A stretch of 64,000 nucleotides of DNA from an uncultured Tateyamaria sp. GTDB lineage: Bacteria > Pseudomonadota > Alphaproteobacteria > Rhodobacterales > Rhodobacteraceae. Under the pieces are notes generated by a model. That model was given only the letters and a program-made list of their open reading frames with translations. It ran no database searches and was not told the DNA's origin. Positions 1 through 64,000 of this stretch are shown here, in pieces. Both the position numbers and the translations under genes were made by a program. How positions within the stretch are numbered: position 1 is the stretch's first letter; each line of letters begins with the position of its first letter. Location of the stretch: the NCBI RefSeq assembly GCF_947503385.1, contig NZ_CANNDO010000003.1, positions 248,001-312,000 of the forward strand, read 5' to 3'.

Positions 1-443
1 GTGGCACGCTTGGCGACGACATGCGCGCCCGCGCAGAACGGCACGGCCTGTCCAAGCGGATCACTTGGCGTGGGGCCTGCGACCAGCCCGAAGTGATCGC
101 AGCCATGCGCGCCGCCCACCTCTTTGTCTTGCCGAGCCGCGTGGCGGCTGACGGTGACCGCGACGGGCTGCCCAATGTGCTGATGGAAGCGGCAAGCCAA
201 GGTCTGCCCATCCTGTCCACCCCGGTATCCGCCATTCCTGAATTCATCGAAAACGGCATCCACGGCGTTCTAAGCGATGACAGCCCATCCGCGCTGGCCC
301 AGAACATGATCGACCTCGCCGCACATCCTGCGCGGGCGCAAGCGCTTGCCGATGCGGCCCATACCCGCCTGCGCAGCGATTTCACAATGCAACCGGGTAT
401 CGACCACTTGGCACAGCGGTTGCGTGCGGTGATGGACACATGA
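1..443 (+). CDS. Glycosyltransferase, GT-B fold, C-terminal part (5' end outside window)
   Basis: The reading frame is already open at the left edge, so the start codon lies outside the window and about 147 C-terminal residues remain. They form the nucleotide-sugar-binding half of a GT4-type glycosyltransferase: a strand/helix region ending in LFVLPSR, then a GLPNVLMEAASQGLPI segment that carries the family's conserved acidic residue before the small-residue turn. It presumably transfers a sugar in synthesis of a surface glycan. Its stop overlaps the next start as ATGA, so it is translationally coupled to a second glycosyltransferase. The acceptor and sugar cannot be read from the sequence. 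Confidence 0.85.
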   Translation, partial: GTLGDDMRARAERHGLSKRITWRGACDQPEVIAAMRAAHLFVLPSRVAADGDRDGLPNVLMEAASQGLPILSTPVSAIPEFIENGIHGVLSDDSPSALAQNMIDLAAHPARAQALADAAHTRLRSDFTMQPGIDHLAQRLRAVMDT

Positions 444-1507
444 GCATCGCCTTTTTCGCCCCGCTCAAGCCACCAACACACCCTGTGCCGTCAGGCGACC
501 GGTCGGTGGCGCGCGCGGTGATGTCGGCGCTTGATCACGCGGGCTATGACGTGTGCCTTGCTTCTGAGTTGCGGCTTTATGATGGCTCCGGCGTTGCGGA
601 CACACAGGCGCAGCTCGCGGCGCAGGCGGACGCCGAAATCCGGCGCCTCTGTGCAACCAAGCGATCCGCAAGCTGGTCGCATTGGCTGACCTACCACAAT
701 TATTACAAGGCCCCCGACCTGATCGGCCCACGCGTCAGCGCGGCGCTGAACATCCCCTATTTGCAGGTCGAAAGCACCCGCGCGCGCAAGCGCCTGACCG
801 GACCGTGGTCGGCCTTTGCCGCCGCAGCCGAGGCGGCCAGCGATGCCGCCCGTGCAATTTTTTACTTCACCGGGCACGATGCCGAAACGCTGCGCCGGGA
901 TGCGCCTGCCGGGCAACGGCTTGTCCATTTGCCGCCCTTTCTGAACAGCGCTGCCCTGCCCGCGCCGAGCGACCTGAGTGGCCCGCTGCTGAGCGTGGCC
1001 ATGATGCGCGCAGGCGACAAAGTGGCGTCTTACCAACTGATCGCTGACGCGTTGGCCATGTTGCCGAAACGTCTGGAGTGGCACCTGAATATCGCAGGCG
1101 ACGGACCGGCCCGCGCAGAGGTGCAAGCGCTCATGGCCCCGTTTGGTCCGCGCGTGACATTTCTGGGCGAATGCGATGCCGATGCGTTGGCCCGACACTA
1201 CGCGACCGCCCGGGCGCTGCTTTGGCCCGGTATCAACGAAGCCTTTGGCATGGTCTATCTGGAGGCGCAGGCCGCAGGGGTGCCGGTGATCGCGCAGGAC
1301 CGCCCCGGTGTGCGCGATGTGGTTGCAGGGACGCATCCGGTTCCGGCAGCCGGCCCACAGGCCCTTGCGGAACGCATTGCCGCATTGTGGACCGACCCAA
1401 CAATGGCACGTGCCGAGGGTGACGCTGCCCGTCACAGGATGACCCGCACGCACCTGTTGCCAAAGGCCGCCGCCACCTTGCGCCAAACCATTGAGGCCGT
1501 GACATGA
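440..1507 (+). CDS. Glycosyltransferase family 4-like protein
   Basis: A 355-residue protein of GT-B type. The C-terminal donor-site signature lies at about residues 263-282 (NEAFGMVYLEAQAAGVPVI), which is the usual E-x7-E-like motif of family 4 enzymes. The N-terminal acceptor half is less recognisable, which is normal for the family. It overlaps its upstream glycosyltransferase by ATGA and its downstream phosphatase by 4 nt, so the genes form one operon. It probably adds one sugar of an exported or surface glycan; specificity is unknown. There is no signal peptide or membrane segment, so it should act at the cytoplasmic face. Confidence 0.85.
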   Translation: MSIAFFAPLKPPTHPVPSGDRSVARAVMSALDHAGYDVCLASELRLYDGSGVADTQAQLAAQADAEIRRLCATKRSASWSHWLTYHNYYKAPDLIGPRVSAALNIPYLQVESTRARKRLTGPWSAFAAAAEAASDAARAIFYFTGHDAETLRRDAPAGQRLVHLPPFLNSAALPAPSDLSGPLLSVAMMRAGDKVASYQLIADALAMLPKRLEWHLNIAGDGPARAEVQALMAPFGPRVTFLGECDADALARHYATARALLWPGINEAFGMVYLEAQAAGVPVIAQDRPGVRDVVAGTHPVPAAGPQALAERIAALWTDPTMARAEGDAARHRMTRTHLLPKAAATLRQTIEAVT

Positions 1508-2091
1508 TCCGCCTTGGGCTTTTGCGACATGGGCACACGTCTTGGAACCGCGCGGGGCGCATTCAGGGACGGACGGATATCGCACTGGATGACGAGGCGC
1601 GCGCGCAACTGGGCGCGCTGCGGCTTCCTGATGGCTGGGCGGATGCGGATATCGTATCAAGCCCGCTGTCGCGCGCTGTTGAGACAGGTGTCTTGGTGAC
1701 CGGAAAGACGCCCTTGGAAATCCCTGCCCTCACCGAAATGGATTGGGGCGCATGGGAGGGTGCGCGCGGCGAAGACTTGAACGCCGATCCAGCAAGCGGG
1801 TTTCGCCATATCGAAGACTGGGGCTGGGATTATTGCCCACCGGATGGAGAAAGCCCCCGCGCAGTGCGCGCGCGCCTGCTGCCTTGGGTCAGCACCCTTG
1901 CGCGTGACACGGTTGCGATCTGTCACATCGGGATCATGCGGGTGCTTTTGGCCCATGCCACCGGGTGGGCGTTTGACGGCCCCGCCCCGTTCCAGATCAA
2001 GCGCAACCGGCTTTTTGTGCTGCACATAGATGGCAATGACTGGCAGGTGGCCCCGGTCGAGCGGCTGCAAGAGGGCCCGCCATGCGGGTGA
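1504..2091 (+). CDS. Histidine phosphatase family protein
   Basis: A 195-residue protein of the phosphoglycerate-mutase-like superfamily. The phospho-acceptor RHG motif is at residues 8-10, followed by TSWNRAGRIQGRTD, which is typical of the cofactor-independent phosphatase branch. A second conserved histidine lies near residue 141 (ICHIGIMR). It overlaps both neighbours (4 nt upstream, 10 nt downstream), so it is embedded in the glycan operon. A likely role is dephosphorylation of a sugar phosphate or small intermediate in that pathway, but this is inferred from context. Members of this superfamily are too diverse to assign a substrate. Confidence 0.85.
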   Translation: MIRLGLLRHGHTSWNRAGRIQGRTDIALDDEARAQLGALRLPDGWADADIVSSPLSRAVETGVLVTGKTPLEIPALTEMDWGAWEGARGEDLNADPASGFRHIEDWGWDYCPPDGESPRAVRARLLPWVSTLARDTVAICHIGIMRVLLAHATGWAFDGPAPFQIKRNRLFVLHIDGNDWQVAPVERLQEGPPCG

Positions 2092-3209
2092 TGATCGTGG
2101 TCACGCATTTGTTGGGCACGGGCCACCTTGCCCGCGCGCTCACCCTCGGGCGCGCCTTTGCTGATGCGGGGCATCGTGTCATGGTGCTCAGCGGTGGACT
2201 GCCGGTGCCGCATTTTGAAACGGTTGGGCTGCAACTGGAACAACTTGCCCCGCTGCGGTCGGACGGAACGGATTTCACCACCCTGCTTGACGCGCAAGGC
2301 GCACAGGCGGGCCCAGCCTATCGCGCCGCACGCATCGCCACGGCGCTTGACCGGTTCCACTCCTTCGCACCCGACGTGCTGATCACAGAGCTTTTTCCGT
2401 TTGGGCGGCGCAATCTGCGAGACGAATTTATGGCGCTGCTCGACGCTGCGACGGCCAAGCGGACTGTCATCCTGTCGTCGGTGCGCGATATCCTCGCCCC
2501 TCCCTCCAAGCCTGCCAAGGTCGCCTTCGCAGACGATATGGTGCAGCGCTATTACCGGGGCGTTCTGGTCCACGCGGACCGCGACATTGTCACACTTGAT
2601 CAAAGCTGGCCCGTGTCGGACACCCTCGCGCCCTACCTGAACTACACCGGGTTTGTCGCACCACCAGCGCCTGCCGGGGCCTCGGAGCGCAACGATACAA
2701 TCCTCGTCAGTGCAGGCGGCGGCGCGGTGGGCGACACGATTTATGACACTGCGCTGGCAAGCGCTGTGCGTCACCCCGACACGACGTGGCATTTGCTGGT
2801 CGGCGGAGAAGACATGCGTCGCAACGCTTTGGCGGCGCGTGCACCACAGAACGTCGTCGTTGACGCACCCCGGCCTGATTTCCGCAATCTGTTGATGCAT
2901 GTGGGCGCATCCGTGTCGATGTGCGGCTACAATACCGCGCTGGATTTGTTGCAGACAGGGGTGCCCGCCGTCATCATCCCATTTGACGATGGTAACGAGG
3001 TGGAACAGGGCCTGCGCGCAGCGGCACTGGCACAACAACCAGGCATCACCGTTGTTCGGCAGGATGCGCTGATCCCCGATACGCTGATGTCCGCCTTGCA
3101 CGCCGTGCGGCAGGAGGAACGGACGCCGCGTCGCATTGGCATGACCGGCGCCGCCGAGGCCGTGCGCATCACCGGAAAGCTATGGGGGCGCAACCATGGC
3201 CAACCCTGA
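2082..3209 (+). CDS. Glycosyltransferase, MurG/GT28-like
   Basis: A 375-residue GT-B protein. The N-terminus has the glycine-rich turn GTGHLARALTLGRAF after a first beta strand, as in MurG and related GT28 enzymes. The C-terminal half has SMCGYNTALDLLQTGVPAVIIPF at about residues 280-302, the donor-binding helix of that group. It overlaps the phosphatase gene by 10 nt and the next gene by 14 nt. This is the third glycosyltransferase of the operon and differs in type from the two family-4 enzymes, suggesting at least three sugar additions. Donor and acceptor are unknown. Confidence 0.8.
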   Translation: MRVMIVVTHLLGTGHLARALTLGRAFADAGHRVMVLSGGLPVPHFETVGLQLEQLAPLRSDGTDFTTLLDAQGAQAGPAYRAARIATALDRFHSFAPDVLITELFPFGRRNLRDEFMALLDAATAKRTVILSSVRDILAPPSKPAKVAFADDMVQRYYRGVLVHADRDIVTLDQSWPVSDTLAPYLNYTGFVAPPAPAGASERNDTILVSAGGGAVGDTIYDTALASAVRHPDTTWHLLVGGEDMRRNALAARAPQNVVVDAPRPDFRNLLMHVGASVSMCGYNTALDLLQTGVPAVIIPFDDGNEVEQGLRAAALAQQPGITVVRQDALIPDTLMSALHAVRQEERTPRRIGMTGAAEAVRITGKLWGRNHGQP

Positions 3210-3933
3210 CTGGACACCGCTCCGCAACGCCTTGCGGGATTGCCGCGCGGCGAACACGATGCCCACGCTCTGGTGGCGCGATGATGACGCCGTCGCACCG
3301 ACACGCGCGCTCGACCAACTGTGTGCCCTGACCGAGACCTTCCACCTGTCTGTCCACCTTGCCATCATCCCGGCCCTCGCGACGGACGCCCTCGCCGCAT
3401 ATTGCGTCGATGCGCCACTGATCCCGGTGGTCCATGGTTGGGCGCACACCGACCACAGCGCCGCGCACGACAAAAAGAACGAATTTCTCACCCCGCGCCC
3501 CGACGCCAAACGCGATGCTGCACGCGGGTTGACGCATATGCGCAGCCTGTTTGGGCAGACCCTTAGACCCATGTTCGTTCCGCCGTGGAACCGTATCAGC
3601 GCGCAGGTCACAACCGCCCTGCCGGATATGGGCTACACAACCTTGTCGACATTCGGCCCGCGCGGGGCAGCCGTTCCGGGCCTTACCCGGATCAACACCC
3701 ACGTGGACCCGATCCACTGGAAAGGCACGCGCAGCCTTGTTGATACGCAAACCCTGATCGACGACGCCGCAGCGCACCTTCGGCAACGCAGCACGGGCGC
3801 TGCCGATGCGTCCGAACCATTTGGCCTGCTGACCCACCACCTTGTGCATGACGCGGCGATTTGGGCATTTGCCGAAACCTTCCTTACCGAAATGCTGACG
3901 GGTGGTGCCACGCCCTGGCAGATGGAGACATGA
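3196..3933 (+). CDS. Polysaccharide deacetylase-like protein
   Basis: A 245-residue protein with features of the NodB-type carbohydrate esterase fold. An acidic cluster RDDD at about residues 24-27 could supply the catalytic and metal Asp, and HGWAHTDH near residue 79 gives the histidines expected for the H-x3-H metal site. A later FVPPWNRI segment matches the conserved RxPW-like region. It has no signal peptide, so it probably acts in the cytoplasm on a precursor sugar or lipid-linked glycan. It overlaps the upstream glycosyltransferase by 14 nt and lies one base from the methyltransferase start. The family match is good; the substrate is unknown. Confidence 0.75.
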   Translation: MANPDWTPLRNALRDCRAANTMPTLWWRDDDAVAPTRALDQLCALTETFHLSVHLAIIPALATDALAAYCVDAPLIPVVHGWAHTDHSAAHDKKNEFLTPRPDAKRDAARGLTHMRSLFGQTLRPMFVPPWNRISAQVTTALPDMGYTTLSTFGPRGAAVPGLTRINTHVDPIHWKGTRSLVDTQTLIDDAAAHLRQRSTGAADASEPFGLLTHHLVHDAAIWAFAETFLTEMLTGGATPWQMET

Positions 3934-3934
3934 C

Positions 3935-4411
3935 ATGAGCAGACTTGAATCCATGCGCCGACGGCTCAGCGCGCAGATTGACGGCATCAACTGGGCGGCG
4001 GCGCGCATCGCGAACACCCCCGGCGATGTGCTGGAACTGGGCCTCGGCAACGGGCGTACTTACGATCATCTGCGTCAGGAAATTCCCGACCGGCGCATTT
4101 GGGTGATTGACCGCGTGCTCAACCCACACCCAAGCTGCATCCCGCCCACCGAAAACTTCCTCGAAGGTGAGGCAGAGGATATGTTGGCGCGTCTCGCCAC
4201 CCAAGGTCACAAGATGGCGCTGGCCCATTACGACTTTGGCTACGGGATCAAGGAAAAGGACGTCGCCGAAGGCGCCGCCCTCAGCCCGCATATCGCCGCT
4301 GTCATGGCCCCCGGCGGTCTGATCGTGTCACAACAGCCCCTGACCGGGTTCAGACAGATTTCTGGACCGGACACGATCGACCCGGACCGTTATCTTTTCT
4401 ACCTGGCCTAG
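3935..4411 (+). CDS. Class I SAM-dependent methyltransferase
   Basis: A 158-residue protein. The start at 3935 (MSRLESM) is preferred over an in-frame ATG 33 nt upstream, which would overlap the deacetylase gene and add an unlikely leader. Motif I for S-adenosylmethionine binding is VLELGLGNGRTYDHL near residue 30, followed by an acidic residue after the next strand (WVIDRV). It is short for the class and lacks obvious substrate domains. It is the last gene of the glycan operon, so it may methylate a sugar or a small precursor. That role is an inference from position only. Confidence 0.8.
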   Translation: MSRLESMRRRLSAQIDGINWAAARIANTPGDVLELGLGNGRTYDHLRQEIPDRRIWVIDRVLNPHPSCIPPTENFLEGEAEDMLARLATQGHKMALAHYDFGYGIKEKDVAEGAALSPHIAAVMAPGGLIVSQQPLTGFRQISGPDTIDPDRYLFYLA

Positions 4412-4524
4412 AATTTCGATCACGTTTCACGCCCGTCGCTTGCCAGAGCGCAAGCCCGCCCTCTACCTTCAACGACGATTCTAAGGCGGGCCCGAGACCT
4501 GCCATGTCCAACGGGAGTGAATGG

Positions 4525-5091
4525 ATGACATTTATCAAGACGGCCATGTTGGCCGCCGCAGTTACTGTGCTGGCAACCGCCAGCTTTGCCGCCCCCCTCA
4601 AACTCAAGCCAGCCAGCCCGCAACCTTCGGGACTGAAAAAGGGGCTGGCGGTCAGTTACGCCTACCCGTCTGACGTCAAGACGCTCGGCAACGCCCAAAA
4701 CGCCTTGCGCAAATCCAAGCCCGGCAAACCGCTGGCGGGGCTCGACTATCGCGACACCAATGACGGGGACAAAACGTTGACGTCCAAACGCGCCCACCAC
4801 GTGGTGGCCAAGATCACGGGCTACGTGAAATTTGACGCGGCGGGGACATACAACATCGATTTTCTGACCAATGATGGACTGGATGCGAATGTTGGCGGTC
4901 AACAGGTGGGGTACTTTAACGGGCGCCAATCCTGCGCCGAAACCCGCGCCGTGCAGGTCGAGGTGCCGCAAGCGGGCTGGTATCCTGTGGACATCCTCTA
5001 CTTTCAGCGTGTGGGCACATCCTGCCTGCACATGCGCGCGGGCCAAGGCGCCCCGGATTGGATGCCCAACGCGGCCTTTGGCCACAAGTAA
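4525..5091 (+). CDS. Secreted PA14-domain-like protein
   Basis: A 188-residue protein. I chose the start at 4525, which has GGGAGTG upstream and begins a clean Sec signal peptide (MTFIKTAMLAAAVTVLATASFA, cleavage after AxA at about residue 23). An upstream ATG at 4504 would put seven residues in front of the signal. The mature part is beta-rich and holds the PA14-like core YVKFDAAGTYNIDFLTNDGL, followed by two cysteines that may form a disulfide. PA14 modules usually bind carbohydrate, which would suit a periplasmic or surface protein next to glycan genes. It is separated from the glycan operon by 113 nt and is followed by a strong terminator. Confidence 0.75.
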   Translation: MTFIKTAMLAAAVTVLATASFAAPLKLKPASPQPSGLKKGLAVSYAYPSDVKTLGNAQNALRKSKPGKPLAGLDYRDTNDGDKTLTSKRAHHVVAKITGYVKFDAAGTYNIDFLTNDGLDANVGGQQVGYFNGRQSCAETRAVQVEVPQAGWYPVDILYFQRVGTSCLHMRAGQGAPDWMPNAAFGHK

Positions 5092-5117
5092 CACGTCCCG
5101 AGGTGGGACACACCCAA

Positions 5118-5152
5118 GGGCGCGCCGGTCAGGCGACCGCGCGCCCCTTTTT
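5118..5152 (+). terminator. Rho-independent terminator after the PA14-like gene
   Basis: GGGCGCGC (5118-5125) pairs with GCGCGCCC (5139-5146). An inner GGTC/GACC stem and the loop AGGC complete the hairpin, with one bulged C. A run of five T follows. It lies 26 nt after the stop of the PA14-like gene. Confidence 0.9.
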
Positions 5153-5194
5153 CCGTGGCACGCGCGGTGAGACTGTTCAGGCTGTCGGAAAATA

Positions 5195-5256
5195 CGAAAA
5201 GGCGTCAGGGGCGCGGACCGAAATCCTTGCCGTGCCCAAGGGCACATCCTGACGCC
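5195..5256 (-). terminator. Rho-independent terminator read on the minus strand
   Basis: On the minus strand GGCGTCAGG pairs perfectly with CCTGACGCC (5201-5209 with 5248-5256), and TTTTCG follows. A second perfect hairpin, GTGCCC-TT-GGGCAC (5232-5245), sits inside the loop. It faces the plus-strand terminator of the PA14-like gene, so a minus-strand transcript must arrive here from the right. Confidence 0.7.
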
Positions 5257-5560
5257 TCGTTGAACCTCATCATCCCCCCAGAGGGCGACATTTGGCCCAG
5301 CTTGCTCGGGGCGTTACCACCCGTCGCCGAGACATTTCAACCGAAGCCAATCCGCCTCCCGCATTAACCCTGCTGACACCGCCCATTCGCCACGACGCTT
5401 TCACGCCCACACGATCCGACCTGCATCCGGTTGCCCGTTGATGGTTCGGCTAGGTGTTGCCACCCGTCCTACACATCCCGTTGCCCCCGGGGCCTTTGCG
5501 TCCACCGCTTTGTTCAAGGAACTCTGCGCCGGTAGGTTTAACGTGCGGTATCGGGGATGA
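5201..5560 (-). ncRNA. Candidate minus-strand transcript: structured RNA or short peptide gene
   Basis: About 350 nt of GC-rich sequence has no long open frame but ends in an intrinsic terminator on the minus strand. This suggests a dedicated transcript rather than empty space. It does not show the conserved cores I know for RNase P RNA, tmRNA, SRP RNA or common riboswitches. On the minus strand a 28-codon frame (5291 to 5205) starts ATGTCG, has a GGGGGG purine run inside it ahead of two further ATGs, and stops inside the terminator stem. A 16-codon frame lies just upstream. Either could be a leader peptide or chance. The boundaries are approximate. Confidence 0.25.
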
Positions 5561-5840
5561 GTCGCGCAACGAAAAAATCGCGCGGTGGCGAAATTTCTTG
5601 GGGATAAGCTGTTGATATTACTTGTGTGTTTCCTGTGGAGAAGGTGGGGATAAGATTGGAATGTGTAGCATTAGCCGGAGCTTGGGATTGGTCAGCAGCT
5701 ATGTCGTTTACGTGGGTTTGCCCAATGATATTGAAACACTGGTTACGTTCCAATAGTCAGCGCACACAGCGTCCAAATACTGTACTTTGGGTAACCTCAA
5801 CCAGCGAAACGCACTGCTTTCATTTGTATCCACCAACACA
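5257..5840. other. Long gene-poor interval with a sharp drop in GC
   Basis: Besides the candidate minus-strand transcript, this interval changes composition at about 5560. GC-rich DNA to the left gives way to AT-richer DNA that continues through the GTPase gene. Three copies of a DnaA-box-like nonamer sit at the transition. A 71-codon minus-strand frame (5538-5753) has no recognisable protein character. I see no further gene. Confidence 0.5.
5599..5653 (+). repeat. Cluster of three DnaA-box-like nonamers
   Basis: TGGGGATAA (5599-5607), TGTGGAGAA (5634-5642) and TGGGGATAA (5645-5653) each differ from the DnaA box TGTGGATAA at one position and share one orientation. They lie at the start of the AT-rich stretch. 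No replication gene is near, so their function is uncertain. Confidence 0.4.
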
Positions 5841-6629
5841 CTATCCATCTACATGTTCGGATGGATTGGACACATTAATACCGGAAAAAAGAGTTCGAAA
5901 CAATTGAGCTCGGAGTTCTGCCTTCGTAAGTTCGTCGAAGTATCGAGACGTTGCGCCCAGCTTATGCATCCTGTAGATTCTAGATGAATAAGGCACGACG
6001 GAATGCTGATATTTGTGATGACTGATGATTTCTGCGTAGTCTCCGTTTCTGTAATTCTTGATGACAGAGTCTTTATTGTCCCACCAGATATCAGCTTTGG
6101 TAACAATCGTAATCACACGCGGCGGGCGCTTTGACTCTGAAAGAGTTTCACACCACTCTGCCAGCAAATCTATCTCAATATCCCGATGTTCTTTCAAAAA
6201 TTCGGCTTGCACCGCTCCGTTATCATCAAAAATCAAGCTTGCGTTTTCTTCTGAATACTCGTGGTACCCATACGAAACAACGTTCAAAACGAGATCATAC
6301 TTTCTACGCGCCGCTTCGGCAATTGCCTCCAGCCTCGCGTCAAACATACTCAGTTCGCCCGGAGCCTCAACAAACTCAAACAAGTTCTTGGAAATTTCAA
6401 TATTGTTTCTTTCAACGAATTGAGTCCGCTCCAAAATACCGACAACGTCAGGGACGACAGACGAAAGACTGCGGATCAGTTGAGTTTTTCCAGCACCAGA
6501 TGAGCCGAGTACGAGTATCCGGTGTTTCTTTCGAAAAACTGCAAGAAACTTGTCTAACCAACCCTCTTTTTTTGCAGTTCGGTAAACGTCAACTACTGCT
6601 TTTCCTATCGTCGCTTCCGAGTTTATCAT
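5841..6629 (-). CDS. Small P-loop GTPase-like protein (262 residues)
   Basis: The G1/Walker A motif GSSGAGKT is at residues 42-49. A G3-like EAPG (usual form DxxG) is at 88-91 and a G4 TKAD at 177-180. The first 35 residues form a basic amphipathic region (KKEGWLDKFLAVFRKKH) that could contact membrane or a partner. There is no transmembrane segment. It is coupled to a 73-residue protein upstream by an ATGA overlap. The DNA is clearly AT-richer than the flanks, with many AAT, TTT and AGA codons, which points to horizontal acquisition. The family is not one I can name, and the replaced aspartate in G3 is atypical. NTP binding is likely; cellular role unknown. Confidence 0.7.
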   Translation of the reverse strand: MINSEATIGKAVVDVYRTAKKEGWLDKFLAVFRKKHRILVLGSSGAGKTQLIRSLSSVVPDVVGILERTQFVERNNIEISKNLFEFVEAPGELSMFDARLEAIAEAARRKYDLVLNVVSYGYHEYSEENASLIFDDNGAVQAEFLKEHRDIEIDLLAEWCETLSESKRPPRVITIVTKADIWWDNKDSVIKNYRNGDYAEIISHHKYQHSVVPYSSRIYRMHKLGATSRYFDELTKAELRAQLFRTLFSGINVSNPSEHVDG

Positions 6630-6847
6630 TCTGCATCGTGGCCCTTGACTAGGAAGACTTCTAATAGTCCACGAACAGTACGTTGAAAGCTCACGTAGGC
6701 ATTTACGTCTTCAGTGCGCATCAGTACCCACATTGCTGCGGCGCTCAGAACGTGAATGCGGCACAACTTATCGCAAAAGCGACGTGAGAAAGAGTTGGCT
6801 CCGTCGACCTTTGGGTCCAAGTACTGACGGTTCACTAAAACACCCAA
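6626..6847 (-). CDS. Small orphan protein coupled to the GTPase (73 residues)
   Basis: The frame has no ATG at its 5' end. A TTG at 6847 or a GTG at 6835 are the possible starts, and a stop lies 60 nt upstream of the TTG. It ends in an ATGA overlap with the GTPase gene, which supports translation. The middle has a mildly hydrophobic helix (LCRIHVLSAAAMWVLM) followed by a polar tail. It is AT-rich like its partner. I recognise no family. It could be an intact small partner of the GTPase or the 3' remnant of a longer gene. Confidence 0.45.
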   Translation of the reverse strand: MGVLVNRQYLDPKVDGANSFSRRFCDKLCRIHVLSAAAMWVLMRTEDVNAYVSFQRTVRGLLEVFLVKGHDAE

Positions 6848-6943
6848 ACTTTTTCCAAATAAACTACGTGATTTACGTCTACACGGCGAGGAGGGTAACG
6901 CACTGATTTACTGAGAGCATCGTCCATAGACTAGGGTGATGTT

Positions 6944-8740
6944 TTAGCTATCCATTTTGAGTGCGCTGATGAATGCCTCCTGCGGAATATCCACCTTCCC
7001 AAACTGCCGCATCTTCTTCTTCCCGGCCTTCTGCTTGTCCAGCAACTTCCGCTTCCGCGTCGCATCCCCACCATAGCACTTGGCCGTGACGTCCTTGCGC
7101 ATCGCGGACAGTGTCTCGCGAGCGATGACTTTGCCGCCAATCGCCGCCTGGATCGGGATTTTGAACATGTGGCGGGGGATCAGGTCCTTTAGCTTTTCGA
7201 CCATGGCGCGGCCCCGCATCTCGGCTCGGTCGCGGTGGACCATGATCGACAGGGCATCCACGGGCTCGTCATTCACGAGGATCGACATCTTGACCAGATT
7301 GTCCTGGCGGTAGCCCGTCAGTTGGTAGTCGAAGGACGCATAGCCCTTGGTCACCGATTTCAGGCGGTCGTAGAAGTCGAACACCACCTCGTTCAGCGGC
7401 AGGTCGTAGACCACCATCGCGCGGGAGCCTGCATAGGTCAGGTCCTCTTGAATCCCGCGCCGGTCCTGACACAGTTTCAGCACGTCGCCGAGGTATTCAT
7501 CGGGCACAAGGATCGTCGCCTTGATCCGCGGTTCCTGCATGTGATCCACGACCGACAAATCGGGCATGTCGGCGGGGTTGTGCAGTTCCATCATCGACCC
7601 GTCGCGCATGTGCACGTGGTAGATGACGGAGGGCGCGGTGGTGATCAATTCGATGTTGTACTCGCGCTCAATCCGATCGCGAATCACCTCAAGATGCAGC
7701 AACCCGAGGAATCCGCAGCGGAAACCAAATCCCAATGCAGCGGACGTTTCCATCTCGAACGAGAAGGACGCGTCGTTCAGCGCCAGTTTGTCGATGGCGT
7801 CGCGCAGATCTTCGAATTCGGCACTGTCCACGGGGAACAGGCCGCAGAACACAACGGGTTGTGCAGGCTTAAAGCCCGGCAGCGGCGCGACCTCTTTGCG
7901 TTCATGGGTGATCGTGTCGCCGACGCGGGTGTCGCGCACCTGTTTGATGGACGCGGTGAGAAATCCGATCTCGCCGGGGCCCAAGGAGTCCACCATTTCC
8001 ATCTGCGGACGGAAGACGCCCACGCGGTCCACGTGGTGGACGGTCTTGTTGGACAGAAACTTGATCTTTTCGCCCTTCTTGAGCCGCCCGTCGATGACGC
8101 GGATCAGGACGATCACACCGAGATAGCTGTCATACCAACTGTCGACCAGCATGGCCTTGAGCGGGGCGTCGGGATCACCTTTGGGGGCGGGCAGCAGCTG
8201 GACAATCGCCTCGAGCGTTTCGTGAATGCCCTCGCCTGTCTTGGCAGAAACGGCGATGGCGCCCGAGGCGTCGATGCCGATCACGTCTTCGACCTGTTCC
8301 GCCACCCGGTCGATATCCGAGGCCGGCAGGTCGATCTTGTTGAAAACCGGGACGATCTCGTGGTCGGCGTCGATGGCCTGATAGACATTGGCGAGCGTCT
8401 GCGCCTCGACCCCTTGGGTGCTGTCCACGACCAGCAAAGAACCTTCGACCGCGCGCATGGAGCGGCTGACCTCATAGGCAAAATCGACGTGTCCGGGTGT
8501 GTCGATCAGGTTGAGCACATAAGCCTGTCCATCGTCGGCGGTGTAGTCGATGCGGACGGTGTTGGCCTTGATCGTGATGCCCCGCTCGCGTTCGATATCC
8601 ATACTGTCGAGCAGCTGTTCCTTCATGTCCCGGTCGGCCACGGTGTTGGTGGACTGAATGAGACGGTCGGCGAGCGTGGATTTCCCGTGGTCGATATGGG
8701 CGACGATGGAGAAATTGCGGATATGGCTGAGCGGTGTCAT
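6944..8740 (-). CDS. lepA: Elongation factor 4 (LepA), ribosome back-translocase GTPase
   Basis: A 598-residue protein, the normal length for LepA. I place the start at 8740 (MTPLSHIRN), because the further upstream frame adds 20 residues with no homologous character. The N-terminus carries the G1 motif AHIDHGKST and the G3 motif DTPGH; FNKID is the G4 motif. The EF4-specific C-terminal domain is present, ending in a lysine-rich tail ([20 protein letters not shown]). The protein binds the ribosome and aids elongation and initiation under stress such as high salt or cold. It is transcribed away from the orphan gene at 9157. The AT-rich islet follows on the same strand. Confidence 0.98.
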
Positions 8741-9156
8741 GGGCTGGATATGTCGCGGAACTGGGGGTTGGTCAATGGGCCAGAGAGCCGCGCCACGCAA
8801 CGTTCGGTGGGGTGTGTCGGGGTGTGGGCGGGAATCGCGGGTTAACGCCTGTGGTTTATGGCAAATCCGGGGGGCACCATGCGTACATCAGGCGTACACC
8901 CCCCGTGCACCTTTTGCCGGGTTAACAGGGCGTGCGGTTGTGTTTGTTAAGGATGGGTTAAAGGGTTGCAGGAGCTTTTACCCTTCGTACTGGTTTCGTA
9001 TATGCGGGCATTCGCAGTTCTCGAAGTCAAAGAATTTGCTCATAGGCGGTAAGAACCCCAATGAGCAGTTTGAGCATTCGAGAAAGCGACGTCAGTGTAG
9101 TTCAGATTTAGGCGATGGAGCATGTTCAATAGTTTGCAAGGTGCAGGGAACAAAAC
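8741..9156. other. Divergent regulatory interval between lepA and an orphan gene
   Basis: This 416-bp interval must hold the promoters of lepA (minus) and the 493-residue gene (plus). It contains several GTTAA/TTAAC words, including a full CtrA-like site, and a G/C-run hairpin (GGGGGG at about 8868 against CCCCCC at about 8898) enclosing GTAC repeats. From about 8980 rightwards the sequence becomes AT-richer, and this continues into the start of the next gene. No gene is evident. Confidence 0.5.
8947..8961 (-). promoter_or_regulatory. Putative CtrA-binding site
   Basis: On the minus strand the sequence reads TTAA-CCCATCC-TTAAC, which fits the CtrA consensus TTAA-N7-TTAA with the favoured flanking C. 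It lies about 200 bp from each of the two divergent starts. CtrA and GcrA both act in this bacterial group, and gcrA is in this window. No binding is shown. Confidence 0.4.
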
Positions 9157-10638
9157 GTGGCTGAGCTAGATCTCACATACCTTAAGCAATGCGAAGCTTG
9201 GTTTGCGACGCAGAGCCAGGAGATGCGGTGCATAATGTGCGCGCGTGCAGTTTTGCGAGTGGTGACACGCGCATACTTCATTGATGAATACCGGTCCGAC
9301 CTTCGTACATTGGCTTGCTTTAGGGGCGCTCTGTTTGTCGCTGTAAGCGGGTTGGGTCGAAGGGACGTACAACTAGCCGCGTCTTCCATCAACAGTGTAG
9401 CGGTGGCGATTTCCCACAGTTACCCAAGTGCAAAAGCACCAAGCACCACTACGGCAGCGCTGAGTGTGCTTACAGGGAAAACGGCAGCACGCAGTGCATC
9501 CGGTGCAGCTCAGACGATATTCCACTCGAGTGGCAACTCTTCGGAGGACTATTCGATTGCTGAGGAAGACGCGACCCGATCTCCAAAGGAACTCTATTCG
9601 CGAAGCCTATGGGGAGACACCGATGTGCCTCAGCACGCCTTGCTTGAACACAAGAAGTTCTTGAGCGTCTTGAGCGACGGCGAGCAATGGTCTTTCTGGC
9701 ACCGTTGGTACGGCGAGATGTGGGTGGGCGATTTTACGGACTGGGATCTGGCCATCGAAGTGGCCAAGATTCCGGATGAGGTTTGGGAGGGTGATGATGC
9801 GCTGGCCAATGTGGCACAGGCGATCCGGGAGATTGAGGCGCGCCGTGCGCATGACGTCGCGCGCATCAACGAAACGCTGGTTCTCGACGAGGACAGCCAA
9901 AAGCACCGCGCCGAACATCCTGAACCCGCAAATCCGGAGCGACTGCGCCGCCATTTGCTTCGGGTCGAAGAGGCGCTGGATGATATCCTTGCGCTTGGTG
10001 GTGGCAATGGTGTCACCGCAAACACGGTCGAATTCCGCATTATCAAACGGCTGGTGCGCAAGTACAGCGATGACCCTGAACGGGTGGCATTTGACCTGAC
10101 GGATGTGAACAAGAGCATTCGGCGGCAGATCAAAGTCGGCGAATATGCTGACGATGAGCCATTACGCCTGCTGCAAGCAGCCAACACGGCCTGCGTTGCC
10201 TTCGTTTGCGATTCTGACCCTGAAATTGCAACAGAACTTGACCGTGGTTTTGATCCAGCACCACAGGCGATACCAGAAGCGGACGCGCTGGTTTTACAGG
10301 ATGCGTGGCACATCAGCGCGGATATGCTTGAGGCAAAAGAGGCGCTTACCACACGCGAAGATCAGGCTGAAATCCTCAGCGGTCAGGTCATTGATGCAGA
10401 GGCTGATCCAATGCCGGAATGGTCCGCACAAGCTCACGCCATTCGCAGCATCGTTTTGCGCCGCCAAATCTCGCGGATGTGGCAACAGGCGCGCGGTTTG
10501 ATGACCGTGGAGAGCTTGGCCAGACTTTACGACACAGAGCATTCAAAGGCTGCGGGCTATGTCGGGCGTGTTGGTGTCGCCGCAGGTGTTTTGATCAAAG
10601 CAATCTTGGTTTTGTCCCGGATGCTTGGGCTCGCTTAA
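9157..10638 (+). CDS. Orphan protein of 493 residues, C-terminal hydrophobic anchor
   Basis: The GTG start at 9157 has GCAGGGA 7 nt upstream. The N-terminal third is hydrophobic-neutral with cysteines and a Ser/Thr/Ala-rich stretch near residues 85-130, and is AT-richer than the rest. The middle has WSFWHRWYGEMWVGDF, a tryptophan-rich segment seen in uncharacterised alphaproteobacterial proteins, then helical, charged sequence up to about residue 460. The last 28 residues form one likely membrane helix (VGVAAGVLIKAILVLSRMLGLA), so it may be tail-anchored. I cannot assign a function. The change of composition within the gene hints at a mosaic origin. Confidence 0.7.
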   Translation: MAELDLTYLKQCEAWFATQSQEMRCIMCARAVLRVVTRAYFIDEYRSDLRTLACFRGALFVAVSGLGRRDVQLAASSINSVAVAISHSYPSAKAPSTTTAALSVLTGKTAARSASGAAQTIFHSSGNSSEDYSIAEEDATRSPKELYSRSLWGDTDVPQHALLEHKKFLSVLSDGEQWSFWHRWYGEMWVGDFTDWDLAIEVAKIPDEVWEGDDALANVAQAIREIEARRAHDVARINETLVLDEDSQKHRAEHPEPANPERLRRHLLRVEEALDDILALGGGNGVTANTVEFRIIKRLVRKYSDDPERVAFDLTDVNKSIRRQIKVGEYADDEPLRLLQAANTACVAFVCDSDPEIATELDRGFDPAPQAIPEADALVLQDAWHISADMLEAKEALTTREDQAEILSGQVIDAEADPMPEWSAQAHAIRSIVLRRQISRMWQQARGLMTVESLARLYDTEHSKAAGYVGRVGVAAGVLIKAILVLSRMLGLA

Positions 10639-10765
10639 CACTGTGTCAGGTCATGGTGGGACACTGTGCGGGGTCATCGGCGTGGCCGCATTGCCCCCAC
10701 CCCCAAATTCCGGCATACTCCGCCCTATTCAGAGCGGGATAACCCGCCGACAGAGGTACGAGCGC

Positions 10766-11119
10766 ATGAAATCCTTCTCTCTCCTGATCGTGGCAGCCTT
10801 GGTCCTATCCGCCTGTTCAGGCAGCCGTAACACTGTGACGCGCGTCGCGGTCCCTGCGACCAACACGCTCTTTGCCACCGGTCCGATCTATTCGGCCTGC
10901 CGGTCCTCCGGGCGCGACGCGGCAAACCGCAGCCGGTGCGGCTGTGTGCAGGCCGTCGCCAACCGGGAACTGGATGCCAGTGACCAGCGGCGCGGTGCCG
11001 GCTTTTTTGGCGACCCGCATCAGGCGCAGGTCGTCCGTCAGTCGGATCGCAGCATCGACGAACGCTTTTGGCTGCGCTGGAAAGATTACAGCCAGACCGC
11101 CGCCCGCTTGTGTTCCTAA
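10766..11119 (+). CDS. Small predicted lipoprotein
   Basis: A 117-residue protein beginning MKSFSLLIVAALVLSAC, a typical signal with the lipobox LSAC and lipid-accepting cysteine at residue 17. The mature part has cysteines at ACRSS, RCGCV and the C-terminus, which may form disulfides, and a conserved-looking core ADRELDASDQRRGAGFF-like region followed by DPHQAQVVRQSD. Similar proteins occur widely in Rhodobacteraceae under uninformative names. It should sit in the inner or outer membrane facing the periplasm. It is convergent with the next gene (4-nt overlap of the ends). Confidence 0.75.
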   Translation: MKSFSLLIVAALVLSACSGSRNTVTRVAVPATNTLFATGPIYSACRSSGRDAANRSRCGCVQAVANRELDASDQRRGAGFFGDPHQAQVVRQSDRSIDERFWLRWKDYSQTAARLCS

Positions 11120-11697
11120 AGCCGGCGCATCCAGAACTGTAACCGCTTTTGGCTGTCGGTGCCTGTGTCGATGTCTTTCCAGCTGAATTGAGCCACCGCT
11201 CCTGGCACGCGCGCATAACCGCGCTTGTCCCAGAACCCGTCCAGAGGTCTATAGTTTGCAGGCCGCAGCGGGTGGTCATCGGGACGGATAACCGAACAGA
11301 AACACATGTGGTGATAGCCTAACGTGCGGGCGTGCGCCTCGCGCTGATCAAAGAATTGATGCCCGATGCCACGGCCCCGATAGCTGGGCAGCAAAACGCT
11401 TTCGCCACAATAAAACGTACGATCAATATCGATGCCGGTGCCGTCCAGCGCCTGCGCGAACTCCGCCGCGTGGTCCAGCAGCGGCGTGGCCGTTGCGGCC
11501 CCGACGACCCAGTCACCAACATGTGCGACAACCACAATCGCTTCGGGGCTGGTCTGGTAGTGCTGCAAGTAGGCACGTTCATAGTTGATGTCGCCATCGT
11601 AGAGGTAAGGCCAGTCCCGAAAAACGGTCATCCGCAACTGCGCTATTGTGTCAATCGCCTCACCCAGGGCCGCACCCGTCAGTTTGGCAACCTTCAC
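11116..11697 (-). CDS. GNAT-family N-acetyltransferase
   Basis: A 193-residue protein. I chose the GTG start at 11697 because it overlaps the upstream stop as GTGA; a longer frame exists but would run further into the neighbour. The acetyl-CoA-binding motif A region is VLLPSYRGRGIGHQFFDQREAHA, with the RGRGIG loop. The N-terminus (ALGEAIDTIAQLRMTVFRDWPYLY) resembles aminoacyl or small-molecule acetyltransferases of this group. It is the last gene of a minus-strand run that begins with murA. Substrate unknown. Confidence 0.85.
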   Translation of the reverse strand: MKVAKLTGAALGEAIDTIAQLRMTVFRDWPYLYDGDINYERAYLQHYQTSPEAIVVVAHVGDWVVGAATATPLLDHAAEFAQALDGTGIDIDRTFYCGESVLLPSYRGRGIGHQFFDQREAHARTLGYHHMCFCSVIRPDDHPLRPANYRPLDGFWDKRGYARVPGAVAQFSWKDIDTGTDSQKRLQFWMRRL

Positions 11698-12086
11698 GCG
11701 GTCACCTGTCTGAGCCAATCGGCAAGATTGTAATAGGTTGTGACCCGGCTGATCCGCCCATCCCGCAGATCAAAGAAAGACCCCGCAGGCAGAACATAGC
11801 GCTGACCGTGCGCCGCGGGCAGATCGCCATCGGTCGCCAGATAGGTGCCGTGTACGGCGTATTCCGCAGCGGCGCGCGTGCCATCGGGATGCACAAAGAC
11901 CACCATATCGCGCAGCTCTTCGGCATAACAGCGCGACATGTGGCGGCAAAAGGTGGCAAACGCCTCTCGGCCACGCCGGATCTGTCCCTCGTTCACGTGA
12001 TGCGCCACGTCCTCGGTCAGACAGGCAAGCATCCCGTCCACGTCACCCGCATTGAATGCCTCGAAATACTGGGCGACCACAGTCAT
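11694..12086 (-). CDS. SnoaL-like (NTF2-fold) protein
   Basis: A 130-residue protein with the NTF2-like pattern: an N-terminal helix with YFEAFNAGDVDGMLACLTEDV, a central beta sheet, and a C-terminal strand ending RISRVTTYYNLADWLRQV. Such proteins form small alpha+beta cones that bind hydrophobic or polyketide-like ligands, or act as isomerases or hydrolases. No catalytic residues can be assigned with confidence. It overlaps the phosphatase gene upstream by 4 nt and the GNAT gene downstream by 4 nt, so all three are co-translated. Confidence 0.8.
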   Translation of the reverse strand: MTVVAQYFEAFNAGDVDGMLACLTEDVAHHVNEGQIRRGREAFATFCRHMSRCYAEELRDMVVFVHPDGTRAAAEYAVHGTYLATDGDLPAAHGQRYVLPAGSFFDLRDGRISRVTTYYNLADWLRQVTA

Positions 12087-12547
12087 TGCGCGCCCTCGCG
12101 TGCCGGACCCCAGCGCTCCACCAGACGCGCTACGATCTGATCGCGGGCATCGCGGTAACTGGCCAGCTTGGCATCACGTGTCTCCCCCAGCCCGGTTGGG
12201 TCAAGGATTGGCCAATACTCCACCTCCAGGCTATAGTATCGCGTCAGATCCAGCGCGCGCCGCTGCGACGCAGGGGACAGCGCGACCACCAGATCAAAAG
12301 AACCAAGATCGTCGCCCCAATCCTCCATCTCGTCAAAGCTGCGCGACCGGTGACGGCTCAACTCAACCCCCAATTCCTGACATACGGCAATCGAAAACCC
12401 GTCAATCTCTAGGTCATTCTTGACCCCTGCGGACTGAACATACGTACCCGTACCGTAGAACTTTTTCATGATGCCCTCGGCCATGGGCGACCGCGCCGCG
12501 TTGTGATCGCAGCAAAACAGCACCGACGATGGCAGCGGCTGCGGCAT
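12083..12547 (-). CDS. Low-molecular-weight protein tyrosine phosphatase family protein
   Basis: A 154-residue protein with the LMW-PTP signature C-x5-R-S at residues 13-20 (CDHNAARS), directly after the first beta strand. A DP pair in the segment ILDPTG is the likely general acid. The fold is shared with arsenate reductases, so arsenate reduction is an alternative. In many Rhodobacteraceae a protein of this kind follows hisD and UPF0262, as here. It starts one base after the UPF0262 stop and overlaps the SnoaL-like gene by 4 nt. Its substrate protein is unknown. Confidence 0.85.
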   Translation of the reverse strand: MPQPLPSSVLFCCDHNAARSPMAEGIMKKFYGTGTYVQSAGVKNDLEIDGFSIAVCQELGVELSRHRSRSFDEMEDWGDDLGSFDLVVALSPASQRRALDLTRYYSLEVEYWPILDPTGLGETRDAKLASYRDARDQIVARLVERWGPAREGAQ

Positions 12548-13027
12548 CTAGCCTCCGAAATGCAGAACGCAGATGAGGGTGAACAGGCGGCGGGCGGTGT
12601 CCGTATCGACCTCGGCCTTGCCTTCCAAACGTTCTTGCAAGACCCGGCTGCCCTCGTTGTGGATGCCGCGCCGCGCCATGTCGATGGTCTCGATCTGGCT
12701 GGGCGGCAATTTCTTGACCGCCTCAAAATAGCTTTCACAGATCTGGAAATAGTCCTTAACCACCTGCCGGAACGGCCCAAGCGAAAGATGGAACTCTGCG
12801 GCCTTCTCCTCGGCCTCAGTGTTCACATCGAACACCAGACGCTTGTCGCGAATGGACAGGCCAAGGTGATAGGGCCCGCCCGGCGCTGCACGATCATCGC
12901 GATCAGGCAAGACAAACGTGTTGTCCTCAAGCAAGTCAAAAATGGCGACCTTACGCTCCTGCTCGATCTCCGGCGTGGGCGGCGGCAGGTTGGCGTCGTC
13001 GAGAGTGATATGTGTGATACGGGTCAT
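12548..13027 (-). CDS. UPF0262 family protein
   Basis: A 159-residue protein. The start at 13027 (MTRITHITLDD) matches the family's usual N-terminus; an upstream frame extension of 15 residues looks spurious. The conserved core includes ERKVAIFDLLEDNTFVL and YFQICESYFEAVKKLPPSQIETIDMARRGIHNEGS. The family is confined to alphaproteobacteria and has no known function. Its fixed place between hisD and a LMW phosphatase is kept here. A GC-palindrome repeat separates it from hisD, so it may be transcribed partly from its own promoter. Confidence 0.9.
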   Translation of the reverse strand: MTRITHITLDDANLPPPTPEIEQERKVAIFDLLEDNTFVLPDRDDRAAPGGPYHLGLSIRDKRLVFDVNTEAEEKAAEFHLSLGPFRQVVKDYFQICESYFEAVKKLPPSQIETIDMARRGIHNEGSRVLQERLEGKAEVDTDTARRLFTLICVLHFGG

Positions 13028-13097
13028 GACCGAGGACCAAAGGCGAAACAATGTTTCGCGATGCTTACGCAAGCCCCCCCCTCAACACAATGGCCGT

Positions 13098-13155
13098 GTC
13101 TTCTTCTGACCAAAAATACCACGGGGGAGGCCCCAGGCCGGGGGCAGAGCCCCCC
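13098..13155 (-). repeat. Roseobacter-type GC-palindrome repeat, copy A
   Basis: On the minus strand a GGGGGGCTCTGCCCCC stem-loop and a second C-run block are followed by GTGGTATTTTTGGTCAGAAGAAGAC. The same layout occurs at 32821 and 35888. It lies between hisD and the UPF0262 gene, in the same orientation as both. Confidence 0.8.
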
Positions 13156-13189
13156 AAAACATGTCATGCGCCCTCGGCGCGCAATAGGA

Positions 13190-14491
13190 TCAACTGTTGA
13201 GCTTACGAAGCCGTGCGGTGACAGACAGACCGTGTGCCTCAAGGCTCTCCGATGCGGCGAGCGTCTCTGCCCCCGGGCCGATGGCACGCAAAGCGTCAGG
13301 CGTCATCTGCGTGAGCGTTGTGCGCTTGATGAAATCCATCACCGACAGGCCAGACGAAAACCGCGCCGAGCGGGCTGTGGGCAGAACATGATTGGGACCA
13401 CCGATATAGTCCCCGATAGCCTCTGGCGTCCAAGGGCCAATAAAAACGGCCCCTGCATGGGTGATACGTTCTGACAGGGCTTCCGCATCTGCCACACACA
13501 GCTCCAGATGTTCTGGCGCGATCCGGTCGCTCAGCGCGACAGCCACATCCAGATCGGGCACCGTGATCACCGCCCCAAAGTCGCGCCAGCTTGCGCCTGC
13601 AATGTCGCGCCGCTGCAAGGTTTGCAGACGGGCGTCCACCGCCTGCACCACGGCCTGCCCGAACGCGGCATCGGTCGTGATCAGGAGCGACTGCGCACTC
13701 TCGTCATGTTCGGCCTGGCTCAGCAGGTCGAGCGCGATCCAGTCCGGATCGTTGTCGCCATCCGCAATCACGAGGATTTCGGACGGGCCTGCAATCATAT
13801 CGATCCCCACCTTGCCGAACACCCGCCGCTTGGCCGCCGCGACAAAGGCGTTGCCCGGACCCGTGATCTTGTCCACGGGCGCGATGCTTTCAGTGCCATA
13901 AGCCAGCGCCGCAATCGCCTGCGCCCCGCCGATGCGGTAAATCTCGTCCACCCCGGCAAGCTCTGCCGCCAGCAGCACCGCCGGGTTCAGAACACCATCC
14001 GGCGTGGGCACCGTGATGGCCAGCCGCTCTACACCCGCCACCTTGGCCGGGACCGCGTTCATCAGCACCGAAGACGGATAGGACGCAAGCCCACCGGGCA
14101 CATAGAGCCCTGCCGCCGACACCGGCGTCCAGCGCCAGCCGATCCGCGCGCCTACATCATCGGTCCACATCGCATCTTCGGGCATCTGGCGCGCGTGGTA
14201 GGCGCGGATGCGGTCGGCCGCCAGCGCCAGCGCATCCCGTTCCGCCTGCGGCACCTGAGCCGTTGCCTCGGCCACCGCCTCTGGGCTGATGCGCAAGGTC
14301 GCCGGTGTCAGCGACATGCGGTCAAACCGTTCGGTCAACGCAATTACAGCGGCATCGCCCCGCGCCCGCACATCCGAAATAATGTCCGCCACGACAGCGT
14401 CCACATCCGGGCTGTCTTCGCGCTTGGCCCCCAGAAGGGCGTTGAACCGCGCGTCAAAATCCGCATCGGCATAGTCGAGAAACTGAGGCAT
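13190..14491 (-). CDS. hisD: Histidinol dehydrogenase
   Basis: A 433-residue protein of normal length. The start at 14491 (MPQFLDYADADFDARF) has AAGGGA upstream; the frame extends 13 residues further without support. It catalyses the last two steps of histidine biosynthesis, L-histidinol to L-histidine with two NAD+, using zinc. Family segments are GLYVPGGLASYPSSVLMNAVPAKVAGV, the glycine-rich AGPSEILVIAD, and the zinc-site region LSQAEHDESAQS with GGPNHVLPT near the end. It is the fourth gene after murA in a run conserved in alphaproteobacteria; the other his genes are not in the window. Confidence 0.97.
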   Translation of the reverse strand: MPQFLDYADADFDARFNALLGAKREDSPDVDAVVADIISDVRARGDAAVIALTERFDRMSLTPATLRISPEAVAEATAQVPQAERDALALAADRIRAYHARQMPEDAMWTDDVGARIGWRWTPVSAAGLYVPGGLASYPSSVLMNAVPAKVAGVERLAITVPTPDGVLNPAVLLAAELAGVDEIYRIGGAQAIAALAYGTESIAPVDKITGPGNAFVAAAKRRVFGKVGIDMIAGPSEILVIADGDNDPDWIALDLLSQAEHDESAQSLLITTDAAFGQAVVQAVDARLQTLQRRDIAGASWRDFGAVITVPDLDVAVALSDRIAPEHLELCVADAEALSERITHAGAVFIGPWTPEAIGDYIGGPNHVLPTARSARFSSGLSVMDFIKRTTLTQMTPDALRAIGPGAETLAASESLEAHGLSVTARLRKLNS

Positions 14492-14540
14492 GTCCGTCCC
14501 TTGTGGTTGCTCCGGGACATAGCGGGGCATGTGCGGGGTC

Positions 14541-15041
14541 TCAAGCCCCGGGCGGATCGCTTCGGATCAAAAGCAGGTCCGTTTCGTGCACCCCATCCAG
14601 CACGGTGGCATTCGGAATGCGCCCGCAGGCCTCGAACCCGTGGCGTTGATAGAACCGAATGGCTCGCGTATTGGACGCCGCCACTTGCAACTCCAGTTGC
14701 CACATGCCCGCCGCCTGTGCAGCGGCAATCATCGCCTCCATCAACGGATCGGCAAATCCCTGTCCCTGCGAGCCCGGCTTGACAAAGAACGGCCCGATAG
14801 ACCCACGGTGGCGGGTCTGTCGCCGGTTTTCACGCGCAAGGCTGCCCGTCGCGACCAGCGTGCCGCTGACAAAAACACCAAAGCTCTGCCCCCGCTCCAG
14901 CCATGTTGCCGTCCTGTCCAGTGGCACCGCAGCCGCTTCGGCATATGTTGTCAAAAAAGCGTCCGGAAAGGCTTCAAGCGCGTCCAGCCGGATGGTCCGC
15001 CATTGCGCGGCATCCCCGGCGGTCAGCCGCCGCACCTGCAT
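14541..15041 (-). CDS. GNAT-family N-acetyltransferase
   Basis: A 166-residue protein with an N-terminal [22 protein letters not shown] segment typical of RimI/PhnO-like GNATs. The acetyl-CoA loop lies at KPGSQGQGFADPLMEAMIAAA, where the usual arginine of R/QxxGxG/A is glutamine. The C-terminal strand-helix is NTRAIRFYQRHGFEACG. Its start overlaps the DUF2948 stop by one base (TAATG), so translation is coupled. This GNAT appears to be an addition to the otherwise conserved murA-DUF2948-hisD order. Substrate unknown. Confidence 0.85.
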   Translation of the reverse strand: MQVRRLTAGDAAQWRTIRLDALEAFPDAFLTTYAEAAAVPLDRTATWLERGQSFGVFVSGTLVATGSLARENRRQTRHRGSIGPFFVKPGSQGQGFADPLMEAMIAAAQAAGMWQLELQVAASNTRAIRFYQRHGFEACGRIPNATVLDGVHETDLLLIRSDPPGA

Positions 15042-15511
15042 TATACATCGTGCTCCGGTACGGATTTCGATGGGGCGACATAGGGCCGCGTGACATCGCG
15101 GAGGGTCGCATCAATGGCCTCGACCGACAGGCGTATGGCCCCGTCACCGGCAAGCGTCAGCGTGACATGACCCGCGCCATCACCTGCGTCGCCGAACGCG
15201 ATGGACAGCAGCGACAGGATCGTTTCCGTATCGGACCGGTCGATCCCTTGGCTGGACACACCCAGCACATCCTCAAAGGACAAGAGCGCCTGCACCCGTT
15301 CCGGTGCGTGCCGGCCTTTGCCTGCGTCCTCCCAGCGAAATCGGTTAAGCAGCAACGCAAAGCGCCGCGCCTTGCCATCCCAGCGCATTTCCGTGATCGG
15401 AAACACAGCGTCCTGCACCAGCGACGAGATCACCTGAAGGTCATCGCCGTCCAGCGCGCCAAGATTTAACGGCGCCTCGCGCCCGTCCTCAAACCGTGCG
15501 TCTTCGGTCAT
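15041..15511 (-). CDS. DUF2948 family protein
   Basis: A 156-residue alphaproteobacterial protein of unknown function. Recognisable parts are the start region [25 protein letters not shown], the [18 protein letters not shown] strand pair, and a C-terminal [14 protein letters not shown]. No catalytic or binding motifs are evident. It overlaps murA by 4 nt (ATGA) and the GNAT by 1 nt. Constant linkage to murA and hisD suggests only that it shares their promoter. Confidence 0.9.
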
Positions 15512-16779
15512 TCGCCCTGCACCCGTTCGATATCCGCACCCACGCCCGACAGCTTTCGGACCACCTGTTCATAGCCGCGATCAAGGTGGTAGACCCGCGC
15601 CACGCGCGTCTCCCCTTGGGCGGCAAGACCGGCAAGGATCAGGCTGACCGAGGCGCGCAGGTCTGTCGCCATCACCGGCGCGCCGCGCAGCTGATCCACC
15701 CCTGTCACGGTCGCCGTCCCACCCTGAACGTCGATCTGTGCGCCCATCCGCATCAGTTCGGGCGCGTGCATGAACCTGTTTTCAAATATCTTTTCCTCCA
15801 GGACGGAAGTGCCTTCGGCGGTGCACAAAAGCGCCATCATCTGCGCCTGTAAATCGGTGGGAAAGCCGGGGAATGGTTCGGTGGTCACATCCACCGCGCG
15901 GATACGCCCGTTCTTGCGCGCCACTTTCAGGCCCTTGTCCGTTTCGGTGACCGAAATGCCCGCCGCGTCCAGCTTTTCGCAAAATGCGCCGATCAGGTCG
16001 ATCTTGCCGCCCAGCAATTCGACCTCGCCACCACAAATGGCCGGGGCCAGCATGTACGTTCCCAACTCAATCCGGTCGGTGACCACGCGGTGCGTTGCCC
16101 CGCCCAGCCGGTCGACGCCCTGAATGGTGATGGTCGACGACCCTTCGCCCTCGATCTGGGCACCCATGGCTCGCAGGCACTCCACAAGGTCCACGATCTC
16201 GGGTTCGCGGGCGGCGTTGTTCAGCACCGTGGTGCCCTTGGCCAGCGTCGCCGCCATCACCGCGTTTTCCGTGGCCCCGACGGAGGCAAATTCGAAATCC
16301 ACTGTGCCCCCGCGCAGACCGCCCAACGGGGCTTTGGCGTGAACATAGCCGTCACGCAGGTCCAGTTCGGCCCCCATCGCCTCAAGCGCCTTGAGGTGCA
16401 GGTCCACGGGCCGCGCGCCAATGGCGCAGCCCCCGGGCAGTGACACAATCGCGTGGCCGTCGCGCGCAAGCATTGGCCCCAGCACGAGGATCGAGGCCCG
16501 CATCTTGCGCACGATATCGTAATGCGCTGTGGGGTTGTTCAAACCATGCGACGACATGGCCAACACTTTGCCCTCTTGCAGGCTGGTGACCTCTGCCCCC
16601 AGCGATTGCAGCAGTTGCGTCATCGTTTTGATGTCGCTCAGGCGCGGCGCATTGGTCAGCGTCAGCGGCTCTTCACTCAGCAACGTGGCAGGCATCAGCG
16701 TCAGGCAGGCGTTCTTGGCCCCCGCTATTGGGATCTGCCCGTTCAGCGGGCCACCGCCGCGCACCAGAATACTATCCAT
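15508..16779 (-). CDS. murA: UDP-N-acetylglucosamine 1-carboxyvinyltransferase
   Basis: A 423-residue cytosolic enzyme that transfers enolpyruvate from PEP to UDP-GlcNAc, the first committed step of peptidoglycan synthesis. The start at 16779 (MDSILVRGG) fits the family; a longer frame would run through the small gene upstream. The catalytic cysteine is C118 in [12 protein letters not shown], equivalent to C115 of the E. coli enzyme, so fosfomycin sensitivity is expected at this site. The KNA signature near the N-terminus (GAKNACL) is present. The start codon lies inside the 3' end of a 56-residue gene, so the two are coupled. Confidence 0.97.
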
Positions 16780-16942
16780 CGTCCTGCCCTTTCGGTTTGC
16801 TCGGCGTCTCTGCCCCTTGAGGTCCAGCACTGCGCGCGCGCGCCTGAGCCTTGCGCCGGGCCAGATTGGCCTTGAGCGCGGCTTTCAGCCGGGCATCGCG
16901 GTCTGTTGCCGCCTTGTTTTTCGGGGTCGTCTTGCCTGTCAT
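16772..16942 (-). CDS. Short basic protein upstream of murA (56 residues)
   Basis: A small frame that starts ATGACAGGC at 16942 and stops with TAG at 16774-16772, overlapping the murA start by 8 nt. The protein is rich in Lys, Arg and Ala ([19 protein letters not shown] in the middle) with a polar tail. It would form a basic helix and has no signal. Short basic proteins of this type precede murA in other Rhodobacteraceae, from memory. A nucleic-acid or ribosome contact is possible but unproven. The overlap suggests a role in coupling murA translation. Confidence 0.65.
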
Positions 16943-17026
16943 GGGACTTCTCTACCGCAGGGGCTTTGGGGCGTCCAGAATAGGGTTGCAAGGTTGTGCA
17001 TTTGGGTCTATCCCGCCGCGCACGGC

Positions 17027-17101
<75 letters not shown>

Positions 17102-17221
17102 TCTCCTGTCCTTTGGCAAAATTCTTTGCGACGTTCGTGCGACGTCACGTCTCACATGTGCGCAAAGCCCCACTTGCGCGCAGGCCGCGAGTGGTTAGCC
17201 TTCCCTTAATAGGAGGCCAAC

Positions 17222-18454
17222 ATGACCAAGACCATCCTGCTGATCGGCACCTACGACACCAAGGACGACGAATTGCGCTATGTGGCGAGGCGCATCGTTG
17301 CCATGGGCGGGGCGGTGATGCGGATGGATGTGTCTGTGCTGGGCGATCCGTCGCAGCCAACTGAGATCACCAAGGCTGACGTGGCCCGCGCGGGTGGCAG
17401 CGACATCGAGACGGCGATGACCTGCGGAGACGAAAACACGGCCATGCAAATCATGGCGCGCGGCGCAGCCACCATGTCGGCAGAGCTCTGTGCCAAGGGC
17501 GAAATTCATGGGATGCTCGCCCTTGGCGGAACGATGGGCACCGATCTGGCGCTGGATTGCGCGCAGGCCCTGCCCATGGGGGTGCCAAAATACGTGGTCT
17601 CCACCGTCGCCTTTTCACCGTTGATCCCCCCGGACCGGCTGTCGCCGGACATCCAGATGATCCTGTGGGCGGGGGGGCTTTATGGGTTGAACGCCGTGTG
17701 CAAATCGTCGCTGAGCCAAGCGGCAGGGGCGGTGCTGGGGGCCGCGCAAGCGGTGGAACCACCGCGCGCCACCCGTCCCGTGATCGGGATGACCAGCCTT
17801 GGCTCGTCCTGCCTGAAATACATGACCCATCTGCGCGCCCCGCTCGAAGAACGCGGGTTCGAAGTGGCCGTGTTCCACGCCACGGGCATGGGCGGCATGG
17901 CGTTCGAAGCACTGGCGGCCCAAGGCTACTTTGCCGCCACGATGGACTTTGCGTTGCCCGAGCTTGCCAATCTGATGGTGGGGTCTGTTGCCCATGCCGG
18001 ACGCGGACGATTGACCCGTGCCGGGGCGCTTGGCATTCCGCAGATTGTGGCGCCGGGCTGCACTGACCTGATCGACTTTGCAGGCTGGCAGGATATCCCC
18101 GACGCCTATGCAGACAGACCGTTTCACGCCCACAATCGGCTGATCCAATCCTCTGCCCTGTCACCCGATGAACGCCGCACGCTGGTGCGCGACATCGCCC
18201 AGCGTCTCAGCCGCGCTTCGGGTCCCGTACATATGCTGATGCCGACCCACGGGGTCGAGGAATGGGACCGTCCCGGCGGCCCGGCACATGACCCGGACGG
18301 ACTTGCCGCCATGGTCGAAGAAATGCAGACCGCTATCACGGCCCCAGTTGAGCTGACCATGCTGGACTGCCACATCAATGATCCTGCTTTTGCCACGGCG
18401 GCACTGGGCGTTCTTGACGCATGGCTCTGCGACGGCACGCTTACCCGCCCCTGA
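17222..18454 (+). CDS. Tm-1-like ATP-binding domain protein (UPF0261)
   Basis: A 410-residue protein with AGGAGG-like ribosome site (AATAGGAGGCC) close upstream. The N-terminal domain begins ILLIGTYDTKDDELRY and continues LGGTMGTDLALDCAQALPMGVPK, which matches the UPF0261/Tm-1 ATP-binding fold. The C-terminal domain ends GVEEWDRPGGPAHDP and resembles the TIM-barrel half found in phosphoenolpyruvate-hydrolase-like proteins. The tomato Tm-1 protein inhibits tobamovirus replication; the bacterial role is unknown, often next to catabolic genes. It is separated from the next gene by a perfect 17-bp inverted repeat, so it may be a single-gene unit. Confidence 0.9.
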   Translation: MTKTILLIGTYDTKDDELRYVARRIVAMGGAVMRMDVSVLGDPSQPTEITKADVARAGGSDIETAMTCGDENTAMQIMARGAATMSAELCAKGEIHGMLALGGTMGTDLALDCAQALPMGVPKYVVSTVAFSPLIPPDRLSPDIQMILWAGGLYGLNAVCKSSLSQAAGAVLGAAQAVEPPRATRPVIGMTSLGSSCLKYMTHLRAPLEERGFEVAVFHATGMGGMAFEALAAQGYFAATMDFALPELANLMVGSVAHAGRGRLTRAGALGIPQIVAPGCTDLIDFAGWQDIPDAYADRPFHAHNRLIQSSALSPDERRTLVRDIAQRLSRASGPVHMLMPTHGVEEWDRPGGPAHDPDGLAAMVEEMQTAITAPVELTMLDCHINDPAFATAALGVLDAWLCDGTLTRP

Positions 18455-18469
18455 CGCGCTGTGGGCAGT

Positions 18470-18518
18470 GGCGCGTGCGGCGCGCCCTGCCCCGCTGTGA
18501 CGGCGCGCCGCACGCGCC
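18470..18518. terminator. Perfect 17-bp inverted repeat, terminator-like but without T tract
   Basis: GGCGCGTGCGGCGCGCC (18470-18486) and its exact reverse complement (18502-18518) flank a 15-nt loop, 15 nt after the Tm-1-like stop. No run of T follows on either strand. It may stop transcription with Rho or protect the upstream mRNA 3' end. Confidence 0.6.
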
Positions 18519-18576
18519 CGGATTGAATTCCCCCTCCCGCACGATACCTCAAGACCAAGGCCACGAGGCGAGCACC

Positions 18577-19920
18577 ATGACCCAAGACCCGTCCCAATCC
18601 CGCCCCGCTGCGGTGCCGCAGTCGCGGCTGGCCCGCGCCGGGCGCATGGGCGCGATGGCCGCCGGTGTGGCGGGCAATATGGCGGTGGGCGGCTTGCGCA
18701 GTCTCAGCACCGGCGCCCGCCCCGATCCCCGCGACCTGCTGCTGACCCCGGCAAATCTGCGCCGGGTCGCGGACACGCTTGCGCAGATGCGCGGGGCGGC
18801 GATGAAGATGGGGCAGCTGATCTCGATGGACACCGGCGACACGCTGCCTCCTGAACTCGCAGAAATTCTTGCGCGGTTGCGCGCGGACGCGGATTTCATG
18901 CCACCCAAGCAGCTGCGCAATGTGCTGAACGACGCGTGGGGGCCGGGGTGGCACACCCGGTTCAAACGGTTCGACGTCCGTCCCATTGCGGCAGCCTCTA
19001 TCGGTCAGGTGCATCAGGCCTGGCTCAAGGACGGGACGCATCTGGCGATCAAGGTGCAGTATCCGGGCATCAGCCGCAGCATCGACAGCGACGTTGCCAA
19101 TTTGGGGCGGCTGCTGCGCCTGTCGGGCCTCCTGCCCAAAGGCTTTGACCTTGGCCCATATCTGGACGAGGCCCGTGACCAACTGCGGGAAGAGGCGGAT
19201 TACACCGCCGAGGCCGCGCATCTGGAGCGCTTTGGCCGCCTGCTCGAAGGATCGCAGGACTTTGTCCTGCCGCGGTTCCACCCTCCGCTTAGTTCTGAAA
19301 CAGTGCTCGCCATGAGCTTTGTGCCCTCTGACCCGATAGAAAACCTTGGCCAAGCACCGGCTGATATGCGCGACCGTGCCGTCGCACGTTTGATCGCGTT
19401 GATGCTGCGCGAGCTTTTTGACTTTGGTGTGATGCAGACCGATCCCAATTTCGCCAACTACCGGATTGCGTCCGATACGGGCCGCATTGTCCTGCTGGAT
19501 TTCGGGGCGACGCGGCGCCTGCCCGAATGGCTCGCCCCTGCGTGCCGCACCCTGTTGCAGACGGGGCTGCGGGGCGAGCGGGACGCGGTGGCGCAGCAAC
19601 TGGACCGGATGGGGCTGGTGCCTGCGACCACGCCTGCGCATCACAAGGCGCGCATCCTCGACATGGTGGAAATGGTGTTCGACACGTTGCGTCGGCACGA
19701 CACGCTGGATTTGGCGGCCTCGGACCTGCCCGCGCGCCTTCAGGCCGAGGGCGAGGCGCTGGCGCGCGCGGGGTTCGTACCAACCGAACCTGTGCCGCTG
19801 GACCTGCTCTTTGTGCAGCGCAAGGTGGCGGGCATGTTCCTTTTGGCAGCGCGGCTGGGGGCCACCGTACCCGTGCGCGACCTGCTGGCCCCACATCTCG
19901 ACACACCAGAGGCCGCATGA
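18577..19920 (+). CDS. ABC1/AarF (UbiB/COQ8-like) kinase family protein
   Basis: A 447-residue atypical protein kinase-like protein. The KxGQ motif (KMGQLISMD) and the Ala-rich nucleotide loop AAASIGQVHQA are clear. Later come LAIKVQYPG (Lys of the ATP site), TDPNFANYRI and LLDFGATR, the catalytic and metal Asp motifs in the form seen in the COQ8/ADCK branch. Members support ubiquinone synthesis or lipid homeostasis. The start at 18577 has AGGCGAG ahead; the frame is open far upstream but crosses the inverted repeat. It shares ATGA with the ABC ATPase gene, which is unusual company for this family. Confidence 0.9.
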   Translation: MTQDPSQSRPAAVPQSRLARAGRMGAMAAGVAGNMAVGGLRSLSTGARPDPRDLLLTPANLRRVADTLAQMRGAAMKMGQLISMDTGDTLPPELAEILARLRADADFMPPKQLRNVLNDAWGPGWHTRFKRFDVRPIAAASIGQVHQAWLKDGTHLAIKVQYPGISRSIDSDVANLGRLLRLSGLLPKGFDLGPYLDEARDQLREEADYTAEAAHLERFGRLLEGSQDFVLPRFHPPLSSETVLAMSFVPSDPIENLGQAPADMRDRAVARLIALMLRELFDFGVMQTDPNFANYRIASDTGRIVLLDFGATRRLPEWLAPACRTLLQTGLRGERDAVAQQLDRMGLVPATTPAHHKARILDMVEMVFDTLRRHDTLDLAASDLPARLQAEGEALARAGFVPTEPVPLDLLFVQRKVAGMFLLAARLGATVPVRDLLAPHLDTPEAA

Positions 19921-20579
19921 CACCGGTGCTACAGCTTGAGGCGGTGGAAAAAGCCTATGACAGCAGTGAAGGTCCGGTGCCCGTGCTGCGCGGGGTGGAC
20001 CTGACGCTGAATGCTGCGGACACGCTAGCGCTCACGGGCGAGTCCGGCAGTGGCAAAAGCACGTTGCTGCATCTCGCCGCGGGGCTGGAGACGGCGGACA
20101 AGGGGGCCGTGCGCATTGCGGGCGCGGACATCACACCGATGTCCGACACGGCGCGCGCAGCCCTGCGGCGCAGCGACATCGCCGTTGTCTTTCAGCAATT
20201 CAACCTGATCCCATCGCTGACCGTGGCGGACAACATCGCGTTTCAGGCGCGACTTGCGGGGCGTACCGATGCGGCCCTAGCGGCACAGCTGGCAGACCGT
20301 CTCGGGCTGACGGCGCAGCTGCGCAAATACCCCGAGGCGCTGTCAGGCGGGCAACAACAGCGCGTGGCGATTGCCCGCGCCTTGGCAGCACGCCCGCGCC
20401 TGCTGCTCGCGGATGAACCAACCGGCAATCTCGACGAAGCAACCGCCGCCAAAGTAATGACAGAGATGCGCAACCTCGTGGCCGAGGTCGGTGCCGCGAT
20501 GCTTTTGGTGACACATTCCCCCGCGCTGGCGGCGCAGATGGAACGGCGGGCGCATCTCAGTGCGGGGCGACTGGCATGA
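19917..20579 (+). CDS. ABC transporter ATP-binding protein (LolD/MacB-type)
   Basis: A 220-residue ATPase. Walker A is GESGSGKST at about residues 41-49, the Q-loop is VFQQFNLIPSLTV, the signature is LSGGQQQRVAIARALA and Walker B is LLLADEPTGNLD, all typical of the LolD/MacB/FtsE subfamily. The start at 19917 overlaps the AarF-like stop by 4 nt, and the stop overlaps the permease start by 4 nt. It should power the FtsX-type permease encoded next, acting by mechanotransmission rather than classic import. Confidence 0.95.
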   Translation: MTPVLQLEAVEKAYDSSEGPVPVLRGVDLTLNAADTLALTGESGSGKSTLLHLAAGLETADKGAVRIAGADITPMSDTARAALRRSDIAVVFQQFNLIPSLTVADNIAFQARLAGRTDAALAAQLADRLGLTAQLRKYPEALSGGQQQRVAIARALAARPRLLLADEPTGNLDEATAAKVMTEMRNLVAEVGAAMLLVTHSPALAAQMERRAHLSAGRLA

Positions 20580-22948
20580 GGCGGGCGGCGCTGCACGCGC
20601 TGCTGTCTCATTGGCGGCGGCATCCGCTGCAACTCTTTGCTTTTCTGGCCGGTCTTGCGCTGGCCACGGGACTGTGGTCCGGGGTGCAGGCCATCAATGC
20701 CGAAGCGCGCGCCAGCTATGACGCTGCTGCGGCGACACTGGGCGAAGGGCAGTTTGACCAAATCCTTCCCCGCGCCGGCGACAGCATCGCCCAATCCGAC
20801 TATGTCGCCCTGCGTCGTGCTGGTTGGCGCGTATCGCCAGTGATCGAAGGGCGGTATCAGGACGTACGGCTGCTGGGCCTTGATCCCCTGTCTTCACCCG
20901 GCCGGTTCGACTTTGGCCAAGTGACCGCGCGTGGCAACATCGGCACCTTCATGGGGCCGGGCCAGCTCTTCGCCACGGCGGAGACGGCAGCGCGGCTTGA
21001 TACCGACGCGCAGGTAATCGTGAGCACGGATGCCGCCCCCAACGTGGCCGTGGGTGACATCGGTGTGGTCCAGCGCCTGTTGGGCCGCAGCGACCTGTCG
21101 CGGCTCATGGTTTTGCCCGAACAGCCCTTGGGTCGCCCGCCGCTGGACCAGATTGCGCCCCATCTGCGCGTGCAGCCGTCCATCCAGACAGCAGATGTTG
21201 GCGAACTGACCGACAGCTTTCATCTGAACCTGACGGCGTTTGGATTGCTGAGCTTTGCGGTGGGACTTTTCATCGTGCACAGCACCATTGGCCTGGCCTT
21301 CGAACAGCGCCGGGGGCTGGTGCGCAGCCTGCGCGCGCTTGGCATTCCGTTGCGCCAGATGATTGTCCTGCTTGCCGGGGAAATTCTGTTGCTGGCCAGC
21401 GTCGGGGCCGCGTTGGGTATCGTGCTGGGCTATGTGGTGGCTGCGGTCCTGTTGCCGGATGTGGCGGTGACGCTGCGCGGGCTCTACGGGGCCGAGGTGT
21501 CGGGTTCGCTGCGGTTTCGCAGCGAATGGTGGGCCTCGGGCCTTGCCATCGCCATCATCGGCAGCGCCATCGCCGCCAGCGGTCAGTTGTGGCAGATCGC
21601 GCATATGCCAATCCTCGCCAGCGCGCGGCCCCGGGCGTGGTTCATGGCGTCGCAACGCAGCGCATCGTGGCAGGCGGCATGTGCTGGGTTGCTCGCCTTG
21701 GGTGCCCTTGGGCTTGCGCTGTTTGGTCAGGGTCTGATCGCCTCATTTACGCTGCTGGGCTGTTTCCTGATTGCCGCCGCACTTGCCCTGCCCCTGTTAA
21801 TCCGTCCCATAACCGGGTGGGCTGAAACCGGCGCGCGCGGTCCGGTCAGCGCATGGTTCTGGGCCGACACCCGGCAGCAATTGCCGGGGCTTAGCCTTGC
21901 GCTCATGGCGCTGCTGTTGGCGGTGTCGGCCAACATTGGCGTGTCGACCATGGTGTCGAGCTTTCGTCTGACCTTTGTTGCGTTTCTGGACCAGCGGCTG
22001 GCGGCAGAGCTGTACCTGCGTCTCGACGATCCCGCACAGGCCGAGGTTATCGCCCCCGTTCTGGCCGCCCATACGGACGAAATCCTGCCCCTGTTGCGCG
22101 CGGATGCGCAGGTGGCAGGTCTGCCGACGGAACTGCTGGGGGTGCGGGTGGGGCGGACCTACCGCGACAATTGGGTGTTTCTGGACAGCACAGCCGAGGC
22201 ATGGGACGCCGTGGCAGAAGGCCGGGCCGTCATCACCAACGAACAGTTTGCCCGACGTGCGGACCTGTGGGTGGGCGATGTCGTCACCTTGGACGTCACG
22301 GCCCTGCCCATCGCTGCCGTTGTGGGCGATTACGGCAACCCGCGCGGGCAGGTCATTCTGGGCGAGGCGCTGTTCCAGACCCTCCGCCCGCAAGCGCTGC
22401 CGCAGAGCTTTGGCCTGCGCAGCGACGATCCGGCGCGCCTGCGCGCGACGCTGCGCGCAGCGGGCATCCCCGACAGCGCGATGATCGATCAGGCCGCACT
22501 CAAATCCTTTTCCCTACAGGTGTTCGAACGCACCTTCACGGTGACTGCCGCGCTCAATGTGTTGACCCTTGCGGTGGCGGGGTTCGCCATGTTGATGAGC
22601 CTGCTGACGCTGGCCGACCAACGCCTGCCGCAGCTTGCGCCTGTCTGGGCGCTGGGGCTGACACGGCGACAACTGGGGCGGCTGGAATTGGCGCGCGCGG
22701 GCCTGTTTGCGCTGCTGGTCAGCGTGATTGCCGTGCCAGTTGGCCTTGGTCTGGCGTGGGTCCTGCTGGCCAAGGTCAACGTGGATGCCTTTGGCTGGCG
22801 GTTGCCCATGTTCCTCTTTCCGGGCAGCTATGCGCTGCTGGGTCTGGCGGCCATCGGGGCGGCCGTTCTGGCGGCACTCTGGCCCGCCTTACGGCTCATG
22901 CGCACGCCCCCTGCCCGGCTTTTGCAGGTGTTTGCCCATGAACGTTAA
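20576..22948 (+). CDS. FtsX-family ABC transporter permease
   Basis: A 790-residue inner-membrane protein with the fused, duplicated FtsX arrangement. There is a first TM near residues 20-40, a large periplasmic domain, a TM block at about residues 215-310, further TMs near 355-420 and 435-460, a second periplasmic domain, and a last FtsX block in the C-terminal 140 residues. It overlaps its ATPase by 4 nt and the lipocalin-like gene by 11 nt. In the known att gene cluster of Agrobacterium a similar ATPase, permease and AttH protein occur together. Export or membrane extraction of a lipid or hydrophobic compound is the likely role. Confidence 0.92.
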   Translation: MRRAALHALLSHWRRHPLQLFAFLAGLALATGLWSGVQAINAEARASYDAAAATLGEGQFDQILPRAGDSIAQSDYVALRRAGWRVSPVIEGRYQDVRLLGLDPLSSPGRFDFGQVTARGNIGTFMGPGQLFATAETAARLDTDAQVIVSTDAAPNVAVGDIGVVQRLLGRSDLSRLMVLPEQPLGRPPLDQIAPHLRVQPSIQTADVGELTDSFHLNLTAFGLLSFAVGLFIVHSTIGLAFEQRRGLVRSLRALGIPLRQMIVLLAGEILLLASVGAALGIVLGYVVAAVLLPDVAVTLRGLYGAEVSGSLRFRSEWWASGLAIAIIGSAIAASGQLWQIAHMPILASARPRAWFMASQRSASWQAACAGLLALGALGLALFGQGLIASFTLLGCFLIAAALALPLLIRPITGWAETGARGPVSAWFWADTRQQLPGLSLALMALLLAVSANIGVSTMVSSFRLTFVAFLDQRLAAELYLRLDDPAQAEVIAPVLAAHTDEILPLLRADAQVAGLPTELLGVRVGRTYRDNWVFLDSTAEAWDAVAEGRAVITNEQFARRADLWVGDVVTLDVTALPIAAVVGDYGNPRGQVILGEALFQTLRPQALPQSFGLRSDDPARLRATLRAAGIPDSAMIDQAALKSFSLQVFERTFTVTAALNVLTLAVAGFAMLMSLLTLADQRLPQLAPVWALGLTRRQLGRLELARAGLFALLVSVIAVPVGLGLAWVLLAKVNVDAFGWRLPMFLFPGSYALLGLAAIGAAVLAALWPALRLMRTPPARLLQVFAHER

Positions 22949-23981
22949 GGCGCTTTTCCTCTTCTTGATGCTGCCTGTCGCTGCGTGGGCACAGGGGTTT
23001 GCCGGGCTGGGCACGGATGCGGACGGGTTCGCAGTACCACAACCCGGCACCACGTTCGACTTTCCCGCCGATCACGGGCCGCACCCCGATTACCGCATCG
23101 AATGGTGGTATCTGACTGCCAACCTGACCGGCCCGGACGGCACACCCTACGGGCTGCAATGGACATTGTTCCGGTCCGCTTTGGCACCGGGCGAAAGACC
23201 CGGATGGCAGTCACCGCAAGTGTGGTTTGCCCATGCCGCCGTGACTACGCCGGACACGCATTACGCCACTGAACGCTTTGCGCGCGGAGGGGTGGGCACC
23301 GCAGGCGTACAGGCCGACCCGTTCCGGGCATGGATCGACGAATGGGCGCTGGAAGGCCCGAATTTCGACAGCCTGCACATGACGGCGGCAGGGCCTGCGT
23401 TCCGCTATGACATGACGCTTGATGCGCAAGGGCCGCTGGTGTTTCACGGCGATGCCGGTTTTTCCGTCAAGTCGGAGGAAGGGCAGGCCAGCTATTACTA
23501 CTCGCAGCCTTTCTACCGGATCGCCGGTACGCTGCACCTGCCGGATGGCCCGATCAAGGTCACGGGCACCGCGTGGCTGGACCGCGAATGGTCGTCCCAG
23601 CCCCTGTCCGGGCGGCAGGCGGGCTGGGACTGGTTCTCGCTCAGCTTCGACAGCGGGGCCAAGCTGATGGGGTTCCAGTTGCGCAACCGCGATGGCAGCA
23701 GCGGCTACAGTTCGGGCACGTGGATTGCGCCGGACGGCGTGACCGAAAGCCTGCCAAACGGGGCGTTCTCCGCCGAACCACTGGCCACACATTCTGTTGC
23801 GGGACGCGACGTGCCGACCCGCTGGCAGGTGACAGTCCCCCACCGGGGGACGGATGTCACCGTCACCGCACTGAACCGCGATGCATGGATGGACCTCTCC
23901 ATCCCCTACTGGGAAGGGCCCGTGAGCGTGACCGGTACGCATCAGGGACGCGGCTATCTGGAGATGACAGGCTATGAGTGA
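22938..23981 (+). CDS. AttH/CrtC-like lipocalin-domain protein, secreted
   Basis: A 347-residue protein with a signal peptide (MNVKALFLFLMLPVAAWAQ). It has the AttH/hydroxyneurosporene-synthase-like pattern: DYRIEWWYLTANLTGPDG near residue 52, LQWTLFRSAL, FAHAAVT, and a second lipocalin half with the conserved WLDREWSSQPL and GWDWFSLSFDSGAKL. Such proteins fold as two lipocalin barrels and may bind or hydrate hydrophobic substrates. It overlaps the permease gene by 11 nt and the next gene by 8 nt, so it belongs to the transporter operon and probably works in the periplasm. Confidence 0.88.
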   Translation: MNVKALFLFLMLPVAAWAQGFAGLGTDADGFAVPQPGTTFDFPADHGPHPDYRIEWWYLTANLTGPDGTPYGLQWTLFRSALAPGERPGWQSPQVWFAHAAVTTPDTHYATERFARGGVGTAGVQADPFRAWIDEWALEGPNFDSLHMTAAGPAFRYDMTLDAQGPLVFHGDAGFSVKSEEGQASYYYSQPFYRIAGTLHLPDGPIKVTGTAWLDREWSSQPLSGRQAGWDWFSLSFDSGAKLMGFQLRNRDGSSGYSSGTWIAPDGVTESLPNGAFSAEPLATHSVAGRDVPTRWQVTVPHRGTDVTVTALNRDAWMDLSIPYWEGPVSVTGTHQGRGYLEMTGYE

Positions 23982-24528
23982 CCCCGGCGATCTGCGCGCC
24001 TTTCTGGCCGAAGCCTGGCAACATTTGCGGCGCGGCGTGGCGGATGCCAAATCACCCGCACGCTATCCCGTCTTTGCCACTGTGTCACCGGACGGAACGC
24101 CGGAGGCGCGGACCGTGGCGCTGCGCCGCGCGGACCCGCAGGCCGGTGTCCTTGAGGTGCATACCGACACCCGCACGCCCAAGGTGACGGCCCTGCGCGC
24201 GACGCCGGTGGCCGCCCTGCATGTCTGGTTGCCGCGCGCGCGGCTGCAAATCCGCGTCACGGCGCAGGTCGAGATTTTGACAGGCGACGCGGTGTCTGAC
24301 TCATGGAACCAGATCCCGCCCGCGTCGCGCGTGTCCTACGGAACAGAGCCCCTGCCCGGCCAGCCCATCGACAGCGTTCATGCCTATGACAAGCCGCCCA
24401 ACCGCGACCGCTTTGCCGTGCTGCGCTGCCACGTGTCAGCGATTGATCTCGTCCATCTGTATACCGTGCACCGGCGCGCAGGCTACGCGCGCGCAGATGG
24501 CTGGGCCGGTCAGTGGCGCGCGCCCTAA
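23974..24528 (+). CDS. Pyridoxamine 5'-phosphate oxidase-like flavoprotein
   Basis: A 184-residue protein with the split beta-barrel of the PNPOx family: PVFATVSPDGTPEARTVALRRAD near residues 31-53, then LEVHTDTRTPKVTALRATP, which fits the FMN-phosphate-binding strand. The C-terminus ends YARADGWAGQWRAP. True PdxH has a longer N-terminus and conserved substrate residues not clear here, so I do not call it pdxH. It overlaps the lipocalin gene by 8 nt and ends convergent (4-nt overlap) with the site-2 protease gene. It is likely an FMN or heme-dependent oxidoreductase of unknown substrate. Confidence 0.8.
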   Translation: MSDPGDLRAFLAEAWQHLRRGVADAKSPARYPVFATVSPDGTPEARTVALRRADPQAGVLEVHTDTRTPKVTALRATPVAALHVWLPRARLQIRVTAQVEILTGDAVSDSWNQIPPASRVSYGTEPLPGQPIDSVHAYDKPPNRDRFAVLRCHVSAIDLVHLYTVHRRAGYARADGWAGQWRAP

Positions 24529-25268
24529 CGGCGGTCGAGACGGCGCAGGCGCGTGCCGCCGCGCAACATTGACCAGTGCATTCGCAGGCTTGGAAAGAAC
24601 AGCAGTACAAAGCCAACGTAGAAATAAAGCGCAATCATTGCAGGGATCCACAACAGCGTGCAAAGCACGCCGAACCCGCCCACCACCATCAGCGCCACAT
24701 CGGGGCGCAAGACCCGCAACAGCCACAAATGCAGCAGCTTGCCCCCGTCCAAAGGCTGCACCGGGATCATGTTCAGCACGAACAGCATCAGGTTGATCTG
24801 CGCCGCTGTATCAAGCCAGTAGATCACCTCGAACCGAGTGTCATGAATGCGAAAGAACGCCTCCCACACCTCTTCGGACGCGTCATAGCTTGGAAAGGTG
24901 GGCAATATCGCCCACGCACCCAGCGACAGCACCGCCCAAAGGCCAAGGTTGACCAACGGGCCCATCAGCACAATCAATTCCGACGCACGTGCCCCTGCGC
25001 TGCGGTGTTCACAGAACCCGCCGCCGCCATGGATGACGATCCGGTGTACCTTGATCCCTTGCACATGCGCGCCCCATGCGTGACCGACCTCGTGCAGGAA
25101 AATGGCCGTCACGAGGATGGCAAACATGTTCAGGCCCCAGACAATCGAATCCACGCTGCTGGCAGACAGTCCCACAAACAACAAAAGCAGAAAGGCGGTG
25201 CTGGGCATCACCTGCACAGGCAGGCCCCACGGACCAAACCAGGTAAAAAGCGGTTTCTCTGTGTTCAT
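24525..25268 (-). CDS. Site-2 protease family membrane protein
   Basis: A 247-residue polytopic protein with the zinc metalloprotease motif HEVGH inside a membrane helix (AIFLHEVGHAWGAH) and a second metal site in LNMIPVQPLDGGKLLHL, the NxxPxxxLDG motif of M50 peptidases. I place the start at ATG 25268 (MNTEKPLF); a GTG start 36 nt upstream adds a polar leader. It should cut substrates within the inner membrane. No PDZ domain is present, so it is of the short SpoIVFB/Rv2869-unlike class. Substrate unknown. Confidence 0.88.
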   Translation of the reverse strand: MNTEKPLFTWFGPWGLPVQVMPSTAFLLLLFVGLSASSVDSIVWGLNMFAILVTAIFLHEVGHAWGAHVQGIKVHRIVIHGGGGFCEHRSAGARASELIVLMGPLVNLGLWAVLSLGAWAILPTFPSYDASEEVWEAFFRIHDTRFEVIYWLDTAAQINLMLFVLNMIPVQPLDGGKLLHLWLLRVLRPDVALMVVGGFGVLCTLLWIPAMIALYFYVGFVLLFFPSLRMHWSMLRGGTRLRRLDRR

Positions 25269-25336
25269 CACGGGGGCTTGCCTTTGTCGCTCTGTCTCCG
25301 TCACAAACGGGCATACGTGGTAAACAGAGCAGAAAT

Positions 25337-26035
25337 ATGGCGTCTCCTTCCATTGTGATCCTCACCGGCGCGGGCATCTCCGCCGAAAGCGGCCTTGGCA
25401 CCTTTCGCGACGAAGGCGGGCTGTGGGCGCAGCACCGGATCGAGGATGTGGCCACGCCCGAAGGCTTTGCGCGCAACCCGCAACTGGTGGTCGATTTCTA
25501 CAATGCGCGACGACGGCAGGCAGCCGAGGCGGTGCCCAATGCCGCACATGAGGCGCTGGCGCGGCTGGAGGCAGAACACGCAGGCAACGTGACGCTGGTT
25601 ACGCAGAACGTGGACGACTTGCACGAAAAGGGCGGCAGCCAGAACGTCGTCCATATGCACGGGGCGCTGAATTCGGCGCTGTGCGCTGCCTGCGCGCACC
25701 GCTGGCCTGCCCCCTTGAAAATGCAGGTGGGGGCGCTTTGCCCGAAATGCGCCACGCCGACCGCGCGGCCCGACATCGTCTGGTTTGGTGAAATTCCCTA
25801 CCAGATGGAGCGTATCGAACAGGCGCTGACACGCGCTGACATCTTTGTGGCGATTGGGACGTCCGGGAATGTTTACCCCGCCGCAGGGTTCGTGCAACTT
25901 GCCACACATGTCGGTGCGCACACGGTCGAGATGAACCTTGATCCCGGCGAAAACGTGTCTCTCTTTGCCGAAGCGCGGGCGGGCAAGGCGTCCGAAACCG
26001 TGCCCGCCTGGGTCAAAGAGGTGCTGGGCAGCTAG
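25337..26035 (+). CDS. cobB: NAD-dependent protein deacylase (sirtuin)
   Basis: A 232-residue class III sirtuin. The NAD site begins GAGIS at residues 11-15 with FRDEGGLW after it. QNVDDLHEKGG and the catalytic H108 in MHG follow. The zinc module is C116-x2-C119 and C135-x2-C138. It removes acetyl or other acyl groups from protein lysines using NAD+, for example on acetyl-CoA synthetase. The first residues (MASPSIVILT) lack the N-terminal extension of long CobB forms. It is divergent from the site-2 protease and convergent with the copper chaperone gene. Confidence 0.95.
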   Translation: MASPSIVILTGAGISAESGLGTFRDEGGLWAQHRIEDVATPEGFARNPQLVVDFYNARRRQAAEAVPNAAHEALARLEAEHAGNVTLVTQNVDDLHEKGGSQNVVHMHGALNSALCAACAHRWPAPLKMQVGALCPKCATPTARPDIVWFGEIPYQMERIEQALTRADIFVAIGTSGNVYPAAGFVQLATHVGAHTVEMNLDPGENVSLFAEARAGKASETVPAWVKEVLGS

Positions 26036-26505
26036 TTCGAATGCCCGCCATGCGCGCCCGCCTCGGGCTTGCGCGCGTTGTCGACGGGGATGGTCACGAC
26101 CACTTCGCCAGCCTGTTCGAATACAAGCGTCACGGTGATCTCTGCGCCCTGCTCCAGCGGGCCGGTCAGACCCATGAGCATGACGTGATCGCCGCCGCGC
26201 ACCATTTTGTGCATCTCGCCTGCGGGCAGGGCGATACCGCCTTCGATCTCGGTCATCTGCATGACACCGCCACCGGTTTCGATGTGGGTGTGCAGCTCCA
26301 CCCGCTTGGCCGCATCAGTCTGTGCCGCGATCAGGCGGTCATCAGCGGTGCCGGTGTTGTGCAGCGTCATAAAGGCCGCCCCGGATTTGGCGGACGGATT
26401 GGCTGCGCGCGCATAGGGATCCATCACCATGATGTCCGCAGCAGCGGCAGGCAGGGCAATCAGGGTCGCCAACAGGGTGGCGGTCAGGCGAAAGGGTCGG
26501 GACAT
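26032..26505 (-). CDS. Periplasmic copper chaperone PCu(A)C-like protein
   Basis: A 157-residue protein. The start at 26505 has AGGAGG-type sequence upstream and a Sec signal (MSRPFRLTATLLATLIALPAAAA). The mature domain has H/M ligands in the PCuAC order: ELHTHIETGGGVMQM, then EMHKMVRGGDHVMLMGL. The family delivers Cu(I) to the CuA centre of cytochrome oxidase. A C-terminal His/Gly tail (AGAHGGHS) could add metal binding. It lies 40 nt after a second small secreted gene on the same strand, and its end overlaps the cobB stop by 4 nt. Confidence 0.92.
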   Translation of the reverse strand: MSRPFRLTATLLATLIALPAAAADIMVMDPYARAANPSAKSGAAFMTLHNTGTADDRLIAAQTDAAKRVELHTHIETGGGVMQMTEIEGGIALPAGEMHKMVRGGDHVMLMGLTGPLEQGAEITVTLVFEQAGEVVVTIPVDNARKPEAGAHGGHSN

Positions 26506-26545
26506 GGTGTCCTCCTGTAAATCAAATCTGCGTATTGTGTGTGGG

Positions 26546-26890
26546 TCAGATCGACGAAACAGGGGGGGCCCGCGGCGAGGTCGGAGACCGGTGCGGGCGC
26601 ACGTTCTGTGACGTGACACGCGCCTGCAACGACATTTGGCGCGGCGCGGACCCAAGGGCTATATCCATGCCACCGGGAAACGGGCCAACAAGGTGCACAA
26701 CGCAATCGGGGCAAAGCTGCGGCGCCTGCGTCGGCGCGCCATCCGCATCAAGAAACAGCACCGAAACGCCATGGCCGGAACAGATCACCACCTGATCCAC
26801 GGCAGGGGCTGCCCCACGCGCGGACGCGACCCCAATGCTGGTGAACAGCATCGCAAGCGACAGGATCAGGGGGAGCATCGAACGAGCCAT
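26546..26890 (-). CDS. Small exported protein with CPDC motif, possibly DUF2946-like
   Basis: A 114-residue protein. The start at 26890 gives a signal peptide (MARSMLPLILSLAMLFTSIGVASA). The mature part reads VVICSGHGVSVLFLDADG, then CPDCVVHL, so three cysteines and a histidine could hold copper or form a disulfide. The tail is basic and proline-rich. It resembles the small DUF2946-type proteins often found with copper and cytochrome oxidase genes, but the match is from memory. Placement just ahead of the PCu(A)C gene, in the same direction, supports a copper role. Confidence 0.65.
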   Translation of the reverse strand: MARSMLPLILSLAMLFTSIGVASARGAAPAVDQVVICSGHGVSVLFLDADGAPTQAPQLCPDCVVHLVGPFPGGMDIALGSAPRQMSLQARVTSQNVRPHRSPTSPRAPPVSSI

Positions 26891-26931
26891 GGCCAAGACG
26901 TAATCAAGGCCCCGCCGCATCACAACTGCGG

Positions 26932-26976
26932 CAAATAGAAACGGCCCCGCCTGCGTCGCGCGCAAGCGGGGCCGTT
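26932..26976 (-). terminator. Rho-independent terminator after rpmB
   Basis: On the minus strand AACGGCCCCGC pairs with GCGGGGCCGTT around a 15-nt loop, and TCTATTTG follows. It lies 19 nt after the rpmB stop, so it ends rpmB transcription and isolates the copper-chaperone pair, whose start is 42 nt further on. Confidence 0.85.
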
Positions 26977-26994
26977 CCCTCAATTCAACGTCGC

Positions 26995-27282
26995 TCAGGC
27001 TGCGGCTTGCGCCTTGGCGATCTCTTTCTTGACCTTGCGGGCGCGGTCGGACAGTTCAACATCCTTGGCCTTGGCCAGATACGCGTCCAGACCACCGCGG
27101 TGATCAACCGAACGCAATGCCGCCGCCGAGATGCGCAGCTTGACGCCACGGCCCAGAGTCTCGGACTGCAGGGTCACGTCGTTCAGGTTCGGCAAAAAGC
27201 GCCGCTTGGTCTTGTTGTTGGCGTGGCTGACATTGTTGCCAGACATCGGGCCTTTACCGGTCAGTTCGCACACACGCGACAT
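26995..27282 (-). CDS. rpmB: Large-subunit ribosomal protein L28
   Basis: A 95-residue basic protein with the L28 hallmarks: [27 protein letters not shown] at the start (the GNNVSHANN turn is diagnostic) and [10 protein letters not shown] next. The C-terminal lysine-rich helix ([12 protein letters not shown]) is longer than in E. coli, as in other alphaproteobacteria. It binds 23S rRNA in the 50S subunit. It is a single-gene unit with its own terminator. Confidence 0.98.
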
Positions 27283-27429
27283 GGGGTCATCCTCTTATCC
27301 ATCGTGTCGGTTCGGACACCACATGTGGCCCCTGAAACGACAGCAGCACCGCGCGAGACGCGGCGCTGGCGAAAATCGTTCGCGGGCAATAGGGGGAATC
27401 GCGGGCCGGGTCAACCCGGAATGGGCGGT

Positions 27430-28413
27430 CTAGCCCCGTAAATGCGCGAGCATTTCCGCCGCCGCCGCGGCAGGCTCGGCTTGGCCCTCAGCCACCGATT
27501 GCGCCAGTGCCTCCATCCGTGTGCGGGCCTCCGGCGTGTCCAGTTGCGCCAGCAGCGCAGTGCGCACATCCGCCTCGAACCAGTAGCGGGCTTGCGCGGC
27601 GCGCGTGGCGTCGAAATGCCCGGTCTCGCGCCGCCAATCCGTCAGCGTCTGCATCTCGTCCCAGGCGTCGGCAATCCCGGCCTCTTCCAGCGCAGACACC
27701 ATCATCGCCTTGGGAAAGGTGTCGGGGTCTTGCGGGCGTTTGCGCAGCAGGCGCAAGGCTCCGGCATAATCGGCGCAGGTGCGCATCGCCGTAGGTTTCA
27801 GATCGCCATCGGCCTTGTTGATCAGGATCATGTCGGCCATCTCCATAATGCCGCGCTTGACCCCCTGCAATTCATCGCCCCCCGCCGGGGCCAGCAGCAA
27901 CAAAAACAGGTCCGCCATCTGCGCCACCTGCGTTTCCGACTGGCCCACGCCAACCGTCTCGATCAGCACGACATCAAAGCCCGCACCCTCGCACAGCCGC
28001 ACCGCCTCACGGGTGCGGCGGGCCACGCCACCCAAATGCGTCTGGCTGGGGGACGGACGGATAAAGGCGTTCGGATCGCGGCTCAGCCGGTCCATGCGCG
28101 TCTTGTCCCCCAGAATCGACCCACCCGACCGGGCGGAACTTGGATCGACGGCCAGCACGGCAACCTTGAGGCCCCGCGCGGTCAGCATCATGCCAAAAGC
28201 CTCGATAAAGGTGGACTTGCCCACACCCGGCGTGCCCGACAGCCCGATGCGCAAGGCTTGCGCGTCCTGTGGCAGCGCGTTCAACAGCGCGGTCGCATCG
28301 GCCCGGTGATCAGCGCGACTGCTTTCGATCAACGTGATGCCGCGCGCCAGCGCACGCCGCTCGCCTGCGGCGATGCGCCGTGCCAGATCGTCTATGTCAG
28401 TCGCCTTTGCCAT
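27430..28413 (-). CDS. meaB: Methylmalonyl-CoA mutase-associated GTPase MeaB
   Basis: A 327-residue G3E-family GTPase. The P-loop GTPGVGKST lies at residues 60-68, the [21 protein letters not shown] block is the switch region typical of MeaB/ArgK, and INKADGD is the base-recognition motif. It protects and reactivates the B12-dependent methylmalonyl-CoA mutase. I set the start at 28413 (MAKATDIDD); the frame is open upstream into the hrpB promoter region but is compositionally unlikely. The mutase itself is not in the window. Confidence 0.95.
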
Positions 28414-28487
28414 CGCCGCTTTCTGAGCAGCGGCGCGCCAAATGTCCAGAGTTGGCGCGGTCGCACGGTTGCGCCATAAGGCCAGCC

Positions 28488-30902
28488 ATGACCAGCCCCG
28501 CCCTGCCCATCGACGCGATCCTGCCCGACCTGATGACCGTATTGGCACAAGACGGGCGCGCCGTGCTGCAAGCGCCGCCCGGCGCGGGCAAAACGACGCG
28601 CGTGCCCTTGGCAATGCTGGAGGCAGGGCTGACACTGGGCCGGATCGTGATGCTGGAGCCGCGCCGCCTTGCCGCCCGCGCCGCTGCGGACCGCATGGCA
28701 GCAACACTGGGCGAGGCCGTGGGCCAAACCGTCGGCTACCGCATCCGTGGCGAGACCAAAGTGTCGCCCGACACAAGGATCGAGGTGGTGACCGAGGGCA
28801 TCCTGACCCGGATGCTGCAATCCGATCCCGAATTGCCCGGCATCGGGGCGGTCATTTTTGACGAATTTCACGAACGCTCACTGAATGCCGATCTGGGCCT
28901 TGCCCTTTGCCTTGAAGTGACCGAGGCGCTGCGGGATGGCCTGATCCTGCTGGCCATGTCCGCCACGCTGGACGCCGCACCGGTGGCGGACGTGATGCAG
29001 GCCCGCATACTGACCTCCGAGGGCCAAAGTTTTGATGTGACACCGCACTGGCTGGAGCGTCCCGTGCCGAAGCAGACCCGATTCGAGGCGGCAATGGCCG
29101 ATCTGATCGTTCACGCCGCGCAAGAGGCCGAAGGCGGGCTGCTGGCCTTCCTGCCCGGAGAGGGCGAAATTCGCCGGGTCGAGGCCGCGATTGCCGGGCG
29201 CGTGCCCATAGGCTCTGCGGTGCAGCCGCTTTTTGGTGCAATGGACCTCAAGGCGCAACGCGCCGCCGTGGCACCCAGTGGTGCCCGCAAGATCGTGCTG
29301 GCCACCTCCATCGCGGAAACATCGCTGACCATCCCGGACATATGCATTGTCGTCGACGGGGGCCTGTCGCGGCGCGCGGTGTTTGATCCGGCCTCTGGCA
29401 TGTCCCGGCTGGTGACCGAACGGGTGACCCGCGCCGAGGCCACGCAACGCGCGGGACGCGCAGGCCGTGTCGCCCCGGGGCGATGCTTCAAGCTGTGGAC
29501 GCGGGGCGAGGACGGCGCGCTGGCCGCCTATCCCCCGCCTGAGATCGAGGCGGGAGACCTTGCAGGCTTTGCGCTGGAACTGGCGCTGTGGGGCGGGTCA
29601 GAGTCGGACATGGCCTTTGTCACGCCGCCCCATGCAGGGCGGCTGGCCGAGGCGCGCAGCCTGTTGCGGATGCTGGGCGGGCTGGATGCCGCAGACCGGA
29701 TCACAGACCACGGGCGCGCGCTGGCCCGCGCGCCGCTGCACCCACGTCTGGCACATATGCTGGAACGCAGCGGATCGGACGGTGCCCTGCTTGCTGCGCT
29801 GCTGGCCGAACGGGACCCGCTGCGCGGGCGCGGCGTCGATCTGGCGTTGCGCCTGCGTGCGCTGCACCGTCCCGGCGATTTCGGAGAGGCTGTGCATCGC
29901 GGCGCTGTCGCCCGGATCAAGTCCGAGGCCAAACGGCTGGCACGGGGCCGACAGGCAACCGGTCTCAGCCCGGCTGCCATGGCGGCTCTGGCCTACCCGG
30001 ACCGCGTCGGCCTGCGCCGCAAAGGGGACGCCCCGCGCTATGTGCTGTCAGGCGGCAAAGGCGCGGTGATGCCGGACGGGGACGCGCTGGCGGGCCAGCG
30101 CCTGATCGTGGCCACCGACCTTGACGGCAACCCGCGCGAGGCGCGCGTCCGTCAGGCGGCCGTACTGAACGAGAACACGCTGGAGGACCTGTTTGGCGAC
30201 CAGATCGCGTGGCGCGATACCTGCCTGTGGTCCCGCCGCGAGGCGCGCGTTCTGGCCCGACGGCAGCGCTGTTTCGGAGCGCTCGTGCTTGAGGATCTGC
30301 CTTGGAATGACGCACCCACAGCAGCGCTCAGCGCCGCGATGCTCGACGGTGTGCGCCAACTTGGCCTGCGACCGTCCAAGCGGGCGGCCCGGCTGATGGC
30401 GCGCGCCGCGCTCATGGGCGACGATTTCCCCGATTTGTCCGAACCCGCCTTGCGCGCGACGCTCGAAGACTGGCTCTTGCCCTTTCTCGACGGAGTGCGC
30501 AGTGCAGCGGACTGGAAGACGTTTGATATCAGGCCCGCGCTCGAGGCGCATCTGGGCTGGGACAATATGGATCGCCTGAACCGCGCTGTTCCCCCCGCCT
30601 TTGTCACGCCGCTGGGGCGCAAGGTGCCCATTGACTATGATGCAGAAGTGCCCGGCATCGCGGTGCGCCTGCAAGAGATGTTTGGGGTCACAACGCATCC
30701 AATGGTTGGCGCGCGGCCTTTGCAGATAACCCTGTTGTCCCCGGCCCAGCGGCCTGTGCAGGTCACAGCGGACCTGCCCGGATTTTGGGCCAACAGCTAT
30801 GCGGATGTGCGCAAGGACATGCGCGGGCAATATCCCAAACACCCCTGGCCCGAGGATCCGACGCAGGCCGACCCGACCCTGCGGGCCAAACCGCGCCGCT
30901 AG
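28488..30902 (+). CDS. hrpB: ATP-dependent helicase HrpB
   Basis: An 804-residue DEAH/RHA-type helicase. Motif I is PPGAGKTT near residues 30-37, motif II is DEFH (IFDEFHERS) near residue 125, motif III is MSATLDA, and motif VI is [18 protein letters not shown]. The C-terminal HrpB-specific domain ends in basic sequence ([22 protein letters not shown] in part). The start at 28488 leaves a 74-nt divergent gap from meaB. The cellular role of HrpB is poorly known. It ends convergent with panE, overlapping by 4 nt. Confidence 0.95.
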
Positions 30903-31891
30903 AACCGAGGGGCTATGTCCGAGGGAGAAAGGCCCGGTGGTCCATTGCCCTCTGCCTCGGCCTGTTTGATCAACTGCCGCATCCTTGTGTTGAGCGGGGC
31001 CTGACGCCCGTGCCGCGCAGCGAGGTCGAGGATCACGCCCTGAAGCGCGTCAATCTCGGTCGGGCGGCGCTGGGACAGGTCTTCCCACATGGACGAGCGT
31101 GCGGTGGCGTCAATGGTCAGCATCTGGGCCGCAACACGGCGAAACAGGGGGGTCGGCAGGCGCAGAATGTGCGGAATGAGCCACGGCGGGGCGGCAGCAC
31201 TTTTGGCCGGGGTGATGCCCGCGACGGTCAGGATGCGCAGCGCTTCGGTCATCTGGGCCGCCATGATCCGCCGCCAGCGACGGTCCTGCAATTGCTCCAG
31301 CAGCGGCAGGTCCGACAGGGCATTCACGGCGTTTCCGAGGTTCAGGACCAGCTTGCCCCATTGCACCGCCGCGATGTGCCCGGTCTGCACCCACTTCAGC
31401 GTTTCGGTATCGAGATCAGGCAACGGTCCTGCCTCGACCATGATGTCACCAGACGTGCCCCGGTGAAAATGCCCCGGCCCGCGCGCCACCACATTGAATG
31501 GCACCATCGCCGCGCGCACATCCGCCCCCGGCAGGGCGCGGCGCAACGCATCCGCGTTGCCCACCCCGTTCTGGAGGCTGATGACCTGCGCGTTTGGCGC
31601 ATGGGCGCGGATCAGCGCCGCCATCGCCTCCGTGTCAGCAGATTTGACCGAAACCAGAACCACATCCGCACCGCGCAGACAGGTTGCGGCATCCGTGCTG
31701 GTCATCAGATTCTGCGCGGTCAGATCCAATGTGCCATAGTCGGTCAGGCGCAGCCCCTGCGCGTCGATTGCATCACAAATCCGCTGCCGCCCGAGAAAGC
31801 GTACGTCATGGCCCGCCGCACTTAGTAGTCCGCCGACAAAGCAGCCAATGCTGCCCGCACCGGCAACGGCAATGCGCGGGGCATCCGTCAC
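30899..31891 (-). CDS. panE: 2-dehydropantoate 2-reductase family protein
   Basis: A 330-residue NADP-dependent reductase. The Rossmann glycine motif is GAGSIGCFVGGLL near residue 11, followed by a second conserved block VSVKSADTEA and SLQNGVGNADAL. The catalytic lysine region is WGKLVLNLGNAVNAL. It should reduce ketopantoate to pantoate for coenzyme A synthesis. The family includes look-alikes, so the pantothenate role is likely but not certain. It lies one base after the argF stop, so the two may be co-transcribed. Confidence 0.85.
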   Translation of the reverse strand: MTDAPRIAVAGAGSIGCFVGGLLSAAGHDVRFLGRQRICDAIDAQGLRLTDYGTLDLTAQNLMTSTDAATCLRGADVVLVSVKSADTEAMAALIRAHAPNAQVISLQNGVGNADALRRALPGADVRAAMVPFNVVARGPGHFHRGTSGDIMVEAGPLPDLDTETLKWVQTGHIAAVQWGKLVLNLGNAVNALSDLPLLEQLQDRRWRRIMAAQMTEALRILTVAGITPAKSAAAPPWLIPHILRLPTPLFRRVAAQMLTIDATARSSMWEDLSQRRPTEIDALQGVILDLAARHGRQAPLNTRMRQLIKQAEAEGNGPPGLSPSDIAPRF

Positions 31892-31892
31892 C

Positions 31893-32798
31893 TCAAAGGC
31901 CCAGACACCAGCGCATGATCGCCTTTTGCGCGTGCAGCCGGTTTTCCGCTTCGTCGAAGATCACCGAATGGGGGCCGTCCATGACTTCGGATGTCGCCTC
32001 GTCGTCGCGGTGCGCGGGCAGGCAGTGCATGAACAGGCTGTCAGGCTTGGCCTGCGCCATCAGATCGGCGTTGACCTGATAGCCGCGCAGTTGATTGTGC
32101 CGCCGCTCACGCGCCGATTGCGGGTCGTGCATCGACACCCATGTGTCCGTGACCACAAGGTCCGCCCCCTGCACGGCCGCGTGCGGGTCACGTACGGTGG
32201 TGTAAAGACCATCCAGCGCGCGCTCGGGGTCGAGCGGTTCGGGGCCGGTGAACACGAGATCGAATTCGAACTGCTTGGCGGCATGGGCAAAGCTGGCAAA
32301 GACGTTGTTGCCATCGCCGGACCACACCACCCGCTTGCCCTTGATCGGGCCGCGATGTTCTTCGAACGTCATCACGTCCGCCATAATCTGGCAGGGATGG
32401 GTGCGGTTGGTCAGGCCGTTGATCACGGGAACGGTCGCGTGTTCGGCCATTTCGAGCAGCGTCGCCTCTTCGAATGTGCGGATCATGATCAGGTCCACAT
32501 AGCGGCTGAGCACGCGCGCGGTGTCGGCAATGGTCTCTCCGTGGCCCAGTTGCATGTCGGCCCCCGACAGCACCATCGTCTGGCCGCCCATCTGGCGGAC
32601 GCCCACGTCAAAGCTGACGCGGGTCCGTGTAGAGGGTTTTTCGAAGATCAGCGCCACCATGTGTCCGGCAAGCGGTTGGTCGTCATCCGGCGTCCCCTTG
32701 GGGCGGCCCGCGCGCGCGGATTTCATTGCGTGGGCCTTGTCCATGATGGACCGCAGGTCGGATTGGTCTGTTGTGTGAATGTCGAGGAAATGGGTCAT
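31893..32798 (-). CDS. argF: Ornithine carbamoyltransferase
   Basis: A 301-residue cytosolic enzyme that makes citrulline from ornithine and carbamoyl phosphate in arginine biosynthesis. The carbamoyl-phosphate loop is [11 protein letters not shown] near residue 53; HPCQ near residue 127 and HCLPAHR near residue 262 are the other signature motifs. I chose ATG 32798 ([10 protein letters not shown]), with AAGAGAACC upstream. A GC-palindrome repeat separates it from argD, which lies upstream on the same strand, so the pair forms an arg transcription unit. Confidence 0.97.
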
Positions 32799-32820
32799 AT
32801 CGGTTCTCTTGGTGGAGAGA

Positions 32821-32869
32821 CCCGGGGGCGCTGCCCCCGGACCCCCGGAGTATTTTTGAAGAAAAGAAG
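32821..32869 (+). repeat. Roseobacter-type GC-palindrome repeat, copy B
   Basis: CCCGGGGGCGCTGCCCCCGG with a following CCCCCGGAG block and TATTTTTGAAGAAAAGAAGG. It fills the argD-argF gap and ends 2 nt from the argD stop codon. It points opposite to the arg genes, so an argD-argF transcript would cross it as a stable hairpin. Confidence 0.8.
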
Positions 32870-32871
32870 GG

Positions 32872-34044
32872 CTATGCGGAGAGTGACTGTGCTGCGGCAT
32901 CGAGCCGGGAGACGGCTTCGGCGATTTCCGCGTCGCTGATGGTGAGCGGTGGCAGCAGGCGGATCACGTTGTCTGCGGCGGGTACGGACAGCACCTCTTG
33001 GGCGTAGCCCGCAGTGACGACGTCGACATTCGTGGCCTTGCATTTCAGGCCCAGCATCAGGCCCGCGCCACGGACGCTGTCAAAGACATCCGGATGTGCG
33101 GCGACCAGACCTTCGAGCTTTTGGCGCAGAAGACCGGCCTTGCGGTTCACCTCTGCCAGAAAGTCAGGGTCAGAGACGATGTCCATCACCGCCGATCCCA
33201 CCGCACAGCCCAGCGGGTTGCCGCCATAGGTGGAGCCATGTGTGCCCGCAGTCATGCCCGATGCGGCCTCTTCCGTGGCGAGAACCGCGCCCAGCGGGAA
33301 CCCACCGCCGATGCCCTTGGCCACCATCATGATATCGGGCGCGATGCCCGCCCATTCATGTGCAAAGAGCCTGCCGGTGCGGCCCACGCCGCATTGCACC
33401 TCGTCGAGGATCAGCAGAATGCCCTTGTCGTCGCAAAGCGCGCGCAGGCCTTTGAGGCACTGATCCGGCACCGGCACGATGCCGCCCTCGCCCTGCACGG
33501 GTTCGATCAGGATCGCCGCTGTTGTGTCGGTGATTGCCGGGTCCAGCGCGTCGTGATCACCAAAAGTGAGGTGAGTGAAACCGGGCAACAGCGGGCCAAA
33601 GCCCTTGGTCATCTTTTCGGAACCCGCCGCAGCGATACCGGCGGAGGAGCGGCCATGGAAGCTGCCGGAAAAGGTGATGATGTCGACCTTGTCTGGCTGT
33701 CCTTTGTCGTACCAGTATTTGCGGGCCATCTTAACGGCGAGTTCGCACGCCTCGGTGCCCGAGTTGGTAAAGAACACCGTGTCGGCAAAGGTGGCCGCCA
33801 CCAATTTGTCCGCCAGCGCCTGTTGCTGGGGGATCTGGTAGAGGTTCGACGTGTGCCAGAGCGCGCCCGCCTGTTCGGTCAGCGCAGCCGTCAGGCCGGG
33901 ATGGGCGTGACCCAACGCGTTCACGGCAATGCCCGCGCCCAAGTCCAGAAAACGTCGACCATCCGCCTCGATCAGCCATGACCCTTCGCCTTTGACAAAG
34001 CTCAGAGGGGCGCGGGAATAGGTCGGCAGAACGGACGTGATCAT
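32872..34044 (-). CDS. argD: Acetylornithine aminotransferase
   Basis: A 390-residue class III PLP aminotransferase. The PLP-lysine region is [18 protein letters not shown], with [12 protein letters not shown] before it and the substrate and phosphate contacts [18 protein letters not shown]. It converts N-acetylglutamate semialdehyde to N-acetylornithine and may also act on succinylated substrates. The ATG at 34044 ([14 protein letters not shown]) fits the family start and has AGG about 9 nt ahead; another ATG at 34053 adds three residues. It leads the argD-argF pair. Confidence 0.95.
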
Positions 34045-34297
34045 CTGGATCATCCTATACTAGGGGGCCGGGACAGGTCAGACCGTTTTGGTGCCTGAGC
34101 GGGTGGCCGTGGTCAACAGTGTTGGGTGGTGGGGATGTGCGATGCGCACGGTCGATCATGGCCGCTGGGTCAGCGGCGGCAAACGGGTCGTCGGAGGCGA
34201 AGCGCTTTGATCATGGACGGCTGCGTAGCGCATTGCGCAGGCGGGCGCCAGCCCTTTGTCCCTTGTCGCGGTCGCGGCAAAGGCGCATGGGGCGCAT

Positions 34298-35194
34298 ATG
34301 CATGTGCCACTTCCGCAGAACCCCCGGCGCGCCGCCACGCTGATCCTGATCGCTTCGGCGTTTATCGCGGCCACAACGTTGATGGCCAAAGCGCTGGGGA
34401 CGGACACGCCCGGCCCGCCGCTGCACCCGTTCCAGATCACGTTTGGGCGGTTCCTCTTTGCGTTTCTGAGCTTTGCCGCTGTGGCCGCGGTGATGCGACC
34501 GCGCCTGCAGCGCCCGCATTTGCCGCTGCATCTGCTGCGCACGCTGAGTGGCGCGTCGGGGGTCACGCTGATGTTTGCGTCGGTGGCGTATATTCCGCTG
34601 GCCGATGCCACGGCGATTTCCTTTCTCAACCCGGTGTTCGGCATGATCCTTGCCATACCGCTGCTGGGAGAAAAGGTGGGGCGGTGGCGATGGCTGGCGG
34701 CGGCGATTGCGCTGACCGGGGCGATGATCCTGCTGCGCCCGACACCGGCGAGTTTCCAGCCTGCGGCGCTGCTTGCGCTTGGGGCGGCGATGGTGCTCGG
34801 GTTCGAGCTGAGCATCATCAAGAAGCTGACAGGACGCGAGGCACCGTTTTCCATCCTGATCGTGAACAACGCACTTGGCGTGGCCATTGCAGGGATGGCG
34901 GTGCTGTGGGTCTGGCAGACACCGACGCCGGCGCAATGGGCACTGATGGCCGGGGTTGGTTGTGCGATGGCAGCGGCACAGGCCTGTTTCGTCAATGCAA
35001 TGGCGCGGGCGGACGCAAGCTTTGTGGCGCCATTCAGCTATGCCACGCTGATTTTCGCGGCACTTTACGACGTGATCTTTTACGATGTGATCCCGGATGC
35101 GATCACCCTGACGGGGGCGGGGATCATCATCGCAGGCGCGGCCTTGCTCGCATGGCGCGAGGGAAGGCGCCGCGTGGCCCGGCAGCCCTTGTAA
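34298..35194 (+). CDS. EamA/DMT family transporter
   Basis: A 298-residue inner-membrane protein with ten predicted helices in two EamA repeats; the first spans about residues 12-140 and the second 150-290. The end-of-helix signature FLNPVFGMILAIPLLGEKVGRWRW marks repeat one, and APFSYATLIFAALYDVIFYDVIPD the second. It is of the drug/metabolite exporter superfamily; its substrate is unknown. The preceding 250 bp has no gene and contains an approximate repeat of GATCATGG-CGGCTG. A terminator follows the gene. Confidence 0.9.
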   Translation: MHVPLPQNPRRAATLILIASAFIAATTLMAKALGTDTPGPPLHPFQITFGRFLFAFLSFAAVAAVMRPRLQRPHLPLHLLRTLSGASGVTLMFASVAYIPLADATAISFLNPVFGMILAIPLLGEKVGRWRWLAAAIALTGAMILLRPTPASFQPAALLALGAAMVLGFELSIIKKLTGREAPFSILIVNNALGVAIAGMAVLWVWQTPTPAQWALMAGVGCAMAAAQACFVNAMARADASFVAPFSYATLIFAALYDVIFYDVIPDAITLTGAGIIIAGAALLAWREGRRRVARQPL

Positions 35195-35237
35195 CTTTGG
35201 CGCGCGTGGCTAGAATAGTAGGCTGACACGAAATACA

Positions 35238-35267
35238 AGGCGGCCCGCATCACGGGGGCCGCTTTTT
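35238..35267 (+). terminator. Rho-independent terminator before gcrA
   Basis: GCGGCCC (35240-35246) pairs with GGGCCGC (35256-35262) around a 9-nt loop, then TTTTT. It ends transcription of the EamA gene only 20 nt before the gcrA start, so gcrA must initiate within or after it. Confidence 0.85.
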
Positions 35268-35286
35268 AGCTAAGGTAGCCCCTCGA

Positions 35287-35856
35287 ATGTCCTGGACCGA
35301 TGAGCGCGTAGAACTGCTGAAGAAGATGTGGGGCGAGGGCCAGTCGGCCAGCCAGATTGCCAAGGAGCTTGGCGGTGTGACCCGCAATGCGGTCATCGGC
35401 AAGGTGCACCGTCTGGGTCTGTCGAACCGGGCCGGCGGCGGCGGCGCCAGCACGGCCAAGGCCGACGCCAAGCCCAAGGCGGCCCCCAAGGCCGACGCCA
35501 AGCCCAAGGCCCCGAAACCGGAACCGGCGGCCAAGCCCGCCCCGGCGCCCGAGACCAAAGCAGTGGTGCCTGCGCGCAAGCAGATTATTCCGGCGGGCCA
35601 GCCCCTGCCCCCGCAACCTTCGGCGAACGAGATCAGCCCGGAGGCGCTGGCCAAGGTCAACGAGATCGAGAAGAAGGCCAAGCGCATCAGCCTGATGGAG
35701 TTGACCGAGCGAACCTGCAAGTGGCCTGTTGGCGACCCCGCGACACCGGATTTCTGGTTCTGCGGACTGCCCGTGCAGCAGGGCAAGCCCTATTGCGAGG
35801 CGCATGTGGGCGTGGCGTTCCAGCCGATGTCCTCGCGGCGCGACCGCCGCCGCTGA
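35287..35856 (+). CDS. gcrA: GcrA cell-cycle regulator
   Basis: A 189-residue transcription factor found in alphaproteobacteria with CcrM methylation. The N-terminal DNA-binding HTH is MSWTDERVELLKKMW then SASQIAKELGGVTRNAVIGKVHRLGLSNR. The middle is a low-complexity Lys/Ala/Pro linker with repeated ADAKPKA units (about residues 58-100). The C-terminal domain, which contacts the sigma-70 factor, has CKWPVGDP, FWFCG and YCEAH with conserved cysteines and histidine. It acts with RNA polymerase at promoters with GANTC sites. The linker repeat may vary between strains. Confidence 0.97.
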   Translation: MSWTDERVELLKKMWGEGQSASQIAKELGGVTRNAVIGKVHRLGLSNRAGGGGASTAKADAKPKAAPKADAKPKAPKPEPAAKPAPAPETKAVVPARKQIIPAGQPLPPQPSANEISPEALAKVNEIEKKAKRISLMELTERTCKWPVGDPATPDFWFCGLPVQQGKPYCEAHVGVAFQPMSSRRDRRR

Positions 35857-35887
35857 TCCAGCGGACGCTGCGCGACGCCATTTTTTA

Positions 35888-35942
35888 GGGGGCGCTGCCC
35901 CCGCCTTCGGCGCCCCCGTGGTATTTTCAGTCAGAAGAAGAC
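35888..35942 (+). repeat. Roseobacter-type GC-palindrome repeat, copy C
   Basis: GGGGGCGCTGCCCCCG, a CCTTCGG turn, CGCCCCCGTGGTATTTT and CAGTCAGAAGAAGAC. It lies 31 nt after the gcrA stop. The right end overlaps the 3' end of cueR, giving its last four codons and stop. It can act as a terminator between the convergent genes. Confidence 0.8.
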
Positions 35943-36316
35943 AAGGTGTTCAGGATCGGGCAGTCTGGCCTGTCGTCGCCCGCACATGTGACGACAAGAT
36001 GGGACAACGTATCACGCATGGCCGTGAGGTCAGCGATCTTTTCCTCGATTTCGGCCAGATGCGCGTGCGCGATCTGACGGACATCCGCGCTGGCGCGGTC
36101 GCGGTCTTCCCAAAGGGCCAGCAGCGAACGGCAGTTATCAATCCCGAATCCCAGCGCGCGGGCGCGGGCGAGAAAGCGGAGTTTGTGCACCTCTGCCGCG
36201 GCAAAGTCGCGATAGCCATTGGTGCGCCTGTCCGGGCGGACAAGGCCGATATCCTCGTAATAGCGGATGGTCTTTGCGGGCAGGCCGGTGGCTTTGGCGG
36301 CTTGGGAGATGTTCAT
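35927..36316 (-). CDS. cueR: Copper-responsive MerR-family regulator CueR
   Basis: A 129-residue regulator. The MerR HTH begins MNISQAAKATGLPAKTIRYYEDIGLVRP, and the Cu(I)-binding loop is C-x7-C (CAGDDRPDC) near the C-terminus, the CueR pattern. The start at 36316 overlaps the copA stop by ATGA, so it is the second gene of a copA-cueR operon and would be autoregulated through the operator before copA. The last residues (SSSD) and the stop are supplied by the GC-palindrome repeat, so the C-terminus may differ from relatives. Confidence 0.95.
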   Translation of the reverse strand: MNISQAAKATGLPAKTIRYYEDIGLVRPDRRTNGYRDFAAAEVHKLRFLARARALGFGIDNCRSLLALWEDRDRASADVRQIAHAHLAEIEEKIADLTAMRDTLSHLVVTCAGDDRPDCPILNTLSSSD

Positions 36317-38703
36317 GACGGGCTCCAACGGCGCAGGCGCAGGGCGTTTGTGACCACAAAGACCGACGACAGGGCCATGGCGAGGGCGGCCAGTTGCGGG
36401 CTGAGTTGCGGGCCCCCCAAGGGGACCAGCACACCTGCCGCCACCGGGATCAGCAAGGTGTTATAGCCAAAAGCCCAGACGAGGTTTTGCCAGACATTGC
36501 GCAGCGTGGCCCGGCTCATGCCCACTGCCCGCAACACGGCCCAAGGGTCCGGCGACATCAGCACCACGTCGGCTGCTTCGACCGCGATGTCCGTGGCACC
36601 GCCCACGGCGAGCCCGACATCCGCCGCCGCCAGCGCGGGGGCGTCGTTGATGCCGTCTCCGACAAAGGCGACGGGACCGTGATCCGCGCGCAAGGCGGCG
36701 ATGGCCGCCACCTTGCCTTCTGGCTTGACGCCCGCAATCACCGTGTCGATGCCGAGGATGCGCGCCACATGTTGCGCGGCGGCGGGCACATCGCCGGAAA
36801 TCAGTGCGATATGCCGACCCGTTTCTTGCAAGGCGGCGATGGCAGCACCCGCCCCGTCCCGCAGCGGGTCGCTCACGCCGAGGCTTGCCACGTGGACACC
36901 GTCCACGGCCACAAGCACGGGGGTCGCTCCAGTTTCGGCCCATCTTTGCGCGCTCTCCAGCAGCGCCGGTTGGGGGGCCACCTCGTGCCGCGCCAGATAG
37001 GCGCTGTTGCCAACCAGAACGCGATGCCCGTTGACCTGTGCGCGTGCCCCTTCGCCTGCGGTGGCTTCGAAACCGGCGACGTCCTCGGGCGCGCTGTCGG
37101 CGGCGGCCACCAACGCTTGTGCAATCGGATGTTCTGACCCTGCCTCGACACCAGCCACAAGGCGCAGAAGGCGCGCGCGGTCCATATCCGTTTCGACCTC
37201 GGTCAGGGCGGGTTTGCCTTGGGTCAGCGTGCCGGTCTTGTCAAAGGCCACGACGCGCGCATCTTGCAACCGTTGCAAGGCCGCGCCCTTGTGAAAGAGC
37301 GCACCAAGGGTCGCCGCACGCCCGGTGCCAACCATGATCGACATGGGCGTGGCCAGCCCCATGGCGCAGGGACAGGCAATGATCAGCACGGAGACGGCCG
37401 AGACCACCGCAGGTCCGATCCCGGCCAGCGCAAGCCAGACGGCAAATGTCACGGTCGCCACCACCAGAACCGCCGGAACAAACCACGCCGTCACCCGGTT
37501 CACCACCGCCTCCACTGGCAGTCGCGCGGATTGCGCGGCCTGCGTCAACGCGGCGATCCGTGCCAGCGTCGTGTCCCGCCCCACATGGGTGGCGCGGTAG
37601 GCAAGCGTGCCGGTGGTCACCACCGTACCCGCATGAACCACATCGCCCGGTCCGGCCAGCACCGGCACGGGCTCACCGGTCAGCATGGCGGTGTCGACCG
37701 GGCTTTGCCCGTCGGTCACAACACCGTCTACCGCGATACGGCTGCCGGGGCGGGCGCGCAGCACGTCACCGATCTCGATGGCGGCGAGCGGCACCGTCTC
37801 GGTGCCCTGCCCTGTCACACGGTCCGCCGTATCCGGCGCAAGATCCAGCAATCGCCGCACCGCCTCACCGGTGCGGCCACGTGCGCGCGCCTCAAGCCAG
37901 CGGCCAAGCAGGATCAACGTCACAATGACCGCAGCCGCTTCGAAATAGATCCCTGTGGGCGGCAGCCAGTTTGGCAATAGAACGGCAACAGCGGAAAACA
38001 GGAACGCCGCCCCCGCCCCAAGCGCCACAAGGGCGTCCATGTCGGGACGGGCGCGCAACAGCCCCGGAATGCCGCGCCGAAAGAACCCGGCACCCGGCCC
38101 CGCCAACACCAGCGCGGTCAGGATCAACTGGGCCAAGCGCAGCGTCTCTGCGCCGAACAAGGCGACCAGCCCGTGATGCAGCGGCGGATAAAGATGCCCG
38201 CCCATTTCCGCCACAAAGACCGGCAGGGTCAGCGCTGCGGCCAGAATGAACCGGCGGCGCATCGCATCGGTTTCGTCGCTCGCGTCGGGGGCAGTGTCTG
38301 TGTCCGCATCGGACGCTGGATAACCCGCGGCATCCAGCGCCGCGCGCACGGCGCCGGGATCGCCCAGCGTCGCGACATCCAGCCTGTGCGTCGCCAGATT
38401 GGCCCGCGCGTGGATCACACCGGGAGCGCGCGCGGCGGTCTCCTCGATCCGGGCCACGCAGGAGGCGCAGGACATATCAGGCACATGCAGCGACATCTGT
38501 TGCGGTGCCGCCGGATACCCCGCCTGCGCCAGCGCCGTCTCCACCAACGGCGCTTCGACCCCCGCGACCTGCGCGGTACGATTGGCAAGGTTTACGCGCA
38601 CCTCACGCGCGCCGGGCAACGCCGACAGCGCCGCTTCGGCGCGGCCCACGCAGGCCCCGCAATGCAGGCCCGAAATCGGAAAGGTCAAGGTATGTGCAGT
38701 CAT
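36313..38703 (-). CDS. copA: Copper-exporting P-type ATPase
   Basis: A 796-residue inner-membrane P1B-type ATPase. Two N-terminal heavy-metal domains carry C15-x2-C18 and C79-x2-C82. The ion-path CPC is at C444-C446, the phosphorylated Asp is D488 in DKTGT, SEHPI is the HP motif and GDGIND the hinge. It pumps Cu(I) out of the cytoplasm. It is transcribed from a CueR promoter whose -10 ends only 7 bp before the ATG, implying a leaderless mRNA. It overlaps cueR by 4 nt. Confidence 0.97.
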   Translation of the reverse strand: MTAHTLTFPISGLHCGACVGRAEAALSALPGAREVRVNLANRTAQVAGVEAPLVETALAQAGYPAAPQQMSLHVPDMSCASCVARIEETAARAPGVIHARANLATHRLDVATLGDPGAVRAALDAAGYPASDADTDTAPDASDETDAMRRRFILAAALTLPVFVAEMGGHLYPPLHHGLVALFGAETLRLAQLILTALVLAGPGAGFFRRGIPGLLRARPDMDALVALGAGAAFLFSAVAVLLPNWLPPTGIYFEAAAVIVTLILLGRWLEARARGRTGEAVRRLLDLAPDTADRVTGQGTETVPLAAIEIGDVLRARPGSRIAVDGVVTDGQSPVDTAMLTGEPVPVLAGPGDVVHAGTVVTTGTLAYRATHVGRDTTLARIAALTQAAQSARLPVEAVVNRVTAWFVPAVLVVATVTFAVWLALAGIGPAVVSAVSVLIIACPCAMGLATPMSIMVGTGRAATLGALFHKGAALQRLQDARVVAFDKTGTLTQGKPALTEVETDMDRARLLRLVAGVEAGSEHPIAQALVAAADSAPEDVAGFEATAGEGARAQVNGHRVLVGNSAYLARHEVAPQPALLESAQRWAETGATPVLVAVDGVHVASLGVSDPLRDGAGAAIAALQETGRHIALISGDVPAAAQHVARILGIDTVIAGVKPEGKVAAIAALRADHGPVAFVGDGINDAPALAAADVGLAVGGATDIAVEAADVVLMSPDPWAVLRAVGMSRATLRNVWQNLVWAFGYNTLLIPVAAGVLVPLGGPQLSPQLAALAMALSSVFVVTNALRLRRWSPS

Positions 38704-38710
38704 GGGACAT

Positions 38711-38741
38711 CACATAAGGCTTCCCGTGACTGGAAGGTCAA
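38711..38741 (-). promoter_or_regulatory. CueR-type copA promoter with 19-bp spacer
   Basis: On the minus strand the -35 TTGACC (38741-38736) and the -10 TATGTG (38716-38711) are 19 bp apart, the overlong spacing typical of MerR-family promoters. The spacer carries the dyad CTTCC-N7-GGAAG, close to the known CueR box. The predicted transcript start falls at about 38704, next to the copA ATG at 38703. Confidence 0.85.
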
Positions 38742-38842
38742 GAGGGACATATGAAACATCCTCCAACGCAGGTGTGAGTTGTACGTCACCTGTACCCGTG
38801 ACAGGAAGACGCGGACCAAGACATGACGACCGGACCTGCCCC

Positions 38843-40492
38843 ATGACCTCCCAGACCACACAGCCCCAACGCACCGCAGACGTGCTGGCCCGCCGCCTTT
38901 TCGATGCCGGGTGCAGGCTCGCCTTTGGGATGCCGGGTGGCGAAGTGCTGACGCTTGTCGATGCGCTGGAGCGGGCGGGGATACGGTTCGTGCTTTGCAA
39001 GCACGAGAACGCCGCCGCCTTCATGGCCGAAGGGGCGTGGCACCGGACCGGCGCGCCCGGCATCCTTGTGGCCACTGTTGGCCCCGGCGCGCTCAACGGC
39101 GTCAATGCGGTGGCCAACGCCCATCAGGACCGCGTGCCGCTGATCGTCCTTGCGGGCTGCGTCGATGCGGACGAGGCGCAGACCTATACCCATCAGGTGC
39201 TCGACCAGACACAAGTCTTTCGCCCCATCACCAAGGCGAGCTTTACGCTCAACACAGGGGCCGCCTGCGTGATCGCCGACAAAGCGGTGGGCATCGCGAC
39301 CGAAGGCCGTCCCGGCCCCGTGCACATCGATGTGCCGATTTCGGTTGCGGTGGCGCCTGCGGCCCACACGATCCCGGCCCGGCGCGCCGACGCGGCCCCG
39401 CTGGTGCCTGCGCCCGAAGTGCTGGCGCAGATGCGCGACCATCTGGCCCGCGCCGAACGCCCCATCCTGATCGTGGGTGTGGATGCCCTGAACCAAGGCT
39501 TTGACACACGGCGCGCCGACATGTCAGCCGGTCTAAAGCAATTTGCCGAAACCTACGGCGTGCCGGTGATCACCACCTACAAGGCCAAAGGTCTGCTGCC
39601 CGAAGACCACCCGCTGGCGCTGGGAGGGGCCGGCCTGTCGCCCAAGGCGGACGCAATCCTGCTGCCATTGGTGCAAAAGGCGGACCTGATCATCGGGCTG
39701 GGCTATGATCCGATTGAAATGCGCACCGGCTGGCGCGACTTTTACTACCCCGGCATTCAAACGATGATCGACATCACCGCCGAACCGAACCACCACTATA
39801 TGCATCAGGCCACGATCAACGTGGTCGCCGATTGCAGCGCCACCCTCACCGCCATGAGCGACGGCGTGACGCCACGCGACACGTGGACCACAGGTGACGT
39901 GGCCACGGCCAAAGACGCGCTGGCCGCGGCCTTTCCTTCGGATGACGATTGGGGACCAGCCGCGATTATCGACACCTGCCGAACGGCCCTGCCCCGCGAC
40001 ACGCTGGCCACCGCAGACAGCGGCGCGCACCGCATCCTGCTGAGCCAGATGTGGCACTGCTTTGAACCCCGCGGCCTCATGCAATCGTCGGCGCTGTGCA
40101 CCATGGGCTGCGCGATCCCGCTGGCGATGGGCGCGCAGGTGGCCGAGCCGGACCGCCCCGTTGTCAGCTTTTCCGGCGATGCAGGCTTTCTGATGGTGGC
40201 CGGAGAGCTGTCAACAGCCGCCGAACTGGGCCTTCGGACCATTTTCGTGGTTTTTGTCGACGCCTCACTGGCGCTGATCGAACTGAAGCAGCGCCAGCGC
40301 CAGTTGACCAACGCGGGCGTGGATTTTGCCAAACACGACTTTGCCGCCATGGGCCGCGCCTTTGGCGGGGCGGGTCACACCGTCACCTCGCGCGCCGAAC
40401 TGTCGGCAGCCCTTGCCGCTGCGCGCAAGGCCGATACGTTCACCGTCATAGCGGCAGTGATCGACCGAGGGGCATATGACGGACGCATCTGA
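38843..40492 (+). CDS. Thiamine diphosphate-dependent enzyme, acetolactate synthase-like
   Basis: A 549-residue protein with the three-domain layout of the acetohydroxyacid synthase/oxalyl-CoA decarboxylase superfamily. The ThDP-activating Glu is E55 in KHENAAAF. The cofactor motif is GDA at about 445-447 (GDG in most members), and the usual Asn is replaced by D473 (FVDASLALIEL). The central FAD-type domain is present but its cofactor is not predictable. It overlaps a CaiB/BaiF CoA-transferase gene by 17 nt. ThDP and CaiB pairs occur in oxalate breakdown; the present pair lacks clear oxalyl-CoA decarboxylase signatures, so the substrate is open. Confidence 0.8.
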   Translation: MTSQTTQPQRTADVLARRLFDAGCRLAFGMPGGEVLTLVDALERAGIRFVLCKHENAAAFMAEGAWHRTGAPGILVATVGPGALNGVNAVANAHQDRVPLIVLAGCVDADEAQTYTHQVLDQTQVFRPITKASFTLNTGAACVIADKAVGIATEGRPGPVHIDVPISVAVAPAAHTIPARRADAAPLVPAPEVLAQMRDHLARAERPILIVGVDALNQGFDTRRADMSAGLKQFAETYGVPVITTYKAKGLLPEDHPLALGGAGLSPKADAILLPLVQKADLIIGLGYDPIEMRTGWRDFYYPGIQTMIDITAEPNHHYMHQATINVVADCSATLTAMSDGVTPRDTWTTGDVATAKDALAAAFPSDDDWGPAAIIDTCRTALPRDTLATADSGAHRILLSQMWHCFEPRGLMQSSALCTMGCAIPLAMGAQVAEPDRPVVSFSGDAGFLMVAGELSTAAELGLRTIFVVFVDASLALIELKQRQRQLTNAGVDFAKHDFAAMGRAFGGAGHTVTSRAELSAALAAARKADTFTVIAAVIDRGAYDGRI

Positions 40493-41681
40493 ACAACGCG
40501 GCGCGCTGGACGGGCTTTTTGTGCTCGACCTCAGCCGTATTCTGGCCGGACCCACCGCCACCCAGCTTCTGGGCGACATGGGCGCGACGGTCATCAAGGT
40601 GGAAAACCCCAAGACAGGCGGCGATGACACCCGTGGTTGGGGGCCGAACTACGCCAAGGACAACGACGGCCAACCCACTGACCTGTCAGCCTATTTCATG
40701 TCGGCCAACCGCAACAAACAATCCATCGCCGTGGATCTGAGCAGCCCCGAGGGCCAGGACACGATCCGCAAACTCGCCGCCCGCGCCGACGTGGTGATCG
40801 AGAATTACAAACCCGGCGGGCTGGAGAAATACGGGCTGGACCACGCCACGCTGCTGGCGGCGCATCCGGGGCTGGTCTACTGCTCCATCTCCGGGTTCGG
40901 CCAGACCGGGCCGAACCGGGATCAACCGGGCTATGATCTGATGGCACAGGGCTATGGCGGCATCATGTCGCTGACCGGCGCCCCCGAAGGCGCCCCCATG
41001 AAGGTGGGCGTCGGCATCGCGGACGTGATGTGCGGAATGTATGCCACCATCGGTATCCTCGCAGCCCTGCGCCACCGCGACGCCACCGGCGAGGGCCAGC
41101 ATATCGACCTCAGCCTCGTGGACGCGCAAATGGCATGGCTGATCAACGAGGGGTGCAACTATCTGACTTCGGGAAACATTCCTGAACGGCGCGGCAACGC
41201 GCATCCCAACATTGTGCCCTATGATGCGTTCGAATGCAGCGACGGCCACCTGTTGGTCGCGGTCGGCAATGACAGCCAGTTTGCCCGTTTCTGCGACGTC
41301 ATCGGTGCGCCCGAACTGGCCGCCGACACGCGCTATGTCACCAATCTGGGCCGGATCGAGAACCGCGAGACGCTGATCCCACAGCTTGCCGCACGCATCC
41401 GCACCATGCCCAAGGCCGATCTGCTGGCAAAACTGCACAGCGCCAAGGTGCCAGGCGGCCCGATCCACGATGTCGCAGAGGCGCTGGGGTCCGATCAGGC
41501 ACAGGCGCGCGGCACAGTTGTCGAGGTCCCGCGCGGCGATGTTGCGGAGGGCCATGTGAGACTTCTGGCGAATCCGCTGAAATTCTCGCGGACCCCCGTG
41601 CAGTACCGCCGTCCACCACCCCGGTTCGGGCAGGACACGGACGCCGTTCTTGACACATTGCGGGACGAGAACAGCGGCTGA
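40476..41681 (+). CDS. CaiB/BaiF family CoA-transferase
   Basis: A 401-residue type III CoA-transferase. The N-terminus LFVLDLSRILAGPTATQLLGDMGATVIKVENP is the family hallmark. The catalytic Asp region is MKVGVGIADVMCGMYATIGILAAL with the HIDLSLVDAQM strand after it. Members form interlocked dimers and move CoA between carboxylic acids. Overlap with the ThDP enzyme gene (17 nt) means both are made together, probably for one catabolic step on a CoA thioester. Donor and acceptor acids cannot be deduced. Confidence 0.88.
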   Translation: MTDASEQRGALDGLFVLDLSRILAGPTATQLLGDMGATVIKVENPKTGGDDTRGWGPNYAKDNDGQPTDLSAYFMSANRNKQSIAVDLSSPEGQDTIRKLAARADVVIENYKPGGLEKYGLDHATLLAAHPGLVYCSISGFGQTGPNRDQPGYDLMAQGYGGIMSLTGAPEGAPMKVGVGIADVMCGMYATIGILAALRHRDATGEGQHIDLSLVDAQMAWLINEGCNYLTSGNIPERRGNAHPNIVPYDAFECSDGHLLVAVGNDSQFARFCDVIGAPELAADTRYVTNLGRIENRETLIPQLAARIRTMPKADLLAKLHSAKVPGGPIHDVAEALGSDQAQARGTVVEVPRGDVAEGHVRLLANPLKFSRTPVQYRRPPPRFGQDTDAVLDTLRDENSG

Positions 41682-41854
41682 ACCCCTTGGATCAGCAGGT
41701 TTTTGCCGCTTTGCAGCATCGGTGCTGAAATTTTCCTCACGCAACCGCTCATCGTTCATCACGCTTACGTGTGAGATGGCGCAAGACACTGCCAAACGGG
41801 CATAGATGCAGTACACCCGCAACACAGATGCCTCGCGTGAAAGGTGAACGCTCG

Positions 41855-43201
41855 ATGATGTATGATATCTGCCAGTCGCCCGTCAGTCTGGACGATCCGG
41901 CCCACGTTGGGGACTGGAACAGTATGGTTCGCGCGTTCATGGCGCATGGCACCGCCACACCCACACATCTGGGTGCTGTGCTGGCTGGTGCGCCGAACTT
42001 TGCCATGGGGCACGCGGCCAAGGGGCTGTTCTGCCTGATGATGGGACGCAAGGAAATGGTCGCCGCTGCCCATAACGCAGGCCGCGCCGCCGTCGCGGCA
42101 CTGGCCACCGAAGGGGGCACGACGCGCGAACGGCTCTGGGTGCGCGCCTTGGGCGAATGGCTCGATGGCCGCCCCTCGGGGGCGATTGCCGCGATGGAAC
42201 GGGTGCTTGCCGAACACCCCACCGACACCCTGTCGGCCAAGGTCAGCCACGCAATCCGCTTTATCCTTGGCGACGGTGTGGGAATGCGGGCCTCGATCGA
42301 AAACGTGCTGGACGCCCACAAAGGCCACGCGCTCGAAGGGTATGTACACGGCTGTCACGCCTTCACGCTGGAAGAAACCGGCGACTACGATGGGGCCGAG
42401 GCCGCCGGGCTGCGCGGGCTACAACTGGCCGGCGACGACGCGTGGGGCCTGCACGCCGTGGCGCATGTCTACGACATGACAGCGCGGCCCGATGCGGGCA
42501 TTTCCCTGATCGAGAACAACGTGTCGGCTTGGGATCACTGCAACAACTTCCGCTACCACGTGTGGTGGCACAAGGCGCTGCTGCATCTGGACCGGGGCGA
42601 GAATGACATCGTTCTGGCGCTCTATGACCAACAAATCCGCGCCGACAAAACAGATGATTACCGTGACATCGCCAACGCGACGTCCCTGCTGATGCGGCTG
42701 GAACTCGAAGGCACCGCCGTCGGCGACCGCTGGGCCGAACTGGCCGATTTCGCGCAGGACCGCACCGATGACGGCTGCGTGGTGTTTGCCGACCTGCATT
42801 ACCAACTGGCGTTGGGTGCGGCAGGCCGCACCGATGCGCAGGATGCCATGACCGCGCGGTTTGCCGTTGACGCAGCCCGCCAGGGCGAGATGCCTGCCCG
42901 CGTCGCTGATCCGGGCAAAGCCGCGCTGGCCGGTCTCAATGCCTTTGCCGAAGGGCGCTACGACGCTGCGTTCCGCAACCTTGCTGCGGCGCGGCCCACG
43001 ATGCAAACCATCGGCGGCAGCCACGCCCAGCGCGACGTGTTCGAACGCATGACCATTGACGCGGGCCTGCGCGCCGGGATGGTCGACGCGACCGAAGCCC
43101 TGCTCGAAGACCGCATCGCCCGCAGGGCAGGTGCCGTGGACCGGTTCGCGGCCACACGTCTGGCTAGCATCGGTGACGCGCGCCGCATTCCCGCACAGTG
43201 A
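41855..43201 (+). CDS. TTC38-like tetratricopeptide protein
   Basis: A 448-residue protein that fits the TTC38 family, named after human tetratricopeptide protein 38. Helical repeats cover residues 30-420, and the signature AWGLHAVAHVYDMTARPDAGISLIENNVSAWDHCNNFRYHVWWH-type block sits at about residues 200-245, with LDRGENDIVLALYDQQIRADK after it. I chose ATG 41855, with AAGGTG upstream; a longer frame begins 84 nt earlier. The cytosolic function is unknown in bacteria. It has its own leader of about 170 nt after the CaiB-like gene. Confidence 0.8.
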   Translation: MMYDICQSPVSLDDPAHVGDWNSMVRAFMAHGTATPTHLGAVLAGAPNFAMGHAAKGLFCLMMGRKEMVAAAHNAGRAAVAALATEGGTTRERLWVRALGEWLDGRPSGAIAAMERVLAEHPTDTLSAKVSHAIRFILGDGVGMRASIENVLDAHKGHALEGYVHGCHAFTLEETGDYDGAEAAGLRGLQLAGDDAWGLHAVAHVYDMTARPDAGISLIENNVSAWDHCNNFRYHVWWHKALLHLDRGENDIVLALYDQQIRADKTDDYRDIANATSLLMRLELEGTAVGDRWAELADFAQDRTDDGCVVFADLHYQLALGAAGRTDAQDAMTARFAVDAARQGEMPARVADPGKAALAGLNAFAEGRYDAAFRNLAAARPTMQTIGGSHAQRDVFERMTIDAGLRAGMVDATEALLEDRIARRAGAVDRFAATRLASIGDARRIPAQ

Positions 43202-43246
43202 CAACTGACCCTGTCGTCCCCCTGTAATGTGCCATAGACAGCAGCC

Positions 43247-44509
43247 ATGACTTTTGCCGACCCAACCCAGACCCGCACGGCCCCTGCCGTGACCGACGCG
43301 GCCGCACCGCAGGCGCGCGTGCGCGACATCCGTCTGGATTTCTTTCGTGGGCTGGCGATGTTCATTATCCTGTTTGCCCACACGCCGGGCAATTTCTTTA
43401 CCTCGTGGATTCCGGCGCGCTTTGGCTTTTCCGACGCGACAGAGATCTTTGTGTTCTGCTCGGGCATGGCCTCTGCCATCGCCTTTGGCGCGACATTCGA
43501 CCGGGCGGGCTTTGCCCTTGGTTCGGCCCGCGTCGCCTACCGCATCTGGCAGGTCTACTGGGCACATGTGGGCCTCTTCTTTGCCACTGCCGCGATGCTG
43601 GCGTTTCTGACGAACCTTGACGCCACCACGCGCAATTACTGGGGTCAGCTGAACCTGTGGATGCTGTTTGTGGAGCATTCCGAGGGGCTGTGGGAAACGC
43701 CGGACATGCTGTTTCGGTTCATGACGCTGCAATGGGTGCCGAACCTTTTTGATATCCTGCCGATGTATATGGTGATCCTTGCCATGATGCCGCTGGTGAT
43801 CTGGCTAGCCCGTATTCACTTGGGCCTTGTGGCAGCACTTTGCATCACGCTCTGGGTCTTTGGGCAGCGCAGCTTCATGGAAGCTCTGGGCCTGCCCTAT
43901 TTCAACTTCACCGCCGAGCCGTGGGTGGGCAGTGACGACTGGCAACGCCGCTGGTTCCTGAACCCCTTTGGCTGGCAACTGGTGTTCTTTACCGGCTTTG
44001 CCTTTATGCGCGGCTGGCTGCCCAAGCCGCCCGTGACCCCGGTCCTGATCGGGATTGCCGCGTTCTTTGTTCTGGCCAATATGCCCCTGTCCAATATCGG
44101 CGTGCGCGAATTCGGGTTCGAATGGGCGCGCGAGTGGCGGATGGAAAACCGCCAGCTGATCTCGAAGACCGACTTTGGCCTGTTGCGCTATGTGCAGTTC
44201 CTGTCGCTCGCCTACCTCGCTTGGGTGCTGGCCGGCGACAAGGGCAACCGCCTGCGCGTGAGGGCCACCCATGTGGCAGCCCGGCTGTGGGACCGTGTGC
44301 TGACCATCATCCTCAAGGTCGGTCAGCAGTCGCTTGCGGTGTTCGTCGTGTCGATCTTTGTGGCGCGGTTCAACGGGTTTGCCATGGACATGCTGGGCCG
44401 TGATACGGGAACCGTTTGGGCGGTAAACGCGTTCGGCTGTGCCTGCCTGATCCTGACCGCCTATCTCGCAGGCTGGTTCAAATCCGTCCCGTGGAAAGGA
44501 CAACGATGA
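43247..44509 (+). CDS. opgC: OpgC-type membrane protein, glucan modification
   Basis: A 420-residue polytopic protein with about ten helices. The start of the acyltransferase-like core is RLDFFRGLAMFIILFAHTPGNFF, typical of OpgC, followed by FSDATEIFVFCSGMASA. OpgC adds succinyl or similar groups to periplasmic osmoregulated glucans. The first 25 residues are polar and cytoplasmic. The stop overlaps the opgG start by ATGA, and the order opgC-opgG-opgH makes one operon for glucan synthesis and decoration. Confidence 0.9.
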   Translation: MTFADPTQTRTAPAVTDAAAPQARVRDIRLDFFRGLAMFIILFAHTPGNFFTSWIPARFGFSDATEIFVFCSGMASAIAFGATFDRAGFALGSARVAYRIWQVYWAHVGLFFATAAMLAFLTNLDATTRNYWGQLNLWMLFVEHSEGLWETPDMLFRFMTLQWVPNLFDILPMYMVILAMMPLVIWLARIHLGLVAALCITLWVFGQRSFMEALGLPYFNFTAEPWVGSDDWQRRWFLNPFGWQLVFFTGFAFMRGWLPKPPVTPVLIGIAAFFVLANMPLSNIGVREFGFEWAREWRMENRQLISKTDFGLLRYVQFLSLAYLAWVLAGDKGNRLRVRATHVAARLWDRVLTIILKVGQQSLAVFVVSIFVARFNGFAMDMLGRDTGTVWAVNAFGCACLILTAYLAGWFKSVPWKGQR

Positions 44510-46038
44510 TCGCGCGCCGCGCCTTTCTGGCCACGCTGGCGGCCATGGCCGCTGCCCCCCGCACCTCGTGGGCGCAGGACGCCGAACCGGGGCTGCAACT
44601 GGGCGACGCCACGCCCTTCAGCGCGTCGGACGTCATCGACATGGCCCGCGAAAAGGCCGCCGTGTCTTACGAACCCCGCCCACTCATCCCCGAGCCGTGG
44701 CGCAACCTGACCTATGACCAGTACCGCAAGATCTGGTTCGACAGTCGCAACGCGCTCTGGGAAGGGTCCGACGCGCCGCAACGCATCGACGTGTTCCCAC
44801 CGGGCCTCTACTTTCCACAAGCGATCCGCACCTATGTGGTCGAAGGCGACAGCGCCCGCCCGATGATGTTCGACATGGGCGTCTTTGACACCACCGACAA
44901 ATTCCCCAACGTGCCCATCGACGACACGCTGGGCTATTCCGGCCTGCGCCTGCGCGCCGAGTTGCGCCAGCCCGGTATCTACGAGGAATATGCTGTCTTT
45001 CAGGGCGCGAGCTATTTCCGCGGCATCGGCACCGGCGACATCTATGGCCTGTCCGCCCGTGGCCTTGCGCTGAAAACCGGCGACCCGATGGGCGAAGAGT
45101 TTCCCGATTTCACCCATTTCTGGCTCGAACGTCCCGCGCCGGGGGCCGCTACAATCGTCCTGCACGCGCTGCTCGACAGCCCGTCCTGCACCGGCGCCTA
45201 CCGTTTTGCCATCACCCCCGGCCAACCCCTGACCATGGAGGTGAGCGCCGAGATCTTTGCCCGCGAGACGCTGACACATGTGGGCATCGCCCCGCTGACC
45301 TCCATGTTCCTCTTTGACGACATGGACCGCCAGCGTTTTGACGATTTCCGCCCGGCCGTGCACGACAATGACGGGCTGATGATCCACAACGGCGCGGGCG
45401 AGGTGATCTGGCGCCCGCTCGCCAACCCGCTGACGCTCCAGATCAGCGCATTTGGCGATATGAACCCACGCGGCTTTGGCCTGATGCAGCGCGCCCGCCG
45501 GTTCGAGGATTTCAACGACCTCGAAGCGCTCTACCACCGCCGCCCCGGCCTCTGGGTCACACCGGGCGAAGGCTGGGGGCGCGGGTCCGTGGCCCTCGTG
45601 GAAATTCCCGCCGATCTTGAGATTTACGACAATATCGTTGCCTATTGGCGCCCCGCTGACGACATCCCCAAAGGTGGCGCGCACAAGATGACCTACCGCC
45701 TCGATTGGGGTGAGGATCCCGCGCCCAAGGCCGCCATGCCCCTGCGCGTGCTCAACACCGCCGCCGGGGGCCGCCCCGAAGGCGGGCGCATCTTCACCAT
45801 CGACTTTGAACCCGCCGATCACGTGCCCGAGGATCTGGGCCGGATCGACCGCCTTGTGCGCACCAGCGCGGGCGAAGTGACCGAAGGCATCATCCAGCGC
45901 AACCCGGCCACGGGCGGCCCGCGCCTCGCCTTCACCTTCATGCCGGGCGACAGTGACTGGGCCGAATTCCGCGCGCAACTGCGGCTCGACGGTGCGCCGC
46001 TCTCCGAAGTGTGGCTCTACCGGTGGACGCGCACATGA
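44506..46038 (+). CDS. opgG: Periplasmic glucan biosynthesis protein, OpgG/MdoG family
   Basis: A 510-residue secreted protein. The signal MIARRAFLATLAAMAAAPRTSWAQ carries a twin-arginine-like RR pair, as known for OpgD; the assignment to G rather than D is uncertain. Typical segments are YDQYRKIWFDSRNALWEG, FDMGVFDTTDKF, the region SSYFRGIGTG-like (ASYFRGIGTGDIYGLSARGLAL), and TSMFLFDDMDRQRFDDFRPAVHDNDGL. It works in the periplasm on the glucan backbone made by OpgH. It overlaps opgC and opgH by 4 nt each. Confidence 0.92.
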   Translation: MIARRAFLATLAAMAAAPRTSWAQDAEPGLQLGDATPFSASDVIDMAREKAAVSYEPRPLIPEPWRNLTYDQYRKIWFDSRNALWEGSDAPQRIDVFPPGLYFPQAIRTYVVEGDSARPMMFDMGVFDTTDKFPNVPIDDTLGYSGLRLRAELRQPGIYEEYAVFQGASYFRGIGTGDIYGLSARGLALKTGDPMGEEFPDFTHFWLERPAPGAATIVLHALLDSPSCTGAYRFAITPGQPLTMEVSAEIFARETLTHVGIAPLTSMFLFDDMDRQRFDDFRPAVHDNDGLMIHNGAGEVIWRPLANPLTLQISAFGDMNPRGFGLMQRARRFEDFNDLEALYHRRPGLWVTPGEGWGRGSVALVEIPADLEIYDNIVAYWRPADDIPKGGAHKMTYRLDWGEDPAPKAAMPLRVLNTAAGGRPEGGRIFTIDFEPADHVPEDLGRIDRLVRTSAGEVTEGIIQRNPATGGPRLAFTFMPGDSDWAEFRAQLRLDGAPLSEVWLYRWTRT

Positions 46039-47885
46039 CGCAGCACATGCCCCCCGCCAGCCCGCTGGCCATGCCCGCGCAGGACCTGCGTCGCGGGGCG
46101 GATGCGGTTCACCCCGCCCCGGCCCGCGCCCCGATCCGGCGTCTGGCCGTCTTTGCCCCCGCCGTGCTTGGCACCGCCGCGATGATCTGGGGGCTGCACA
46201 CGCTCTTTGCCAGCAATGGCATGACGTGGCTCGAATATATGCTTCTGGCGCTGATCGGGGCGACGTTCATCTGGGTCACACTGGCCGTGTCCACCATCGG
46301 CGTGGGCGTCGCCAGCCGCCTCGACGGGCCACAACCCACAGCAGGCGGTGCGCCTATCGACGTGGCCCTGCTGGTGCCCATCTACAACGAAGTGCCCAGT
46401 GACGTCTTTGGCAACGCCGCCGCGATGCTGGCCGATCTGGCCCGGCAAAAGGGCGGCCACCGCTATACGCTTTTTGTGCTCAGCGACACGCGCGACGACA
46501 CCATCGCCACGCAAGAGGGGCAGGCTTTGGCCGCCCTGCGACGTGACGCGCCCGCGGGAACACAGGTGTTCTACCGCCGCCGCGCGGACAATACGGACCA
46601 GAAAATCGGCAATCTCACCCAGTGGATCACCCATTGGGGCGGCGCGTACGAGGCGATGGTGGTGCTGGATGCCGACAGCCTGATGACAGGCCGCGCCATC
46701 GACCATTTGGCCAGCGCGCTGGCCGCAGACCCGCAAACGGGCTTGATCCAGACCTTTCCCCAACTCATCGGGGCCGAAACGCTTTTTGCCCGCATCCAGC
46801 AATTTTCGAACGTGGCCTATGGCTGGCTTCTGGCCGAAGGGCTCGCGCACTGGTCCCGGACCGAAGGCAATTACTGGGGCCACAACGCGATCATCCGCAC
46901 CCGCGCCTTTGCCGCCACCGCCGGTCTGCCGCATCTGCGCGGCCTGCTGGGACGGCGCGACCTGATCCTCAGCCACGACTTTGTCGAAGCGTCGCTGATG
47001 CGCCGCGCGGGCTGGCGCGTGCGCTTCCTGCCCCGCGTCACCGGCAGCTTCGAAGAGGTGCCCGGCACGCTGATCGACTACGTCCTGCGCGATGCACGCT
47101 GGTGCCGGGGCAATCTGCAACATCTGCGCCTGCTGGCCACACGCGGTCTGCACCCCGTCAGCCGGTTCCACCTGTTCCAAGGGGCCGCAGCCTATCTGAT
47201 GTCACCGGCATGGTTTGTCCTGCTGGTGTTCTGGGCGTTGCTGGGCCGCGATGCGGATACAAATGTCATCACCTATTTCAACGAGGCAAACCCGCTGATC
47301 CCCAACTGGCCCCCCCAGATGACCCATATCGACAGCGCAATGTTCCTCGTCGTCATGTACGCAGTGCTGCTTCTGCCCAAAATCACCTGTGCCGCCATCA
47401 TCGCGGCCCAACCCAAGGCGGTGCGCCGGTTTGGGGGACGCCGCACCTTTGCCGGTGCCGTGCTGACCGAACTGGCGCTTTCAATTGCCTATGCGCCAAT
47501 CCTGATGATCCAGCAGACCAAGGCGGTGCTGCGCAGTGTGTTTGGCCGCGGGGCCACATGGACACCCCAATCCCGCAAGACCAAAGGCTACAGCCTGCGC
47601 ACGCTGGTGCAGTTCCACTGGGTTGAAACGGTACTGGGGGCCGCCCTGTTCGCGCTCCTGTTCGCCGGTCTGATCTCTTGGTGGCTGATCCCGATCGCAG
47701 CGAGCCTCGCCCTCGCCATCCCGCTCTCCGCCCTCAGCGCCTATCCGCTCTCCCGCGTCGATCTCAGCGCGCTGCGCCTTGACAGCCCGCTCACCTTGCG
47801 CGAACCGACAATCGTGACCCGCGCCCGCCACGCCCGCGCCGACATCGCCGCAGAGCTGAACGCCGCCCATATCGCAGCCGAATAA
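46035..47885 (+). CDS. opgH: Glucan glucosyltransferase OpgH (MdoH)
   Basis: A 616-residue family-2 glycosyltransferase in the inner membrane. The start at 46035 overlaps the opgG stop as ATGA. Two N-terminal TM helices lie near residues 35-85. The DxD-type motif is VVLDADSLMTG, followed by a LSHDFVEASLMRRAGW block and the acceptor motif RWCRGNLQH. A C-terminal bundle of helices completes the export path. It polymerises UDP-glucose into the periplasmic glucan. It is shorter than the E. coli protein (about 850 residues), as in other alphaproteobacteria. Confidence 0.93.
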   Translation: MTQHMPPASPLAMPAQDLRRGADAVHPAPARAPIRRLAVFAPAVLGTAAMIWGLHTLFASNGMTWLEYMLLALIGATFIWVTLAVSTIGVGVASRLDGPQPTAGGAPIDVALLVPIYNEVPSDVFGNAAAMLADLARQKGGHRYTLFVLSDTRDDTIATQEGQALAALRRDAPAGTQVFYRRRADNTDQKIGNLTQWITHWGGAYEAMVVLDADSLMTGRAIDHLASALAADPQTGLIQTFPQLIGAETLFARIQQFSNVAYGWLLAEGLAHWSRTEGNYWGHNAIIRTRAFAATAGLPHLRGLLGRRDLILSHDFVEASLMRRAGWRVRFLPRVTGSFEEVPGTLIDYVLRDARWCRGNLQHLRLLATRGLHPVSRFHLFQGAAAYLMSPAWFVLLVFWALLGRDADTNVITYFNEANPLIPNWPPQMTHIDSAMFLVVMYAVLLLPKITCAAIIAAQPKAVRRFGGRRTFAGAVLTELALSIAYAPILMIQQTKAVLRSVFGRGATWTPQSRKTKGYSLRTLVQFHWVETVLGAALFALLFAGLISWWLIPIAASLALAIPLSALSAYPLSRVDLSALRLDSPLTLREPTIVTRARHARADIAAELNAAHIAAE

Positions 47886-48018
47886 ACCTTGGTTTCGGAG
47901 CCGCCGTCGCGTGATCGCCAAGAGACAGGGGACGGCTCGGACAGCTTGGTTTTGGTGGGCCCAGAAGCGCCAAATCAAAAATGGCGTGCGCGCGTCAGCG
48001 CGCTCAATTTGGCAACAG

Positions 48019-48522
48019 CTAGCCGGTCCACGCGACCACGGGCAAGCCACGCTTGAGCCATCCGGGCCCGGCACCGGACCCAAGCATACCCTCGGGCACG
48101 TCGATAATCGTGGTGAACGCGGCGGCCATCAGCCGTTGGCTCATTTTCCGCGACCGTACACCGCGGGCACAGATCAGGGCGACGGGCACGTCCGCCCGCC
48201 CCCCGGTTTCGGACAACAGCGCATCGATGAAATCGGCGCGCCGCATGTCGATGGGCACCGCGCCTGCGCCCACGCCCGTCCGGGTCCATTCGTCCGGTCG
48301 GCGTATGTCCACAAGGACAATCTCACCCGAATGTGCGGCGTCATGCGCGTCCGGCGCGCTCAACATGCCCTCGCCACTGGCATCCGCCGTGATGTTGAAC
48401 CAGCGCGCGGCCATCACGGTGCCGCCAACCAGCGCGGCGGCGCCCAAGACGCCAAATCCCCGGCGCGTCATGCGCCCCGGGGCCGGGCTCTGCGGATCAG
48501 GTGAGGTCGACGCGCCGCTCAT
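48019..48522 (-). CDS. Rhodanese-domain protein with N-terminal membrane signal
   Basis: A 167-residue protein. The start at 48522 (MSGASTSPDPQSP) is followed by a twin-arginine-like MTRRGFGVLGAAALVGGTVMA, so it is anchored or exported. The rhodanese fold begins IVLVDIRRPDEWTRTGV, and the active-site loop is ICARGVRSR with Cys available for persulfide transfer. The C-terminal strand is LPVVAWTG. It lies 1 nt after the YHS-domain gene, and the two probably act together in the periplasm, possibly in metal or sulfur chemistry. Confidence 0.85.
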   Translation of the reverse strand: MSGASTSPDPQSPAPGRMTRRGFGVLGAAALVGGTVMAARWFNITADASGEGMLSAPDAHDAAHSGEIVLVDIRRPDEWTRTGVGAGAVPIDMRRADFIDALLSETGGRADVPVALICARGVRSRKMSQRLMAAAFTTIIDVPEGMLGSGAGPGWLKRGLPVVAWTG

Positions 48523-48523
48523 G

Positions 48524-49051
48524 TCAGGACTGCGGCGCAGTGGACGTGAATTTGGGGATCGTGCGGTCGGACGCCGCCGTATCCTCAATGCTCACCCAGT
48601 TGCTTTCGGATTTGGTGATGTTTCCGGGAATATCCTCTTCCCAAAAGCCCACCACCACATCCGTGATGTTCAGGTACAGCCTGTCGTCAACGATCCGCCA
48701 CAGATAGGGGTTCGCGGGCACCTTGCCGCCCTGCGCCACGCCATAGGCGCAATGCCCGTCATATTGTGGCGCATACTTGGCCGGATCGGCAAGGAACAGG
48801 TCCCGGTTCGCCTCGGTCGCAAAGGCAAATGTCGCGCCGTTATAGTCCGCGGTGATCCCCGCATTGCCCGCCACGGGGGGCGTCTGTGTCTGGCCCACCG
48901 GGTTTTGCGGCAGCGCAAAATAGGCCACCACGTCATAGCCCGACACGGCAAAGCCGGTCTCATCCACATATTGATCCCCGGCGAGGGCCGTGGTGGCAAA
49001 GGTCAGGGCGCTCGCGGCAGCGGCGGCGGTCAGGGCAAAGCGGTTCAGCAT
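48524..49051 (-). CDS. Secreted YHS-domain protein
   Basis: A 175-residue protein with a Sec signal (MLNRFALTAAAAASALTFATTALA). The start at 49051 has AAGGA at proper distance; an ATG at 49060 is too close to it. The YHS metal-binding-like domain is AVSGYDVVAYFALPQ at the start and FATEANRDLFLADPAKYAPQYDGHCAYGVAQG near the middle. YHS domains often bind copper or other metals in transport systems. It is coupled to the rhodanese gene by a 1-nt gap. Confidence 0.85.
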   Translation of the reverse strand: MLNRFALTAAAAASALTFATTALAGDQYVDETGFAVSGYDVVAYFALPQNPVGQTQTPPVAGNAGITADYNGATFAFATEANRDLFLADPAKYAPQYDGHCAYGVAQGGKVPANPYLWRIVDDRLYLNITDVVVGFWEEDIPGNITKSESNWVSIEDTAASDRTIPKFTSTAPQS

Positions 49052-49184
49052 CGGTATCATCCTTGGGTCCAGGTGAGGCCCGCAGCACGTGACATGCGCG
49101 GATGATGCTCAGATAACCTGCCCCTGTCCAGTGCGGCAGCCCGCCTCGCAGCGTTGTGAGCGGGCGCGGGAATGCGTGAACCGC

Positions 49185-49967
49185 TCAGCGCAGGCGCGGC
49201 GGCCTGTCGGGGTCCATCCCCGGAGCGGACGGTGCCGCAGCCGGTGCCGGTTGCGGCAGATCGAACCGCAGCCCCACCCGCGCCAAGCGCGCCACCACCG
49301 GGTCGCGCCCATCGAAAAACCCGACATCCAACGCCGCCGCCTCAAGGCCGGAAAACACCAGCGCTTCGGACACGGCCTGCGCCAGCGCGGCCTCCGCACC
49401 CGGCATCGCCCCCACAAAGGCCAGCATATGCCCGCGCCCACCCGCATCCGCGACCGTCGTCACCAGATAAGCCACCTGCGCCAGCCCCGTGGCTGTCGCG
49501 AGCTTGGTGTCCAGCGCCGCGACCAGCGTCTCGGGCAGGCCCGCGGGGGCCGCCACTTCGGTCAGCCGCGCCTCCACCCGGTCGGGCGCGCTGGCCAAGG
49601 TCTCGGCCAGCCACCGCACGCCCTCCGCCTCCAGCAGAAAGGACGACGGCGCCACGTCAAGGTTCAGCCCAAGCCCCAGCCCCTGCGCCGCCAGCAGCGG
49701 CGCAATCGCGCGCCCCGACAACGCCGCATAAGGCGCCGCTGAGCCAACAAAGGCCGCCAGCCGGTCCTCGCGGTCAAAAACCAGCACCAGCGGACCCGCA
49801 CCGGGGTCAAAAACCTGCGGCGTCACGTCCTCGCCCTCGGCCTCTGATGCCAAGAGCAGGAACAGTTCGGCATCACCCAACCGTTCGTAAAACCGCAACC
49901 GCGCCGCGTCGTCCTCGGGTGCGGCCATCATCTCGCCATGCGCCCGGTCCAATGCCGTCTCGGTCAT
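49185..49967 (-). CDS. SseB family protein
   Basis: A 260-residue protein with SseB-like sequence: MTETALDRAHGEMMAAPEDDAARLRFYERLGDAELFLLL at the start, VFDREDRLAAFVG, and LNLDVAPSSFLLEAEGVRWLAETL in the middle. The E. coli namesake is a poorly known enhancer of serine sensitivity; no enzyme activity is known. The start at 49967 overlaps the uracil-DNA glycosylase family stop (ATGA). The C-terminus is proline-rich. Confidence 0.85.
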   Translation of the reverse strand: MTETALDRAHGEMMAAPEDDAARLRFYERLGDAELFLLLASEAEGEDVTPQVFDPGAGPLVLVFDREDRLAAFVGSAAPYAALSGRAIAPLLAAQGLGLGLNLDVAPSSFLLEAEGVRWLAETLASAPDRVEARLTEVAAPAGLPETLVAALDTKLATATGLAQVAYLVTTVADAGGRGHMLAFVGAMPGAEAALAQAVSEALVFSGLEAAALDVGFFDGRDPVVARLARVGLRFDLPQPAPAAAPSAPGMDPDRPPRLR

Positions 49968-50545
49968 GCCAGAACCTCTTTCACACGTGCCCGCAGAACC
50001 GGCAGAACCTCTGCCTCGAACCACGGGTGTTTCTTCAGCCACCCGGTATTGCGCCACGACGGATGCGGCAAGGGGAAGGCCCGCGGCGCATAATCGCGCC
50101 ACGCCGCAACCGTGTCGGTCACGCCCGCCTTGGTGCCCAAATGCCAGCTTTGCGCATAGCCGCCGATCAGCAGCACCAGCGGCACGTCACCCACATGCGC
50201 CATCACCCCGTCGCGCCATGTCTTGGCGCAGATCTTGGGCGGCGGGCGGTCCGATCCCTTGGCGTCATAGCCGGGAAAGCAAAAGGCCATCGGCACAATC
50301 GCCAGCTTGTCACGGTCATAGAACGTGGTGTTGTCCATGCCCAGCCAGTCGCGCAACCGGTCGCCCGACGGATCGGTGAACGGCTTGCCGCTCTCGTGGA
50401 CCCGCGCACCGGGGGCCTGCCCCGCCACCAGAATGCGCGCGCCCGGACGAAACCAGACCACGGGCCGGGGACTGTGCGCGGTTTCGGTTGCGGCAAATCG
50501 GTCAGCGCACAGGGTGCAGGCGGCCAAGCGTTCGGTCAATTCCAT
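49964..50545 (-). CDS. Uracil-DNA glycosylase family protein
   Basis: A 193-residue protein. The start at 50545 (MELTERLAACTLCADRF) is preferred; the frame is open 75 nt further. The C-x2-C pair near residue 10 suggests part of an iron-sulfur site. The core ILVAGQAPGARVHESGKPFTDPSGDRL is the UDG superfamily motif A region in a variant form, and FPLPHPSWRNTGW carries the HPS-like motif B. It may repair uracil or a related base. It has no N-terminal extension like UdgX. It shares ATGA with the SseB gene. Confidence 0.8.
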   Translation of the reverse strand: MELTERLAACTLCADRFAATETAHSPRPVVWFRPGARILVAGQAPGARVHESGKPFTDPSGDRLRDWLGMDNTTFYDRDKLAIVPMAFCFPGYDAKGSDRPPPKICAKTWRDGVMAHVGDVPLVLLIGGYAQSWHLGTKAGVTDTVAAWRDYAPRAFPLPHPSWRNTGWLKKHPWFEAEVLPVLRARVKEVLA

Positions 50546-50623
50546 GGTCAAGGACCTACGCCCGATCAAAGCCTTAGGCAAATAGTTCGACAAACTTCGA
50601 AATAACACTTGCGCGATCATGTC

Positions 50624-50643
50624 ATTTCTATGATTTTAGAAAT
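50624..50643. promoter_or_regulatory. Perfect palindrome touching the arsR-type start codon
   Basis: ATTTCTA (50624-50630), a 6-nt spacer TGATTT and TAGAAAT (50637-50643) form a perfect 7-bp dyad that ends one base before the ATG. It is in an AT-rich patch of otherwise GC-rich DNA. This is the expected form of an ArsR-family operator, presumably bound by the regulator it precedes. Confidence 0.55.
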
Positions 50644-50985
50644 ATGAAAATAGAATCGCCAGACCCGCTCGACCTCACCCGCGCCGCTGCCGCCTTTGCG
50701 GCCCTCGGCTCTGAACAACGCCTGTCCGTGCTGCGTGCGCTGGTGCGGGCCGGGCCGGATGGGCTCAGCATTGGTGCATTGGGGGACCGGACCGGCGTCA
50801 CCGGGTCCACGCTCACCCACCATGTCAAGATTCTGGCCAGCGCGGGCCTTGTGACCCAAGCCCGCCAAGGCCGGTCCATCATCTGCGCCGCCGTCGCCTT
50901 TGACGAGGTGCGGCACCTCTCCGACTTCCTGCTCACCGAATGCTGCGCCGACAGCATCAACCCCGAGGATCACACCCATGGCTGA
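50644..50985 (+). CDS. ArsR-family transcriptional regulator
   Basis: A 113-residue winged-helix regulator. The HTH is FAALGSEQRLSVLRALVRAGPDGLSIGALGDRTGVTGSTLTHHVKIL, with the wing HAKQG-like ARQGRSIICAAVAF. A C-terminal FLLTECCAD holds two adjacent cysteines that could sense metal or thiols. No Shine-Dalgarno is visible, since the palindrome fills the place. It overlaps the permease gene by 8 nt, so it controls its own operon. Confidence 0.9.
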   Translation: MKIESPDPLDLTRAAAAFAALGSEQRLSVLRALVRAGPDGLSIGALGDRTGVTGSTLTHHVKILASAGLVTQARQGRSIICAAVAFDEVRHLSDFLLTECCADSINPEDHTHG

Positions 50986-52009
50986 CACCACAACCACTGC
51001 ACCGCGTCCCGCGTGGTGGACACGCATCGACCGTGTGTGGCTGGCCACCGGGGTTATCCTGCTGCTCGTGCTGATCGTCGACACGGCGCGCGTGGGCGAC
51101 GTGGCGGCCTTTGCCGCGCGCGCCCTGCTGGGCACCCTACCCTTCATCGCCTTTGCCGTGTTTGCCATCGCCTATCTCAAGGCGTCCGGCGCCGAAAACC
51201 TGCTGGCCCGCGCCTTCGAAGGCAACCCGGCCCGCATGATCGTCATGGCCGCGCTTTTGGGCGGGCTGTCGCCGTTCTGTTCATGCGAGGTGATCCCCTT
51301 TATCGCCGCTTTGTTGGCCGTGGGCGCGCCGCTGGCGGCGGTCATGGCGTTCTGGCTTGCCTCGCCCCTGATGGACCCGGCCATGTTTGCCATCACAACC
51401 GGTGCGATCACCCTCGACTTTGCCATCGCCAAGACCGTGGCCGCCGTGGCCCTCGGCATGTTCGGCGGCTTTGGCACGCTGATGCTGGCACGCACCGCAT
51501 TGTTCACCGATCCGTTGCGCGACAAGCCCGCCGTAGGCGGGTGCTGCGGGGTCAAGGCACCGTTTTCCGCAACCCCCGTCTGGCGCTTCTGGCAGGACAG
51601 TGACCGCATCCGCGTGTTCCGCAATGCCGGGCTGGAAAACGGGCTGTTCCTGCTGAAATGGCTGACCTTTGCCTACACAATCGAAGCGCTGATGGTGTTC
51701 TATATGCCTGCCGATTTCATCGCGACCGTGTTGGGCGGAACCGGGTTTGGCACTGTGGTGCTGGGCGCGCTGGTGGGGATGCCCGCCTATCTCAATGGCT
51801 ATGCCGCAGCGCCGCTGATTGGCGACCTGCTGGATCAGGGCATGGCCCCCGGTGCGGCGATGTCCTTTATGATTGCGGGCGGCGTTAGTTCCATCCCGGC
51901 GGCCATCGCGGTCTGGGCCTTGGTCAAACCGCGCATCTTTGCCGCCTATCTGGGGTTTGCCCTGACCGGTGCGATCCTTACCGGGGTCGGCTGGCAAATG
52001 CTTGCCTGA
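50978..52009 (+). CDS. Permease of the UPF0718/ArsP-like family
   Basis: A 343-residue inner-membrane protein with about eight helices in two blocks. The first block has GLSPFCSCEVIPFIAALLAVGAPLAAVMAFWLASPLMDP, with the FCSC motif seen in this family; a GGCCGVK motif lies in the cytoplasmic loop. The second block ends AAMSFMIAGGVSSIPAAIAVW. Members include organoarsenical and thiol-linked exporters. Overlap with the ArsR-type gene suggests efflux induced by metal(loid) or oxidised thiols. Confidence 0.88.
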   Translation: MADTTTTAPRPAWWTRIDRVWLATGVILLLVLIVDTARVGDVAAFAARALLGTLPFIAFAVFAIAYLKASGAENLLARAFEGNPARMIVMAALLGGLSPFCSCEVIPFIAALLAVGAPLAAVMAFWLASPLMDPAMFAITTGAITLDFAIAKTVAAVALGMFGGFGTLMLARTALFTDPLRDKPAVGGCCGVKAPFSATPVWRFWQDSDRIRVFRNAGLENGLFLLKWLTFAYTIEALMVFYMPADFIATVLGGTGFGTVVLGALVGMPAYLNGYAAAPLIGDLLDQGMAPGAAMSFMIAGGVSSIPAAIAVWALVKPRIFAAYLGFALTGAILTGVGWQMLA

Positions 52010-52018
52010 CTTGCAAAA

Positions 52019-52056
52019 CCGCGTCGCCGGGTCAAAGGTGGCCCCGGGCGACGCGG
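52019..52056. terminator. Strong hairpin before nhaA, no T tract
   Basis: CCGCGTCGCC (52019-52028) and GGCGACGCGG (52047-52056) form a perfect 10-bp stem with further G:C pairs inside. It lies 10 nt after the permease stop and 68 nt before the nhaA start. Without a T run it may protect RNA or act in the nhaA leader. Confidence 0.5.
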
Positions 52057-52123
52057 CCACGCGCCGCCCGCAACCGGTGATGCGCAAACGCCCCCGGACG
52101 AAAAAGACCAAGAGGGGCAAACC

Positions 52124-53422
52124 ATGTACCGCGTCTGGACATTCCTCACCGATTATTCGCTGCTGCTGATCATCGGTGCGCTGCTGGCTTTGGTCTGGGC
52201 CAACACGGATCCGCACTCCTATCACCACTTCGTCGAATACCCGCTATTTTTCAATGACTTGGTGGGTGCAGATTACGCCTATTGGAAAAAGGTATACGGC
52301 GAAGGCTACGACACATTCGACGCGGGTGGCGCCAGCATGGTTGTCTCCATGCATTACCTCGTGAACGACATGCTTATGGCGTTCTTCTTTGCCATCGCGG
52401 CCAAGGAGGTCTGGGAGGCGGTGATCCTCAAGAACGGGTCGCTGCGCGGGAAAAAGGCCGCGACCCCACTGTTTGCCACCCTCGGCGGCATGATGGGGCC
52501 GATCACGATTTATTTGGGGCTTGCCTACGTCATGGGGTCCACGACCTTTGACGCCGTGGCCAATGGCTGGGCTATCCCGACCGCCACAGACATTGCGTTC
52601 AGCTATCTGGTGGGCCGCCTCGTGTTTGGCGCGGGCCATCCGGCGGTGCGGTTCCTGTTGCTGCTGGCCATTGCCGACGATGCGGCGGGTCTGATCATCC
52701 TTGCCATCTTCTATCCGTCCGGTGATCTGGCGCTGGAGTGGCTATTGGTGTCTGTCTTTGCCGCCGTGGTGGTGTTCTTTCTGGCCAACTGGTTGCCGCG
52801 CCGGATGGACCGCCACAATCAGAGCCGCCCAAATTCGACATGGGTGCGGGAAAAGCTGGGCTTTTGGCCCTATGCCATCGCCGCCGTGTTCAGCTGGTAT
52901 GGCTTTGCCGCCTCCGGTCTGCACCCCTCGCTGGGGCTGCTGCCCATCGTGCCGACAATCCCCCATGCCGACCGCGCCTTTGGCATCTTTTCGGCGGCGG
53001 AACGCTACCTGACCGACCTGCTGAACCAGATTGAACACGCGCTCAAACGCCCGGTCGAGGTGGTGCTGTTCTTCTTTGGCCTGCTGAATGCGGGCGTTGA
53101 ATTCAGCTCCATTGGCGACGCCACATGGCTGGTGCTGGCCGGACTTCTGATTGGCAAGCCGGTGGGCATCCTGATCATGGGGTGGGTTGCCGCCAAACCG
53201 CTTGGCCTTGGCATCCCCGAAGGAATGCGGATCGTCGATCTGGTGGTGATCGGCTGCGTTGCCGCCATTGGCTTTACCGTGTCGCTGTTTTTTGCCGCCG
53301 CTGCATTTGATCCCGGTCCGACCCAGGATGCGGCCAAGATGGGCGCGCTCTTTTCCTTTGCGGCGGCAATCATCTCGATCATTGCAGGCCGCCTTCTGCG
53401 CGTCGAAAAACAAGACACCTGA
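52124..53422 (+). CDS. nhaA: Na+/H+ antiporter NhaA
   Basis: A 432-residue polytopic antiporter with about twelve helices. The family core AIPTATDIAFSYLVG carries the two essential adjacent residues with the DD pair ADDAAGLIILAIFYPSGD (Asp-Asp of helix V). FSSIGDATWLVL is the C-terminal ion region. It exports sodium against proton entry, which suits a marine organism. The start at 52124 (MYRVWTFLTDYSLL) has AGGGGC upstream. A weak inverted repeat TTCACA-N14-TGTGAA (53441-53466) follows the gene. Confidence 0.95.
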   Translation: MYRVWTFLTDYSLLLIIGALLALVWANTDPHSYHHFVEYPLFFNDLVGADYAYWKKVYGEGYDTFDAGGASMVVSMHYLVNDMLMAFFFAIAAKEVWEAVILKNGSLRGKKAATPLFATLGGMMGPITIYLGLAYVMGSTTFDAVANGWAIPTATDIAFSYLVGRLVFGAGHPAVRFLLLLAIADDAAGLIILAIFYPSGDLALEWLLVSVFAAVVVFFLANWLPRRMDRHNQSRPNSTWVREKLGFWPYAIAAVFSWYGFAASGLHPSLGLLPIVPTIPHADRAFGIFSAAERYLTDLLNQIEHALKRPVEVVLFFFGLLNAGVEFSSIGDATWLVLAGLLIGKPVGILIMGWVAAKPLGLGIPEGMRIVDLVVIGCVAAIGFTVSLFFAAAAFDPGPTQDAAKMGALFSFAAAIISIIAGRLLRVEKQDT

Positions 53423-53597
53423 CCCAAAATTTACCGTTTATTCACAGGCAACAATGACCGTGTGAACCTATACATTTGTTCGCATCTTGGACATAATGTG
53501 GACAAAATCGGTGAATAGACCGTTAGCATACCCGTGTTAAGCATGGGCAGCACCCCCATCTAAGGGGGAAATGGGCAAGCAGGCCGCGGAGCACGGG

Positions 53598-54257
53598 ATG
53601 CTGGAATTCAGTAACGTATCCAAGTCCTTTTGGACGGGCACGCAGCGCAAGGTGATCCTTGACCGCGTGTCCTTTCGCGTGGACCTGGGCAATTCACTGG
53701 GCATCCTTGCACCCAACGGCACCGGCAAAACCACGCTGATCAACATGATGGCGGGGCTGGAAAAACCCGACGAGGGCGAAATCACCCGCGCCTGCAACAT
53801 CTCGTTCCCGCTGGGGTTCATGGGCGGCGTGGTGGGCAAGATCTCGGCACTGGAAAACGCCCGCTACATTGCCCGGCTCTACGGGCTCGACCCCGACTAT
53901 GTCGAAAGTTTTTGCCGCTGGCTGTGCAATCTGGGCGAATATTTCGACCAGCCCCTTGGCACCTATTCGTCGGGGATGCGCGCGCGGTTTTCATTCGCCC
54001 TCATGCTCGCGCTCGACTTTGACATCTACCTGATCGACGAGGGGATGCCCTCCTCCACCGACGTGGAATTCAACCGCAAGGCGGGCGACGTGCTACAGGA
54101 ACGCTTGCGCACGACCACGATCATCATCGTCTCGCATCAGGCCGAGACACTGGAAAAATTTGCACGATCTGCCGCCGTCCTGCTGGACGGTCGCTTGCAG
54201 ATGTTCGACACCTTGGAAGAGGCAAAGAGGCTCTATGACTACGAAACCCAAGGCTAG
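53598..54257 (+). CDS. kpsT: Capsule export ABC transporter ATPase (KpsT-like)
   Basis: A 219-residue ATPase. I prefer ATG 53598 (MLEFSNVSKSFW) with GGAG 6 nt ahead; an ATG at 53571 adds nine residues. Walker A is APNGTGKTTL, the signature is YSSGMRARFSFALMLAL in place of LSGGQ, as in polysaccharide exporters, and Walker B is DIYLIDEG. It powers export of capsule or exopolysaccharide across the inner membrane. The permease partner KpsM is not in the window. It overlaps the KpsE-like gene by 23 nt. Confidence 0.88.
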   Translation: MLEFSNVSKSFWTGTQRKVILDRVSFRVDLGNSLGILAPNGTGKTTLINMMAGLEKPDEGEITRACNISFPLGFMGGVVGKISALENARYIARLYGLDPDYVESFCRWLCNLGEYFDQPLGTYSSGMRARFSFALMLALDFDIYLIDEGMPSSTDVEFNRKAGDVLQERLRTTTIIIVSHQAETLEKFARSAAVLLDGRLQMFDTLEEAKRLYDYETQG

Positions 54258-55935
54258 AAAATTCCGCATCAAGCGGACGCCACCGACGCCCGGCACCGCC
54301 GCGGCGGCGACCGGTGGCGCGCCCACGCCTCCGCGCCCCGACGCACCACGCGCGCCAGAACCACAGCAACCCACCGCCCAACAGCCACAGCAACCCGCCG
54401 CCCAGTCCGGCGAAGTGGCCTCCGCCAGCGAGGTTGCAAGCGAAAACACCATCGACGCCATCCGCCAAGAGGGGCTGACAGGTCGCCAGTTGCGCATGGC
54501 CCGCCGTGTGGCGCAAAAACACGGGCTTGCGCCCACCTCCGACTTTGACGCCGTGCGCCTGCTGCGCGCCGCAGGCATCGACCCCTTCCAACGCTCCAAC
54601 ATGCTGGAACTGGTGGTGCCCCAAGCTGGCGGCGAACAGCACGAGGGCGGCGCGCCCGACGCCTTTGCCAACCTGCCCGCACAGACAGGCGGTGCCGGTG
54701 CCCAAGCGGCAGGCCGGGTGCAACTGCCGCAAACCATGCAGGTCCAAAAGGCGCAACTGCCGTCGACCGAACTCAGCCCCGCAGACCGCCGCGCGCAGGA
54801 TATCAGGAATATCCAGAACGACATCATGCGCCGCCGCCGCAAGAAAATGGCGCTGCTGTCGGTGCGGCTTGCCTTCTTTGTGGTGCTGCCCACGCTGCTG
54901 GCGGGCTATTACTTTTTCTCCATCGCGACGCCCATGTACGCGACCAAATCCGAATTCAACGTCAGCCAAGCCGAAGCCGCAGGCGGCAGCAGCGGCCTTG
55001 GCAGCCTCCTGCCCGCACAGTTTTCCGCCAATCAGGACAGCATCGGCGTGCAGGCGTTCCTGCAATCCAAAGAGGCGATGCTGCGGCTGGACGAGGATAT
55101 CGGCTTCAAATCGCACTTTACCCAAGACTGGATCGACCCGATCCAACGGCTCAGCGACGACCCCACCGACGAAGAGGCGTTCAGAACCTACGCCAAAAAC
55201 GTCAAGATCGGCTATGACCCGACCGAAGGGCTCATTCGTATGGAGGTCGCCGCCGCCGACCCGCAGGTGTCTGCCGAATTCTCCCGTCGCCTGATCGACT
55301 ACGCCGAAGAGCGGGTGAACAATCTCTCCGCGCAAATCCGCGAGGATTCCATGCGCGACGCCCGCGAAGGGTTCGAACGCGCCGAACTGGAACGGCGCGC
55401 GGCGCAGGAAAACCTTGTCCGCCTGCAAATCGAAGGGTCGACGCTCGACCCCGAAGGCGTGATCACCAGCCTGCGCACCCAGATCAGCGAACTGGAATCG
55501 CTCCAGATCGAAAAAGAGATCGAACTGGCCAGCCTGCTCAACAACTCCCGCCCCAATCAAAGCCGCGTTGACGCGACACGGGGCGAAATCGAAATCCTCG
55601 AAGATCAGCTTGTCCGGCTCAACGCCAAGATGACGGATGTCAGCAAGGGCGAAAATTCACTGGCCGAACTCGCCGCCCGCATCCAGATTGCCCAAGCTGA
55701 CCTCGCCGCGCGCGACCTGATGCTGCAATCGGCCCTGCAACAGATGGAATCGGCGCGGGTCGAGGCCAGCCGTCAGGTGCGTTACCTGACCGTTGCCGTG
55801 ACCCCGATCGCCCCGGACGAGCCGTCCTATCCCCGCGCATTCGAAAACACGATCTTGGCATTTCTGGTCTTTGCAGGCATCTACCTGATGATCTCGCTCA
55901 CCGCGTCGATCCTCAGAGAACAGGTGACCAGCTAA
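54235..55935 (+). CDS. kpsE: KpsE-type capsule export inner-membrane protein
   Basis: A 566-residue polysaccharide co-polymerase-like protein. Residues 1-200 are a Pro/Gln/Ala-rich cytoplasmic region with GLTGRQLRMARRVAQKHGL inside, longer than in classic KpsE (about 380 residues). One membrane helix lies at about 208-230, a periplasmic coiled-coil spans about 360-520, and a second helix near residues 540-560 closes the protein. It should link the ABC exporter to outer-membrane export. It begins inside the kpsT gene and ends 1 nt before kdsA. Confidence 0.85.
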   Translation: MTTKPKARKFRIKRTPPTPGTAAAATGGAPTPPRPDAPRAPEPQQPTAQQPQQPAAQSGEVASASEVASENTIDAIRQEGLTGRQLRMARRVAQKHGLAPTSDFDAVRLLRAAGIDPFQRSNMLELVVPQAGGEQHEGGAPDAFANLPAQTGGAGAQAAGRVQLPQTMQVQKAQLPSTELSPADRRAQDIRNIQNDIMRRRRKKMALLSVRLAFFVVLPTLLAGYYFFSIATPMYATKSEFNVSQAEAAGGSSGLGSLLPAQFSANQDSIGVQAFLQSKEAMLRLDEDIGFKSHFTQDWIDPIQRLSDDPTDEEAFRTYAKNVKIGYDPTEGLIRMEVAAADPQVSAEFSRRLIDYAEERVNNLSAQIREDSMRDAREGFERAELERRAAQENLVRLQIEGSTLDPEGVITSLRTQISELESLQIEKEIELASLLNNSRPNQSRVDATRGEIEILEDQLVRLNAKMTDVSKGENSLAELAARIQIAQADLAARDLMLQSALQQMESARVEASRQVRYLTVAVTPIAPDEPSYPRAFENTILAFLVFAGIYLMISLTASILREQVTS

Positions 55936-55936
55936 G

Positions 55937-56770
55937 ATGAAACATGTCTCCGTCGGTGGTCTGACCATCGGAAATGACTGCCCCCTAACGGTGATCGCAG
56001 GCCCCTGTGCGCTGGAAAGCGAACAATTGGGTCAGGACATCGCGGGCCGGATGAAGGACATCTGCGCCGCCGCCGGTGCGCAATACGTGTTCAAGGCAAG
56101 CTACGACAAAGCCAACCGCACGTCGCTGTCGGGGGGACGGGGTCTTGGGCTTGATGCGGGGCTGGCCGCGCTCCAGTCCATCGGCAAGGCCAATGACGTG
56201 CCCGTACTGACGGATGTCCACACCGAGGCGCAATGCGCGCCCGCGGCCGAGGCCGTCGATATCCTGCAAATCCCCGCCTTTCTCTGCCGCCAGACCGATA
56301 TGCTGCTGGCCGCAGGCAACACGGGCGCGGTGGTGAATGTGAAAAAGGGGCAGTTTCTGGCCCCGTGGGAAATGCCCAACATCATCACCAAGATCGAGTC
56401 GACCGGCAATGACCGCATCCTGCTGACCGAACGCGGCACGTCCTTTGGCTACAACACGCTGGTGGCGGACATGCGGTCGCTGCCGCAGATGGCCCAGACA
56501 GGTTATCCGGTGGTGATGGACGCCACCCATTCCGTGCAGCAACCCGGTGGCAAGGGCGGCTCAAGCGGGGGGCAGCGCGAATTTGCGCCCGTGATGGCCC
56601 GCGCCGCAGTGGCCATTGGCGTCGGCGCGGTCTTTATCGAAACCCATCCCGATCCCGACACCGCCCCCTCCGACGGGCCGAACATGATCTACCTCGACCA
56701 GATGCCGCAACTCATCGACACGTTGATGCAATTTGATGCACTGGCCAAGGCACGCCCCGTCACACTCTGA
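55937..56770 (+). CDS. kdsA: 3-deoxy-8-phosphooctulonate synthase
   Basis: A 277-residue TIM-barrel enzyme that condenses PEP with arabinose 5-phosphate to make KDO-8-phosphate, a building block of LPS and of capsule linkers. VIAGPCALES near residue 18 has the cysteine of the metal-dependent class, where E. coli KdsA has asparagine. KASYDKANRTSLSGGRG is the phosphate and substrate loop, and MDATHSVQQPGGKGGSSGGQ is a family block. It begins 1 nt after kpsE, linking KDO supply to capsule export. Confidence 0.96.
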   Translation: MKHVSVGGLTIGNDCPLTVIAGPCALESEQLGQDIAGRMKDICAAAGAQYVFKASYDKANRTSLSGGRGLGLDAGLAALQSIGKANDVPVLTDVHTEAQCAPAAEAVDILQIPAFLCRQTDMLLAAGNTGAVVNVKKGQFLAPWEMPNIITKIESTGNDRILLTERGTSFGYNTLVADMRSLPQMAQTGYPVVMDATHSVQQPGGKGGSSGGQREFAPVMARAAVAIGVGAVFIETHPDPDTAPSDGPNMIYLDQMPQLIDTLMQFDALAKARPVTL

Positions 56771-56796
56771 TACCTTACGAACAGCGAGTATTTTTG

Positions 56797-58293
56797 ATGA
56801 CCAAGCCTTTGCCCACCGTCACCCAGAACACATGGGAATTTCTCCGCGACCCGATGATCACGCCGACGGGGTTTCGCGAATATGACGCGCGCTGGAAATA
56901 CCCGGACGAGATTAACCTGCCCGGCATCACCGCGCTGGGTCTGGGCCTTGGCACGCAGATGCACCGGCGCGGCATCCCGCCCGTCATCGCCGTGGGCAAC
57001 GACTACCGCGACTATTCGCTGTCGATCAAGAACGCGCTGATCGTCGGGCTGGTGCAGGCCGGCATCCACGTCAGGGATATCGGCCCGGCGCTGTCGCCCA
57101 TGGCCTATTTCAGCCAGTTCCACCTTGATGTGCCCGCCGTGGCGATGGTCACCGCCTCGCACAACCCCAATGGCTGGACCGGGGTCAAGATGGGCTTTGA
57201 CCGCCCCCTCACCCACGGCCCGGACGAGATGGGCGAACTGCGCGATATCGTGCTGAACGGCGAGGGCGAGGCGCGCGACGGCGGCAAATACGAGTTTGTC
57301 GACGGCGTCCAAGAGGCATATCTGCAAGACCTCGTGGGCGACTTCAAAATGACCCGAAAGCTCAAGGTTGTCTGCGCCACCGGCAACGGCACCGCTTCCG
57401 CCTTTGCGCCTGAACTGTTCCGCCGCATCGGCGTCGAAGTGGTCGAAAGCCACAACGCGCTCGACTACACCTTCCCGCACTATAACCCCAACCCCGAAGC
57501 GCTCGAAATGCTGCACGACATGGCCGACAGCGTGCGCGCCTCCGGTGCCGACTTTGCGCTGGGGTTCGACGGCGACGGCGACCGTTGCGGCGTGGTGGAT
57601 GACGAGGGCGAAGAGATCTTTGCCGACAAGGTCGGCGTAATCATGGCCCGCGATCTGGCCAAACTTTACCCAAACAGCACCTTCGTGGCCGACGTCAAAT
57701 CCACCGGCCTCTTTGCCTCCGACCCGGAACTGCAAAAACACGGGGTCAAGGCCGACTACTGGAAAACCGGCCACAGCCACATGAAACGCCGGGTCAAGGA
57801 GATTGGCGCGCTGGCAGGGTTCGAAAAATCCGGCCACTACTTCCTCGCCGAACCGGTCGGGCGCGGCTACGACTGCGGAATGCGCGTCGCTGTGGAAATC
57901 TGCAAACTGATGGACCGCAACCCGGACATGAAAATGTCCGACCTGCGCAAGGCCCTGCCGCAGACCTACGCCACGCCCACCATGTCGCCCTACGCCGCCG
58001 ATACCGAAAAATACGACATCCTCGCCCGCCTCGTGGACAAGCTGGTGGCCAAGCACGCCGCAGGCGAGCAGATCGCGGGCCGCGCCATCAAAGACGTGGT
58101 GACGGTCAACGGCGCCCGCGTGATCCTCGACAACGGGGCATGGGGCCTCGTGCGGGCCTCTTCGAACACGCCCAACCTCGTCGTGGTCTGCGAAAGCCCG
58201 CAAAGCGACGACGAAATGCGCGCCATTTTCGCCGATATCGACGCGGTGATCCGCACCGAACCCGGCGTGGGCGACTACGACCAGACAATCTGA
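56797..58293 (+). CDS. Phosphomannomutase/phosphoglucomutase family enzyme
   Basis: A 498-residue alpha-D-phosphohexomutase. The active-site serine loop is TASHNPNGWTG near residue 117, the metal loop is DGDGDRCGVVDDEG, and EKSGHYFL is the sugar-binding loop. It interconverts 1- and 6-phosphates of mannose or glucose, and so feeds nucleotide-sugar supply for capsule. The ATG at 56797 follows a TTG; I chose the ATG. It is 26 nt after kdsA in the same direction. Confidence 0.93.
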   Translation: MTKPLPTVTQNTWEFLRDPMITPTGFREYDARWKYPDEINLPGITALGLGLGTQMHRRGIPPVIAVGNDYRDYSLSIKNALIVGLVQAGIHVRDIGPALSPMAYFSQFHLDVPAVAMVTASHNPNGWTGVKMGFDRPLTHGPDEMGELRDIVLNGEGEARDGGKYEFVDGVQEAYLQDLVGDFKMTRKLKVVCATGNGTASAFAPELFRRIGVEVVESHNALDYTFPHYNPNPEALEMLHDMADSVRASGADFALGFDGDGDRCGVVDDEGEEIFADKVGVIMARDLAKLYPNSTFVADVKSTGLFASDPELQKHGVKADYWKTGHSHMKRRVKEIGALAGFEKSGHYFLAEPVGRGYDCGMRVAVEICKLMDRNPDMKMSDLRKALPQTYATPTMSPYAADTEKYDILARLVDKLVAKHAAGEQIAGRAIKDVVTVNGARVILDNGAWGLVRASSNTPNLVVVCESPQSDDEMRAIFADIDAVIRTEPGVGDYDQTI

Positions 58294-58309
58294 CCGCAGC
58301 GGACGCAAA

Positions 58310-58340
58310 GGCGGGATGGGCACTTTGCCCATCCCCCGCC
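58310..58340 (+). terminator. Possible terminator after the phosphohexomutase gene
   Basis: GGCGGGATGGGCA pairs with TGCCCATCCCCCGCC across a 3-nt loop, with two bulged C on the right side. A short T-run comes only after an 11-nt gap (CATTTTCG), so efficiency is uncertain. Confidence 0.45.
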
Positions 58341-58455
58341 ATCGGCGCATTTTCGCCCGCCACATTTCTGCCACATTTGCGCCACTTTCCGGCCCACATT
58401 CCCTGCGATTCAGCATCCATTCGGGGGACATGACACTGGGATGGGAGTGCGCGAC

Positions 58456-58845
58456 ATGCGTGCAACGATGTTCGCCGCAGGCCTCACTTTGGCCTCTACC
58501 GCCGCCTTTGCGCAGGCACAGGAATTCACACCAACAGCACCAAACGGCCACGTGACGCTGACCAATGGTTGCGTCTACACGCGCAACGAACTGGCGCAAG
58601 GCAACGAATGGTCGCTGATCTACACGCAGGCCGGCACATCTGTGCAATGCCCGCTGACCATCTACGGACAGATCACCGCAGACCCGGCCCCGGTGCCGGA
58701 AACAGCCCAAGTGGCGGCCTATGTGCCCGACACGCAGGCCACCGGCGACACCGCGATCGTGACCAAAACCCAAGTCATCGCCGACATCGCCCCGCGTCCG
58801 CGCCTGACCTTCATTCCGTCCTATATGGTCGGCGTCTTTCGCTAA
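58456..58845 (+). CDS. Small secreted protein, tandem copy 1
   Basis: A 129-residue protein with signal MRATMFAAGLTLASTAAFAQA. The mature part has TLTNGCVYTRNELAQGNEWSLIY, then CPLTIYG and a C-terminal IPSYMVGVFR. Two cysteines may form a disulfide. A Pro/Ala/Thr linker of about 50 residues separates the core from the end. It has GGGAGT before the start. The next gene is a paralogue with a shared leader. I recognise no family. Confidence 0.7.
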   Translation: MRATMFAAGLTLASTAAFAQAQEFTPTAPNGHVTLTNGCVYTRNELAQGNEWSLIYTQAGTSVQCPLTIYGQITADPAPVPETAQVAAYVPDTQATGDTAIVTKTQVIADIAPRPRLTFIPSYMVGVFR

Positions 58846-58986
58846 GCCGACAGGTCAGGCCGCACGCCCGTTAAAGTTTTTAACGTACGCCTCTGTCTGG
58901 ACACATTGGCGTCGAAAAAACAGCCGTTTCATCCTGTAGACCCATTCCAGTGCGGGGGCACGGACACTTGGATGGGAGTACGTATG

Positions 58987-59256
58987 ATGCGTGCACTGAC
59001 AATCGCCGCTGGCCTCTGTATGGCCGCAAGCGCAGCATCGGCTTCGGCCGATCTGGAACTGGTCACACGGACCGATTCCAACCTGACCCTGAACAATGGC
59101 TGCGTTTACGCACCGGCCCAGTTCACACAGGACAACACATGGACCTTCGCTTATGCGAATGCCAACGCGCATGACACATGCCCGCTGGCCGTACGCCTGC
59201 AACAACGGGCAAACGCGCATTTCGAACCGTCCTATCTGGTCGGCGTCTACCGCTGA
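58987..59256 (+). CDS. Small secreted protein, tandem copy 2
   Basis: An 89-residue paralogue of the preceding protein. The signal is MRALTIAAGLCMAASAASA. The core matches copy 1: TLNNGCVYAPAQFTQDNTWTFAY, CPLAVRL, and the end EPSYLVGVYR, but the Pro/Ala linker is missing. I chose ATG 58987, which aligns with the start of copy 1 (ATGCGTGCA), although an adjacent ATG at 58984 exists. The 35 bp before it repeats the copy 1 leader (GGATGGGAGT). Function unknown. Confidence 0.7.
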   Translation: MRALTIAAGLCMAASAASASADLELVTRTDSNLTLNNGCVYAPAQFTQDNTWTFAYANANAHDTCPLAVRLQQRANAHFEPSYLVGVYR

Positions 59257-59324
59257 ACACCGCAACACGGCAGGCGCAATGCGCGCCCGCCCGTGCCCGG
59301 CCCGCGTCTGGATTGGGCCGCAGG

Positions 59325-60110
59325 TCAGTCGTCCGCATTGGTGCGGATATTGACCGATCCATCGCCATAACAGCGCTTTTGGCTGTTGGCTGCGGCAAAC
59401 CGCTTGTCCATCTTGATCGCGGCGGCATCTGACACCCGCCAGCCCGATCCCTGAAAGGCGCGGCGCACCGCCGTGTCGAACGGGCGCAGCGTCTGCCAGT
59501 ATTTGATAAAGGCGCCGTATTCCCCGGCCGCGTTGGTGTTCACGCCAACCGCACCCGAACCGCAGGAAAAGCCTGCGTTGACCATCGCGCGCGCCAACCC
59601 GTAGCCCCAGCAGGACGTGGTATAGAACATGCGCAGCCGGTCGCCCGCACCCAGCGCGCCAATGGCCGCCTGCACATCCGCCCACGCCACATTGCGATCC
59701 ACGAAACAGGCCTCTCCGTCCTCGCCATGGGCGTGATGCAGCATGTCGATCTCAAAAATATCGCCATCCGCCAGCAGCCCCTCCAGCACATCGACCAAAC
59801 CGTCCAACGTGGCATTGGCCCCGTTGATCACCCGCACCTCGCCATAGCTCGCCGCCAAGGCCATCCCTATGCCAATCGACGATTTCTCGATCCCGCTATA
59901 AAGCCATTTGTAGGGCCGTTCCTCGGCCTCTTCCCCGAACTCGGAAAACAGGATCAGCGCCCGTTCGGACCGCCGGATCAGCGCCTCTTCGCGGCTGTCA
60001 ATCCGGTCCTTGACCTCGTCCTTGACGTCTTTGACCGCATCCGCGACCTGACCAACGATGTTGGACAGTTTCGGGCGGCCACCCCAGCGGCGTTTACGTT
60101 TGAAACCCAT
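59325..60110 (-). CDS. Caspase-like (clan CD) protein of unknown function
   Basis: A 261-residue protein. The start at 60110 (MGFKRKRRWGG) has AAAAAAGGGA upstream. After a basic, helical N-terminus (about residues 1-48), the sequence follows the caspase-hemoglobinase fold: strand RALILFSEF, helix and strand to VRVINGANA, then strand plus catalytic-type H128-G129 (IDMLHHAHG), and strand plus C167 (RMFYTTSCWG). The H-to-C spacing of 39 fits clan CD peptidases. There is no signal peptide or membrane segment. It is divergent from a LuxR-type gene. Peptidase activity is an inference from these two motifs; substrate and partners are unknown. Confidence 0.7.
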   Translation of the reverse strand: MGFKRKRRWGGRPKLSNIVGQVADAVKDVKDEVKDRIDSREEALIRRSERALILFSEFGEEAEERPYKWLYSGIEKSSIGIGMALAASYGEVRVINGANATLDGLVDVLEGLLADGDIFEIDMLHHAHGEDGEACFVDRNVAWADVQAAIGALGAGDRLRMFYTTSCWGYGLARAMVNAGFSCGSGAVGVNTNAAGEYGAFIKYWQTLRPFDTAVRRAFQGSGWRVSDAAAIKMDKRFAAANSQKRCYGDGSVNIRTNADD

Positions 60111-60234
60111 GCAATATATCCCTTTTTTCCAATTTGGCCGACAAATGGTTTCGGCCTGAACACCCTGTTTGCTATGCAAAATTGCGCGGGGATATCCCCG
60201 TTGCCGGGGTCATTCATTTGGGGGGATTGCGCCC

Positions 60235-60957
60235 GTGTTGACAGCCAGATTGCGCGATCTCGAAGCGGCGCAGACATTCGACGAACTGTGGCAGACCGCC
60301 GTGGCCGTGCTGGACGCCGAAGGCATCGGCAGCGTCACTTACCTCACCGTGGCCGCAGACTTTTCCCAGCCGTTCTTACAGACCACAATCCCTGCGCTTT
60401 ATGACGGCTACGCCCCTGCAACCGATCCGTTCCTGCACCACTGCTGCACCAATTACGACATCACCCGGACCGGGTCGGCGTTTCTGGGGGACTATCCCTA
60501 TTTGCCCGAAGCGGCCCAGACGTTCATCAAGCGGGCAGAGGCCGTCGGGTTTCGGTCCGGTCTGGGCATTCCCGTGCGGCTTGTCGGTGCGCCGCGCTTT
60601 GGCGGGGTGAATTTTGGCACCCGGATGGAGCGGGCGGTGTTCGAGGACCGGATTGGATCGCGCGCAGAAGAATTCCGGCTGTTTGCCCTCATCCTGCATC
60701 GCCGCGTCGAGGATCTGTCGCGCCCCGTTGCGTCAGAGCCGTCGGTGATTGACGTGCCGCCCGTGCCGACGCTTGTGGCGCTCAGCCCGCGCGAACGCGA
60801 AATCATCTGGCTCACCGCCAAAGGTCTCAGCCGCAAGGAAATCGCGCGCAGTTGCAGCCTGTCGCCCCACACGGTGGCCGACTACACCCAAGCCGCCTAT
60901 CGCAAACTGGGGGTCAAAAACCGGGTCGAGGCGACCCGCGCCGTGCTTGGGATCTAA
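60235..60957 (+). CDS. LuxR-type regulator with autoinducer-domain-like N-terminus
   Basis: A 240-residue protein. The most likely start is GTG 60235, with a GGGGGG run 9 nt ahead; no ATG is in frame. The N-terminal domain resembles the acyl-homoserine-lactone-binding domain, with LYDGYAPATDPFLHHC around the ligand pocket, but the tryptophan before the DP pair is leucine. The C-terminal GerE-type HTH is LSPREREIIWLTAKGLSRKEIARSCSLSPHTVADY. No luxI-type synthase is near, so it is an orphan. It may control the divergent caspase-like gene. Confidence 0.85.
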   Translation: MLTARLRDLEAAQTFDELWQTAVAVLDAEGIGSVTYLTVAADFSQPFLQTTIPALYDGYAPATDPFLHHCCTNYDITRTGSAFLGDYPYLPEAAQTFIKRAEAVGFRSGLGIPVRLVGAPRFGGVNFGTRMERAVFEDRIGSRAEEFRLFALILHRRVEDLSRPVASEPSVIDVPPVPTLVALSPREREIIWLTAKGLSRKEIARSCSLSPHTVADYTQAAYRKLGVKNRVEATRAVLGI

Positions 60958-61060
60958 GCACCGCTCCGGGGCCCAAAGGTTGCCAAATGACTAATTGGCC
61001 GCTGTAAGCCATTGAAATTACGTCACCGCACGCCTGTCCCAGCGTGGGACAGTCGCGCCG

Positions 61061-63001
61061 TCAGTCAAACAGGGACCGCAGCCCCTTCTTGACCTCATCC
61101 TCCAGTTTTTGCTTGGCCGCGTCTTCAAGGTCCTGCCCTTCGTCCACGATATTGAGCTCTTCTGCGACCTTGTTCCGGACCGCATCACGGGCCTGCTGCT
61201 TGACCTGCTCGACCTCCTTTTCAAAGTTCAGATCAATAGCCGCCTCAAGGTCGGGCAAGATGCTGGGCGACGCCCATGGGCCCCTGATCCGCACCGGGAT
61301 CGCAATGCCCGTCCCCTCGTTGGCCCGCAGGGCAACCGGGGTAAAGGTGTAGTCGATGGTCTGCGCGCCCAAGCCCACCTGCCCGGCCCCGCGCGCCTCG
61401 TAATTGGCAAGGCTCAGCAGCAGGTCATCATTGCGCAGCACGCCGCCCGCGATGTCCCACGTGGCCCCAAGACTATCGAACACGGTCGTCCCGCCCCCCA
61501 CATTCCCGGATCGCATCAGCCGGTCCAGATCGATGCCGATGATGGTGCCCTGACCAAATTTGATAGCCCCCTTGCCCGACAGCGATTTCATGATTGCATC
61601 GACGGTGCTGCCAGACCCCAGAAACGACATCTCGGCATCGGCTTGCCCGGTCAGCCGCTCGATCCCGGCGGCATCGCGCAGCACGTCCTGCATCGCCAGC
61701 GACTGGGCAAACATCTTGCCCCCCACGCTGAGGCCGGAGCGGTTGTTGATCACAAATTCGCCCGACAGCGTCCCCTGATAGGCCTGCACCTCGCGCAGTT
61801 CGAAGACCATGCGGCTGCGATCATTGCGCAGCAGAGTGCGGGTCTGGCCCAGCTTGAACTGACCCAGATCGATAGAGGATGCCGTCAGCGCGATCTCTCC
61901 GTTGAAGGCAGCCAATCCGCTGGCGTCAATCCGGTCCGTGGGCCAGCCCGATCCCGCACTGGGCGCGCCGCCTCCTCCGCTGGCCACACCGCTTTCCGTG
62001 ACGCTGCGCAGATCAAGCGCACCGGCGCTCAGTTGGGCATTCACCTGCGGCGTGCCGTTGAGGTTGATATCCGCCGCGCCGGTCAGCGCGTTGCCCCCCA
62101 GATCCGCCGTCAGGTCGCGCAAGGACAGCCGCCGGTCAGCGGTGAGTGTCAGATCTGTTGTGACATCCATCGCCCGCCCCAACTTGGCCGGCAGACCCGG
62201 TTGCGGCAGCGCAAGTGCCGCAAAAAAAGCGTCCGTGTCGGGGATATCAAGGCGCAGCCGTCCCGCCACGTCTCCTGCCGTGCTGGCCCGACCGTTCAGC
62301 GCGGCACGTCCACCACCCGCCGAAATCACGGCGTCCACCGGCTGGACCTGCCCTGTGATGAACCCGGCAAAGCCGCCGATGGTGGCATCCACCTGCACTT
62401 CACTTCCCGCCGGGCGCAAAGTGGCTGCGATGGTGGCAGGCCCCAGTCGCTCGGGCCAGTCCAGCGTCAGGTCAACACCGGAATAGGATACCAGGTCCGC
62501 CCCTTCGGCGTCATAGATCAGCGTCGCGTCCGTCACCGCCAGCCGCTGGATCGACACCGCTTGCGGGGCGCGGTCCGGGGCGGTTTCCGTCTCGATCTGG
62601 GCCTCGCCGCTGGCATCAGTAAACACCCAAGACGCGCGCCCGTCACTGCGGCTGTCCAGACGGATGGTCGGGCTTGTCGCCTCGATATTGGTGATGCGGA
62701 TTTCGCGGTTGGTGATATAGGCCATCAGGTCCACGCCTATGGCTGCGTTCTGCGCCGACAGCATCGGCCCCTGCTCGGACCAGTCGGCATTGCCGACCTC
62801 CAATTCGCCCAGCGACACGCCCAATACCGGCCACAAGGTCATCGACACATCGCCCGAAATCGTCACGTCGCGCCCCGTCGCGACCCGCAACTGATCCGCG
62901 GCCAGTTTTGCGATCCGGTCCGCAGGCAGGAAAAACAGCGACACCCCCGCGACAAGAACCACCACGAGCACAAATGCGATAAGGCGACCGATCCACTTCA
63001 T
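61061..63001 (-). CDS. AsmA family protein
   Basis: A 646-residue protein with one N-terminal membrane helix (MKWIGRLIAFVLVVVLVAGVSLFF) and a long beta-rich periplasmic body. The family start ADRIAKLAADQLRVATGRDVTISGDVSMTLWPVLGV and the C-terminal domain FGQGTIIGIDLDRLMRSGNV are clear. AsmA-type proteins bridge the inner and outer membranes and are thought to move phospholipids. The last 60 residues are charged and helical. It is divergent from rimO and stands alone as a unit. Confidence 0.93.
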   Translation of the reverse strand: MKWIGRLIAFVLVVVLVAGVSLFFLPADRIAKLAADQLRVATGRDVTISGDVSMTLWPVLGVSLGELEVGNADWSEQGPMLSAQNAAIGVDLMAYITNREIRITNIEATSPTIRLDSRSDGRASWVFTDASGEAQIETETAPDRAPQAVSIQRLAVTDATLIYDAEGADLVSYSGVDLTLDWPERLGPATIAATLRPAGSEVQVDATIGGFAGFITGQVQPVDAVISAGGGRAALNGRASTAGDVAGRLRLDIPDTDAFFAALALPQPGLPAKLGRAMDVTTDLTLTADRRLSLRDLTADLGGNALTGAADINLNGTPQVNAQLSAGALDLRSVTESGVASGGGGAPSAGSGWPTDRIDASGLAAFNGEIALTASSIDLGQFKLGQTRTLLRNDRSRMVFELREVQAYQGTLSGEFVINNRSGLSVGGKMFAQSLAMQDVLRDAAGIERLTGQADAEMSFLGSGSTVDAIMKSLSGKGAIKFGQGTIIGIDLDRLMRSGNVGGGTTVFDSLGATWDIAGGVLRNDDLLLSLANYEARGAGQVGLGAQTIDYTFTPVALRANEGTGIAIPVRIRGPWASPSILPDLEAAIDLNFEKEVEQVKQQARDAVRNKVAEELNIVDEGQDLEDAAKQKLEDEVKKGLRSLFD

Positions 63002-63101
63002 AAAACTGCTCCGTTCTGGCGACGTGTTGCCGCCAGCCTAGCAAGGCCAGCCCCCCAACCCCACCCTTTTCCACAGCCATGTGATCGCCTATGACGCGGG
63101 G

Positions 63102-64000
63102 ATGAGCACAAACCCGCCCGATCTTCGCCCCGACATCGCACCCATGCTGCGGATGGACGCCCGCACCCGCCCCGGCCAACCCACCATTGGCATGGTGTCG
63201 CTGGGCTGCCCCAAAGCGCTGGTGGACAGCGAACGCATCCTCACGCGCCTGCGTGCCGAAGGGTACGGCATTTCGCCGGATTACGCCGGTGCCGACGCGG
63301 TGATTGTAAACACCTGCGGCTTTCTTGACAGCGCCAAGGCCGAAAGCCTCGACGCCATTGGCGAGGCGCTGAACGAAAACGGGCGGGTGATTGTGACCGG
63401 CTGCCTTGGGGCTGAGCCCGATTACATCACCGGCGCCCATCCCAAAGTGTTGGCGGTGACCGGCCCACACCAATACGAACAGGTGCTTGATGCGGTGCAC
63501 GCCGCGGTGCCGCCGGACCCCGATCCATTTATAGACCTGCTGCCCGCAAGCGGGGTCAGCCTCACCCCACGCCATTTCAGTTATCTCAAAATTTCAGAAG
63601 GTTGCAATCACAAGTGCAAGTTCTGCATCATCCCTGATATGCGCGGACGGCTGGCCTCCCGTCCGGCGCACGCGGTGATCCGCGAGGCGGAAAAACTGGT
63701 GGACGCCGGGGTCAGGGAACTGCTGGTGATCTCGCAGGACACCTCCGCCTACGGCGTTGACATCAAACACGCAGAGGACCGTGGCCACCGAGCCCACATC
63801 ACCGATCTGGCGCGTGATCTGGGCGGGTTGGGCGCGTGGGTCCGCCTGCATTATGTGTACCCTTATCCACATGTGCGCGAGCTTATTCCGTTGATGGCCG
63901 AGGGGTTGGTCTTGCCTTATCTCGACATCCCGTTCCAACATGCCCACGCCGACACGTTACGGCGCATGGCGCGCCCCGCCGCTGCCGAACGCACACTGGA
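63102..64000 (+). CDS. rimO: Ribosomal protein S12 methylthiotransferase (3' end outside window)
   Basis: The first 299 residues of RimO; the frame runs off the right edge. It adds a methylthio group to Asp of ribosomal protein S12. The UPF0004 domain has [16 protein letters not shown] and [14 protein letters not shown], and the radical-SAM site is C168-x3-C172-x2-C175 ([10 protein letters not shown]). The start at 63102 has a GGGG run upstream; a nearby ATG at 63091 stops after four codons. The C-terminal TRAM domain is not in the window. Confidence 0.95.

Follow-up and report, generated by a model that had tools for sequence, protein, structure and literature searches.

A gene on the minus strand of the window, which is the whole 64,000-nucleotide stretch of DNA analysed here, encodes a protein of 261 amino acids that, judging from sequence comparisons and a structural model, probably represents a new family of cysteine peptidases, caspase-like but divergent. 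Taken in full, the explanation that we hold to be fairly likely is that of a cysteine endopeptidase of caspase-haemoglobinase-like fold, belonging to a small and scattered family that is undescribed in the libraries searched. The gene (59325-60110) was assigned from its translated open reading frame (ORF), coding statistics, relatives and conservation. It starts with an ATG at 60110, with AAGGGA at suitable spacing upstream. The GC content at its three codon positions is 0.63/0.47/0.76, and both this pattern and the codon usage resemble those of nearby genes, unlike those of two long antisense ORFs.

The original prediction had singled out H128-G129 and C167, spaced 39 residues apart, in this 261-residue ORF, and the observation was confirmed: the codons of the proposed catalytic His and Cys lie on the minus strand at 59727-59729 and 59610-59612, respectively, in a protein with three His and four Cys residues in total. 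Each residue had also been said to end a hydrophobic strand, which holds for H128 (Kyte-Doolittle mean of +1.5) and is weaker for C167, where the preceding strand, RLRMFYT, is on average not hydrophobic (mean of -0.36). The interpretation built on these residues is, as a whole, partly supported.

Relatives and conservation of the His-Gly and Cys residues

Single-sequence searches gave no match besides the window's own genome among 20 genomes of the genus, where the peptidase was found in none of 19 congeners (E 0.01), three weak matches among 394 genomes of the family, and six among 398 genomes of the phylum. On re-alignment the nine weak matches appeared chance-like, two of them resembling malonyl transferase and others antisense frames (by eye). 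One of the nine, from genome G279 (E 0.006, family search), did not reappear on re-alignment but proved to be a true relative once a profile was used.

A DNA pattern for the stretch C-terminal to C167, roughly G[AV]xG[IVM]NxNxxxEY, was scanned over the genome collection and matched 114 stretches. Among the 80 that were read (L032-L111), most were ribonucleotide-reductase-like (by eye) and one, L109, was a relative, from a sequence named ‘MAG: Proteobacteria bacterium isolate WB4_1_1462’. This secreted-looking protein, with a signal-like N-terminus, is 29% identical to the window protein over 232 residues (E 5e-26, for that pair alone with composition correction off), and LHG and STACYG are kept in it. 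The pattern that fetched L109 does not include H128, G129 or C167, so the catalytic residues played no part in finding this relative.

A two-sequence profile applied to 58 genomes of the phylum of L109 retrieved L109 again, together with three paralogues from one other genome, G816 (E 5.3e-38, 1.7e-32, and 1.1e-27), all secreted-looking and of 237-239 amino acids. With a five-sequence profile, 295 genomes of the window's family yielded the own genome and G279 only (the latter at E 3.2e-14), and the 398 phylum genomes yielded the own genome and no further member. A six-sequence profile found G279 alone among 264 relatives of G279, a sample in which the non-matching genomes listed overlap the earlier ones. 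No match was obtained by tblastn of plasmids and phages with the window protein, L109 and the fused domain of G279, no relative in scans of viral contigs, and none in a related-locus search of genome contigs from the window locus. Since the five- and six-sequence profiles gave no further members, the family is, by these searches, rare and scattered, with five distant relatives in two bacterial phyla. It also marks an annotation gap, as none of the profile libraries searched has a model that matches these proteins and only the motif scan led to the first relative.

In an alignment of the six members, identity to the window protein is 22-28%, and 21 of its 261 positions are invariant: M1 (which carries little meaning), R50, L52, Y89, A100, L112, D122, H128, G129, R160, Y163, C167, G169, G180, G186, N191, W205, D228, S243, G249, and I255. 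H128 is the sole invariant His and C167 the sole invariant Cys. The three residues H128, G129, and C167 had been named before any relative was at hand, and all are kept in the six divergent members; loss of H128 or C167 in homologues, an outcome that would have spoken against the prediction, was not seen. The probability that three pre-named positions are all invariant by chance is (21/261) cubed, or about 5 in 10,000, a rough figure, since conservation of Gly and Cys is common in any case. Six sequences are also a small sample, in which three are paralogues of one genome.

The similarity to peptidases might be fortuitous and the protein a taxon-restricted orphan unrelated to them. This would agree with the single-sequence searches, in which 394 genomes of the family and 398 of the phylum gave no clear relative and the one true relative scored just E 0.006. 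The idea is refuted in respect of homology, however, by members in two phyla that align along most of the protein and keep the dyad, and it is very improbable.

The residue before the Cys is Ala in four of the six members, the window protein having Ser-Cys. In clan CD peptidases, the Gly beside the catalytic His is described as conserved in all families (PMC4357240), and the clostripain motif is given as His-Gly-Xn-Ala-Cys (PMC12445089).

Predicted fold and comparison with known families

AlphaFold2 gave a poor model for the window protein alone (pLDDT 36), and a better one with the window protein and L109 as two sequences (pLDDT 56, pTM 0.54). The latter predicts strands at residues 50-56, 91-96, 120-126, 159-164, and 182-186, with helices between them. 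H128 follows strand 3 and C167 follows strand 4 in this model. Its confidence drops to poor near the active site (residues 129-140, 166-169, and 185-209). In clan CD, strand 3 carries the His at its C-terminal end and strand 4 the Cys (PMC4357240), a rule which the strand order of the model fits.

When the two-sequence model was compared with the PDB by Foldseek, no match reached E 0.001. The top six rows were lipases and esterases (E 1.2e-3 to 3.5e-3), which we take to be of the SGNH type. Among the best 50 rows, 12 were caspases, C11 peptidase or Raptor, by a manual count to which one entry contributes three chains as separate rows; Raptor has a caspase-like domain. The best caspase row ranked 15th, and the C11 structure 6nag was row 21. 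The 12 rows had rmsd values of 4.2-9.9, only three of them below 5, and TM-scores of 0.28-0.36 by query length. Three rows of the viral library scored E 0.001 or better, and none was a named caspase: one protein had no name, one was called a ‘hydrolase’ and one was uncharacterised. A Megaviridae caspase followed as row 5 (E 2.1e-3, probability 1.00; rmsd of 4.5 across 148 columns), and a metacaspase-like protein came at row 23.

The leading lipase and esterase rows raise the possibility of another three-layer alpha/beta hydrolase-like fold, such as SGNH, in which His and Cys would be conserved for another reason. Their rmsd values of 11.5-13.2 contrast with those of the 12 caspase-like rows; moreover, the window family has no GDS-like Ser motif after strand 1 and no invariant Ser before S243. 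Because of the high rmsd and the missing Ser motif, these rows were placed second, and we consider this fold quite unlikely. A fold other than caspase-like, which would have counted against the prediction, is not clearly shown by the model (pTM 0.54). The caspase-like fold itself draws support from the His-Gly and Cys residues in six of six members, from the strand order and from the recurring caspases, but falls short in that no PDB row reached E 0.001 and the profile comparison with family C14 was non-significant. On balance, assignment of the window protein to clan CD appears likely.

Searched at E up to 10, the window protein had no matches in Pfam, NCBIfam or PADLOC and one match in PHROGs, at chance level (E 0.34). 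Three PDB sequences were matched up to E 10, the best, and the only one below E 0.01, being a CRISPR Csh2 chain (E 0.0033); this chain was absent from searches of PDB sequences with family profiles, whose best matches had E 0.075 or worse. With five members searched against Pfam and six against NCBIfam, the best E values were 0.11 and 0.12, respectively, and none of the matches was a peptidase. The peptidase families that thus lacked a profile match presumably include C11, C13, C25, C50, C80, and CHAT. The description of the protein as of a type not obviously described therefore holds for four profile libraries, with no credible match among PDB sequences, and no account of such a family was found in the openly licensed literature searched.

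Family C14, the bacterial metacaspases and orthocaspases, resembles the window family in the putative fold and in the dyad. The window protein had no match to the Peptidase_C14 profile (PF00656) at E up to 10. An hhalign comparison of the family profile with one for C14, derived from 30 loci, was non-significant (P 0.2, probability 0.3%, score 15.6-16.0), with 29 of 200 column shuffles scoring as high. In these non-significant alignments the two runs agreed in placing C167 on the C14 Cys, and one of them also placed H128 on the C14 His; both residues coincided with the C14 dyad in one of 200 column shuffles. Metacaspase-like genes matching Peptidase_C14 are frequent in the family, at least one match at E 1e-10 occurring in 49 of 120 sampled genomes, with 18 in one genome; the window's genome has no Peptidase_C14 match at this threshold.

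With family C11 (clostripain) the likeness consists of His-Gly-Xn-Ala-Cys in four of the six members and of the 6nag row in the fold search; on the other hand, the window protein departs from this motif through its Ser-Cys and gives no profile match. The likeness to clan CD in general lies in His-Gly followed by Cys, in the location after strands 3 and 4 that the moderate-confidence model predicts for the dyad and in a Cys often preceded by Ala. The window family differs in having no Pfam or NCBIfam match or credible PDB chain match, and in conserved residues of its own (R50, D122, R160, Y163, G169, N191, W205, D228, S243, and G249). Clan CD is listed with eight families, C11, C13, C14, C25, C50, C80, C84, and C123, in PMC12445089, where YabG, a protease without sequence homology to other clan members, is argued into the clan by its dyad. 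By the same reasoning the present family is a candidate for a further clan CD family.

The LuxR-type neighbour and the history of the locus

A LuxR-type regulator is encoded divergently from the caspase-like gene, as had been predicted. Its gene (60235-60957, plus strand) has a GTG start, with a TTG at 60169 as a possible alternative, and the product carries both LuxR-family domains, GerE with 57.5 bits (cut-off 23.5) and Autoind_bind with 24.0 bits (cut-off 23). The genes adjoining it do not encode a synthase. At what we assume to be the Trp positions of the AHL pocket, Trp is seemingly absent from the window LuxR and six aligned relatives (by eye).

Relatives of this LuxR (E up to 1e-10) were found in 10 of 19 congeners, with 47-52% identity to it, and the peptidase in none. 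An IspH-like gene lies downstream of nine of the ten congener luxR genes, and an NYN-like gene upstream of nine of the ten (names by eye); within 11-18 kb around the ten genes none of the eight other window genes tested was found. By this comparison, the window LuxR is located away from a conserved congener luxR locus.

Further neighbours in the window are a phosphomannomutase-like gene (pgm, named by eye) and an AsmA gene. AsmA relatives are present in 18 of the 19 congeners, and a pgm match occurs inside the 1.5-kb asmA flank in 9 of these 18 loci (in L175, part of pgm only). In none of the 18 was a peptidase or LuxR match found within these flanks, so that the stretch holding both genes in the window (59257-61060) has no counterpart there. 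The distance between asmA and pgm is about 60 bp in two congener loci (L160 and L165) versus 2767 bp in the window. From the lack of both genes at the congener asmA loci and from the larger gap in the window, the peptidase gene, the luxR gene and probably one small secreted gene look like an addition in the window species.

Two tandem genes for small secreted-looking proteins, also part of the original prediction, are indeed present on the other side of the peptidase gene, at 58441-58845 and 58978-59256 on the plus strand. They were assigned as ORFs, and both products have signal-like N-termini by eye. The two are paralogues, 39% identical over 85 amino acids, and belong to no Pfam family. They have in common an NGCVY motif and a C-terminal PSY(M/L)VGV(F/Y)R. 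In the congener whose AsmA is closest to that of the window (G406; L159, 83%), a single relative of these proteins lies between asmA and pgm.

The peptidase and luxR genes are separated by 124 bp (60111-60234), a candidate place of joint regulation in which GC-rich palindromes lie near the start of luxR. In the congeners, a palindrome of 20-21 bp, ATCCCC-N8/9-GGGGAT, occurs once just before luxR in 9 of the 10 loci (L022-L031; for example, L028 9335-9354), where it overlies the likely ribosome-binding site of luxR. Among 209 loci it was present in 18, all of which correspond to the nine luxR places, second copies included, and nowhere else. This palindrome is likely the operator of this LuxR subfamily. 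The exact sequence has no match in the window. The degenerate GC-rich palindromes of the 124-bp region are CGGGGATATCCCCG and CCCCGTTGCCGGGG, and its best palindrome arm, of 7 bp, is not significant, since 27 of 500 shuffles and 84 of 659 window stretches have an arm at least as long. Promoter and terminator scans gave one promoter versus 0.9 expected in shuffles and four terminator-like sites versus 2.6 expected.

The DNA surrounding the other five members, in seven stretches of 14-20 kb that cover 14-54 kb per member, was searched with a profile built on the DNA-binding part of LuxR, and no such domain was found; the best match was a short helix (E 0.012) in the 14-kb stretch of one member. 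The window's own LuxR, as positive control, was recovered at E 8e-37. A conserved LuxR-peptidase pair was thus rejected, as the congener luxR occupies another locus without the peptidase and no LuxR-type DNA-binding domain was found in the 14-54 kb searched around each of the other five members; the original suggestion of a regulatory unit was not borne out at the level of a conserved system.

In the window species alone, the two genes could still form a quorum- or small-molecule-controlled unit in which LuxR would bind in the 124-bp region to switch the peptidase gene. Their divergent arrangement around a common region points that way, as does their joint presence in a stretch without match at the congener asmA locus, and the degenerate palindromes stand at the same place as the likely operator of nine of ten congener luxR genes. 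The separate distribution of the two genes (10 versus none of 19 congeners, with the congener luxR at another conserved locus), the lack of a LuxR-type DNA-binding domain at five genomic places, and window palindromes that lack the congener sequence and are no better than shuffles argue against such a unit, which we find doubtful. LuxR control of the caspase-like gene is possible but conjectural.

Putative mechanism and the lysozyme-fused relative

In the caspase-like reading the window protein would form a parallel beta sheet, with H128 ending strand 3 and C167 ending strand 4, as suggested by the model of moderate quality. C167 would act as the nucleophile on a peptide bond and H128 as the base, as in clan CD, and cleavage would be site-specific. 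Residues 1-48 (59967-60110, minus strand) form, by alignment, an N-terminal extension with a basic start and a long helix (15-48 in the model), where four relatives have a signal-like N-terminus. Since a helical extension takes the place of a signal peptide, the window copy is probably cytoplasmic or exported by another route. Four of the five relatives look, by their sequences, like Sec-exported, single-domain proteins.

The fifth relative, that of G279 in the window's own family, constitutes the N-terminal part of an 895-amino-acid protein, where it is followed by Phage_lysozyme (145 bits) and two stretches of Peptidase_M15_3 (142 bits). In the whole protein, lysozyme and M15 model matches were found only outside the caspase-like domain. 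The G279 member is in this respect similar to phage-type lysozyme/M15 endolysin-like proteins, from which the window protein differs in having no such domains. The gene cluster (L152 6543-9230 and L207 1804-3132, minus strand) includes an adjoining, separate M15_4-matching protein on the same strand, and a subtilase gene some genes off, also on that strand. This could be a cluster for export or lysis that is rich in peptidases. Several large proteins without a Pfam match are also encoded on the strand of the fused gene.

Because four relatives have signal-like N-termini and the fifth is fused to lysozyme and M15 domains, the substrates of the family may be components of the envelope or cell wall, or the activity may serve the maturation of such proteins. 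For the window protein, the two adjacent small secreted proteins would be the first candidate substrates; the occurrence of a relative of these proteins in one congener that lacks the peptidase counts against this idea. LuxR-dependent expression of the caspase-like gene would be a further, speculative step.

A protein with a caspase-like fold might also be no peptidase, acting instead as a pseudo-enzyme or in other His/Cys chemistry, such as transpeptidation or acyl transfer on envelope substrates. Conservation of the dyad alone does not show cleavage of peptide bonds, the model is of low quality near the active site, and the company of cell-wall enzymes in the fused relative means that the substrate may be a cell-wall peptide. 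His-Gly, a later Cys and an invariant Gly after it are, however, the arrangement of clan CD site-specific endopeptidases. Pseudo-forms usually lose the dyad, which is kept here. In pseudo-orthocaspases the dyad is replaced by Tyr and Ser (PMC6426788). We thus regard the non-peptidase reading as unlikely, and an endopeptidase remains preferred.

It is a distinctly unlikely, broader proposal that the endopeptidases form a ninth or further clan CD family of envelope or cell-wall enzymes, exported alone or fused to lysozyme and M15 domains, with the window form non-exported and under a LuxR-type switch. If true, a signal could trigger caspase-like proteolysis through this switch in the window species. 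An undescribed family that includes a fusion to lysozyme and M15 domains would broaden the known uses of bacterial caspase-like enzymes, and the small window protein offers a direct test case for the His/Cys dyad. With respect to the surroundings of the remaining relatives, two of the three G816 paralogues (L148 2186-3553 and L149 2250-3575, both on the minus strand) adjoin proteins resembling Hpt/histidine-kinase fusions (by eye).
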